Origin: Archaeoglobus sp. JdFR-27
Lineage (GTDB): Archaea > Halobacteriota > Archaeoglobi > Archaeoglobales > Archaeoglobaceae
DNA length: 41,279 nt
Direction: 5' to 3'
NCBI GenBank assembly: GCA_002011235.1
Contig: MTMO01000051.1
Span: forward strand, 1-41,279
Made by a program: the position numbers and the translations under genes. Position 1 is the first letter of the stretch, and the number at the start of each line of letters is the position of its first letter. Shown one piece after another: positions 1 through 41,279 of the stretch. The notes beneath the pieces are model-generated. The model was not told the origin of the DNA. It did no database searches and worked only from the letters and a program-made list of their open reading frames with translations.

Positions 1-12
1 AGGTTTAAGGAG

Positions 13-2073
13 ATGAAGAAATACAAGCTGAAGAATCTTGACTGTGCAAACTGTGCAATTAAAATAGAGAAAGAGTTGAAAAAACAAGAGGATGTAAAGT
101 TTGCTGCAGTAAACTTTTCCACCTCTGAGCTTGTTGTTGATGCAAAAAACATCGAAGATGTTATTAAAACCATCAAAAAAGTAGAACCAGAAGTGGAGGT
201 TCTGGAGCTTGATACCAGCGAAGATGCAAGAGGTGATGGAGAAGACCTTAAAAAAGAGATAATTCCGATTGGTATCTCTGCAATTCTTTTTGTTACAGGA
301 ATAATTCTGCAGCAACCCCTCCACTCAATCTTTCCAGCTGAATATGCTGTGTTCCTCTCCGCTTATTTAATAGCCGGCTCCAAGATCATATGGAAAGCCA
401 TCAGAAATCTTGCAAGAGGTAGTGTATTTGATGAGAACTTCCTTCTGAGCATAGCCACCATTGGTGCCATCGCAATCCATGAGATGCCTGAAGCTGTTGG
501 TGTTATGCTCTTCTTTAGGATTGGAGAGCTCTTTCAAGATCTTGCAGTAGGTAAATCCCGTAAGTCAATAAAAGCCCTGCTAGAAATAAAGCCCACTTTT
601 GCGAACCTGAAAGTTGATGGAAGAATCGTGAAAGTAGAACCGGAAAAAGTGAAGGTTGGAAGCCTTATTGTTGTAAAGCCTGGAGAAAAAATACCATTGG
701 ATGGTATTATAGTGGAGGGCTCGTCGGTGGTTGATACCTCTGCTCTAACCGGCGAGTCAAAGCCAAGAATCGTTGCTGAGGGAGATGAGATTCTCTCTGG
801 TATGGTGAACATGAGTGATTTGCTTACAATGAGAGTTACAAAGCCATTCAGCGATTCAACCGTGTCAAGAATTCTCCAGCTGGTGGAGGAGGCTGGAGGA
901 AGGAAAGCAAAGGCGGAGAAGTTCATAACCCGTTTTGCCCGCTACTACACACCTGCAGTCATAGCCATGGCGGCGGGAATAGCAGTTCTACCACCGGTAA
1001 TATTTGGTGAGGCGTTCTCTCCATGGCTCTATCGAGCTCTCGTTTTGCTTGTTATTGCATGTCCTTGTGCGCTTGTATTGTCCATCCCGCTCAGCTACTT
1101 TGCCTCCATTGGGAAAGCGGCAAGAGAGGGAATATTGATTAAGGGAGCGAATTTTATCGATGCACTAAAATCTACAAAAATTGTCGCCTTTGATAAAACC
1201 GGAACGCTTACACAAGGTAGTTTCAAAGTTTCAGAAGTTGTAGCAAAGAACGGATTTAGCAGTAAAGAGGTTTTAAAGTTCGCCGCTCTTGCTGAGGCAC
1301 ACTCAAATCACCCCATCGCTAGATCAATAATCGACGCATATGGAGAGGTAAGTGGCTCGGTGAAAAGTTACAAGGAACTCGCTGGAAGAGGTGTTAGGGC
1401 AGAAATTGACGACTACACGATAATCGCTGGTAACGATGCCCTCATGCATGAAATGGGCATCGAGCACAATGCATGCGATGTTGAGGGAACGGTTGTTCAT
1501 GTAGCGGTCAACGAGATCTATGCTGGTTACATAATAGTTGCAGATCAACTCAAAGATGATGCAAAAATGGCTGTAGAGGAGCTTAAGAGGCTTCGATGCA
1601 AGGTGGTAATGGTAACCGGAGATAGCAAAGAAATTGCAGAAAGAGTAGCCTCCCAGTTAGGTGTAGATGAATATTACGCCGAACTGCTTCCTGAAGACAA
1701 GGTGAAAGTCATAGAGAGGCTTAGTGTGAGGGAAAAAGATAACGTGGCCTTTGCCGGGGATGGCATAAACGATGCTCCTGTCATCGCCAGAGCGGATGTT
1801 GGTATAGCAATGGGGGGGCTTGGGAGTGAGGCGGCGATAGAGGTGGCTGATATCGTCATAATGGACGACAAACCATCAAAAGTGCCAAGATCCATCAGGC
1901 TCTCACAGCGCACCCAACGCATAGTCTGGCAGAACATTGGTTTTGCTTTAGCTGTAAAGGGATTTTTCATAACTCTCGGATCCCTTGGGATGGCTACAAT
2001 GTGGGAGGCTGTTTTTGCCGATGTTGGCGTCACTCTTATTGCGGTCCTCAATTCGATGAGAATTTTGAGGTGA
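13..2073 (+). CDS. Heavy-metal translocating P1B-type ATPase (Zn/Cd/Pb class)
   Basis: ATP-driven export of soft metal ions across the cytoplasmic membrane. The 686 aa protein has a short N-terminal heavy-metal-associated domain with CxxC-type metal ligands (C11, C14). A membrane region follows, then the actuator motif TGES, the CPC transmembrane metal site (C350-P351-C352), the phosphorylated Asp in DKTGT (D394), an HP motif in SNHPIA, and the hinge GDGINDAP. CPC followed by ALVLSIP resembles the Zn/Cd/Co group rather than the Cu group (CPCALGLATP); that specificity is inferred. The ATG follows a purine-rich GGAG with no spacer, and the frame is open to the window edge, so a few upstream codons cannot be excluded, although the N-terminus looks typical. 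The next gene starts 2 nt after the stop, suggesting one operon with the ICMT-like genes. Confidence 0.93.
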   Translation: MKKYKLKNLDCANCAIKIEKELKKQEDVKFAAVNFSTSELVVDAKNIEDVIKTIKKVEPEVEVLELDTSEDARGDGEDLKKEIIPIGISAILFVTGIILQQPLHSIFPAEYAVFLSAYLIAGSKIIWKAIRNLARGSVFDENFLLSIATIGAIAIHEMPEAVGVMLFFRIGELFQDLAVGKSRKSIKALLEIKPTFANLKVDGRIVKVEPEKVKVGSLIVVKPGEKIPLDGIIVEGSSVVDTSALTGESKPRIVAEGDEILSGMVNMSDLLTMRVTKPFSDSTVSRILQLVEEAGGRKAKAEKFITRFARYYTPAVIAMAAGIAVLPPVIFGEAFSPWLYRALVLLVIACPCALVLSIPLSYFASIGKAAREGILIKGANFIDALKSTKIVAFDKTGTLTQGSFKVSEVVAKNGFSSKEVLKFAALAEAHSNHPIARSIIDAYGEVSGSVKSYKELAGRGVRAEIDDYTIIAGNDALMHEMGIEHNACDVEGTVVHVAVNEIYAGYIIVADQLKDDAKMAVEELKRLRCKVVMVTGDSKEIAERVASQLGVDEYYAELLPEDKVKVIERLSVREKDNVAFAGDGINDAPVIARADVGIAMGGLGSEAAIEVADIVIMDDKPSKVPRSIRLSQRTQRIVWQNIGFALAVKGFFITLGSLGMATMWEAVFADVGVTLIAVLNSMRILR

Positions 2074-2074
2074 T

Positions 2075-2539
2075 GTGGTGCTCTACGCACTCGGCGTCCT
2101 TTTATTTCTTTTTCTGTCCCTTTACTCATGGTTCGGGATAAAAAGAGCCTATGAAAAGGAGGAGACCTGGCCTACCCGCGTTTCAGCTGTAGCTATGGGC
2201 GTTATTGGACCTCTCATAATACTTCTCGGCATGCTTGAGTTCCGATCGTTCAAGAGGATATTGGGGATGGACTCCTCGAAGCTCATCACCTCAGGGATCT
2301 ACAGGTACAGCAGAAATCCGCAGTATGCCGGATGGTTTTTAACGCTCTTGGGAATATCAATTGCAGGACGCTCGGGGCTCGCACTTCTGCTCACAATAGC
2401 GCTCATCATTGGAATTCACTTGTATAACATTAAGCTTGAAGAACCCTATTTAGAGCGCATTTTTGGGGATGAATATCTGAGATATAAAGAGAACACTCCG
2501 AGGTACTTTGGGATGCCAAAGAAAGGTGGTAAAAAATGA
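2075..2539 (+). CDS. ICMT/PEMT-family membrane methyltransferase (copy 1)
   Basis: A 154 aa integral membrane protein starting at GTG. It has an N-terminal hydrophobic helix, a second around residues 40-55, and the C-terminal core of the isoprenylcysteine carboxyl methyltransferase / phospholipid methyltransferase family. The core includes the SGIYRYSRNPQY segment (the usual RHPxY-like SAM-binding region) and a final E-x-x-L-x-x-x-F-G-x-E-Y-x-x-Y motif. The family methylates small lipids, prenylated thiols or other hydrophobic acceptors with SAM; the substrate here is unknown. It begins 2 nt after the ATPase stop and overlaps the next gene by 4 nt, so these genes are probably translated from one mRNA. 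It shares a 58-nt identical stretch with the next gene, showing the pair arose by duplication or has undergone gene conversion. Confidence 0.82.
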   Translation: MVLYALGVLLFLFLSLYSWFGIKRAYEKEETWPTRVSAVAMGVIGPLIILLGMLEFRSFKRILGMDSSKLITSGIYRYSRNPQYAGWFLTLLGISIAGRSGLALLLTIALIIGIHLYNIKLEEPYLERIFGDEYLRYKENTPRYFGMPKKGGKK

Positions 2540-3132
2540 ACTGGCTTTATATGCTCTTAGGAGTATCCCTTGCCATCTGGGTGTTACTGAGTATGTATGT
2601 GTTTTCAGAGATTAAGAGGGTCTATGATAAGGCTGGATTATTCTCTAAGAAACTCCTGAATGTCTGGTTAGTCATGTGGGCGTTTCACCATCTCCCTATA
2701 ATTATATCATCGTTCTATGGAGTCTGGTTATTGCCTTTAAACAAAACGGGAACGCTGTTAGGCGGTCTGCTCATGATTGGAGCCGGGTTTATTATAGTGG
2801 CTGTTGGGATGAGGGAACTATCTATTCGCAGGAGCTGCGGAGAAGACACTTCAAAGCTTGTGACCACCAGTATATACCGCTATAGTAGAAATCCGCAGTT
2901 CGTTGGATGGTTCTTGATACTTTTAGGCATATCCCTCGCTGGACGCTCGGGATTTGCTTTAATGCTTACAGCAGTGTTCGCCATTGTCATCCACCTGTAC
3001 ACAATCAAACTTGAAGAACCCTATTTAGAGCGCATTTTTGGGGATGAATATCTGAGATATAAAGAGAGCTCTCCGAGATATTTTGGATTCCCTAAGAAGA
3101 GTCACAGAGGGGCGAGCAATGAAGCTGAATAG
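2536..3132 (+). CDS. ICMT/PEMT-family membrane methyltransferase (copy 2)
   Basis: A 198 aa paralogue of the preceding gene, started by an ATG overlapping the upstream stop (ATGA). It is about 45 residues longer at the N-terminus, with a membrane helix near residues 5-25 and another segment around residues 45-65, followed by the same family core (SIYRYSRNPQFVGWF and the C-terminal FGDEYLRYKE motif). The N-terminal halves of the two copies differ strongly while the C-terminal SAM-binding end is nearly the same. This fits either different substrates with a shared catalytic end, or a hetero-oligomer. The substrate is unknown. The 3' end overlaps the next gene's start by 14 nt. Confidence 0.82.
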   Translation: MNWLYMLLGVSLAIWVLLSMYVFSEIKRVYDKAGLFSKKLLNVWLVMWAFHHLPIIISSFYGVWLLPLNKTGTLLGGLLMIGAGFIIVAVGMRELSIRRSCGEDTSKLVTTSIYRYSRNPQFVGWFLILLGISLAGRSGFALMLTAVFAIVIHLYTIKLEEPYLERIFGDEYLRYKESSPRYFGFPKKSHRGASNEAE

Positions 3133-3739
3133 AGTTGAGTTCATACTCATAAACAATCCTGTGAGGGCAAGAATACAGGAGTACTACGAACTTAAGATAC
3201 TGCTGAACATGTACAGGAATGTGTCTGTTCTGAAGAGCTTCGATACCGTACTTGAAATCGGCTGCGGGAACGGGAATGGCACAAAGTTGATCAAAAAATA
3301 CTTTTCTCCCAAAAAGATTTATGCAATCGACCTCGACGAACGGATGATCAGCATCGCCAAAAGAAGGAACATAGACCCTACAATTACATTTGAGGTAATG
3401 GACGCTTCAAAGTTAAGATTTTCAGATAATTATTTTGATGCTGTATTTGATTTTGGTGTAATTCATCACATTCCCGATTGGAGAGACAGTATAGATGAAA
3501 TATGGCGTGTATTGAAGAAAGATGGCCTGATTGTTCTTGAAGAGCTGTCAATTGATTCGTTTGATAAGGGAATCGGAAAGGTTTGGAGAAAGCTGCTGGA
3601 TCATCCTTACGAAAGTATGTTTTCTGTGGAAGAGTTCATAGAATACTTGAAAGCTGCTGGATTCAAGATATTGGGTTTTAGAGAATCGAATCCCATAAAG
3701 CTGATAAAGTTCTTTTCCTTGATTGCAGGAAAGAGGTAA
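3119..3739 (+). CDS. Class I SAM-dependent methyltransferase (type 11 family)
   Basis: A 206 aa soluble methyltransferase. Motif I (VLEIGCGNGNGT) binds SAM, an acidic motif II follows (YAIDLDERMI), and later come FEVMDASKLRF and FDFGVIHHIPDW, typical of the Methyltransf_11/UbiE-like fold. I start it at ATG 3119, preceded by GAGGGGCGA, rather than at an in-frame TTG 36 nt upstream. It overlaps the preceding ICMT-like gene by 14 nt, so the four genes from the P-type ATPase onward appear to be one transcript. Substrate unknown; a lipid or quinone-like molecule shared with its membrane methyltransferase neighbours would be a guess. Confidence 0.85.
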   Translation: MKLNRVEFILINNPVRARIQEYYELKILLNMYRNVSVLKSFDTVLEIGCGNGNGTKLIKKYFSPKKIYAIDLDERMISIAKRRNIDPTITFEVMDASKLRFSDNYFDAVFDFGVIHHIPDWRDSIDEIWRVLKKDGLIVLEELSIDSFDKGIGKVWRKLLDHPYESMFSVEEFIEYLKAAGFKILGFRESNPIKLIKFFSLIAGKR

Positions 3740-3749
3740 GAGGTGCGAC

Positions 3750-3830
3750 ATGGGTATAACGGAGGAGATTTTGACCTCATTTGCTCAAATTGCCTTCGAC
3801 AACTTTCTTTTATTTGTAAAACATAAGTGA
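3750..3830 (+). CDS. Possible 26-residue small ORF
   Basis: ATG at 3750 is preceded by AGAGGTGC at good spacing and begins 10 nt after the methyltransferase stop. The 26 codons begin MGITEEILTSFAQ and end with a short hydrophobic stretch and three basic residues (VKHK). It may be a genuine small membrane-associated peptide of the operon or the remnant of a longer gene. No homology is recognised. The evidence is only the ribosome binding site and position. Confidence 0.3.
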   Translation: MGITEEILTSFAQIAFDNFLLFVKHK

Positions 3831-3872
3831 AATTCTACTTCCTGTTAGAGAAAAGAAAGATTTGGAGGTGAT

Positions 3873-4351
3873 ATGATTAAAAAGATAAGTGTTGATTGGT
3901 ATTTCATTATTCCAGCATCACTTGTCTTTTTTCTGTCTTATTTGTCACATTGTGGGATTTTGTGAAGATTCAAGAGATGGTTTATCGTTTGGGTTTATTG
4001 AATGGTGTTGGATTGGGCCTATTTTTGATAGGTATCTCTATACGGATGACAGCTAAGAGAACTCTTGGAAAGTACTATACATGCACACTAAAAGTTCTGC
4101 CAAATCACAAACTAATAAAGCATGGCATTTACAAACATATTAGACATCCATGCTACTTGGCCATGATTCTATATAGCACGGGAATTCCTCTGATTTTCTC
4201 TAGTTTATGCGGCTTTCTCCTAACGTTATTACTAATTCCATGTATCTTTTACAGAATAAGAATCGAGGAGAGGATGCTTATCAAAAAGTTTGGAAGTGAA
4301 TACTTGGGATATATGAAAAAAAGCAAGAGGTTGGTCCCTTATGTTTACTGA
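3873..4351 (+). CDS. ICMT-family methyltransferase with apparent -1 frameshift
   Basis: Third isoprenylcysteine-carboxyl-methyltransferase-like gene. The main body is open from 3896 to 4351 and carries the full family core: a membrane helix (VGLGLFLIGISIR), then RTLGKYYT, HGIYKHIRHPCYLA (the RHPxY SAM-site motif), a hydrophobic pair, and E-E-R-M-L-I-x-K-F-G-x-E-Y at the end. A strong ribosome binding site (GGAGGTGAT) precedes ATG 3873, which lies in another frame and reads MIKKISVDWYFII before stopping at 3963-3965. Adding one base at the six-T run (3927-3932) joins the two frames into a continuous hydrophobic N-terminus of about 159 aa. So this is a frameshifted gene, a base missing from the sequence, or a gene started at TTG 3896. 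It is separated from the upstream operon by 43 nt or more. Confidence 0.6.
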
Positions 4352-4621
4352 TGTAGGTTCCTTAGGTTTACTAATTGGCAGAAGGTAGAATCCTACGCTC
4401 GCTATGATGAAATTTGTGGATGGTGTTTTAATACTTTGATAAGTTTCAACCAATGTTTTTAGTATACGGTTTTGGGTATACAAAAACAGTATACGAAAAA
4501 CCTATAAGAGGTTTGAGTGAGCGATAACAGACTGTATACCAACAGTTAAACGATCTTGGTAGATGCCTTGCAGCACCGTGGAGTTGTTTGGGCCTATTTA
4601 GATGACTGGGAGGTGTGAAAA
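4352..4621. promoter_or_regulatory. Intergenic region with four GTATAC palindromes
   Basis: The self-complementary hexamer GTATAC occurs at 4462-4467, 4476-4481, 4489-4494 and 4534-4539, the first three spaced 13-14 nt apart. The cluster lies 80-160 nt upstream of the ThiN-AIRS fusion gene and downstream of the ICMT-like gene. Regularly spaced palindromes of this kind are what a dimeric regulator's operator array could look like; a thiamine-responsive regulator is possible given the downstream gene, but this is inference. GGAGGTG at about 4610 serves as ribosome binding site for the next gene. Confidence 0.4.
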
Positions 4622-6262
4622 ATGGGGCAAAACGATGTAGAGATGTTTGGTAAAATGGTTATAGCTCTTCAGCATATCGAAGAGTGTAAAGAATTTGGAT
4701 TATTGATACCTGAGGTAAGAACAAATCTTGTATATGCAAAAGCAGGGGCACAAACAAGCGAAGAAGTTCTGGGAATAGATGGACGAATAACAACTGTAAA
4801 CGCTGCACCACAAGCAGCAGGCAGACTAAAATTCGGTGCATCAAGTCATATGGCGAGGTTGGTCATCGAACTTAACAGGAGAGATCCTTCTGTGAGAGCT
4901 GGTATAAACTTTGCAGCTTATCCTGATTTCATAAGGTGGTTAAAAAACTACTGTGAAAACAAAGGATGGATTTTCAGCTATGTTGACAGAAGCAAAGAGC
5001 CAGAAGATGTAAGGGAAGCAGAAGGAGCTTCGATGCCGTGGAAGGTTGAGGAGGCAGTAAAAAACGCAGGTGGCAGGATACCGAAAGTTTTCTATGAGAC
5101 AGGCGGTGTTGGCAAAGAGGACGTTGCCGTGCTTGTTGGAAACGATCCGATAGAGGTTGCAAAGCAGATATGTGAGATAGCAAAGGCATATTCTAAAGTC
5201 TTAAATCCACCGCCAAAAACAGGTAAGATCGATCTCGATATTTTTAAAACCTTTATATTAAAAAGGCTCGGTAAGAGAAAGGAGTCGGTTATAGTTCCTC
5301 CATTTACGGGAATTGATGCTGGAGTGATTGATATTGGTAACGATAGGGTTTTAATAGTTGCTGAAGACCCGATATTTTCTATCCCAGGCCAACCGCTTGA
5401 GATGTTTGGATGGTATACCGTCCATATAGGCGCAAGTGATGTTGCCGTGATGGGGGTTAAGCCAGAGTACATGACATACACGCTCCTGTTGCCCCCCGGT
5501 ACACCTGATGAAGATCTTAAGACAATCATCGACTCAATTCACAGAACCGCTGAGGAGCTAGATATAGCAATATTAGGAGGACATACGGGCTACTATCCCG
5601 GATTTGTCGCACCCACAATAGGTGGCATAACTGTGTTTGCTGTTGCAGATAGGAACTCCTATGTAACACCAGCCGGTGCGAAACCAGGAGATGATGTGAT
5701 ACTCACGAAAGGGCCCGCAATAGAGACAGCAGGCATACTTGCTGTCCTGAGAGAGGAAGAACTCCTCGAGAGGTACTCGAAGAAGGTTGTGGAGAGAGCG
5801 AAATCTCTCTGTAAGGAGATGACAGTCGTGAAGGATGCCTTAATTGCAATGGAGGTGGGTGGAGTTACAGCGATGCATGATGCAACGGAGGGTGGCGTTA
5901 TGGGTGGGCTTTTTGAAATAGCAAATGCGAGTGGTGTCGGAATGGAGATAGATGAGTCTTTGTTTATATTCCCGGATGAGGTGAAAATCGTGTGTGACGC
6001 CTTCGAGATAGATCCTGTAAAGGCGATAGCAGAAGGCTCTTTGCTCATCACATCAAATCCAGAGAGCTCAGAGAAGATAATCGAAAAACTGAATGAGAAT
6101 GGAATAAACGCATCTGTTATAGGCAGAGTTACAGACGACCCAACGAAAAGAATTATGAAGAGAATGGATGGTAGCGTAATTCCATTGGAGATACCACAGG
6201 AGGATCCATTCTGGAGGGTGTTTTTTGAGAGTGTAGAAAGAATGATGGGTGAAAGCGAGTAA
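4622..6262 (+). CDS. ThiN domain-AIR synthase-like (ThiL/HypE superfamily) fusion
   Basis: A 546 aa two-part protein. Residues of about 20-190 match the archaeal ThiN thiamine-phosphate synthase domain (IPEVRTNLVYA, then PQAAGRLKFGASSHMA with the conserved His, and a YETGGVGKE segment). Residues of about 210-530 form an AIR-synthase-related unit with N-terminal ATP-binding and C-terminal domains (DIGNDRVLIVAEDP, SDVAVMGVKPEY, AILGGHTG, and MHDATEGGVMGGL as the glycine-rich C-domain motif). ThiN replaces ThiE in many archaea, and ThiL (thiamine-phosphate kinase) belongs to the AIR-synthase fold. A bifunctional ThiN/ThiL-like enzyme is therefore attractive, but the second half could equally be a HypE-like or other ATP-dependent synthase. 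GGAGGTG sits 8 nt before the ATG. It is a single-gene unit with a long gene-poor tract after it. Confidence 0.8.
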   Translation: MGQNDVEMFGKMVIALQHIEECKEFGLLIPEVRTNLVYAKAGAQTSEEVLGIDGRITTVNAAPQAAGRLKFGASSHMARLVIELNRRDPSVRAGINFAAYPDFIRWLKNYCENKGWIFSYVDRSKEPEDVREAEGASMPWKVEEAVKNAGGRIPKVFYETGGVGKEDVAVLVGNDPIEVAKQICEIAKAYSKVLNPPPKTGKIDLDIFKTFILKRLGKRKESVIVPPFTGIDAGVIDIGNDRVLIVAEDPIFSIPGQPLEMFGWYTVHIGASDVAVMGVKPEYMTYTLLLPPGTPDEDLKTIIDSIHRTAEELDIAILGGHTGYYPGFVAPTIGGITVFAVADRNSYVTPAGAKPGDDVILTKGPAIETAGILAVLREEELLERYSKKVVERAKSLCKEMTVVKDALIAMEVGGVTAMHDATEGGVMGGLFEIANASGVGMEIDESLFIFPDEVKIVCDAFEIDPVKAIAEGSLLITSNPESSEKIIEKLNENGINASVIGRVTDDPTKRIMKRMDGSVIPLEIPQEDPFWRVFFESVERMMGESE

Positions 6263-7143
6263 AAGCGTATTAGCATACATCACGAAAGTAAACATGAAAG
6301 CATTCGAGAAGTGAGGTAGTCATCCATTAGAGACGCTTAACAAAGAGATTACTGAAGAGAAACGGAATCCCAAAAAATGCTGAGTTGGTTATAATTTTTT
6401 AATATTGAATTTCTTCATTTATATTATTATATTCATAATTTTAATTCTGAATTTTAGATATTTGGTATAAAGCGAGGTATCTCACTTAACATTTTGGGAT
6501 AAAGATTGAACAAGATGGCAGCCTAAAATTTGTTAAAATCCAATCTTTCTGCTTGTTTGTGATGAGACTACAGGATAATTTAATAGAGGTATCGAACCAT
6601 CCAAATTCCAATACTTCTTTTAGCTTCCCATAAACTTCTTTGTTATGGATGCTTCAAAATCTCTTTATATAAAAATATGGACAATAAATCATCTCTCTAG
6701 TCTATGTCTCGAAGTTTATACTCAAAGGCTTGTTCATGACCAAACTATCTCTTCGCACCTTTAAAGGTGCTATCGAATTCATACTGTACTTATAAAATCC
6801 AGTTATGATAGATCAGCAGTCTATTTTTGGGATTAAGAAAACATAACTTCAATTTTTTGATGAAACACATGAGTATTCTAAAGTTTTTCCCATTTTCTCA
6901 TCTTCCTGGGTCTCAACTTTACTCCATGTGATTCTGTCACCTTTAAAAACCGAACACATCTAACACTTCAACCTAAAAAGCCATACAAACGCTAAATTGA
7001 GGAGATTCCAGTATAGAAGAGTATTCATTCAGTATGATTGGTTAGACCTTTCTTTAACCTACTTCAAATGAATTGTTGGGCATATCGATGGTTCCTGTAT
7101 CTGTATCCAAAATCCTTAATACTCCAAGGTATAATTCTTCTAA
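6263..7143. other. AT-rich gap with no recognisable gene
   Basis: 881 nt with stops in all frames at short intervals and no ribosome binding site followed by a credible ORF. It begins with a short coding-like stretch (about 6290-6380, interrupted by stops), becomes very AT-rich at 6395-6470, and contains a perfect 16-bp palindrome at 6755-6770. It looks like decayed sequence, perhaps a former mobile element or gene, but I cannot identify the source. Confidence 0.5.
6755..6770. repeat. Perfect 16-bp palindrome
   Basis: GCACCTTTAAAGGTGC is fully self-complementary. It lies in the gene-poor tract with no flanking gene within 370 nt. It could be a protein-binding site left from a former promoter or a chance palindrome. 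The half-site CACCTTTAAA recurs as one non-palindromic copy near 6940. Confidence 0.4.
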
Positions 7144-7425
7144 GTGGCTAAATTCATCCACGATATGGGGATGTCACTTGATGAGGTGGTGTCAGCGTTT
7201 GAGAGAATTCTTTTTAGACTAAATTTCGAAATAGGAAGAAAGGCGGAGATCGGTGAGGTAGTTGAAATTAAAGCCTTAAAAGATGGCGAAAGGTTGAAAC
7301 TGATCTTCAAACCCCATAAAACTCGATTTCTGGGGATTCCAAGGACGATCGTAGAGATTTACTGCTCAGAATCTTTGCATGAGATCATCCATGAAAGAAT
7401 AAGAATATTGAGGTGTGGGGGATAG
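7144..7425 (+). CDS. Hypothetical protein, up to 93 aa
   Basis: Open from GTG 7144; ATG 7165 or 7171 are equally possible starts, and none has a clear ribosome binding site. The predicted protein is mixed alpha/beta and charged, with no membrane helix or signal peptide, and I recognise no family. Its codon use (AGA/AGG, GAG/GAA) resembles neighbouring real genes, better than the flanking gene-poor DNA. It could be a small functional protein or the surviving 3' part of a longer decayed gene. Confidence 0.35.
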   Translation: MAKFIHDMGMSLDEVVSAFERILFRLNFEIGRKAEIGEVVEIKALKDGERLKLIFKPHKTRFLGIPRTIVEIYCSESLHEIIHERIRILRCGG

Positions 7426-7822
7426 GTTAGAATGTGATTGTTAACATGGAAGGTTGCAAAACTTCTCTAACTAGCAAAAAGTGAGAGTGAGACCACAGAA
7501 GTTACAGAGTTAGTTGAAATCAGTTGACGGAAATGTCATCTTGGTTGGAAATTATCTATCCCCTACGATAAATTGAAAGAGAGCCGTATATCTGTGAAAA
7601 TAGGCTTACAGAACTTAAAACCAGTAGCTGTCGAAGACGGATTCTTAAAGATTAGCAAGGATTAGATGTTCATACTTCTCAAAATCCTCTGTTGCATCCA
7701 ACAGAAGGTAGAAGTAAACGTAGAGGTAGACGAAAAGTAAAGATTACAAAAAAGTAAATATTTATAACACCTTTCCAATTCTCTTTACGAAAAATAAAGA
7801 AAATTTTACTAAGGTGAATGCT
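7426..7822. other. Gene-poor leader region upstream of the ABC transporter
   Basis: About 400 nt without a credible ORF. It contains a two-tier inverted repeat at 7673-7716 and an AT-rich promoter-like tract near 7745-7770 (AAATATTTATAAC), which is a plausible TATA element for the permease gene. AAGGTGA at 7811-7817 is the ribosome binding site of that gene. Confidence 0.4.
7673..7716 (+). repeat. Nested inverted repeat (hairpin candidate)
   Basis: The outer arms TACTTCT (7673-7679) and AGAAGTA (7710-7716) flank an inner hairpin, TCTGTTG (7688-7694), loop CATC, CAACAGA (7699-7705). Both stems are perfect 7-bp helices, so the transcript could fold into an interrupted stem-loop about 100 nt before the transporter start. 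It could be a leader RNA element, a terminator of older sequence, or chance. Confidence 0.35.
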
Positions 7823-8791
7823 GTGAAATTTACTTCAATCCAGCTATTCACAATACTCATCGCAGCGGATCTGCTGGCATTAATAGCCGGAATTGGAATT
7901 GGTTCTTCAGGAATAGGATTTGGTGATCTTCTCTCACCCACCCCAATTGTCTCTAGAATAATCATCGACTACAGACTACCAAGAACTTTGCTATCGATGA
8001 TCGTTGGAGCTGGGTTGGCTGCCGCAGGATGTTCCCTCCAAGCACTTTTCAGGAACCCCCTCGCAGACCCCTATATTTTGGGTGTTTCGAGTGGTGCAAG
8101 CGTTGGAGCTGCTTTCGTAATTCTGCTTGGAATAGCCTCAACTATCAACATAATGGTCTCAGCATTCGGATTTGCGATAATCACCTCATGGATCGTCTAC
8201 AGAATAGGAAAAACCGAAGCTGGGATACCCGTTTACACTCTTCTCCTAGCAGGAGTGGCGATGGCAGCCTTTCTTTCCGGAATCACATCTTTACTGATAT
8301 ACATCTCAGCCCAGGACATGTATCAGGTTGTTTTCTGGATTATGGGTGGATTCTGGACTGCTAACTGGTTAAAGGTTGAAATTATATTCTTTCCTGTTCT
8401 TCTCTCATCGATCTATCTGATTCTATCTTCTTGGAACTTGAATGCAATTCTGATGGGTGAAGAGCATGCGATGAGTGTGGGGATAGACGTGGAGACCTTC
8501 AAGAAGAGGGTGATTGCAGCAACAGCTCTTCTAACATCAGCAGCCGTCTCGGTTAGTGGTGTGATTGGATTTGTTGGATTGATCACTCCACATGCGATGA
8601 GAATCATAGCAGGAGAGAACAACAAAATTCTTCTCCCCACCTCGCTTTTAGCAGGGGCCGCTTTCATGCCTTTCGTGGATTTATTATCCAGAACCATAAC
8701 TACAGGAGAGGTTCCTGTAGGGATAATTACAGCATTACTTGGTGCCCCATTCTTCCTATACCTGTTGAGGAGGAGTAAAATTGCTGCTTGA
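7823..8791 (+). CDS. FecCD/BtuC-family ABC transporter permease
   Basis: Membrane subunit of a type II ABC importer for cobalamin, siderophores or haem. About 322 aa with around ten hydrophobic segments. Family hallmarks are RLPRTLLSMIVGAGLAAAG near the start of the core, NPLADPYILGVSSGAS, and the C-terminal GVIGFVGLITPHAMR. I prefer GTG 7823, which lies 5 nt after AAGGTGA, over the in-frame GTG at 7814. The 3' end overlaps the ATPase gene by 11 nt, so the two are translationally coupled. No substrate-binding protein gene is next to them. The ATPase partner has the tail seen in archaeal BtuD proteins, so cobalamin or a corrinoid is the most likely substrate; iron-chelate uptake is the alternative. 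Confidence 0.88.
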   Translation: MKFTSIQLFTILIAADLLALIAGIGIGSSGIGFGDLLSPTPIVSRIIIDYRLPRTLLSMIVGAGLAAAGCSLQALFRNPLADPYILGVSSGASVGAAFVILLGIASTINIMVSAFGFAIITSWIVYRIGKTEAGIPVYTLLLAGVAMAAFLSGITSLLIYISAQDMYQVVFWIMGGFWTANWLKVEIIFFPVLLSSIYLILSSWNLNAILMGEEHAMSVGIDVETFKKRVIAATALLTSAAVSVSGVIGFVGLITPHAMRIIAGENNKILLPTSLLAGAAFMPFVDLLSRTITTGEVPVGIITALLGAPFFLYLLRRSKIAA

Positions 8792-10007
8792 AATTAAAGG
8801 CTTGAAAGTTGTCCTTGGAAGCTCGGAAATCCTGAAAAACATCAGCTTTGGGGTTAAAAGAGGAGAGGTTGTTGGACTGCTAGGTCCAAACGGAAGTGGG
8901 AAGTCAACTCTTCTCAGAACCATATACGGGGTGTTGAGGCCTTCAGGAGGGGTAGTTTATTTTGATGGTAGAGCGATACCAGACTTTAGCATAAAAGAGG
9001 TGGCAAAAAAATTAGGTTACCTGCCTCAAGAGAGCTTTGATACGGGATTGAAAGTAAAAGAGGTCGTCATGCTGGGAAGGACCCCCTACATCCAAGGATT
9101 TTCTTTCACCGAAGAGGACTTAAAAATTGTAAGGGGGGCTCTCAACCTTGTCGGCCTTTCAAACTTTGAGAACAGAAGATTTTCAGAGCTCAGTGGTGGA
9201 GAAAAGCAAAAAGTTTTGCTCGCAAGAGTATTTGCCCAGAATACCGAAGTTCTTCTGCTTGATGAACCTACATCCCACCTCGATATTTCATCCCAGCTTG
9301 AGATAATGAGTTTGATAAGAAGAAAAGTTCAGGATGGATGTTCAGCTTTAATCGCCATCCATGATATCAATCTAGCATCAGCCTATTGTGATAAGCTCCT
9401 TCTCGTGAAGAAAGGTGAAATATTCGCAGCCGGAAAACCAGAAGAGACGATTACATCAGGAAATATAAGGGAAGTGTACGGTGCTGAAGTTGAGGTTAGA
9501 AAAATTGGTGGTAATATACTCGTTATTCCATCTCCTAGAAGAGATGCCGACAGGAAAAAGTGGATTCACGTAATTTGTGGTGGTGGAACCGGGTCGGAAA
9601 TAATTAGAGATCTTTGGATTCGTGGATATAGGGTTTCTGCAGGCGTGATAAACGCCCTTGATTCCGACTGGTTCACAGCAAGTGAACTTGGAGAGGTTGT
9701 AGATGAAAGGCCCTTTTCAGAAATCAGTGATGAATCCTTTAGGAAAAATGTAAATTTTATCGAAAGAAGTGATGCCACCATACTCTCAAACCTCATTGTA
9801 GGGAGAGGAAATTTAAGAAACCTTGAAGCTGCGTTACACGCAGCAAAACTTGGAAAGCTCTTTGTTGTTGAAGAGGGGGAGTTTGAAAATAGAAATTTTG
9901 TAGGAGATGAAGCAATGGAGATCTACAAAAGTATAATATCCCTCCTTCCTGAATCAAGGGTTCTAAAAAGCTGTAAAGAACTCGCAAAAGTTCTAGAAGA
10001 TTTGTAA
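8781..10007 (+). CDS. BtuD/FecE-type ABC ATPase with C-terminal Rossmann-like extension
   Basis: ATPase partner of the preceding permease. Residues 1-250 form the nucleotide-binding domain: Walker A GPNGSGKST (about 35-43), signature LSGGE (about 139), Walker B LLLDEP, D-loop SHLD and switch His in AIHD. Residues of about 258-408 form an extra domain starting IHVICGGGTGSEIIRDL, with a glycine-rich turn and GVINALDSDW, as in archaeal BtuD-like proteins; its role is not established to my knowledge. Total length 408 aa versus about 250-270 aa for a plain FecE. The start is TTG 8781 behind GAGGAGGAG. It overlaps the permease by 11 nt. Corrinoid uptake is inferred from the architecture only. Confidence 0.87.
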   Translation: MLLEIKGLKVVLGSSEILKNISFGVKRGEVVGLLGPNGSGKSTLLRTIYGVLRPSGGVVYFDGRAIPDFSIKEVAKKLGYLPQESFDTGLKVKEVVMLGRTPYIQGFSFTEEDLKIVRGALNLVGLSNFENRRFSELSGGEKQKVLLARVFAQNTEVLLLDEPTSHLDISSQLEIMSLIRRKVQDGCSALIAIHDINLASAYCDKLLLVKKGEIFAAGKPEETITSGNIREVYGAEVEVRKIGGNILVIPSPRRDADRKKWIHVICGGGTGSEIIRDLWIRGYRVSAGVINALDSDWFTASELGEVVDERPFSEISDESFRKNVNFIERSDATILSNLIVGRGNLRNLEAALHAAKLGKLFVVEEGEFENRNFVGDEAMEIYKSIISLLPESRVLKSCKELAKVLEDL

Positions 10008-10169
10008 AAGAGACGCAGACTAGGCTCAGAGTCAATTTACCCATATGCTTTTTTGCACGTATATGTGTGATCAATGAGGTATAAAGTATCAGAAAAATCG
10101 ATAAATTTTTAATTCCATCTTCTCGATACTTAAAAGAAAAGGATTTCCCCTGTGGTAACTAAAATTACT

Positions 10170-10209
10170 AAGGGCTAAAATACCGAAGAATTCAAGAACT
10201 CCAGCCCTT
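10170..10209 (+). promoter_or_regulatory. Leader inverted repeat before the ClC gene
   Basis: AAGGGCT (10170-10176) pairs with AGCCCTT (10203-10209) around a 26-nt loop that contains GAATTC, ending 28 nt before the ATG. The rest of the 230-nt intergenic region is AT-rich, with a probable TATA tract near 10100-10112. A structured leader is possible. It does not resemble the fluoride riboswitch. Confidence 0.3.
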
Positions 10210-10237
10210 TGTTTTAAAACCATCAAGGATTGATACA

Positions 10238-11977
10238 ATGGAAACTGTGGTAAAAAGGGACCTCCAAATGGAATCAATGTCGGATGTAGTGATATTCAAT
10301 TTACTTGCCATTATAACGGGAGTAACCTGTGGTTTTATTGCAATTGGATTTAGATACCTTATTTTTGGTATGCATGATCTTTTTTTTGAGGGTTTGAGCT
10401 CTACTATGAGCTCCATTTACCCGTACTATCTTGTCCTTTTACCAGCACTCGGTGGGATTTTTGTAGGACTTCTTACCTATTATTTCGCCCCTGAAGCTAA
10501 AGGTCATGGTGTACCGGAGGTTATGAGAGCCATCGCATTGCAGGGTGGCAGAATAAGACCGAGAGTTGTGGCGATAAAGGCCCTAGCTTCCTCGATATGT
10601 ATAGGTTCAGGAGGTTCGGCAGGAAGAGAGGGACCCATCGTCCAGATGGGTTCAGCGACAGGTTCAACAATAGCCCAGATCCTGAGACTAACACCGTATC
10701 AAACAAAAATCCTTGTGGCATGTGGTGCAGCAGGAGGGATCGCAGGAACGTTTAACACACCTATCGCTGGTGTACTTTTCTCCCTCGAACTCATAATCAG
10801 AGAGATCAAAATACGGTCATTGACCCCGATAGTTATATCATCAGTTTTCGCTACGATTATCTCCAGGATTCTTCTTGGATTTCTTGGCGTAAAAACGGCC
10901 TTTATTTTTGAGGTTCCTCCATACAGTCTAAAAACCCCTCATGAGATTATTTTTTACCTATTTCTTGGTTTGCTGGCTGGAATAGTTGCTTTAACCTACA
11001 CAAAGGCTCTATACCGTATTGAGGATTTCTTTGAAGCTATTAAAATTCCTGAATTCGTCAAACCATCGATAGGCGGATTCGTTGTCGGTATAATAGGCCT
11101 TACAGTTTTTCTAACTACAGGGAAAACCCATACATTTGGGGTTGGTTACGAATCGATTGAGATGCTTTTCAGAGGTGAACTCGTCTTTGATGTGGTTTTG
11201 GCGTTGATATTTCTCAAGATATTGGTCACATCAATAACTTTGGGCTCCGGAGGTTCAGGTGGGATCTTTGCTCCATCCCTTTTCATAGGCTCAATGCTTG
11301 GTGCAGCATATGGAATGATCCTCCAAACGTTATTTCCAACCATGACAGCAAATTATATCGCATATGCAATTGTAGGGATGGCTGCTGTTTTCGCAGGGGC
11401 GAGCAGAGCGACTTTAACCTCAATAATAATCGTTTTTGAAATGACAGGGGATTATGCGATAATCCTCCCACTTATGTTTGCATGTGTGATAAGCTGTACA
11501 TTTTTCAAAATTTTTTCGGAGGACACCATCTATACACTAAAACTGAGAAGAAGGGGAATCATAATCGAACAAGAGATGGATGTCAACGTGATGAGAACGA
11601 TAAGGGTAAGAGATATCATGAAAAGAGATGTTGACACGGTAACAGAAGATACACCGGTTTCTGAACTTTCAAAAAAGATGTCCAAAACAGGACATATGGG
11701 CTTTCCGGTTGTGAGAAATGGTAAACTCGTTGGAATGGTTACCCATTCCGATTTTGAAAACATAGAAGATACAAGGGGATTCTATGTCCTTGACATTATG
11801 ACCACAGACGTTATCACAGCATACCCTGACGAGACGCTTGAAGATGTGATACTCAAAGCCGGTGATAAAGACATATCCCACTTTCCAGTTGTCGATCCCT
11901 CAGACAGTAGCAAACTCATCGGATTTTTCACCAAAGGAGATATAATTCGAGCCTACACTAAAAAAAGGATAGAATGA
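10238..11977 (+). CDS. ClC-family chloride channel/transporter with CBS pair
   Basis: Membrane chloride channel or H+/Cl- antiporter. 579 aa: residues of about 15-435 are the ClC core, and residues of about 450-575 hold two CBS domains. Selectivity-filter motifs are visible in order: GHGVPEV (the GSGIP-like segment), GREGP with the gating/proton glutamate, and GGIFAP. Presence of the glutamate in GREGP is compatible with either transporter or channel behaviour. CBS domains usually bind adenine nucleotides and control opening (RDIMKRDVDTV and LDIMTTDVITA mark the two repeats). ATG 10238 has no strong ribosome binding site. The gene is transcribed alone and converges with the GNAT gene, their ends 25 nt apart. 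Confidence 0.92.
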   Translation: METVVKRDLQMESMSDVVIFNLLAIITGVTCGFIAIGFRYLIFGMHDLFFEGLSSTMSSIYPYYLVLLPALGGIFVGLLTYYFAPEAKGHGVPEVMRAIALQGGRIRPRVVAIKALASSICIGSGGSAGREGPIVQMGSATGSTIAQILRLTPYQTKILVACGAAGGIAGTFNTPIAGVLFSLELIIREIKIRSLTPIVISSVFATIISRILLGFLGVKTAFIFEVPPYSLKTPHEIIFYLFLGLLAGIVALTYTKALYRIEDFFEAIKIPEFVKPSIGGFVVGIIGLTVFLTTGKTHTFGVGYESIEMLFRGELVFDVVLALIFLKILVTSITLGSGGSGGIFAPSLFIGSMLGAAYGMILQTLFPTMTANYIAYAIVGMAAVFAGASRATLTSIIIVFEMTGDYAIILPLMFACVISCTFFKIFSEDTIYTLKLRRRGIIIEQEMDVNVMRTIRVRDIMKRDVDTVTEDTPVSELSKKMSKTGHMGFPVVRNGKLVGMVTHSDFENIEDTRGFYVLDIMTTDVITAYPDETLEDVILKAGDKDISHFPVVDPSDSSKLIGFFTKGDIIRAYTKKRIE

Positions 11978-12002
11978 GTTGTAATGAGTATCTTTTTTAA
12001 AC

Positions 12003-12581
12003 TCAGATCTCCACTTTCCTCAGATCAAGATACATATCATACTCAAAATAAGGATCTACCACCTCAAACCCCAGTTTCTTGTAAACGTGAATAGCCCTCT
12101 TATTCGTCCTCTCAGTCACAAGCATCATGCCCTTATAACCCTTCTTTTTGCTATAGTCGATAACTACTTTCATCAACTGCTGTCCTATGCCTCTGTTCTG
12201 GAAATCTTGGTGGACGAAAATTGTAACATCAACTTCTTTTCCATCCTCCGTCGGCACAAGCACAGCATGTCCAATAATCCTTCCATCTTTCTCAGCGACA
12301 AACGCAATCCCATTCTCTGCAAGGTAATCAATCCAGTGTTCAATTCCAGTTCTCGTCGTAGGAGGGAGGCCGAGACATCTGAGTTCGGGGCTGAAAGTTT
12401 CATACATTTGAATTAATTTCTCTCGATCTTCAGAATGATTATAATTCCTGATAAGATAGACTTCCCTCTTCTTGTCAGTAATTTTGACATTTAGCTCTTC
12501 TAAAGCTACCGATTTCGATCCCATTGCCCCTTCATACTTTTTGATGCAGTTATTTATTATTTTTTTTAGATTATTAATCAT
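12003..12581 (-). CDS. GNAT-family N-acetyltransferase
   Basis: 192 aa with a C-terminal acetyl-CoA-binding GNAT fold (residues of about 45-185). IGHAVLV and VDVTIFVHQDFQNRGIG carry the Q/R-x-x-G-x-G acetyl-CoA loop, followed by ERTNKRAIHVYKKLGFE. It resembles stand-alone archaeal protein or small-molecule acetyltransferases; the acceptor is unknown. The ATG at 12581 lies inside a tandem repeat that also contains the stop codon of the upstream phosphoribosyltransferase gene. A second possible start is Met20, preceded by GAAGGGG. The two genes are 19 nt apart on the same strand and probably cotranscribed. Confidence 0.85.
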   Translation of the reverse strand: MINNLKKIINNCIKKYEGAMGSKSVALEELNVKITDKKREVYLIRNYNHSEDREKLIQMYETFSPELRCLGLPPTTRTGIEHWIDYLAENGIAFVAEKDGRIIGHAVLVPTEDGKEVDVTIFVHQDFQNRGIGQQLMKVVIDYSKKKGYKGMMLVTERTNKRAIHVYKKLGFEVVDPYFEYDMYLDLRKVEI

Positions 12582-12610
12582 TCAGTTATCATTCAGTTAA
12601 TCATTCAGTA
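12577..12610 (-). repeat. Three tandem 11-bp repeats at a gene junction
   Basis: ATCATTCAGTT occurs at 12577-12587 and 12588-12598, and ATCATTCAGTA at 12600-12610. Read on the minus strand each unit contains TGAATGA, a stop overlapping a start. The distal unit supplies the phosphoribosyltransferase stop and the proximal unit supplies the GNAT start codon. Confidence 0.7.
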
Positions 12611-13293
12611 TCTTCCCACCTTAAGTATTCCTTTAACAGTTCAAGCATCTCCTCATCACCCACATCATGCCACTCCTTATATGCATCTGCTACTGCATAG
12701 GGGTAGAAATCTCTAAGGTTTGCACAGAAAACACCATCACATTTCACTTGTATGAGTTCGGCAGCTTTAAGCGAGGCCGTTGGCACTACGACAAACACTT
12801 TTTTGAAGAATTTTTTTGCGCTTTCAATGGCAACCAGCATTGTAAAACCGGAAGCAAGCCCGTCATCAACAAGAATCGCATTCTTCTCCTCGTAATTGAA
12901 AAATTCGCCACTAATCTTTTTAATCAATTCTTTCCTCCTCTCTATTTTCGTTCTGCATTCCTCGATCTGTCTTTTTATCACCTCGTCTTTCAACCCGAAG
13001 TAATCAACTGCATCCTCATTGAGTTTTACCACCCCATGCATGCTAACTGCCCCAAATCCAGCTTCGGTTGTCCATGGAAAAAGGATTTTAGAGACCAGAA
13101 TAAGTTTAAGCTTTAATCTAAGATTTTTAGCCATCTCATAGCCAACAGGAATTCCTCCAGCCGGAATGGCAAGTACTGAAGAATTTTCAAGGTTTAAATT
13201 CGATTGGATAAAATCAGAAAGAAATTTTCCAGCATGAAAACGGTTTTTGAAAACATGAATTTTGTTGAATAGAGATTTCTCGTAGACTATCAT
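12601..13293 (-). CDS. Phosphoribosyltransferase-domain protein (COG1926-like)
   Basis: About 230 aa with a type I PRTase fold. The PRPP-binding loop is AILVDDGLASGFTM (two acidic residues followed by a Gly/Ser/Thr turn), and an upstream strand-loop reads SVLAIPAGGIPVGYEMA. Family members are predicted phosphoribosyltransferases of unknown base specificity, often found with small stress or salvage genes. I start at ATG 13293 (MIVYEKSLFNKI); an upstream extension to 13383 would run into the divergent gene and has a poor sequence. It probably forms an operon with the GNAT gene, and shares a 53-bp divergent promoter region with the metallo-beta-lactamase gene. Confidence 0.78.
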   Translation of the reverse strand: MIVYEKSLFNKIHVFKNRFHAGKFLSDFIQSNLNLENSSVLAIPAGGIPVGYEMAKNLRLKLKLILVSKILFPWTTEAGFGAVSMHGVVKLNEDAVDYFGLKDEVIKRQIEECRTKIERRKELIKKISGEFFNYEEKNAILVDDGLASGFTMLVAIESAKKFFKKVFVVVPTASLKAAELIQVKCDGVFCANLRDFYPYAVADAYKEWHDVGDEEMLELLKEYLRWEDTE

Positions 13294-13346
13294 TTTAGTT
13301 AATTTAACATCGAAAGCTTTATCTTTTTTCCTCTCTAACGTGATCC

Positions 13347-14195
13347 ATGTTTGATGGGGATTTTGGAGAGTTAAAAAAGGCAAAAGTTTACATACTCTCC
13401 GATAACCAAGTACCGAGGCCAGGCAATTTTATTGCCGAATATGGATTTTCTGCATTCATAAAGACTTATGGAGATGAGGAGATAGGAATACTTTTAGATA
13501 CCGGTTCTGGGTTTGCTATCGAACATAACTGGGAACAGCACGGTTTAGACTGGGGAGAGATAGATTACATTGTCCTCAGCCACAGACATTTCGACCACAC
13601 TGGAGGGTTGCTTAAGGTTCTCGAAAAAACGAACGCTCCAGTTTTGGCTCATCCCAATCTCTTTGAGCCAAGTTTCCTTTGGGTGAGAGGAAATCTCATC
13701 GACGGTTCTTTACCTTTCCCAGAGAGCATAGTGCGAGAAAAAGCTAGAATTTACATGATAAGAGATCCATTCAAAATTGCAAATGGCATAGCTGTTAGCG
13801 GTGAGATACCCCGGGTAACTGAATTCGAGAAGACACCAGAGACCTTCAGACTTGAAGACGGAAAGTTCATCCATGATGAAATGAACGATGATATGGCAAT
13901 ATACCTCAAAACCAAAAAGGGACTTGCTGTAATTACTGGATGTGCGCATTCCGGTGTTGTGAACACGGTCAAAAGAGGTGTAGAGCTTGTAGGAGAGGAA
14001 CCTTACTTTGTTGCCGGAGGCTTTCATTTAATCTTCTCGCCTCCTGAAAGAGTTCAAAAAACCGTGGAAGAACTGATGAGAGTAAGGGTCTTAGCCCCAA
14101 CCCACTGCTCCGGACCATTAATAGCTGGGGAGATCATCAGAAGAGACCCGTCGAAATTCATGCCGATTGGAGCTGGGATAAAATTTGAGGTTTGA
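13347..14195 (+). CDS. Metallo-beta-lactamase-fold protein, dihydropterin (methanopterin) synthase family
   Basis: 282 aa belonging to the COG1237 group of the metallo-beta-lactamase fold. The metal-binding motif HxHxDH is SHRHFDHTGG at about residues 77-86, with later ligands in ITGCAHSG and GGFHL. A methanogen member of this family was shown to join 7,8-dihydropterin-6-methyl pyrophosphate to beta-RFA-phosphate in methanopterin synthesis. That role fits an organism with mtd, but paralogues with other functions exist. ATG 13347 has no clear ribosome binding site, so the message may be leaderless. It is divergent from the phosphoribosyltransferase gene. Confidence 0.75.
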   Translation: MFDGDFGELKKAKVYILSDNQVPRPGNFIAEYGFSAFIKTYGDEEIGILLDTGSGFAIEHNWEQHGLDWGEIDYIVLSHRHFDHTGGLLKVLEKTNAPVLAHPNLFEPSFLWVRGNLIDGSLPFPESIVREKARIYMIRDPFKIANGIAVSGEIPRVTEFEKTPETFRLEDGKFIHDEMNDDMAIYLKTKKGLAVITGCAHSGVVNTVKRGVELVGEEPYFVAGGFHLIFSPPERVQKTVEELMRVRVLAPTHCSGPLIAGEIIRRDPSKFMPIGAGIKFEV

Positions 14196-14323
14196 ATGGA
14201 TAGATTTAGATAGACCTAATGATCCGATAACAGATTGTTTAATTATAGGACAAATGTTTAATTTGATGTTTAGTTTTGGGGTGAAATGAAAGCTGAGATA
14301 TAATTAGCATAGGAGGTGATCGA

Positions 14324-15304
14324 GTGGAGGAATGTATCGAAATAATCCAGAGGGGAGAGGCAGACATTCATTTTGTCCATCCCGATGAATTCCGCAAATT
14401 TGTCAGGGACAAAAAGAACCGAGGATTGGAAGACAAGCTTATGGATGAAAAGGAAGCAGTTAAAAAGTACGTGAAAGATGGAGACTACCTCGCCTACGAT
14501 TTCTCATCCCTTACCAGGGGACCACAAAGTCTGATAAGAGAGATTATTAGGCAAAGGAAGAAAAATCTCTGGATACTGGCAAAATTCACCTTGCTCGAAT
14601 CGGTTTTACTTGCCGGAGCCGGGTGTGTTGACAAGATTGATGTTGGATTTCTGGGATTCGGACCTTACATAGCCAGGAAAGTGCAAGAAGGGGCTGTGAA
14701 GGTTTACGACTATAGCAACGGAAGCGTAACGTACAGACTCGTGGCAGGAGCGATGGGAATTCCATTTATGCCGGCAAGAGATCTCCTTGGCACGGATACC
14801 ATGAAATATTCAGGTGGGATCGTTGTTAGGGATCCTTTCAGCAAGATACCCGTAGCTCTATTCCCGGCTTTAAATCCAGATGTTTCAGTAATTCATGTGC
14901 AAGAGGCAGATATTTACGGAAATGCAAGAGTTTACGGCCCAACCGTTGCAACTTTGGAAACGGCTATGGCATCAAAGAGGGTGATAATCTCAGCCGAGAG
15001 AATTGTTGAAACAATTGAGTTCAGAGAGCATCCCAACTGGACTACTGTGCCGTATTACTGTGTTGATGCTGTTGTGCATGCTCCATTCGGAGCGTATCCT
15101 GGCGGGACGCAGGGATACTACGAGATGGATTCGGAACACTATCTGAAGCTGACTTCAATCAAAACGGAAGAGGAGATGCAGAAGTATCTTGAGGAATACA
15201 TATACGGTGTTGACAGCCACGATGAATTTCTTGAAAAGAAGGTTGGAGTCAAGAGGCTCAGGGAACTGATCCAGAACTCCCAGATCCTTGAGGGGTATAG
15301 GTAG
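14324..15304 (+). CDS. Family I CoA-transferase subunit A (GctA/IpdA-like)
   Basis: 326 aa, close to the usual length of glutaconate CoA-transferase alpha subunits. The core has SLTRGPQSLIREIIR, GFGPYIARKVQEGAVKVYDYSNG and RDLLGTDTM, typical of the GctA/IpdA branch, where the alpha subunit provides the CoA-binding face. GTG start at 14324 behind AGGAGGTGAT. Subunit B follows 44 nt downstream, so the pair should form an alpha/beta heterodimer that moves CoA between acids or, as in IpdAB, opens a ring. The presence of thiolase-like, DUF35 and acyl-CoA dehydrogenase genes right after points to activation or late catabolism of an unidentified acid. Confidence 0.85.
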   Translation: MEECIEIIQRGEADIHFVHPDEFRKFVRDKKNRGLEDKLMDEKEAVKKYVKDGDYLAYDFSSLTRGPQSLIREIIRQRKKNLWILAKFTLLESVLLAGAGCVDKIDVGFLGFGPYIARKVQEGAVKVYDYSNGSVTYRLVAGAMGIPFMPARDLLGTDTMKYSGGIVVRDPFSKIPVALFPALNPDVSVIHVQEADIYGNARVYGPTVATLETAMASKRVIISAERIVETIEFREHPNWTTVPYYCVDAVVHAPFGAYPGGTQGYYEMDSEHYLKLTSIKTEEEMQKYLEEYIYGVDSHDEFLEKKVGVKRLRELIQNSQILEGYR

Positions 15305-15348
15305 AGGTAATAGGCTGAATTGAAGTGGTAAGGAATTGAGGTGATAAT

Positions 15349-16152
15349 ATGGAAATCGAGTTTACCGAAACCGAATTCATGATCTGTAATGCCGCAAGAC
15401 TGCTTGAAGATAACAAGACTATTTTTGTTGGATGGGGAATTCCACAGGTGGTTGCGATCCTTGCTGAGAAACTTTATACACCCAACATAGTCCAGGTGTT
15501 CGAGTTCGGAGCAATAGGGCCACAAAGCAGAACCCCATTCCTGCGAGGTACGATGGGTGGGCCATCAAACACATATCGAAGTTTGCAATGGTGCAGTATG
15601 AATCTCGCTTTTAGCTATGCTCAGGTTGGATACATTGATTACGGGATGCTCGGAGCTGCACAAATCGACAGGTACGGTAACATAAACTCGACGATGATCG
15701 GTGACGATTACAGCAAACCGAAGGTAAGATTCCCGGGAAGCGGTGGAGGAAACGAGGTTGCAAGCTACTGCTGGAAAACCATTATTGTCATGGCTCATGA
15801 GAAGAGGAGGTTCGTAGAGAGATGTGACTTCATAACCTCTCCCGGCCACAAACTGGATGGAAAGTCGAGAGAGGAAGTTGGGCTTCCCGCCGAATCGGGG
15901 CCCTTTAGAGTGATAACCTCTAAGGGCATGTTCGGCTTTGATGAGGGGACCAAAGAGCTAAAGTTGATAGGAGTGCTAAAGGGACTGACGGTTGATGAGG
16001 TGCTAGATGATATGGGTATCGAGCCTCTTGTTGCAGAGAACGTTGTAGAACTTGACCCTCCAACACCACAAGAACTCAAAACTCTCAGAGAAGAGATCGA
16101 CCCTTACGGGCTGATAATCAGCAAGGGTGCGAAGTTCAAAATTGAGCTTTAA
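15349..16152 (+). CDS. Family I CoA-transferase subunit B (GctB/IpdB-like)
   Basis: 267 aa, matching GctB length. In FEFGAIGPQ, E52 lies where glutaconate CoA-transferase has its catalytic glutamate (near residue 54); the IpdB ring-opening enzymes lack that residue as I recall, so true CoA transfer is favoured. Other family segments are IDYGMLGAAQID, GSGGGNEVAS and FITSPGHKLDG. ATG preceded by GAGGTGAT. It ends 162 nt before the small ORF and thiolase-like genes, separated from them by an AT-rich region that may contain an additional promoter. Confidence 0.86.
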   Translation: MEIEFTETEFMICNAARLLEDNKTIFVGWGIPQVVAILAEKLYTPNIVQVFEFGAIGPQSRTPFLRGTMGGPSNTYRSLQWCSMNLAFSYAQVGYIDYGMLGAAQIDRYGNINSTMIGDDYSKPKVRFPGSGGGNEVASYCWKTIIVMAHEKRRFVERCDFITSPGHKLDGKSREEVGLPAESGPFRVITSKGMFGFDEGTKELKLIGVLKGLTVDEVLDDMGIEPLVAENVVELDPPTPQELKTLREEIDPYGLIISKGAKFKIEL

Positions 16153-16254
16153 TTTTATAAAAATACTAAATATTTTTATTCTGAAGTATATACAGTCAAT
16201 TATTTTTCATTACTTTCCTATTTCATTTTTAAAGAATGATCAAGGCAACGATTA

Positions 16255-16275
16255 AAAAAGGAAATTTTAAATAGT
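16255..16275 (+). promoter_or_regulatory. Candidate archaeal promoter (BRE/TATA) for the thiolase-DUF35 operon
   Basis: A purine-rich AAAAAAGGAA followed by the AT-only tract ATTTTAAATA resembles an archaeal BRE plus TATA box. It lies about 45-50 nt before the small ORF start at 16315, which fits transcription starting about 25 nt downstream of the box. Assigned by position and composition only. Confidence 0.35.
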
Positions 16276-16314
16276 GTTTAATTTAGAAAATGTAATCGTG
16301 CTTGAGGTGGTTTA

Positions 16315-16377
16315 ATGGAAAACATTACTTTTGGAAAGCTACCTTTCGAGGTTTATAAAATAGAGGTGGTTAAATGA
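16315..16377 (+). CDS. 20-residue small ORF upstream of the thiolase-like gene
   Basis: ATG 16315 follows GAGGTGGTTTA and opens a 20-codon frame (MENITFGKLPFEVYKIEVVK) whose TGA overlaps the ATG of the thiolase-like gene (ATGA). The same ribosome-binding and start arrangement recurs just before the thiolase gene (GAGGTGGTTAAATG), which suggests local duplication. It could be a translated leader that couples or tunes expression of the operon, or a small subunit. Translation is not demonstrated. Confidence 0.4.
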   Translation: MENITFGKLPFEVYKIEVVK

Positions 16378-17516
16378 GAGTTGCAGTTGTTGGAGTTGGC
16401 TATTCTGGTTTCAATGCAAACACACCAGATCTAAACTGGAAAGAGATAACTCTGGAAGCGGCTGCGAGAGCATACGATGATGCCGGAATAAACCCAAGAA
16501 AAGATGTTGACAGCATCGTAACCTGTGCAGAAGATATCTGGGAGGGGTTCGCTATCTTTGACGAGTTCGTTCCAGATCAGCTCGGAGGGGTTTTAAAACC
16601 CACATGCACGGTATGCGCAGATTTCCTCTTCGGAATCGCCACAGCTTACATGCAAATAAAAAGTGAACTTGCGGACATAGCAGTTGTGGAAGCGCATAGC
16701 AAGGCAAGCGATATACTGACGTTTGGAGAGACAATTAAGTTTGCAATGGACCCAATCTGGCTGAGAGAGATTGGAAGTGCCCATCCGTATTATTTCGCTG
16801 CCCTTGAGATGTCACAGTACATTAACGAATGCTGCATAACAGAAGAACAGATTGCCGAAGTTGTTGTCAAAAACAAGAACAACGCTCTGAAAAACTCCTC
16901 CGCCCCATATGGATCGAAAGTAACTGTAGAGGATGTCCTCAACAGCCCAATGGTGTTCGATCCAATGAGAAAAATAGAAATCGCCCCAAGAGCTGACGGT
17001 GCAATTGTTTTCGTTCTTGCAAACGAGGATGTTGCGAAAGACCTAACAGACACACCAATTTGGGTTAAAGGAGTTGGATGGTGGAGCGAGACAAGCAACT
17101 ATGATACGATGAGCTTTAACGCAGTCTATGCATATAAAGCGGCTAAAATGGCTTACAAGCTGGCTGGAATAACGAACCCTGCAAAGGAGGTCGATATAGC
17201 TGAAGTTGATGACAGATTTGCCTTTAAGGAGTTCCAGCATCTTGAAGCCCTACAGCTTTCAAAGAGGTTCGAGACCGGAACCTTAATGCGTGAAGGATAT
17301 TTCGCCAAGGATGGTGAACTACCAGTAAATCTTTCTGGCGGTAGTCTTGGAATCGGAAACCTTCTGGAAGCTACTGGTGGACAAAAGGCCCTTGAGGTTG
17401 TCCTTCAACTTCGTGGATTGGCAGGAAGAAGACAGGTTGAAGCTGAAACAGGCGTAGCTCAAGCATGGAGATACATACCAACAGCAAGCGGAGCTGTTGC
17501 TGTGTTTGGAGTGTGA
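16374..17516 (+). CDS. Thiolase-like protein 1 (SCP-x type, active-site His lost)
   Basis: 380 aa of the SCP-x/archaeal thiolase fold. The nucleophile position is kept as C81 (VCADF). The HDxF histidine is replaced by D279 (EVDDRF), and the catalytic GHP motif reads GNL (N329, L330) in GIGNLLEATG. A normal thiolase needs the GHP histidine to activate the cysteine, so ordinary thiolysis or Claisen condensation is doubtful. It is followed within 10 nt by a second degenerate homologue and then two DUF35 genes, so a heteromeric thiolase-fold/DUF35 complex is likely. The ATG overlaps the small upstream ORF and has GAGGTGG as ribosome binding site. Relatives are often labelled acetyl-CoA acetyltransferase, which overstates what the sequence shows. 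Confidence 0.85.
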   Translation: MRVAVVGVGYSGFNANTPDLNWKEITLEAAARAYDDAGINPRKDVDSIVTCAEDIWEGFAIFDEFVPDQLGGVLKPTCTVCADFLFGIATAYMQIKSELADIAVVEAHSKASDILTFGETIKFAMDPIWLREIGSAHPYYFAALEMSQYINECCITEEQIAEVVVKNKNNALKNSSAPYGSKVTVEDVLNSPMVFDPMRKIEIAPRADGAIVFVLANEDVAKDLTDTPIWVKGVGWWSETSNYDTMSFNAVYAYKAAKMAYKLAGITNPAKEVDIAEVDDRFAFKEFQHLEALQLSKRFETGTLMREGYFAKDGELPVNLSGGSLGIGNLLEATGGQKALEVVLQLRGLAGRRQVEAETGVAQAWRYIPTASGAVAVFGV

Positions 17517-17526
17517 GGTGATTACA

Positions 17527-18729
17527 ATGGAGGTTGAAAGGGTAAGCGGTTTAAAATTCCATAAAAAACAGGATGTGGCGATTGTAGGGGCAGGAATGAC
17601 AACCTTTAAGAGAAGACTTAACGAAACAGGAAAAGAACTCTCTTTCCTCGCTATAAAGCAGGCGCTGGAAGAGGCAGATATGGATTTGAGTGACATTGAG
17701 ATGGTTGTAATGGGTTCCGCACCAGATGCCTTCGATGGTTTACATATGAAGGGAGAATACCTGCTTGATGGTTCTGGTGGAAGCGATAGACCATACATGA
17801 GGGTTTTCGTTGGAGGTGGTACCGGAGTTTTCGCTCCTATTGCAGGCTACTGGCATGTTGCAAGCGGGCTTGCAGACGTATGCTTGGTTGTTTGCGAGGA
17901 AAAGATGTCATCATGTATGCCTCACCCTCAGTCAGCTTTCAAGTATATATGGGACCCAATCCTTGACCGCCCATTGGCTCCAAATCTCATCTGGATTTTC
18001 GCTCTTGAAATGAACAGATACATGCACGTCCACAACATAAAGCATGAGGATATAGCTCTCGTTTCCGTCAAAAACAAGGCAAATGCCCTCGACCACCCAT
18101 GTGCCCAACTTGCTGAGAAGATTACAGTAGAGGATGTCCTCAACAGCGAACCTATGGCCCTGCCGGTTAGAAGGCTTGATGTCTCTCCACCATCCGATGG
18201 AGCAGCAGCGCTGATAATGGTCGCACCCCACATTGCAAGACAAGTCACAGATAACCCAGTATGGGTTACAGGAGTAGGTTGGGCACTCGATACTACGATG
18301 TGGACGAACAGGGATCTTTACTTCCCGAGGTACGTTGCAGAAGCTGCCAAAATGGCCTATAGGATGGCACACATAACTGATCCGAGAAAAGAGATCGATG
18401 TTGCCGAACCCTACGATCCATTCGACTATAAAGAATTGCACCACATGGAAGGATTGGGATTGGCAAAGAAGGGTGAAGCTCCGATTCTGACGAGAGAAGG
18501 AGTCACCGCAAGGGATGGAGATCTCCCATGCAGCCCTTCAGGAGGTTTGCTTGGTGTAGGAAATCCAATTGCAGCCACGATGGGTGTGAAAGCCGGTGAG
18601 CTCTACTGGCAGCTTGCATACAGAGCAGGAAAGAGACAGGTGGCAAAAGAAGTCACCACAGGCGTTTGTCAGGCATGGGGAGATCTGATGCAGGTTGGAA
18701 CCGTTATGGTGATGTCTAACAAGAGGTGA
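17527..18729 (+). CDS. Thiolase-like protein 2 (nucleophile Cys and both His lost)
   Basis: 400 aa thiolase-fold protein starting at ATG 17527 behind GAGGTGA. The nucleophile position, aligned by the fixed spacing to the conserved SGLADV segment, is G97 (VGGGTG). The HDxF histidine is Y296 (EPYDPF), and the GHP motif reads GNP (N346). It therefore cannot work as a classical thiolase. Loss of Cys with tyrosines in the pocket is reminiscent of the Ltp2 aldolase of steroid side-chain degradation, which also needs a DUF35 partner; the parallel is inference. The stop codon lies in the ribosome binding site of the following DUF35 gene, so the genes are tightly coupled. Confidence 0.86.
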   Translation: MEVERVSGLKFHKKQDVAIVGAGMTTFKRRLNETGKELSFLAIKQALEEADMDLSDIEMVVMGSAPDAFDGLHMKGEYLLDGSGGSDRPYMRVFVGGGTGVFAPIAGYWHVASGLADVCLVVCEEKMSSCMPHPQSAFKYIWDPILDRPLAPNLIWIFALEMNRYMHVHNIKHEDIALVSVKNKANALDHPCAQLAEKITVEDVLNSEPMALPVRRLDVSPPSDGAAALIMVAPHIARQVTDNPVWVTGVGWALDTTMWTNRDLYFPRYVAEAAKMAYRMAHITDPRKEIDVAEPYDPFDYKELHHMEGLGLAKKGEAPILTREGVTARDGDLPCSPSGGLLGVGNPIAATMGVKAGELYWQLAYRAGKRQVAKEVTTGVCQAWGDLMQVGTVMVMSNKR

Positions 18730-18734
18730 TTGAG

Positions 18735-19265
18735 ATGTCAGTTGGTAAGAAAGATATTTCGTGCCCGCCCGAAGCACCGGGAACACCGCTTAAGGATTCG
18801 GATATCGCCGAGAAGAAAGTTACATACGTGGAAGACCATCCAGACATCAGGTATGCATGGACTGCAGGACAGGCGATCAGCAGATTCTTGAACGAGCTTA
18901 AAAAAGGAAAGCTCATAGCAACGAAATGCAACAAGTGCAGAAGAATACTGTTCCCACCAAGGATGTTCTGCGAGCTATGCTACAAGCCAATCGACGACTG
19001 GGTTTATGTCAAGGACACAGGAACCGTGCAGACGTTCTCGATCTCATACATCGACCCGGATGCAAAACCATTGGAAAAACCTGTTATCGTGGCAGTAATT
19101 GCCGTGGATGGAGCTTCCAAAAACATGGCGTTCATGCACGTGCTCGGAGAGGTTGAGCCGGAAAAGGTTTATATCGGCATGAAAGTTAAAGCAGTCTGGA
19201 AACCGGAGGAAGAGAGAGAGGGCTCAGTAACGGACATCAAATACTGGAAACCGATAGAGGGGTGA
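18735..19265 (+). CDS. DUF35 Zn-ribbon/OB-fold protein 1
   Basis: 176 aa from ATG 18735 (GAGGTGA just upstream, formed by the previous stop). An N-terminal extension of about 55 residues precedes a rubredoxin-like zinc ribbon, TKCNKC...FCELC with all four cysteines, then the OB-fold domain (GTVQTFSISYID, KPVIVAVIAVDG, GMKVKAVWKPEEE). In archaeal acetoacetyl-CoA thiolase/HMG-CoA synthase complexes and in bacterial aldolase or benzoylsuccinyl-CoA thiolase complexes, DUF35 proteins bind the thiolase-fold subunit and form part of the CoA site. It is expected to pair with one of the two thiolase-like proteins. Confidence 0.88.
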   Translation: MSVGKKDISCPPEAPGTPLKDSDIAEKKVTYVEDHPDIRYAWTAGQAISRFLNELKKGKLIATKCNKCRRILFPPRMFCELCYKPIDDWVYVKDTGTVQTFSISYIDPDAKPLEKPVIVAVIAVDGASKNMAFMHVLGEVEPEKVYIGMKVKAVWKPEEEREGSVTDIKYWKPIEG

Positions 19266-19269
19266 TATC

Positions 19270-19737
19270 ATGTTTAATGAGAAGATAATAGATCCTGCCG
19301 AATTAAGGCACTGGGGAGGGAAAATCGAGCTTTACTGGATCTATACAAGTGGAGAAGCAGGAGACAGGTTTTTTAAAGCTCTGAAAGATGAGGATAAATT
19401 CATCGCCGCTAAATGCAAGAAGTGTGGGAAGGTATTCTTCCCTCCAAGGATGTACTGCGAATTCGATTTTAGCGAGACCGAATACGTTGAAGTAAGTGGA
19501 GAGGGGTGTGTTAGGGCATTTACAGTCGCAAAGCTGGATAAAAACGAGAAGCCCTTGGAAAAACCTGAGATCTATGCAATTATTGACATAGATGGTACGG
19601 ACGGCTGCATGATCCACCTGCTCAGGGAAGTTGAGCCAGAGGAAGTTCAGATAGGCATGAAAGTCAAGCCCGTATTAAAGGATAAAGCAGAACGGGAAGG
19701 TAAGATAACTGATATACTTTACTTTAAGCCTTCCTAA
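19270..19737 (+). CDS. DUF35 Zn-ribbon/OB-fold protein 2 (one ligand Cys replaced)
   Basis: 155 aa, 4 nt after the previous stop, with GAGGGGTGAT as ribosome binding site. The architecture is as in the preceding gene: an N-terminal helical part of about 45 aa, a zinc-ribbon-like segment and the OB-fold (CVRAFTVAKLD, KPEIYAIIDIDG, GMKVKPVLKDK). The ribbon reads AKCKKC...YCEFD, so the fourth cysteine is Asp; zinc binding may be weakened or lost. Two unequal DUF35 proteins next to two unequal thiolase-like proteins suggest a four-component complex. The gene end forms one arm of a perfect hairpin. Confidence 0.87.
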   Translation: MFNEKIIDPAELRHWGGKIELYWIYTSGEAGDRFFKALKDEDKFIAAKCKKCGKVFFPPRMYCEFDFSETEYVEVSGEGCVRAFTVAKLDKNEKPLEKPEIYAIIDIDGTDGCMIHLLREVEPEEVQIGMKVKPVLKDKAEREGKITDILYFKPS

Positions 19738-19751
19738 TTTTTATTAGGAAG
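19730..19751 (+). terminator. 9-bp hairpin between DUF35 and acyl-CoA dehydrogenase genes
   Basis: CTTCCTAAT (19730-19738) and ATTAGGAAG (19743-19751) form a perfect stem closed by TTTT; the DUF35 stop codon is inside the first arm. There is no T-run after it, so it may act as an RNA-processing or stability element within the operon rather than a true archaeal terminator. Confidence 0.45.
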
Positions 19752-19787
19752 TTAGTACCGGTTAAATTCTTGAAGAGGTGAATTATT

Positions 19788-20975
19788 ATGGATTTTGAGT
19801 TTACCGAAGAGCAGAAAATGATCGCCGATTCTGCAAGGGATATAGCAAAAGATTTCCCTCCAGAGTATTGGAGAGAGAAAGAAGAAAACGGGGAGTTCGG
19901 CGAGGAGTTCTGGAAGGCATTGAGCAAAGCCGGATTTACTGGAATCGTCATCCCTGAAGAATATGGTGGAGCAGGAATGGGAATGACTGAGCTGTTGATA
20001 GCGATGGAAGAACTCGCAGCAAATGGATGCGGTATGGCTGGAGTATGGTATCTCGTTTTGACAGAAGTATTCGGCGGGATGAGTATCGTTAGACATGGAA
20101 CAGAGGAGCAGAAAGAGAAATATCTGCCCGGAATAGCGAAAGGGGAGCTTGAATTCTGCATGGCTTTAACCGAGCCTGATGCTGGAACGAACACGCTGAA
20201 TACGAGAACTACGGCCGTCAAGGATGGTGATGAGTGGGTAATCAACGGAAACAAGATCTTCATAAGTGGAGCAGATAGGGCTAAAGGAATGCTTATCATA
20301 GCCAGAACCACACCCAAGGAGAAGGCTCCGAAGAAAACCCATGGCATAAGCCTTTTCTTAGCCGATTTACCAAATCCAGCGGTAAAAGTTAATCCCATCC
20401 CAAAACATGGTATAAATTACTCAAAAACTTGTGAAGTGAGTATTAGCAATCTTAGACTGCCAGAGAACGCCCTCATGCCACCCTTAGATGAAGGTTGGTA
20501 TTCGCTACTTGATACTTTGAATCCCGAACGAATGAGTTTCACAGCAGCAGCGGTAGGAATAGGAAAGCTTGCTATTAGCAAAGCTGTAGAATACACGAAG
20601 CAGAGAAAGGTCTTCGCTGGTGAGCCTGTTGGGAGCTATCAAGGTTTACAGTTCCCATTGGCTGAGGCATACGCGACTCTCGAGACTGCGCGCTTGATGA
20701 ATTTCAAAGCCTCAACGCTCTTCGATAACCAAGCAAGCTATAGAGATGTTGGAACCTATGCCAACATGGCGAAGCTAGTTGCCGTTGAAGCTGGTGTTAA
20801 GGCAGTTTACTGGGCGATGCAGTGTTTTGGCGGTTACGGATATGCCAAAGAGTACGATGTTGAAAGGTGGTGGAGGGAGGTCAACCTCATAAGGCTCGCT
20901 CCGGTTACGCAGCAGATGGCCTTGGCGTATGTAGGAGAGCATATACTCGGGATGCCTAAGAGTTATAGGACTTAA
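19788..20975 (+). CDS. Acyl-CoA dehydrogenase (catalytic Glu in isovaleryl-CoA dehydrogenase position)
   Basis: 395 aa flavoprotein oxidising an acyl-CoA to the 2-enoyl-CoA with electrons passed to ETF. Family segments are the N-terminal helical domain, PEEYGGAGM, MALTEPDAGTN (flavin/substrate loop), WVINGNKIFISGA and QCFGGYGYAKEYDVERWWRE. The usual catalytic glutamate of medium- and short-chain enzymes (the EGT segment) is replaced: RLAPVTQQM has P372. However, NPERM supplies E247 where isovaleryl-CoA dehydrogenase has its base, suggesting a branched or bulky acyl substrate. Start ATG 19788 behind GAGGTGA, 50 nt after the second DUF35 gene. Substrate not known. Confidence 0.88.
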   Translation: MDFEFTEEQKMIADSARDIAKDFPPEYWREKEENGEFGEEFWKALSKAGFTGIVIPEEYGGAGMGMTELLIAMEELAANGCGMAGVWYLVLTEVFGGMSIVRHGTEEQKEKYLPGIAKGELEFCMALTEPDAGTNTLNTRTTAVKDGDEWVINGNKIFISGADRAKGMLIIARTTPKEKAPKKTHGISLFLADLPNPAVKVNPIPKHGINYSKTCEVSISNLRLPENALMPPLDEGWYSLLDTLNPERMSFTAAAVGIGKLAISKAVEYTKQRKVFAGEPVGSYQGLQFPLAEAYATLETARLMNFKASTLFDNQASYRDVGTYANMAKLVAVEAGVKAVYWAMQCFGGYGYAKEYDVERWWREVNLIRLAPVTQQMALAYVGEHILGMPKSYRT

Positions 20976-21100
20976 TTTATTTTTATTTTATTCAGTATTT
21001 AAATTTATTTAGATTTGTTTAGAATCGTTAATTTTAAGTAACTCCACATTTTGGTCTATTCTTCCTAAACATTTTTATTGTTTGATAAACTAAAGCTGAC

Positions 21101-21895
21101 ATGCATCCCTTATTGGAAAAAAAAGGCTTTATACTTGATGTTGATGGGGTTATCGGAAGAGGAGACAAACCGATACCACAAGCTGTTGAGGCCGTGAATA
21201 AACTGATTTCTATGGGGAAAAGGGTTGTTTTCGTCTCAAACAATTCAACAAGAAGTCGAAGAATATACATGCAGAGATTCAAAGAATTTGGAGTAGATAT
21301 TAGCGAAGAACAGATGTTTCTCACAACCTACGTCACCGCTACCTATATCAGACAAAACTATGGCAAATCCAAGGTTTTTACAACTGGAGAAGCAGGACTT
21401 GCTGAAGAACTAAAGCTTGCAGGTCATGAGATAGTCGATTACAGAGATGCGGACATCCTAGTCGTTGGATCGAACAGGCAGATCAGCTTCGAAATCCTCA
21501 CCAAAGCCTTGAGAATGTGTCTTGATCGAGACAAGATCTACATAGCAACGAATCCTGACAAAATTTTCCCATCCGAAGATGGTCCTGTGCCAGGAACGGG
21601 AATGATTATAGGAGCACTTTACTGGATGACCGACAGAATGCCCGATTGTATATGCGGAAAGCCAGAGAGGGTCATAATGCAGCAGGCTTTAGAGTATCTC
21701 CAGCTAAAAGCTGAAGAAGTGGTTGTTGTTGGAGATCAAATCGATGTTGATGTGCTAGCAGGTAAAAACATAGGAGCTACTACCCTGCTCGTTCTCTCCG
21801 GTGTTACGACCAGACAAAACCTTAACCGCATGGTTGAGAAGTTCAATACAAAGCCGGACTATATTTTAAACGATTTCAGTGAGCTGTTTGACTGA
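21101..21895 (+). CDS. HAD-IIA (NagD-like) phosphatase
   Basis: 264 aa. The nucleophile motif is DVDGVI (first Asp attacks, second acts as acid/base), followed by the NagD-type VFVSNNSTRS motif, a cap domain, and the Mg-binding motif VVVGDQIDVDVLAGKNIGATT near the C-terminus. The family includes p-nitrophenyl phosphatase, phosphoglycolate and nucleotide phosphatases; the substrate cannot be told from sequence. Start ATG 21101; no strong ribosome binding site, so it may be leaderless behind the AT-rich tract at 20976-21030. Monocistronic by spacing. Confidence 0.87.
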   Translation: MHPLLEKKGFILDVDGVIGRGDKPIPQAVEAVNKLISMGKRVVFVSNNSTRSRRIYMQRFKEFGVDISEEQMFLTTYVTATYIRQNYGKSKVFTTGEAGLAEELKLAGHEIVDYRDADILVVGSNRQISFEILTKALRMCLDRDKIYIATNPDKIFPSEDGPVPGTGMIIGALYWMTDRMPDCICGKPERVIMQQALEYLQLKAEEVVVVGDQIDVDVLAGKNIGATTLLVLSGVTTRQNLNRMVEKFNTKPDYILNDFSELFD

Positions 21896-22223
21896 TCTTA
21901 ATCAGTTTTGATAATTTTTTGAGCTTTTTCAAAATTAGAGAATTATCAGTGTTTAATTCCATGATCTATAATAGGTAATATATTCATATACAATCATCAT
22001 ATATTTCCGAAAAACTTTTAATTCTCTATTACATATTAATATCTGCTATGCACAACCAAATTCATTTGTTTGAATTTGAAGATAAATCAAGACCTTCACC
22101 AAATATTACACTTTTTGTATATAGTTTAATAGTCGAAAATATGAAAATAACGCTCAAATATCTAAATTTTAAATTAAATATTTTAAATAAAAGTTAAGAA
22201 AGGCACAGATTAGAGGTAAAAAC
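21896..22223. other. AT-rich intergenic region with one 49-codon ORF
   Basis: 328 nt, strongly AT-rich. It has T-runs after the phosphatase stop (probable termination), several TATA-like stretches, and the 49-codon ORF listed separately. GAGGTAAAAAC at 22213 is a weak ribosome binding site for the PAS-GAF gene. Confidence 0.5.
22048..22197 (+). CDS. Short ORF of 49 codons, possible truncated gene remnant
   Basis: ATG 22048 opens MHNQIHLFEFEDKSRPSPNI and continues with a hydrophobic patch (LFVYSLIVENM) and a Lys/Leu/Asn-rich tail before TAA. There is no ribosome binding site. The start recalls the N-termini of some archaeal transposases (an LFEFED-like segment), so it may be the surviving head of a lost insertion sequence; this is a weak impression. 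It is far more AT-rich than neighbouring genes. Confidence 0.25.
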   Translation: MHNQIHLFEFEDKSRPSPNITLFVYSLIVENMKITLKYLNFKLNILNKS

Positions 22224-23531
22224 ATGATATCGCGTTACGATACACAAAAATCCTCTAATTGGGAGAAAAAACTCAAAGAAAGTGGGAAGATATTCAGAAA
22301 AATATTTGAGAATTTACCAAATCCAGTGGCAATTCTCGATAAGAGTGGAGTTTTCATTGAAGCCAATCCTGCTATGGTCAAAAACCTTGGAATAAACCCA
22401 ACTGGTAAAAATCTGTACGATGTTCTTCCGGAAGAAATTGCTGAAAGAGAAATGGAGTACCTAAAGAAAGTTATGAGAGAAAACAAAAAAGTGAGCTTTA
22501 AGAATATGAGAGACGATAGAGAATTCTTTACCACTCTTCTTCCAATTAAGTTAAACGAGGGAAGCTACTGTGTGGTTATTGAGAGGGAAATAACAGGAAC
22601 AATAAGGATAAACAGGCTCCTTAAAGTTATAAACGGAATAAACAAGCTCATGGTCTATGAAAAAGATCCAAAGGTTTTGCTTGACAAAGCATGCAAGCTT
22701 TTATTTTCTCTAAGAGACTATTATTCTGTTTGGATTGGACTAAAAAAAGAAAAGGATGTGGAACTTGTAAGCTATTGTGGTGGCTCTGGTTTGCATCCAG
22801 AAAAACTGAAAGACCCGAGATGTATCTGGTTTGCTGAAAGAAAGGCCAGGATGGTAAAGCTCACACCTGAGATGAGAAAGAATATCTGTCCCTATCATTC
22901 CTCTCATAAAGACCTTTACTGCATGATATTTCCGATGATTGTGGAGGATTCTGTTATCGGCTTCATCATCATCCATTCACAAAGAAAAGTACCAGTAGGA
23001 GAGGGGCAGCTACTTCAAACCCTTGCAAATGATCTTGCATTCGCTTTGAGGGCGAATGAATCTGAAAAGGCAAAGATAAGAGCATATAGACAGATAGAAG
23101 AGAACATTGAGAACTATGCTATTCTTGTTGATCAGATAAGGAATAACCTTAGCATTATCTCTGGAATTGCTGAGCTAAAGGTCGAGGATGAGGAGGCCAG
23201 AGAGATTCTTTTAAAGGAAGTAACTAGGATAGAGGAGGTTATCAAAAGGCTCGATAAGGGGTGGCTTGGATCTGAAAAGATAAGAAAGTTTTTAAAAATG
23301 GATGATGTGAGGCGTGAAATTGAAGAAATAATAAAGGAATTAGATTGCCCAAAGGATTTTAGATGCTATAAAACAGGATTTAAAGACCTTTGTAAAGCAA
23401 AAAACACAGATACATTTCTTGAATGTTTGGAGAAAGAAGGGGAAAAATGCCCGTTTTCTGTCTTCTATGGATATTCATATTTCTGTAGATGCCCAATTCG
23501 GATGTATCTTGCTAAAAAATTGAGTTTGTAG
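22224..23531 (+). CDS. PAS-GAF sensor-like protein with Cys-rich C-terminus, no kinase domain
   Basis: 435 aa, probably cytoplasmic. Residues of about 20-120 are a PAS domain (NLPNPVAILDKSGVFIEANPAM). Residues of about 150-285 are a GAF-like domain with several cysteines and histidines (DPRCIWFA, NICPYHSSH, LYCMIF). Residues of about 290-345 look like a dimerisation helix pair (QIRNNLSIISGIAEL) without the phosphoacceptor His. The last 60 residues contain seven cysteines (CPKDFRC, LC, EC, KCPF, CRCP) that could hold an Fe-S cluster or zinc. There is no HATPase domain, so it is not an autonomous histidine kinase. It may be a redox or ligand sensor acting through partners. Monocistronic. Confidence 0.7.
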   Translation: MISRYDTQKSSNWEKKLKESGKIFRKIFENLPNPVAILDKSGVFIEANPAMVKNLGINPTGKNLYDVLPEEIAEREMEYLKKVMRENKKVSFKNMRDDREFFTTLLPIKLNEGSYCVVIEREITGTIRINRLLKVINGINKLMVYEKDPKVLLDKACKLLFSLRDYYSVWIGLKKEKDVELVSYCGGSGLHPEKLKDPRCIWFAERKARMVKLTPEMRKNICPYHSSHKDLYCMIFPMIVEDSVIGFIIIHSQRKVPVGEGQLLQTLANDLAFALRANESEKAKIRAYRQIEENIENYAILVDQIRNNLSIISGIAELKVEDEEAREILLKEVTRIEEVIKRLDKGWLGSEKIRKFLKMDDVRREIEEIIKELDCPKDFRCYKTGFKDLCKAKNTDTFLECLEKEGEKCPFSVFYGYSYFCRCPIRMYLAKKLSL

Positions 23532-23794
23532 ATTGTAGAGATCCACCTCTCCTAACCAACTGTATGTTATGCTAAAAACTATTCCAGCTCAGCATTTTAG
23601 TAATATAAAGTCTTTCCTTCTAATTTTTCTATTATTAGGATACGTTAAATCCAGCCATATCATCTTCACTCTAACATCCAGTTTTAAGAAAATTATAATC
23701 ATTTGGTATCATAATAATCATCCATTTTGTTAATATAATTATTAAATTCTATTATAATGAAAAATTTATTAAATAAAAAGAGAAGTTGAAATTG

Positions 23795-24193
23795 ATGTAC
23801 GCATTTATGGCCCGAAATCTCATAACCAGAAAAAATATCCTCTTTGTTCTCATCATACTGACCATTTTAAACCTCGTAAATCTCTTTACAACACTTGTAT
23901 CTCTCAGATCTGGACTTTATGAGGAACTCAATATGATTATCAAGTTTCTTTACCTCCAATCTCCGATCATAATGGCTATTTACAAGATCTTTATACCACT
24001 GATCCCCTTCCTTTTTCTGTTCAAATACGGAAAAAGCATCCAATTGAAAGATTACAATCAGATGAGCAACAAAGAAAAGGTAAAAACCGTCGTTATAAGT
24101 TCAATATTCCTCGCAGTGATCTGGAGTACAATTTTTTATGTGTTTGTTGCCTTCCACAACTTTCTTCTGACCTTTTTCGGAATTTCAATTTAG
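23795..24193 (+). CDS. Hypothetical membrane protein, three predicted helices
   Basis: 132 aa from ATG 23795 (in-frame TTG at 23786 is an alternative). Hydrophobic segments lie near residues 17-37, 48-75 and 100-125, separated by short charged loops such as KYGKSIQLKDYNQMSNKEK. No family recognised. The upstream 260 nt are AT-rich and hold the promoter. It converges with the HAD hydrolase gene across an AAAATTTT repeat. Confidence 0.6.
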   Translation: MYAFMARNLITRKNILFVLIILTILNLVNLFTTLVSLRSGLYEELNMIIKFLYLQSPIIMAIYKIFIPLIPFLFLFKYGKSIQLKDYNQMSNKEKVKTVVISSIFLAVIWSTIFYVFVAFHNFLLTFFGISI

Positions 24194-24215
24194 AGCTCAG
24201 ACCCTTAACCAAACT

Positions 24216-24239
24216 AAAATTTTAAAATTTTAAAATTTT
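24216..24239. terminator. Three tandem AAAATTTT palindromes between convergent genes
   Basis: AAAATTTT is repeated three times without a gap, followed by another T. It lies at the converging ends of two genes and contains the last codons of the minus-strand one. T-runs on both strands could terminate both transcripts. Confidence 0.5.
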
Positions 24240-24812
24240 TATCAAATCTCTAAGATCTGTAATAGCATGATCAGCTAATTCAATAAACTCACGGATCATT
24301 TCTTTGTTTCTTTCCGTTATTAAGAGGACAGTTCTCGTACCGGCAAGCCTCCCTGAGAGTAGGTCGAATTTGAAATCACCAACCGAAATGCTCCCATCTG
24401 GTGTGCTTTTTGCATCAATGATGGCCCTTATCATCGCAAGGGGAGATGGCTTGGGGGGAGCAGATTCTCTGCTAACAACGTAGTCGAACTCAATACCAAA
24501 CCTCTCCAAGAATATCTGGACACTCTCCGAGCAATTTCTGGTGACAATTCCCTTTTTTATTCCCTCTTTTTCCAAAAATTCTATTACTTCAAGGGCTCCA
24601 GAATTTAGCCTAGATTTTTTCGCAGCTTCAATTTCAAATTTTTTTAAAATTTCAAATTTCTTTTGTCTTTCTTTGCCCCTCAGTTTAAGGATTGATTCTA
24701 AAATGTACCTCTCTTTGATATTTAAAGCCTCTCGAATCTTATCAAATGGTAGATTGAGTTGGGTAAGTGTCCCATCCATGTCGAATATCACATTATCGAT
24801 CCTTGTTTTCAT
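24222..24812 (-). CDS. HAD-superfamily hydrolase (phosphoglycolate phosphatase-like)
   Basis: 196 aa. Nucleophile motif DMDGTL at residues 11-16, a small helical cap, motif II in GIVTRNCSES, a lysine in PPKPSP, and Mg motif SVGDFKFDLLSGRLAGT. Typical of HAD-IA phosphatases; the physiological substrate is unknown. GGAGG lies just upstream of the ATG on the minus strand. It is divergent from the secreted Lon-like protease, with 141 bp between the starts. Confidence 0.85.
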   Translation of the reverse strand: MKTRIDNVIFDMDGTLTQLNLPFDKIREALNIKERYILESILKLRGKERQKKFEILKKFEIEAAKKSRLNSGALEVIEFLEKEGIKKGIVTRNCSESVQIFLERFGIEFDYVVSRESAPPKPSPLAMIRAIIDAKSTPDGSISVGDFKFDLLSGRLAGTRTVLLITERNKEMIREFIELADHAITDLRDLIKILKF

Positions 24813-24953
24813 TTTACCTCCTCTCAGTTTATCCTCCTTTTTCAGATTTATATTTTCTCAATCGCATCCCTACGCTCATTTTTGGATGGTTACAATTAAA
24901 CAATCCAATTAACTCACCGAAAGAGTTATTTTACTTTTCAGGAAGCAAAAGTT

Positions 24954-26867
24954 ATGCAACTCTTTAATAAAAGAGGGATTCTGATCTGCATGCTCATTTT
25001 TTCTCTTATCACATCGTCTATCGCAATCTTACCAAACCAGATTCTTCTGCAAAGTAAAGCTCAGTTCTTGAATGCTAACGAAGCAAGAATTAAAGCCGTA
25101 GCGGTGAAAAGTACCGAACCACCAGAAGGGGCGGTTATAAATATTTCCGTAATCGTTACTCCCGGAGATGGCAGGGTTTTCGTGTCTACAATCCCATATA
25201 CCCAAATAGACATGCAGGGAAGTGCTCAACTCGCCGCTCTAACAGCATGTGACGTTTTAGGTTTAGACTTTATGAAATACGACTTCTTTTTCACGATAGA
25301 AGCGGATTCTCCAATTGTAGGAGGGCCTTCCGCTGGTGGAGTCATGACAGTTGCAACAATCTCAGCCCTCAAAAATCTTAGCATTAGAGAAGATGTATAT
25401 ATGACAGGAATGATTTACCCAGACGGGTTTGTTGGACCGGTTGGGGGTATTCCTTACAAGTTGAAAGCTGCAGCCGAGTATGGGGCAAAGATATTCCTGA
25501 TACCAAAAGGTCAGAGGGTTGTTACCGTAGAAGAAACTGTTGAGGAGAAAAAAGGGCCGTTCATTTTCATAAGTAAAAAAAGCAAACCTGTCGATCTTTA
25601 CGAATATGGAAAGGAGTTAGGAGTTAAAGTTATCGAGGTCGAAAAGATAGAGGATGCTTTACTCTACTATACAAATTATACAATCGTCAAATCACAGCAA
25701 AAAACAAATCTTTCAAAGTATTCAAATCTGCTTATTCAGCTCGCCGAAAGGATGAAAAGAGACACATCCGACCTTTATTCAACAGTAAAAGCTACAGGAG
25801 CTAAACTTGAAAAGGCAGATGAATTCATATCAAAAGGAGATGAGAGCTACAAGAGAGGATATTACTATACAGCAACAAGCCAGTATTTTACGGCAAAAAT
25901 CGAACTGAGATACCTTTACTACACCCATACGATTAAAGATGATGACGATCTAGAAGCTGAATTTGGAAGAATCGCAAATGAGATAAATTCCACTAAAGAA
26001 TTTCTTTCCTCCTATAAAGATCTTGGAATTGAATCCCTCCAGCTTTTTGGTGCAGCCCAGGAGAGAATAACTCTCGCAGAAAACTACCTCTACCGGGCGA
26101 GAACATCTGATGATTTTGAGGAGTCTTTAAGATATTTAGCATTCTCAAAGGAGAGAATAGAGAGTGCAAGAGTATGGTTGTCTTTACTTGAAACTATAAA
26201 AGAGGATATACCGATCAAGTCTGAGGATCTGCAACGAAGAGCCCAATTTTATCTCAGTCAAGCAGAATCAATGGTTGTTTATGCATCCCAGATCGGAGGA
26301 TACCCAGGATTGATAGATGATGCCCAGAACAGCATAGATATCTCAAGAAGACAGCTCGAGGAGGGGTTCTATGCAGGCTCGGCCATTTCAGCAATTGATG
26401 GAATAACCAAAGCAAGTCTTTCAATTGAACTTATAAATGTCGATGAAAATTCTATAAAGTCAAAGGTTATCTCCGCCAACAACTCAGCCAGAATAGCAAT
26501 CGGAGAGGTTGAGAAAGTCGTAACTCCTGTATTACCAGTAGCATATTTAGAATATGCTGACACCGCAGAAAATCCGGTTTTGAAACTTTCCTATTATAAG
26601 CTCTCAGAGAGGCTGGCAAAACTCATGCTCTCCCTTTCAAGGGCCTTTCCTGAATCGAGAATTGTAAAAGTTGAATTAAATTACCCCCATGAGATTACAC
26701 CCACTCCAAAATCCACACCCCCTACTATGCCAGATATCTCAAAAATCAAACCAGAGGTGCCAAAACTTCCGGAGATAGAGAAATACATCCCAGCCTTTGA
26801 GGCCTATCTAGCCATAGTTCTCATTATTTCTACAGCATATCTATTGAGAAACGTTAGAAGAAAATAG
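24954..26867 (+). CDS. Secreted, membrane-anchored Lon-like (S16) protease without ATPase
   Basis: 637 aa. An N-terminal signal peptide or anchor (residues of about 8-25) leads to an S16 peptidase domain (about 40-230). The catalytic dyad is visible as S126 in GGPSAGGVMTVA and K169 in GGIPYKLKAA. No AAA+ domain is present. A long alpha-helical region (about 250-580), a Pro/Thr-rich linker and a C-terminal transmembrane helix (about 612-631) with a basic tail follow. The protease domain should face outside. Homologues are annotated as Lon-like or S16 proteins in archaea. It could process secreted or surface proteins without ATP. Monocistronic; the stop is 6 nt from the end of the convergent DUF92 gene. 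Confidence 0.85.
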   Translation: MQLFNKRGILICMLIFSLITSSIAILPNQILLQSKAQFLNANEARIKAVAVKSTEPPEGAVINISVIVTPGDGRVFVSTIPYTQIDMQGSAQLAALTACDVLGLDFMKYDFFFTIEADSPIVGGPSAGGVMTVATISALKNLSIREDVYMTGMIYPDGFVGPVGGIPYKLKAAAEYGAKIFLIPKGQRVVTVEETVEEKKGPFIFISKKSKPVDLYEYGKELGVKVIEVEKIEDALLYYTNYTIVKSQQKTNLSKYSNLLIQLAERMKRDTSDLYSTVKATGAKLEKADEFISKGDESYKRGYYYTATSQYFTAKIELRYLYYTHTIKDDDDLEAEFGRIANEINSTKEFLSSYKDLGIESLQLFGAAQERITLAENYLYRARTSDDFEESLRYLAFSKERIESARVWLSLLETIKEDIPIKSEDLQRRAQFYLSQAESMVVYASQIGGYPGLIDDAQNSIDISRRQLEEGFYAGSAISAIDGITKASLSIELINVDENSIKSKVISANNSARIAIGEVEKVVTPVLPVAYLEYADTAENPVLKLSYYKLSERLAKLMLSLSRAFPESRIVKVELNYPHEITPTPKSTPPTMPDISKIKPEVPKLPEIEKYIPAFEAYLAIVLIISTAYLLRNVRRK

Positions 26868-26873
26868 GATAGC

Positions 26874-28127
26874 TTAGAGTAGAAGAAAATAGCAGACAAC
26901 AATGGTGCTGAGGGTTGCGAGGAAATTTACCCCAAAGTTCGTGAGGTAACCCATTCTTTCAAGTGTTGCACCGAGAAAGCTGTCAACATGTACGCCAATG
27001 AATCCAGCTATGATCGCTACAGGCACGTAGGTTGCAGGAAGAACTGAAAGAAAGAAGGCAATCATAGTCACAATAACTGAACCGGCAAGAGCTGATAACT
27101 CACCGAGAACAGACACCCCACCGCTCTCCCCGGGGCTTACAGGATTAAAGTTTGTGATTAGATAAACCCTCCCCGAGGTTTTGCCTATCTCACTTGCCAT
27201 AGTATCTCCCAAGGCTGTTGCGATGCTCGCTACAAACGAGACGAGGAAGATATCCGAACCGATGACATGATAGTTTAAAGCAAAGAACAAGGCAGGAAGG
27301 CTATTTGAGAAAACATTTACATACCCCCTAGCCCCCCCAGCAGGTTCTTCAATTCCTAGATCAAGCTTTAGTGAATACCGGAATCTTGTTGCGAAGGAAC
27401 CTATTATATAAAAGGACGCAAGAATCAGGAAAAATCGAATGTCCGTAAAGACAATTATAAGAGTTCCAACAAGAGTTGCACTCATAAGACCGCTTTCATC
27501 AGCCACTCCCGTTCTCATTGCTGCCAAGCCCAAAATAAAGGAAAAAACAAAAGCATAAACAAGCTGATTAAGGGGAGCATAGAGACCGTAGATGTTAAAA
27601 ATCAGCAAAACAGTTGACGTTGCGAGGAGCAAAGTGGTTCTTTTATCGCTCTCAACCTCTATGCTTTCAACCAAAGCTGCTGTTATACCTCCCACTAAGG
27701 AGAGAAAGAAAAGAAATTCCTCATTTATGGACATATTCCTTACTATGAAGAAGAAACTAAGATAAATTAGAGCGAGAAGGGTGAAAATTCCGATATTGAA
27801 GATGGACTTTCTCCTGAATTCGTGTCCCAAGAGCATGAAAATTGCGACTCCAGCCACATAATCAGGTACACCAATAAAAGTGGAAAGAATCAAAACAACC
27901 GATAGAATATAAGAGTTAAAATAAGAACTCGGACTGTTAAGCCTGCTAACTCCTATTTTAATTTTTTCTCCTTCATAAATCGTATAAAGCATGAGAATCG
28001 GGGCGAAAATACCCAAAACAATCCAACTTTCAACAAAAGGTAAGAGAAAGGAGGGAAGCATTGCTATCAGAACGAGTATTCCAGTGGGGTAAAATATCCC
28101 CTCAAATCTCTTAAACTGGTAGCCCAT
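26874..28127 (-). CDS. DUF92-family membrane protein (VTE6/phytyl-phosphate kinase-like)
   Basis: About 417 aa with many membrane helices. The C-terminal half (about 205-417) is the DUF92 domain, with the conserved EPAGGARGYVNVFSN segment, TALGDTMASEIGK and FNPVSPGESGGVS. Plant VTE6 of this family phosphorylates phytyl phosphate, and related archaeal proteins may act on geranylgeranyl or polyprenyl phosphates. The N-terminal half is another hydrophobic region I do not recognise. ATG 28127 is preferred to a TTG two codons upstream. It is divergent, by only 39 bp, from a cis-prenyltransferase homologue, which supports a polyprenol or isoprenoid-lipid role. Confidence 0.8.
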   Translation of the reverse strand: MGYQFKRFEGIFYPTGILVLIAMLPSFLLPFVESWIVLGIFAPILMLYTIYEGEKIKIGVSRLNSPSSYFNSYILSVVLILSTFIGVPDYVAGVAIFMLLGHEFRRKSIFNIGIFTLLALIYLSFFFIVRNMSINEEFLFFLSLVGGITAALVESIEVESDKRTTLLLATSTVLLIFNIYGLYAPLNQLVYAFVFSFILGLAAMRTGVADESGLMSATLVGTLIIVFTDIRFFLILASFYIIGSFATRFRYSLKLDLGIEEPAGGARGYVNVFSNSLPALFFALNYHVIGSDIFLVSFVASIATALGDTMASEIGKTSGRVYLITNFNPVSPGESGGVSVLGELSALAGSVIVTMIAFFLSVLPATYVPVAIIAGFIGVHVDSFLGATLERMGYLTNFGVNFLATLSTIVVCYFLLL

Positions 28128-28166
28128 TGGCAAAGGTTAAGTAATTTCTATCTTAAAAAATTACCG

Positions 28167-28793
28167 ATGCCTGAATTGTTCAAATTCATCAGAAAAATCT
28201 ATGAGAAGAGATTGGAAAACGAGGTAAGAAGTGGGAATGTTCCTGAGCACATAATGGTTGTTACTGACCAACATGATTTTGTTGAAAATACCTCAAGCTT
28301 TTATCGACTCATAAAGTGGTGCAAGAAATTTAAGATCAAAGAATTAACAATTTGTATGCACATTTATGAGAAAGAAAATATAAACCAGCTTATCTCAGAA
28401 CTCTGCTCTTCCCTTAAAGGTCACAGTTTGAAAATAATAACAAAAGAAAGAACTATTGAGTCGGGAAATGGGAATTTAAAGCTCAATTTTATCTTAGGAT
28501 ATGGTGGAAAGGCAGAAATTACAGATGCGGTGAAAGAGATTGCAAAATTTGTGGTGAATGGGAAGATGTCGCCTGATGAGATAGGAGAAAATGAGATAGA
28601 GAAACATCTCAGAATGAAAAGTACACCAGATCTTATAATAAGAGCTGGAGAAGAAATACCGGATTTTCTGATATGGCAAAGTATATACAGTGAACTCTAT
28701 TTCCTTGATATAAAATGGTGCGCTTTACGATACATTGATTTTCTAAGATGTCTCAGAGGGTATCAAAAGAGGGAGAGAAGGTTTGGTAAGTAG
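28167..28793 (+). CDS. Divergent cis-prenyltransferase (UppS-like) homologue lacking the GNxR motif
   Basis: 208 aa related to undecaprenyl/dehydrodolichyl diphosphate synthases. Recognisable are PEHI...D34 at the start, GYGGKAEITDAVKEIA (the NYGGR segment) and PDLIIRAGEE...NFL-like FLIWQSIYSELYFLDIKW at the end. The catalytic P-loop, normally DGNRRWA, reads DQHDF: the Asp is kept but G, N and R are lost, and the FSTENW loop is replaced (MHIYEKEN). It may be the non-catalytic partner of a heteromeric cis-prenyltransferase (as NgBR/Nus1) or have changed activity. Close divergence from the DUF92 gene suggests lipid-carrier metabolism. A catalytic partner would lie outside this window. Confidence 0.78.
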   Translation: MPELFKFIRKIYEKRLENEVRSGNVPEHIMVVTDQHDFVENTSSFYRLIKWCKKFKIKELTICMHIYEKENINQLISELCSSLKGHSLKIITKERTIESGNGNLKLNFILGYGGKAEITDAVKEIAKFVVNGKMSPDEIGENEIEKHLRMKSTPDLIIRAGEEIPDFLIWQSIYSELYFLDIKWCALRYIDFLRCLRGYQKRERRFGK

Positions 28794-28825
28794 CTAAAAA
28801 CCAAGTAAAAAAGTAAGGTGAAAAG

Positions 28826-29335
28826 ATGGGGAGAAAACCTGAAACAAAACGGTTCATGTCCCGAAAAGAGAACTTAAGACAAATAAGATACATTGCAGAT
28901 TATCAGTTCGGCGAAGGGGTAGGAAGGATTCTCTTCCCCGATTCCATCAAGCTCATAATCTCACCTAAAACCGGGAGAGTCAGACAGATTACCGATCAAG
29001 GCTTAAGAATCGCAACGATAAAACCTGCCTCAGGTTGGCTGAGTTTGAGTATTGAGGGGGCAAAGAGGCTCCATGAGACTTTCGAATTTCCGAAACTGAG
29101 AGTTGTTGTGATGAATGAGGTCTCAGACTTCATAGCCGAGGGAAAAAACGTGTTTGCAAAACATGTGATGAAGGTAGATGAAAACATAAGAGCAGAGGAT
29201 GAGGTTTTGGTTGTGAATGAAGATGACAGATTACTCGCTACAGGAAAAGCCATATTAGGCAGTATTGAGATGCTGAACTTCGACAGGGGAGTAGCTGTGA
29301 GTGTCAGAGCGGGAGTAAAAAAGTTAAAAAGCTGA
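28826..29335 (+). CDS. PUA-domain protein (archaeosine transglycosylase C-terminal-like)
   Basis: 169 aa. The N-terminal half (about 15-90; IADYQFGEGVGRILFP, PKTGRVRQI) resembles the C2 domain found before the PUA domain in archaeosine tRNA-guanine transglycosylase relatives. Residues of about 90-165 are a PUA RNA-binding domain (RVVVMNEVSDFIAEGKNVFA, EVLVVNEDDRLLATGKAILG). RNA binding is expected; a catalytic domain is absent. AAGGTGAAAAG precedes the ATG. It is 32 nt after the cis-prenyltransferase gene and 4 nt before the next, so the three may be cotranscribed. Confidence 0.82.
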   Translation: MGRKPETKRFMSRKENLRQIRYIADYQFGEGVGRILFPDSIKLIISPKTGRVRQITDQGLRIATIKPASGWLSLSIEGAKRLHETFEFPKLRVVVMNEVSDFIAEGKNVFAKHVMKVDENIRAEDEVLVVNEDDRLLATGKAILGSIEMLNFDRGVAVSVRAGVKKLKS

Positions 29336-29339
29336 TACC

Positions 29340-29774
29340 ATGATCAAAACCAAGAAAATAAAGATAAATAAACCATTAATCTTTGATCGTAACAGGAATG
29401 TCCTTTTAATTAGGAAAAATTCTGTGATAGATAAGAGGATCAGTTTTAAAGGGAAGGTGATAGTGGGGATTGATGCGTGCCTCTGGGGAGATGTTGAATG
29501 CGAGGAGATCTTGGTTGGAAAGGCTTCCTACATTAAAGGGAAAGTGATTTGCAGGAAAGCAATCGTTGGAGCGAAAACCGAGTTCAACTCAATAGTTGGA
29601 GAGGAGATTTCAATTCAAAACGGTTGCAAAGGTAGATACGTAAGAGGAAAAACAGTAGTGATTCGAAAGAATGTTGAAATAGAGAGTTTAGAGGCGGAAA
29701 CCGCTTATATAGATGGAATTTCAAAACTTGGAAAGATTGATGTCAAAAAGGTTGTTGCTTCAAAAAGCCCCTGA
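29340..29774 (+). CDS. Bactofilin-like (polymer-forming, DUF583) beta-helix protein
   Basis: 144 aa of short repeating beta strands with alternating hydrophobic residues and glycine turns (KGKVIVGIDACLWGDVECEEI, IKGKVICRKAIVGAK), the pattern of a right-handed beta-helix of the bactofilin/DUF583 group. Bacterial members form filaments; in archaea the function is unknown. The ATG lies 4 nt after the PUA gene stop, suggesting coupling. Converges with mtd. Confidence 0.6.
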   Translation: MIKTKKIKINKPLIFDRNRNVLLIRKNSVIDKRISFKGKVIVGIDACLWGDVECEEILVGKASYIKGKVICRKAIVGAKTEFNSIVGEEISIQNGCKGRYVRGKTVVIRKNVEIESLEAETAYIDGISKLGKIDVKKVVASKSP

Positions 29775-29834
29775 TGCTACAATCCAACAAAAATGGGAAA
29801 AAAGTAGATTGCTTAATTAATTGAGTTTAACAGA

Positions 29835-30653
29835 TTACTGAGGCTTTTCCATCAGGGAGAACTTCTTCAAGATTGCTCCATCCTTAGAATGGGGTGTTCT
29901 GTAAACGCTATCTCCTCCTTTCTCAATCTCCCTAGCCCTATCAGCTTCGATTGCAGCGACTCTCATCATCTCATGTGCTGAAGCAACGAGTGGTATGTAC
30001 TTCTCGGGATCCTTCTCGATGAAGCAGCCCTTTACATCGATGTCTGCTACCTTCTCTGCTATGTAGTATGCTGCCATGGCCTTTGCCTTTGCATAGGGAT
30101 TCTTGAAGTTTCCTGCTGCAACAGCCCTCTCTGCAGTAACAACGACTTGCGGGAGCTCAGGAGTTTTGCCCTCTTTGAGAGCATCGATGACACCATCAAT
30201 CGCTTCCTGAACAAGTCTAAACGCTCCGGTAGCTGCGAGAACCTTTACGACATCTGCATTGAAGAGGGCCATCTCGGTTGGGTCAAGGAATTCTCTCCTT
30301 GCCCCTATCATGGAGTCTGCATTTATGAGGATGTAACCGAATCCTTTCTCCTTGAACTCATCCTTCGCCTTCTTTGCCGGAGCATCGCTGATAATTATAA
30401 CTGGCTTTCCTTCAAACGCCTCCCTTGCAGCCTTTGGGCCAGGAAGTGCAGCATTCGGAGATACAACGATAACGAGATCTGGATCAAACTCCTTCATCTT
30501 CTCTGCTACTTCAGCCTCTTCCGGCTGCATTTTTGCTCCACTCGTTACCACCCTAACTGTTATGTCTCCTCTGTCAGCCCTCTCATCGAGAAGATACTCC
30601 ACCAGAAGAGCCGTGCCAATGGCACCCATTTTAACTACGCCTACTTTAACCAT
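29835..30653 (-). CDS. mtd: F420-dependent methylene-tetrahydromethanopterin dehydrogenase
   Basis: 272 aa. Catalyses reversible hydride transfer between reduced F420 and methenyl-/methylene-tetrahydromethanopterin in the C1 branch (reductive acetyl-CoA pathway) of Archaeoglobales. The N-terminus VKVGVVKMGAIGTALLVEYLLDERADR, the VVSPNAALPGP segment, the MIGARREFLDPTEMALFNADV stretch and the C-terminal FSLMEKPQ are characteristic. I start at the ATG at 30653, which has GGTGAT just upstream, rather than four codons earlier. It is cytoplasmic and stands alone between a convergent bactofilin-like gene and the TRAP operon. This is the clearest lineage marker in the window. Confidence 0.95.
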   Translation of the reverse strand: MVKVGVVKMGAIGTALLVEYLLDERADRGDITVRVVTSGAKMQPEEAEVAEKMKEFDPDLVIVVSPNAALPGPKAAREAFEGKPVIIISDAPAKKAKDEFKEKGFGYILINADSMIGARREFLDPTEMALFNADVVKVLAATGAFRLVQEAIDGVIDALKEGKTPELPQVVVTAERAVAAGNFKNPYAKAKAMAAYYIAEKVADIDVKGCFIEKDPEKYIPLVASAHEMMRVAAIEADRAREIEKGGDSVYRTPHSKDGAILKKFSLMEKPQ

Positions 30654-30761
30654 ATCAATCACCATGGTTTCTTCAGAGTAGCATGAATATAATCGTTTCC
30701 TTTTTGTTCTCTCAATACCTTTTCTGTAATCTTAATTGTCAATTCCAATCGAATCTCGGTT

Positions 30762-33095
30762 TTATCCATCTGATACCTCAAGTTTTTTAGGTTGCTTTCT
30801 TGCTAGAAACTTCAATATAGCCAAGATACCGACCCCTAGGGCTATTGGAATTACGTTCAGTGTTGCCCCAGCCAATCCAATTCCTCCTACTATAAGTTTC
30901 AGCTCATTTCTAAGAGGCTTCCTGTAGTAGCCAGTTATTGCTATCGCAAGGAGATACATCACAACTATAGCACCGAGGAAATAGTACAGCACCTTCAGGA
31001 CCATCATCACATCCCATGCTTGCACGGTTATAAGGAACATTTCTGGATGTGTGAAATAGATATATGGCCCTACATAACCGGCAAGAGCATACTTAACCGA
31101 GTTTCTAGCTGTTTTCCAGAAATCTCCTCCGGCTAAAGCCGAGCCCGCATAGGCAGCTAACGCTACCGGAGGTGTTAGATCGGCGAGTATCCCGAAATAA
31201 AAGACGAAGAAGTGGGCTGCAAGAAGGGCTATCGCTGCCCCAGTCCCAGGAACAAGCAAATCATACATCCCAGTCCCAGACACAGCTGTATACACAGCCG
31301 GAGCTGCAACCAGAGATGTTATAACGTAGTTTGCTGTTGTTGGAACACCCATACCGAGTATGAGGCTAAAGATCATCGCCATAATCAAAAGCAAAAGGAG
31401 GAAGCCTCCTGTTAGGTCTATGAGCTTGTATCCCAAACTAGTTACAAGCCCAGTCATTGTTAGAACGCCCTGGATTAAACCTGCACTTGCTGCAGCAAGC
31501 ATAACACTCGTGGAAGTGATGCCTGCATCGATCATCGATTCGTAGGTTGCCTTGTACATAGTCCTCCCAGCTTCTCCCTTCGAAGTATAACCAACGATAA
31601 GCGAAAAGAGTATCCCAAAAACACCAGTCATCAGGAGAATTGCTTCTTTTCTAATGCCCAGTGACTTTGCAAGAGCTATAAAAAGTATGAACAATAGACT
31701 TATGTAGAGCTTCTCATTGAAGTTCACAAGTTTAGACGTTGCTGCAAGCGCAATCAGAGCCATAGCCATTATTATGAGAGTCGTAGTAACCGGCATCGCG
31801 ATCTCTCTTCCTGTAAACATGAGAAGAGTTGTTACAACTGCAACGCCGACATAAAACTGCTCATTTCCAGGAATTTCTTCCCTAGATATCCACGCAACCC
31901 ATATCGCTATTCCGAGAGAGGAAATCGCAACTATGTGTGGTGCAAGTCCCCAGACAAGTGCAACCGTAATAACAACTATTGGTAAAAGAATGTACACTTT
32001 TCTTACGAAATAGCTGATGGGCTCAAAGGCAGTTCTCGAGATTCCCTTCAATCCCAAACGCCTTGTTTCTAAATCTATGAAAAGATACACACCCACGTAG
32101 TAAATCAACGCCGGTATGACTGCTGCTATAATCAGCTTGTTGTATGGAACCCCAAGAAATTGAGCCATGATGAATGCTGCCGCACCCATGATCGGGGGCA
32201 TTAGCTGTCCACCTGTTGATGCAACGGGTTCAACAGCTCCAGCTATCTCTTTCGGATAACCGGCTTTTTTCATCAATGGAATTGTAAATGTTCCTGTAGT
32301 GAGGACATTTGCAACAGAACTTCCGCTGACAGTCCCCATCATACCGCTTGAGACCACAGCAGCTTTAGCCGGACCTCCCTGTCTAGGACCAAAGAGAGCG
32401 ATCATGAATTTTGTTATGTAATCGCTAACCCCGATTTTCAGCAGAAATGCTCCAAAGTAGATGAAAGCAAAAACATAGATAGTCATCACGTAAAATGGAA
32501 TCCCAAATATACCTTGATCGAGATAGAGATACTGTACAAATCTACTCCAGTTAAACTGCGTATCCCTTATACCATAAGCCAAGAAAACCAAGACGATGAC
32601 TGGGAGGATCCATCCAACTGTTCTTCGGGTGGCTTCAAGCACCAGCGCTATTGCGATTAATCCAAAGAGAACATCATGGGTGGTTACATTGTAATAAACT
32701 GTATAGGAAGGAAACCTCCAGAACATGTAAAACATACTTGCCAATCCTAAAATGATAAGAATATAATCGTAAAATGGTATTTTTCTGAGGTGTTTTTCTC
32801 TCTTCACCGCAGGATAAAGTAGAAAGGCAATCATAAGTATCATTGCAAGAATAAACGCCTCTCCCTGTTTATCTTGAAAATCTAGGCGTAGAAATAAGAT
32901 TTTCAAACCCATTCTGGAGAAAAGATCATAAATTGAGTAGGTAAAATTGAAGATGAATAGAATTTCATACACACCTATCAAAACGGCCGCCACTTTAACG
33001 ATTGTCAGAAATTTTGGACTTAGAGTTCTTTTCCTCTCCAACACGATCTCTTTCTTTTCAGAGGTATTTTCTTCGTTCCCTTCAAACTCCTCCAC
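30762..33095 (-). CDS. TRAP transporter fused permease (DctQM, 4TM-12TM)
   Basis: About 777 aa in which the small (DctQ, four helices) and large (DctM, twelve helices) TRAP membrane subunits are joined, the usual form for TAXI-type systems. DctM hallmarks include GMMGTVSGSSVANVLTTG, PVASTGGQLMPPIMGAAAF, GMGVPTTANYV and ADLTPPVALAAYAGS. I choose GTG 33095, six nt after AGGAGGTG, over GTG 33104. It uses an ion gradient to import a carboxylate or amino acid presented by the TAXI receptor encoded upstream. Last gene of a three-gene operon, with the DUF1850 stop 2 nt before its start. Confidence 0.9.
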   Translation of the reverse strand: MEEFEGNEENTSEKKEIVLERKRTLSPKFLTIVKVAAVLIGVYEILFIFNFTYSIYDLFSRMGLKILFLRLDFQDKQGEAFILAMILMIAFLLYPAVKREKHLRKIPFYDYILIILGLASMFYMFWRFPSYTVYYNVTTHDVLFGLIAIALVLEATRRTVGWILPVIVLVFLAYGIRDTQFNWSRFVQYLYLDQGIFGIPFYVMTIYVFAFIYFGAFLLKIGVSDYITKFMIALFGPRQGGPAKAAVVSSGMMGTVSGSSVANVLTTGTFTIPLMKKAGYPKEIAGAVEPVASTGGQLMPPIMGAAAFIMAQFLGVPYNKLIIAAVIPALIYYVGVYLFIDLETRRLGLKGISRTAFEPISYFVRKVYILLPIVVITVALVWGLAPHIVAISSLGIAIWVAWISREEIPGNEQFYVGVAVVTTLLMFTGREIAMPVTTTLIIMAMALIALAATSKLVNFNEKLYISLLFILFIALAKSLGIRKEAILLMTGVFGILFSLIVGYTSKGEAGRTMYKATYESMIDAGITSTSVMLAAASAGLIQGVLTMTGLVTSLGYKLIDLTGGFLLLLLIMAMIFSLILGMGVPTTANYVITSLVAAPAVYTAVSGTGMYDLLVPGTGAAIALLAAHFFVFYFGILADLTPPVALAAYAGSALAGGDFWKTARNSVKYALAGYVGPYIYFTHPEMFLITVQAWDVMMVLKVLYYFLGAIVVMYLLAIAITGYYRKPLRNELKLIVGGIGLAGATLNVIPIALGVGILAILKFLARKQPKKLEVSDG

Positions 33096-33097
33096 TT

Positions 33098-33562
33098 CTA
33101 ACACCTCCTCGACAATGCAATTATGGTGGGTATTTTTAAGACTTCAAAACGAACTTTACCTTCGTCTTTTAATCCAGAAAGTACCGCCTTACCATTCAAC
33201 CCGATTGTAACATTGTTGAGTGGAATAAACCAGTACTCCCAGTTTTTGCCGAGATACATATTCATGTTTTTAACAAAAAAACCGTTATCAACATTAGCTT
33301 CGAGTGGCTGTCCAGCTTCAAACTGCTGCCACTTCTCCTGAATGGCCGTTATTCCAGATTCATTAACTTGATATATGTCCACTACTCTTGTGAGAGAAAC
33401 ACTATGTTTGTAATTAACTGTTAGCGTCAAACTTGAAACAATTGGGGAATAACATATGGTTTTTTCATTAAACTCGATTTTTAATGCGTTTATGGGAAAG
33501 AAAACAAACAGAAAAACAAAAAATAGAAAAAAGATGTATTTTTTCAAAAAGTTACACCTCAA
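33098..33562 (-). CDS. DUF1850 protein of TAXI-TRAP operon
   Basis: 154 aa with an N-terminal signal/anchor helix (about residues 8-27) and an extracytoplasmic beta-rich domain (SLTLTVNYKHSVSLTRVVDIYQV, then WEYWFIPLNNVTIGL). DUF1850 proteins are regularly encoded beside TAXI-type TRAP transporters; a role in assembly or substrate delivery is presumed but not shown. Overlaps the receptor gene by 4 nt (ATGA) and lies immediately before the fused permease, so all three are coupled. Confidence 0.85.
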   Translation of the reverse strand: MRCNFLKKYIFFLFFVFLFVFFPINALKIEFNEKTICYSPIVSSLTLTVNYKHSVSLTRVVDIYQVNESGITAIQEKWQQFEAGQPLEANVDNGFFVKNMNMYLGKNWEYWFIPLNNVTIGLNGKAVLSGLKDEGKVRFEVLKIPTIIALSRRC

Positions 33563-34602
33563 GGCTTGAGGTTGCTTGGTACGCTTATCCCCTTCTCTTC
33601 ATAGTATTTAATTGCTCCCGGATGGAGCGGTATCATTAGCCCTTCGAAAGCATGATTCATGTCTATCTGTTTGGCAACCTGATGAGCTTTTGCCAGTTCA
33701 TCGATGTTCTCGTAGAGTATCTTAGTCATTTCATAAACAACTTCGTCTGGTACATCCTTATGGACAGCCAATGTTGCTTTAACAGCTATCGTTTGGACAT
33801 CTTCGTCCATCCCATTGTATGTTCCCTTGGGGATTGTAACCTTGACGTAGAATGGGAATCCTTCATCATGCAACTTCTTTACAACATCATCAGGAACCGG
33901 GATGAGGCGTACAGGCACTTTTACGGCAATCTGGTCTATTGCCGGAGCAGGGAAAGCGATAACTGTAAACTCTGCATCAACCTGCCCTAACACAAGACTT
34001 TGAGCTGCTTCGCTGAATGTCTGGTAAATTGGCTCGATATCATCCCAAACTCCCGCAGCTTTCAGAACCCTCTCAGCTGTCGCAGCACATCCACTCCCTG
34101 CTGCTCCTACTACAACCTTCTTTCCTTTAAGGTCTTGAAGTGTTTTGATGTCACTATCAGCTCTAACAACGATCTGAATCGGTTCTGGATACAGGGTTCC
34201 GATTCCCCTCAACTCTTTGATCGGCTTACCCTCAAACTGGAATTTTCCTTCCCAAGCATACCATGTAACATCATTCTGAATGATTGCAGCCAGAGCTTCG
34301 GCTTTTCCAATCGCTTTTGAATTTGAAACACTTGCACCGCTGGTAACACCCTTTGCAGCGATAATGTCACTCTTCTTGTTCAGAACCTTTGCAAACATCG
34401 ATCCTACGGCGAAGTAAACACTGCCAGGTCCAGAGCCGGTGTAGATTGTAATAATGTATTTGCCGTCCTCAGTTTTCGGTATTTTTGCGCCAGTCGGTGT
34501 TGGGGCCGGTGTCGCCTTTGGAGCCTCTTGCTGTGCACAGCCAGCAAACACCAGTGCTGCAATTACGAAAATTGCCACTAAATACTTTAACTTTGCTTTC
34601 AT
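33559..34602 (-). CDS. TAXI-family TRAP transporter solute receptor (lipoprotein)
   Basis: 347 aa. Signal peptide with lipobox-like LVFAGC (Cys22), then a Pro/Thr-rich linker, and a periplasmic-binding fold of the TRAP-associated extracytoplasmic immunogenic type: IYTGSGPGSVYFAVGSMFAKVLNKK, GKKVVVGAAGSGCAATAERVL, HPGAIKYYEEKGI near the end. Bacterial TAXI receptors studied structurally bound glutamate/glutamine; the neighbouring nitrogen genes make glutamate or 2-oxoglutarate plausible ligands, but this is inference. First gene of the operon; GGTGGTGGTTGA precedes the ATG. Confidence 0.92.
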   Translation of the reverse strand: MKAKLKYLVAIFVIAALVFAGCAQQEAPKATPAPTPTGAKIPKTEDGKYIITIYTGSGPGSVYFAVGSMFAKVLNKKSDIIAAKGVTSGASVSNSKAIGKAEALAAIIQNDVTWYAWEGKFQFEGKPIKELRGIGTLYPEPIQIVVRADSDIKTLQDLKGKKVVVGAAGSGCAATAERVLKAAGVWDDIEPIYQTFSEAAQSLVLGQVDAEFTVIAFPAPAIDQIAVKVPVRLIPVPDDVVKKLHDEGFPFYVKVTIPKGTYNGMDEDVQTIAVKATLAVHKDVPDEVVYEMTKILYENIDELAKAHQVAKQIDMNHAFEGLMIPLHPGAIKYYEEKGISVPSNLKP

Positions 34603-34640
34603 TCAACCACCACCATTTTAAGAACCTTTAAACTTTACTG

Positions 34641-34652
34641 GTATATAAGATT
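34641..34652 (-). promoter_or_regulatory. TATA box of the TAXI-TRAP operon
   Basis: Read on the minus strand, AATCTTATATAC lies about 40-50 nt before the receptor start, the right distance for an archaeal TATA box and a short leader that carries the ribosome binding site. No inverted repeat overlaps it. Confidence 0.45.
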
Positions 34653-34752
34653 TATTAATTGTTGAGAATCTGACTAAAATCGCCGAAACTGCTTTTAAAA
34701 CTTCGTATGTATGGCTCTATAGTGATCTGTAAGATCTAAATGGTTTTATAGT

Positions 34753-35736
34753 TTATAGATATTTGTCTATGCTTTCCAAATTTTCATATCTCTCAAATCC
34801 TGCAAGAATTTTTATTTCAACCTCAATTCCACTTTCTTTTAGATGAGCCAGTGCAGTTGAGCCTGCAATAACCACCACACCAACCCTGTAATTATTTACA
34901 GGTACACCCATAACATCCTCGTTAGCCTCACCTATACAAAGGATACCACCGATTCTAGCAGTATTCAACTTTTCAACAACTTCAACAGCCTTTTTTCTAG
35001 CCACAGCAGGTATTTCACGAACATCTGCTGGAATTACACCATATCCTCTTTTTACAACATTTTTTACTTCACATAAACCACTCCTTATAAAAAGGTCAAT
35101 CGGATCGAGTGAGGAGCCAATGTACGAAATAACGTTCGTGAATCTAACCGGTTCATAACCCATATATTGCAGAGTTCCTGCAAACGTTGGGAAAGTGTTT
35201 ATTTTAGAATTTATAAAGGCAGCATCAATAACAGATGTGCTTACCAACCCAATTACCACTTTATCTTCTGGAACTTTTATCTTATTTGTCGTTTTATGAT
35301 ATATTTTCACCAACGGGCTGATAGCTAAACCAACATCTATACACTCTTTCACCAATTTTAGGGATTTATCAAGGTTCGATTCATCAATAATCCCTAAATT
35401 CAAACTTACCAAGCCACTTCTTGTGTGAATGTCTAAATTAGCCTGATAAGCGTATTCCTCACGCCTTTCAATAAAAGAGCCAATCCTCTCTTTTAACATC
35501 CCTTTCCTTAACTCTTCAATCCCTTTATCTGATATAACCCTCCCTGCCAGTCCAACCTTTTTCGTTAACCCCGCATTATCCAAAACCCTAAGATAATATT
35601 GTATGGTATCTTTTTTTACAGTAATCGCCTTTTCTTCAAGTTTTTCAGCGATCGTTTTTGCCCCCAATGGCATATCGGAATTCGCCAAAACTTTGAGTAT
35701 ATTGTAAAGAACCGGATTATCAATTGTAGATTTCAT
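34753..35736 (-). CDS. NrpR-like transcriptional regulator, single NrpR domain
   Basis: 327 aa. Residues 1-80 form a winged helix-turn-helix (VLYNILKVLANSDMPLGAKTIAEKL, KDTIQYYLRVLDNAGLT), and residues of about 95-320 one DUF128/NrpR effector domain (RSGLVSLNLGIID near its start, RIGGILCIGEANEDVMG and RVGVVVIAGSTALAHL near its end). In methanogens NrpR represses nitrogen-assimilation genes and releases DNA on 2-oxoglutarate binding; single- and double-domain forms exist. Its position between a TAXI-TRAP operon, an aminotransferase and glutamate dehydrogenase fits control of glutamate/2-oxoglutarate balance. It lies 79 nt downstream of the aminotransferase gene on the same strand. Confidence 0.83.
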   Translation of the reverse strand: MKSTIDNPVLYNILKVLANSDMPLGAKTIAEKLEEKAITVKKDTIQYYLRVLDNAGLTKKVGLAGRVISDKGIEELRKGMLKERIGSFIERREEYAYQANLDIHTRSGLVSLNLGIIDESNLDKSLKLVKECIDVGLAISPLVKIYHKTTNKIKVPEDKVVIGLVSTSVIDAAFINSKINTFPTFAGTLQYMGYEPVRFTNVISYIGSSLDPIDLFIRSGLCEVKNVVKRGYGVIPADVREIPAVARKKAVEVVEKLNTARIGGILCIGEANEDVMGVPVNNYRVGVVVIAGSTALAHLKESGIEVEIKILAGFERYENLESIDKYL

Positions 35737-35815
35737 TAGGCATTTAACGATGCTACAATTAAAAAATTTTGGGATGATCTAACGAAATATCAATAAATTA
35801 TTGAAATTAGGAGGT

Positions 35816-37102
35816 TTACTTCAGCTCATCCAAAGATTCCGCCACAGCTTCTAAAAACTCATTCAATTCCTTCTCAGTGTGGCTAAGACAGAGATGACAT
35901 CTTTTCATCGGGTTTGGTGTGAAAAATATCCCTTTTCCTCTCATCTTCGCGGCAAACAGCTTAAACTTCTCTTTATCTATCCCAGCAATCGATGAATAGT
36001 CTACGACCTCCCCTTCAGCGAATTGAATTGCGAATATTGATTTATAACCTACCACCCTTGCTGTAATGTTTTTATCTTCCACCAACTCCCTTAAAGCCTT
36101 TCTGTACTCTTCTCCAAGCCTTGCGATGTAATCCACAACATTATCCCTTTCAAGAATCTCAATCGTTTTTTTCGTTGCCGCAAGACCTGCAGGATGACCG
36201 CTGTAGGTTCCTGATACAAGAACGCTATTGTGAATCATCGACATTACTTTTTTCCTGCCAACGATCGCCGCAATTGGGTAACCATTTCCCATTGACTTTC
36301 CGATGGTTGTTATATCGGGAATAACACCAAATTCCCCCTGAACTCCATGAATGTTGTGTCTGAAAGCTGTGATTATCTCATCAAAAATCAACAGGCTTCC
36401 ATAAGTCTTTGTTTCATTTCTCAACGTCTTTAAGAACTCCTTTTTAGGTATAATCGCCCCTACACTGTGAGGAATGGGTTCAAGTATCACCCCAGCTACC
36501 TCATCATGATGCTCCGCCATCAATTCTTTAAATGCATCGCTGTCATTGAATGGTAAGATTAGAGTTGAATCGCATGCAGCCTTTAAAATTCCCTTTGAAT
36601 GTGGGTAGATTTCACCCATTTTATCAGAGGGAGGGTTTACATTGAAAGCGACATAGTCATGCCAGCCATGATAGCAGCCCTCGAACTTTACTATTTTCTC
36701 TCTACCTGTATAGGCTCGTGAGAGCCTTATCGCATGATAGGTCGCTTCTGTGCCAGAGTTAACAAAATTGACCATTTCTGCAGAGGGGATTAGATCTATC
36801 AATTTCTCGGCAACTTCAACTTCCAGTTCGCACAGTCCAGCCCCAAAAAGCACACCATTATCGATCTGTTCTTTTACAGCCTCATTTACTTCAGGATTGT
36901 TATGACCAAGAATGATTGGACCAAATGCTAGATGGTAATCGGTGTAAATTTTGCCATCCACATCCTTTATTTTGCATCCGTATGCTGTTTCTGGAACAAA
37001 AGGTTCGGGATAGTGAGTTTCACTTCTCAACCCTGTCTGTGCTGCTTTGGGTATGATCTCCACTCCTCTCTCATAAATCTTCGTACTTCTCAATTGCACC
37101 AC
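35816..37102 (-). CDS. Class III PLP aminotransferase (HemL-like subgroup)
   Basis: 428 aa fold-type I aminotransferase. The PLP lysine is in TTIGKSMGNGYP; other landmarks are NFVNSGTEATYHAIRLSRA, EGCYHGWHD, LLIFDEIITAFR and SGTYSGHPAGLAA. It resembles glutamate-1-semialdehyde aminomutase, but the region after the lysine (SMGNGYPIAAIVG rather than IIGGGLPVGA) favours an omega- or beta-aminotransferase. A haem role is not supported by the neighbours; glutamate dehydrogenase is divergent and an NrpR-like gene follows. GTG 37102 is used; TTG 37093 would be better spaced from AGGTG. Confidence 0.82.
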   Translation of the reverse strand: MVQLRSTKIYERGVEIIPKAAQTGLRSETHYPEPFVPETAYGCKIKDVDGKIYTDYHLAFGPIILGHNNPEVNEAVKEQIDNGVLFGAGLCELEVEVAEKLIDLIPSAEMVNFVNSGTEATYHAIRLSRAYTGREKIVKFEGCYHGWHDYVAFNVNPPSDKMGEIYPHSKGILKAACDSTLILPFNDSDAFKELMAEHHDEVAGVILEPIPHSVGAIIPKKEFLKTLRNETKTYGSLLIFDEIITAFRHNIHGVQGEFGVIPDITTIGKSMGNGYPIAAIVGRKKVMSMIHNSVLVSGTYSGHPAGLAATKKTIEILERDNVVDYIARLGEEYRKALRELVEDKNITARVVGYKSIFAIQFAEGEVVDYSSIAGIDKEKFKLFAAKMRGKGIFFTPNPMKRCHLCLSHTEKELNEFLEAVAESLDELK

Positions 37103-37236
37103 CTATTTAAAAACCTTAAGTAATTTAACCCATCTAAGGTTTATAAATTCTTTTCTTTTTTTCGACTCGATGTATTTAAAACCATCTTCTATCCAATCTC
37201 TTATCTAACTAAACCAGAAAATCTCATTTTGAGTGA

Positions 37237-37251
37237 ATTTCCAACGGAAAT
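37237..37251. promoter_or_regulatory. Palindromic operator candidate upstream of glutamate dehydrogenase
   Basis: ATTTCC-AAC-GGAAAT is a perfect 15-bp inverted repeat in the divergent region between the aminotransferase and glutamate dehydrogenase genes. It lies 98 nt before the dehydrogenase ATG and about 135 nt before the aminotransferase start. Methanogen NrpR operators have GGAA and TTCC half-sites but in the opposite order with a 6-nt spacer, so identity with that site is not claimed. Confidence 0.4.
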
Positions 37252-37288
37252 CGGTGAGTTAGAGTGATACCATCAGTGTTTGAAACCA

Positions 37289-37300
37289 ATATAAAGCTTA
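37289..37300 (+). promoter_or_regulatory. TATA box candidate for glutamate dehydrogenase
   Basis: ATATAAAGCTTA lies about 50-60 nt upstream of the ATG at 37349, compatible with a leader of about 30 nt. Assigned from composition and distance only. Confidence 0.35.
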
Positions 37301-37348
37301 TACCAGACCAAAAGGATTAAGTAACCCTTATTTATTCAAGGTTTAAAT

Positions 37349-38608
37349 ATGGTAGACAGCATTTTTGAAAAACGTGGATTGCTAGAAGATATTTATAAGC
37401 AAATTGATGAGACCGCAAAACTCCTAAACCTTAGTAAAAACACCATTGCGAAGCTAAAGTCTCCAGAAAGAGCTGTCGTAGTTTCCTGTCCTGTTGAGAT
37501 GGAGAACGGAGAGGTTAGAGTATTTACCGGATTCAGAGTTCAGTATAATGGTAGCCGAGGCCCTTACAAAGGAGGGATAAGATATCATCCAGATGTAACG
37601 TTGGAAGAGATGATCGCAATGGCGGCACTGATGACTTGGAAATGTGCTGTCGTTAACATTCCTTTCGGCGGTGCAAAAGGTGGGATAGCATGCAACCCCC
37701 TAGAAATGACGAGAAAGGAGCTGATGAGATTAACCAGACGCTATACCGAGATGATAAGGCCTATAATCGGCCCAGAAAAAGACATTCCAGCTCCTGATTT
37801 GAATACGAATGAAGATGTGATGGCGTGGATAATGGATACTTATAGCATGGTCAATCAGTACACCGTGCCTGGAATCGTCACCGGAAAGCCAAAATGCATT
37901 GGGGGCTCGGAGGGCAGAAAAGAGGCAACAGGGAGAGGAGTGGCAATAATAACAAGGGAGATCTCAAATATGTTTTTCGGTAAACCTGTGGAAGTGGCAA
38001 TTCAAGGTTTTGGAAACGTTGGAAGCGTTGCGGCAAAGGTCTTGAGTGATTTTGGGTTTAAGATAGTGGCCGTAAGCGATTACTACGGCGGAGTTTATTC
38101 AGCAGATGGTTTGAATATTGATGAGCTGCTAAGCCATGTCGAAAAAGAGGGGACAGTGTCAACCTATCCCAAAGGCGACAAAATATCCAATAAAGAGTTG
38201 CTTGAGTTAGATGTGAATTTGTTGATCCCAGCTGCCGTTGAGAGTGTGATAAATTCCGAGAATGCCGATGATGTCAAGGCAAAGGTTGTTGTTGAAGCCG
38301 CAAACGCTCCAATAACCTACGAGGCGGACAGAATTCTTAATGAAAGAGGGATAACAGTAGTTCCCGATATACTCGCCAACGCAGGAGGAGTTGTTGTCAG
38401 CTACTTCGAATGGGTGCAGGGATTGGAGAGGTACTTCTGGAAGGCAGACAGGGTTTTCAGAGAGCTTGAAGACATCATGATAAGCAGCCTGCATGAAGTT
38501 TTAAGCGTATCGAAGGATAAAGAAGTGGATATGAGAAAAGCTGCTATGATGCTTGCCTTGAAAAGAGTGGCCGAGGCACACGAGGCTAGGGGGCTCTGGC
38601 CTCAGTAA
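37349..38608 (+). CDS. gdhA: Glutamate dehydrogenase
   Basis: 419 aa hexameric-type Glu/Leu/Phe/Val dehydrogenase, interconverting glutamate and 2-oxoglutarate plus ammonium with NAD(P)H. Substrate-site motifs: GSRGPYKGGIRYHPDV, the catalytic lysine in VVNIPFGGAKGG, and DIPAPDLNTNEDVMAW. The dinucleotide site is VAIQGFGNVGS, and the C-terminal half carries ANAGGVVVSYFEWVQG. Length is typical for archaeal enzymes. It stands alone downstream of its own promoter, divergent from the aminotransferase; T-rich sequence after the stop should end transcription. The adjacent NrpR-like gene may encode its regulator. Confidence 0.95.
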   Translation: MVDSIFEKRGLLEDIYKQIDETAKLLNLSKNTIAKLKSPERAVVVSCPVEMENGEVRVFTGFRVQYNGSRGPYKGGIRYHPDVTLEEMIAMAALMTWKCAVVNIPFGGAKGGIACNPLEMTRKELMRLTRRYTEMIRPIIGPEKDIPAPDLNTNEDVMAWIMDTYSMVNQYTVPGIVTGKPKCIGGSEGRKEATGRGVAIITREISNMFFGKPVEVAIQGFGNVGSVAAKVLSDFGFKIVAVSDYYGGVYSADGLNIDELLSHVEKEGTVSTYPKGDKISNKELLELDVNLLIPAAVESVINSENADDVKAKVVVEAANAPITYEADRILNERGITVVPDILANAGGVVVSYFEWVQGLERYFWKADRVFRELEDIMISSLHEVLSVSKDKEVDMRKAAMMLALKRVAEAHEARGLWPQ

Positions 38609-38756
38609 CTTCCACAATAGTTTTCATTTGCATTCTTCTGTTTTTCCAATTTATTCACCTCTTTATTTTATTTCTTTTTTGAAGAAAAAAATCGAAAGTG
38701 TTATCAATTGAGAATCTTAAAATTTTTAAAAATTAAGCCATGAGGAGGTAATTAAC

Positions 38757-39950
38757 GTGGAAAAAAGGGATGTAGCTGTTCTTGGAGTCGGGCAAACTAA
38801 ATTTGGATACCATCCAGACAAAAGCCTCGTCGATCTATTTGCAGAGGCTTTTTACGAGGCTTTCAACGAGTCGAACATAGAGCTAAAAGATATTCAGGCG
38901 ATTTACTATGGAAATTTTGTAGGAGAGATGACAGATGGTTCAGCTAACCTTTCAGGCTTCATTTCCGATGAAATCGGATTGAGGGGGATTCCAGCCAGAA
39001 GATATGAGGCAGCATGTGCAAGTTCAAGCGTCGCCTTCAGAGAGGCTTATCTAGCTGTTGCACACGGCATCTATGACTGTGTGGCTGTAGGCGGTTCTGA
39101 AAGGTTGTACAATGCTGGAACTGCCATTGGCACGAGAGCTTTGGCAACGGCAGTCGATGGCCTGCATGAGATGACTGCCGGCCTAACTTTCCCCGGAGTT
39201 TTCGCTCTAGCAGCAAGACTCTACTCGAAAAAGTATGAGATTCCTATGGAGAAGTTGCATGAGAAGATGGCACTGGTTTCCATAAAGAACCATAAGTATG
39301 GAGCGATGAATCCTAAGGCTCAGTTTTACAACAAGTTTGGTGATCTCAAGGTAGAGGATGTGCTGAATTCAAAGGTTATCTGCTCTCCTCTAACGCTATT
39401 CGACTGCTGCCCAATGACCGATGGAGGGAGTGCTGTTATAATAGCATCAGTTGATTTTGCTGAGGACGTTATTGATAACCCCGTTTACGTCCTCGGTACT
39501 GGCCAATCTGGAGCTGGGGGCCTCTTCAGACAGAGAGAAGACATGGTAAGAGCGATTCCAAGAAAAATTGCGGCTGAGATGGCGTATAAAGAAGCGAAGC
39601 TGACCCCAAAGGATATCGATTTCGTTGAGATCCATGACTGCTTCACCATAGCCGAGATAATCGCGAGCGAGGCTATGGGCTTCTTCGAATATGGAAAAGG
39701 AGCCGATGCGGTCGAAGAAGGGGAAACCTGGGTTGAAGGGAGCATACCAATAAACCCCGATGGCGGACTGATTGGGAAGGGGCATCCTGTTGGTGCTACG
39801 GGCACGTCTCAGATTTATGCTGTTGTAAAACAGCTCAGAAATGAGTTCAAGTATAATCAAATTAAGGATGCTGAAATTGGAATGACAGATACACTTGGAG
39901 GGGATTTTGGAACTCTCGTCAACATAATTCTGGGAATTCACAGGAGGTGA
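38757..39950 (+). CDS. SCP-x-type thiolase with intact active site
   Basis: 397 aa. Catalytic residues are complete: nucleophile C87 (AACASSS), H293 in EIHDCFTIAE and H343 in GKGHPVGATG. It should therefore carry out thiolytic cleavage or condensation of acyl-CoA, unlike the two degenerate homologues at 16-18.7 kb. GTG start behind GAGGAGGTAATTAAC. A DUF35 gene begins 4 nt after the stop, and an acyl-CoA dehydrogenase gene follows. In archaea such thiolase/DUF35 pairs include acetoacetyl-CoA thiolases that form a complex with HMG-CoA synthase; no HMG-CoA synthase is in the window, and the dehydrogenase neighbour points to beta-oxidation. Confidence 0.9.
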   Translation: MEKRDVAVLGVGQTKFGYHPDKSLVDLFAEAFYEAFNESNIELKDIQAIYYGNFVGEMTDGSANLSGFISDEIGLRGIPARRYEAACASSSVAFREAYLAVAHGIYDCVAVGGSERLYNAGTAIGTRALATAVDGLHEMTAGLTFPGVFALAARLYSKKYEIPMEKLHEKMALVSIKNHKYGAMNPKAQFYNKFGDLKVEDVLNSKVICSPLTLFDCCPMTDGGSAVIIASVDFAEDVIDNPVYVLGTGQSGAGGLFRQREDMVRAIPRKIAAEMAYKEAKLTPKDIDFVEIHDCFTIAEIIASEAMGFFEYGKGADAVEEGETWVEGSIPINPDGGLIGKGHPVGATGTSQIYAVVKQLRNEFKYNQIKDAEIGMTDTLGGDFGTLVNIILGIHRR

Positions 39951-39954
39951 AAAT

Positions 39955-40374
39955 ATGGCAGACACAATAAGCTTCAAAGAGTATTTTGATGCTTTGCTTG
40001 AGGGAAAGCTTCTTGGCCTTAAATGCTCTGATTGCGGAGCTTACACTTGCCCTCCAAAGGCTGTCTGTGATAGCTGTGGAAGCAGAAACGTTGAGAGGGC
40101 TGAATTGTCTGGGAAGGGAAGAATTACGACATTCACAACCACCTATATCGCACCGGTTGGCTATGACAAAGAAGTGCCTTATACGGTTGCGATGGTAGAA
40201 TTGGAAGAGGGGCCTTGGATTGTTGGAAGGCTCGAGATTGAGAATGCTGACGAGATAGGACAAGACCTTATAGGAGAAGAAGTTGTTGTGGAAGGAAAGG
40301 AGTTTCCTACAGAGATGTTTTACCCAGATAAGAAAAAGAGAGTTGTCCCCGTGTTCAGACTTGAAAAAGCTTGA
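39955..40374 (+). CDS. DUF35 Zn-ribbon/OB-fold protein 3
   Basis: 139 aa with almost no N-terminal extension. The zinc ribbon LKCSDCGAYTCPPKAVCDSCG has all four ligands, followed by the OB fold (GRITTFTTTYIAP, VAMVELEEGPWIVGRLE). Expected partner of the thiolase ending 4 nt upstream; it carries AGGAGGTG as ribosome binding site at the thiolase 3' end. Confidence 0.9.
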   Translation: MADTISFKEYFDALLEGKLLGLKCSDCGAYTCPPKAVCDSCGSRNVERAELSGKGRITTFTTTYIAPVGYDKEVPYTVAMVELEEGPWIVGRLEIENADEIGQDLIGEEVVVEGKEFPTEMFYPDKKKRVVPVFRLEKA

Positions 40375-40413
40375 AATGGATTAAAATCTTAAAAAATTTT
40401 AGGAGAGTTGAAG

Positions 40414-41279
40414 ATGAACTTTGAGTTTGATGAAGAGCACAAAATGATTCAGGATTCAGTAAGGGAGTTTGCAGAGAAAGAAATAATGCCTTACGGAAGG
40501 GAGTACGATGAAAAAAAGGAGTATCCGATGGAGATCTACAAGAAAGCAGCAAAGCTCGGATTCATAGGGGCAAGTATTCCTGAAGAGTACAACGGAGCAG
40601 GGATGGACTGCATTGCTGAGGCAATAATAAGCATGGAGTTCTGCAGAGCTGATTCTGGAATTGGTTCAGCCATTGACCTTGCGACTCTAGGCGTGCCTAT
40701 GCTCCTTCATTTCGGAACAGAAGAGCAGAAAGAGAATTTTATGGCCAGAGTTCCAAAAGGAGATGGACCTTCCGCTATAGCGATAACCGAGCCGGACTGT
40801 GGTACTGATGTTGCTGCCTTGAGGACGAGGGCAATTCTTGAAGGTGATGAATGGGTTTTGAATGGAACGAAGCAGTTCATAACCAATGGAAAGGTTGGAC
40901 TTTACACCGTGGTGCTTGCAAAAACGGATCCAAGCGCTGAGCCACCCCATCGTGGCATCTCAGCCTTTCTCGTTGAAACGGATAGAGATGGCTACCAAGC
41001 GAATCTAATCGATAAAATGGGGATGCACTGCCACGATACAAGCGAGGTAGTACTAAAAAATGTTAGAATACCCAAGGAGAACCTGATAGGCCAAGAAAAC
41101 AAAGGCTTCTATCAACTAATGCGATTCTTTAATGAGAGCAGGATCAAAATAGGTGCCCTTCACCTAGGGATTGCAATAGGAGCATACGAAAGAGCTTTGC
41201 AGTATGCAAAGGAGAGAAAAGCCTTTGGAAGGCCTTTGATAGATCATCAGGCAATTCAGTTCAAGTTAGCTGATATGTA
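40414..41279 (+). CDS. Acyl-CoA dehydrogenase, 3' end beyond window
   Basis: The first 288 residues of an acyl-CoA dehydrogenase (about three quarters), cut by the window edge. Present are the N-terminal helical domain, IPEEYNGAGM, AIAITEPDCGTDVAALRT, WVLNGTKQFITNG, the middle beta domain and KERKAFGRPLIDHQAIQFKLADM. Start ATG 40414 with AGGAGAG upstream. It follows the DUF35 gene by 39 nt, so a thiolase-DUF35-dehydrogenase operon is likely. It is a different branch from the dehydrogenase at 19788: NESRIKIGA lacks the isovaleryl-type Glu immediately before Arg, so its catalytic Glu is probably in the missing C-terminus. Confidence 0.92.
   Translation, partial: MNFEFDEEHKMIQDSVREFAEKEIMPYGREYDEKKEYPMEIYKKAAKLGFIGASIPEEYNGAGMDCIAEAIISMEFCRADSGIGSAIDLATLGVPMLLHFGTEEQKENFMARVPKGDGPSAIAITEPDCGTDVAALRTRAILEGDEWVLNGTKQFITNGKVGLYTVVLAKTDPSAEPPHRGISAFLVETDRDGYQANLIDKMGMHCHDTSEVVLKNVRIPKENLIGQENKGFYQLMRFFNESRIKIGALHLGIAIGAYERALQYAKERKAFGRPLIDHQAIQFKLADM

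Follow-up and report, generated by a model that had tools for sequence, protein, structure and literature searches.

Known heteromeric cis-prenyltransferases

Heteromeric cis-prenyltransferases are mostly presented as enzymes of eukaryotes (e.g. PMC7839719, in part). In the human enzyme, DHDDS is joined by NgBR, an inactive subunit that ends in an RxG motif followed by one residue (R290-L291-G292-K293). According to the excerpts of PMC7573591, DHDDS depends on this tail, which reaches over the dimer interface as far as the active site of DHDDS. There, backbone atoms of the RxG bind the phosphate of the IPP site, while the carboxylate at the chain end touches catalytic arginines, and changes in the tail lower the activity; in yeast Nus1 an asparagine replaces the RxG arginine. 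The homodimeric bacterial UppS combines the DGNGR or DGNRR loop and the RxG in one chain, as seen in three examples.

Among archaea, MM_0618 and MM_1083 of Methanosarcina mazei are reported to form a heteromeric cis-prenyltransferase with C45-50 products (Emi et al., 2019, cited in PMC8131916, in part), which likely serves the glycosyl-carrier lipid (PMC8131916, in part). The first-pass annotation of the DNA described here had referred to heteromeric pairs in Methanosarcina, and this precedent proved to be real. In the open-licence literature M. mazei was the one archaeal heteromeric case that we found, and the papers listed there included no survey of archaeal heteromeric cis-prenyltransferases, nor any on Asgard archaea and Nus1.

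The window gene and its product

The window is the whole analysed stretch of 41,279 nucleotides from Archaeoglobus sp. JdFR-27, whose genome assembly (2.36 Mb in 67 contigs) is 99.7% complete and 3.9% contaminated. The features relevant to this analysis are the following:

26874-28133, minus strand: DUF92 integral membrane protein, head-to-head neighbour of the gene under study (PF01940, E 6.9e-57)
28134-28166, no strand: intergenic stretch common to both divergent genes (from the ORF bounds), 33 bases provided that the mechanically called TTG start of the DUF92 gene is right
28167-28793, plus strand: predicted non-catalytic (NgBR/Nus1-like) cis-prenyltransferase subunit (ORF, PF01255, motifs, AlphaFold2 model, fold match)
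28266-28280, plus strand: residues 34-38, DQHDF, the degenerate counterpart of the DGNRR catalytic loop of the partner (alignment)
28776-28790, plus strand: C-terminal RxG segment RRFGK, residues 204-208, with the stop one residue past the glycine (alignment)
28826-29335, plus strand: protein with TGT_C2 and PUA domains, next gene downstream (Pfam, neighbourhood)

The ORF occupies exactly 28167-28793, begins with ATG and encodes 208 amino acids. PF01255 matches the product with an E-value of 1.3e-28 and 100.5 bits (cut-off 27), yet the match spans residues 81-207 only (profile positions 92-219), as the half that holds the catalytic loop has diverged too far to be aligned with the profile. In an alignment of 120 homologues, the DGNRR column reads DQHDF in the window protein, with the first aspartate retained and G-N-R-R gone. 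The IPP-binding R-x-S is likewise lost, since RTGGEQRLSNF of the partner described below aligns to RAGEEIPDF (EIPDF for EQRLSNF). The C-terminus ERRFGK, in turn, keeps the RxG intact (R205-F206-G207). This bears out the earlier observation that the catalytic loop had been rewritten while the RxG was kept. In the alignment of 41 of the 58 non-catalytic proteins counted below, R202, R204 and G207 are invariant (41/41), and R205 is kept in at least 90%; the corresponding alignment of the catalytic type comprised 32 of the 56 proteins.

The AlphaFold2 model of the protein, built from 41 sequences, has a pLDDT of 88.9 and a pTM of 0.85, with the RxG tail poorly placed (confidence below 50 for residues 206-208). 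Its fold matches Z,Z-FPP synthase (5hxp_A; Z 17.8, rmsd 2.5 over 188 residues) and human DHDDS (7pb1_A; Z 17.6, rmsd 2.8 over 199 residues). Of the 50 matches listed by the fold searches with the model, the second of which kept one chain per entry, some were DHDDS chains and none belonged to NgBR or Nus1, which is uninformative. Both the profile score above the cut-off and the family fold place the protein in the cis-prenyltransferase (PF01255) superfamily. It lacks what a catalytic or homomeric member has, namely the DGN(R/G)R loop and the R-x-S IPP site, and carries the motif combination of a non-catalytic subunit, in which the catalytic loop is lost and the C-terminal RxG retained. The best named match, considering the best 80 of 566 relatives, all of them archaeal by title and three with unspecific names, was 'Archaeoglobus sp.' GB_MAG3_049 (72%). 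A plasmid search gave no archaeal plasmid among the 20 listed of 100 records, the organisms named there being bacteria.

The predicted catalytic partner

The genome holds three PF01255 matches: the window protein and one on each of contigs C33 and C9. The check proposed with the first reading, a search for a second cis-prenyltransferase with intact DGNRR, had a positive outcome: the gene at C33:13661-14323 (minus strand) encodes a full-length protein of 250 amino acids (PF01255, E 8.2e-77) with intact MDGNRR and RTGGEQRLSNF motifs, which ends in QNMKRN, that is, without RxG. It is 31% identical to the window protein (77 of 249 aligned positions), and the two genes lie on separate contigs. The same genome encodes the predicted partner, which has the DGNRR and is devoid of the RxG.

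The third match lies on a contig of 4908 bases, 18 of them ambiguous (C9:1-4908, L111), which repeats the gene order of the window (DUF92, non-catalytic cis-prenyltransferase, PUA protein). We rejected it as a second copy belonging to the organism, because over its whole length the contig is 99.6% identical to a stretch of the UBA230 genome (G019); in all likelihood this is foreign DNA that contaminates the assembly. Its protein, a near-repeat of that of G019, was kept among the 58 non-catalytic proteins counted below.

Two types of protein in related genomes

Our first sample comprised 60 genomes (G000-G059, that of the window included) with 122 PF01255-like ORFs. We set aside L111, a repeat of L003, and L086, whose frame of 605 amino acids belongs to a third type, and divided the other 120 with DGNRR as the sole criterion, which gave 60 proteins with the motif and 60 without. 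In the latter group 58 of the 60 have an [RK]xG followed by a single terminal residue (56 strictly RxG, with R replaced by K in two), and the positions of R200 and S202 are not conserved in these proteins. The remaining two, assigned to neither group, are a truncated catalytic fragment (L112) and an odd 283-aa homologue in G023 (L056); the latter (L056:3838-4689) is distant, with RTGGEKRLSGG and neither DGNRR nor a C-terminal RxG. The group with DGNRR consists of 56 catalytic-type and four third-type proteins, and keeps the equivalents of R194, R200 and S202 in 60/60. An RxG near the homologous place occurs in two of the 56 catalytic-type proteins, and anywhere past the WP motif in five of the 60 with DGNRR.

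Per genome, the non-catalytic type was found in 57/60, the catalytic type in 55/60 and both in 54/60. G045 and G054 (family f9; 86% and 84% complete) have neither type and no PF01255 match at all; here, either sequence is missing or these are archaea without a recognisable cis-prenyltransferase. G033 (72% complete) is without the non-catalytic type, G025 and G029 have the catalytic type as fragments only, and G030 (95% complete) has the non-catalytic gene and no catalytic match. In G048 and G057 (family f12) we observed non-catalytic subunits cut to 163 and 167 amino acids (L079:4083-4574 and L088:3860-4363), which are very divergent and nonetheless end in RRFG plus one residue.

The second sample was restricted to genomes with a completeness of 95% or more, which excludes the f9 genomes G045 and G054, and comprised 70 of them from 19 families and 40 genera (29 genomes shared with the first sample). 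In each of the 70, one match covers nearly the whole profile and another starts at profile position 20 or later, the types being assigned here from the profile range alone. The shorter match begins beyond the DGNRR (at least the first 19 positions are missing) and reaches position 219, that of the RxG glycine, as does one catalytic match (G008). Two PF01255 matches were found in 17 of the 19 genomes of relatives of G060, itself one of the three with unspecific names, with one match in the other two, and in each of five further genomes. Judging from these sequences, most members of the sampled phylum would, as a rule, have both a catalytic and a non-catalytic type.

A third PF01255 type, found in some relatives and represented by four aligned proteins, we liken to Methanosarcina MM_0014. 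It has DGNRR and R-x-S in one chain, forms a separate group in the tree (100/100) and is none of the three PF01255 matches in the Archaeoglobus genome.

The proposed division of labour and its mechanism

We filed the window gene as a non-catalytic subunit because the division is the same as that of the human pair and because M. mazei provides a heteromeric precedent. In all probability, its product is the non-catalytic half of a heteromeric cis-prenyltransferase, and the RxG tail of this product would complete the active site of the partner. The first-pass annotation had proposed such a regulatory subunit, and the proposal is supported by the C33 partner and by the occurrence of the pair in most of the sampled relatives. 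Partner presence, motif complementarity, conservation, the family fold and purifying selection are its observed basis, and from these we infer a physical complex, its activity, insertion of the tail in trans and the nature of the product.

In the proposed mechanism, the C33 partner would bind the allylic diphosphate through its DGNRR and perform the IPP condensations, and the window protein, its own catalytic chemistry lost, would dimerise with it through the conserved C-terminal half. The R-x-G tail would then enter the C33 active site and complete the diphosphate and IPP sites, which the partner presumably cannot complete alone. The pair would make a polyprenyl diphosphate of medium length (C45-50 in M. 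mazei), a probable source of the glycosyl-carrier lipid for protein glycosylation.

By analogy, the archaeal pair resembles human DHDDS/NgBR in that one chain would provide the chemistry without the tail and the other the tail without the chemistry. It differs in that the window protein, by eye, is without the N-terminal membrane helix of NgBR and begins at the soluble domain, and in that the C33 partner, at 250 amino acids, is too short for the C-terminal helix-turn-helix of DHDDS; the human products are also longer, C85-100 (PMC7573591, in part). Bacterial UppS shares the fold and the C-terminal half, RxG included, with the window protein; what it holds in one chain the archaeal pair splits between two. 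A Tsukamurella enzyme, which has DGNRR, ends in RRFGA, so that 'RxG plus one residue' is not exclusive to proteins of the NgBR type.

The M. mazei pair MM_0618 and MM_1083, like the one predicted here, consists of two cis-prenyltransferase paralogues of a related archaeon (PMC8131916, in part); the genes of the pair predicted here lie on separate contigs. Which of the archaeal proteins corresponds to MM_0618 and which to MM_1083 can be suggested from type only. In three genomes that we take to be Methanosarcinaceae (G041, G050 and G059), both types fall inside the same two tree groups as elsewhere in the sample. In these three genomes DUF92, which adjoins the non-catalytic gene in the window, was not found beside it.

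DUF92 and the gene neighbourhood

The divergent DUF92 gene had been taken from the start as strengthening the link to a lipid carrier, and the association turned out to be stronger than a single sequence could show. Of the 58 non-catalytic genes, 47 have DUF92 as a head-to-head neighbour, and two of the 11 misses are contig ends (L036 and L045). Within the class of the window the proportion is 38/40, the C9 copy counted and both misses being these contig ends, and outside it 9/18. DUF92 genes were detected in 59/60 genomes as a single copy each, except for two in the genome of the window, one of them on C9. G045 and G054 have one DUF92 gene each despite their lack of a PF01255 match; should they truly be without a cis-prenyltransferase, this would bear on the role of DUF92. 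Among the 14 control genomes, four gave DUF92 matches, including Haloferax volcanii and Methanosarcina acetivorans, and Sulfolobus acidocaldarius gave none.

The catalytic and non-catalytic genes, with coordinates judged by eye, lie tail-to-tail within 1 kb of each other in 22 of the 70 genomes of the second sample, in 11 families, and the complete order DUF92, non-catalytic, catalytic is seen in L084 and L085; this order may be ancestral. The DUF92 family includes the plant phytyl-phosphate kinase VTE6. From its family and its gene neighbourhood, the DUF92 protein is a candidate (poly)prenyl or dolichyl (phosphate) kinase. Going by titles and the starts of abstracts, none of the papers listed from the open-licence literature deals with DUF92 in archaea, and some of them were probably matched through names such as DUF927.

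The gene for the TGT_C2 and PUA protein often lies downstream in genomes of the family and the order to which the Archaeoglobus of the window belongs, and is probably unrelated to the lipid pathway. It is often followed, in the family of the window, by a bactofilin-like gene, here at 29340-29774 (plus strand) and below the Pfam cut-off (20.7 vs 27.9 bits). On the far side of DUF92, a gene encoding a Lon-type S16 protease domain, by eye with hydrophobic segments at both ends, is frequent in the same family and lies in the window at 24954-26867 (plus strand).

The constancy of the DUF92 neighbour also suits a different role, in which the window protein binds the catalytic subunit mainly as a regulator or as an adaptor to the membrane or to a kinase such as DUF92, and does not complete the active site. 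Human NgBR, too, has adaptor roles. Yet the RxG tail is among the most conserved parts of the window protein, 54 of the 56 catalytic-type proteins have no RxG near that place, and the corresponding human tail touches the substrate sites (PMC7573591, in part), so that we consider a mainly regulatory or adaptor function improbable. Completion of the partner's active site by the tail is the reading that we retain.

Phylogeny and selection

The tree was built from 85 proteins, of which 39 (out of 58) were non-catalytic, 39 (out of 56) catalytic, four (out of four) of the third type and three bacterial. The catalytic proteins form a single group (support 96/89), as do the non-catalytic ones (83/97, and in 86% of bootstrap trees, which is below the firm-support mark of the program), and the branching of families is broadly parallel in both. 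The simplest reading of these sequences would be one old duplication that preceded the divergence of the sampled families.

That the window protein is instead an active, stand-alone (homomeric) cis-prenyltransferase with an altered catalytic loop would agree with its family fold and with the first aspartate of the motif, for which an alignable D is found in 22 of the 56 strictly-RxG homologues. However, G-N-R-R and the positions R77, H43 and R200/S202 are missing or unconserved across the non-catalytic group, R77 and H43 being gaps in 54 of the same 56, and a full-length enzyme co-occurs in 54/60 genomes; we therefore rejected this reading as very improbable. A further proposed difference, a split of the glutamate after WQ (E. 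coli E213) between the two subunits, was dropped, as the alignment has a two-residue insertion there in catalytic proteins outside the family of the window, which may keep a glutamate.

Comparison with G004, of the same genus, gave for the non-catalytic gene a dN of 0.136, a dS of 1.79 and, as a simple estimate, a dN/dS of about 0.08, and for the catalytic gene a dN of 0.038 and a dS of 1.54. Of five non-catalytic pairs, three allowed an estimate of dS, and in these dN/dS is about 0.04-0.11. The non-catalytic gene is under purifying selection, and since its type occurs in 57/60 genomes and dN/dS is about 0.08, the window protein is not a chance product. A decaying paralogue with no present function, to which the highly divergent N-terminal half and the faster change relative to the catalytic protein might point, was rejected as extremely improbable in view of this wide presence, the three invariant C-terminal residues and the low dN/dS.

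Relation to the eukaryotic DHDDS/NgBR pair

When compared with PDB sequences, the profile of the archaeal catalytic proteins scored human DHDDS best (251 bits, against 237 for the best bacterial UppS), and the C33 sequence alone also had DHDDS narrowly ahead (177.8 vs 173.6 bits). With 58 bits, the non-catalytic profile aligns to the full length of NgBR, whereas the catalytic profile matches NgBR over the C-terminal half only (25 bits). As single sequences, three non-catalytic proteins likewise align to all of human NgBR (31.9, 36.5 and 24.0 bits), and the controls to its C-terminal half only (E. coli UppS 21.7, Tsukamurella 26.5 and C33 about 13 bits). Three observations point the other way: bacterial UppS clearly outscores NgBR, both with the non-catalytic profile (130 vs 58 bits) and with the single proteins; the single-sequence ranges overlap; and yeast Nus1 (6jcn) was absent from the matches listed for the three non-catalytic proteins but present among those of the Tsukamurella control (24.5 bits).

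These sequence matches are a hint, and not proof, of an old split shared with eukaryotic DHDDS/NgBR; a similar picture could arise if the same loop had been lost in parallel. A wider scenario would have the split arise once in Archaea and be inherited by eukaryotes, with DUF92, non-catalytic and catalytic genes as an old module in this phylum and DUF92 as a missing archaeal carrier-lipid kinase that makes (poly)prenyl or dolichyl phosphate; as a whole we regard it as speculative and doubtful.

Implications

The predicted pair belongs to an already known kind of heteromeric enzyme, and what our analysis adds is the constancy of the division in the sampled phylum, the linkage to DUF92 and the question of the origin of DHDDS/NgBR. 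In the human enzyme, mutations cause glycosylation disease (PMC7573591, in part), and small pairs from thermophiles could model the activation of DHDDS by NgBR. In turn, the conserved DUF92 neighbour offers a concrete candidate for the kinase step in archaeal carrier-lipid metabolism. With the split so regular across the sampled phylum, many archaeal genomes with two 'undecaprenyl diphosphate synthase' matches would encode one enzyme and one helper.
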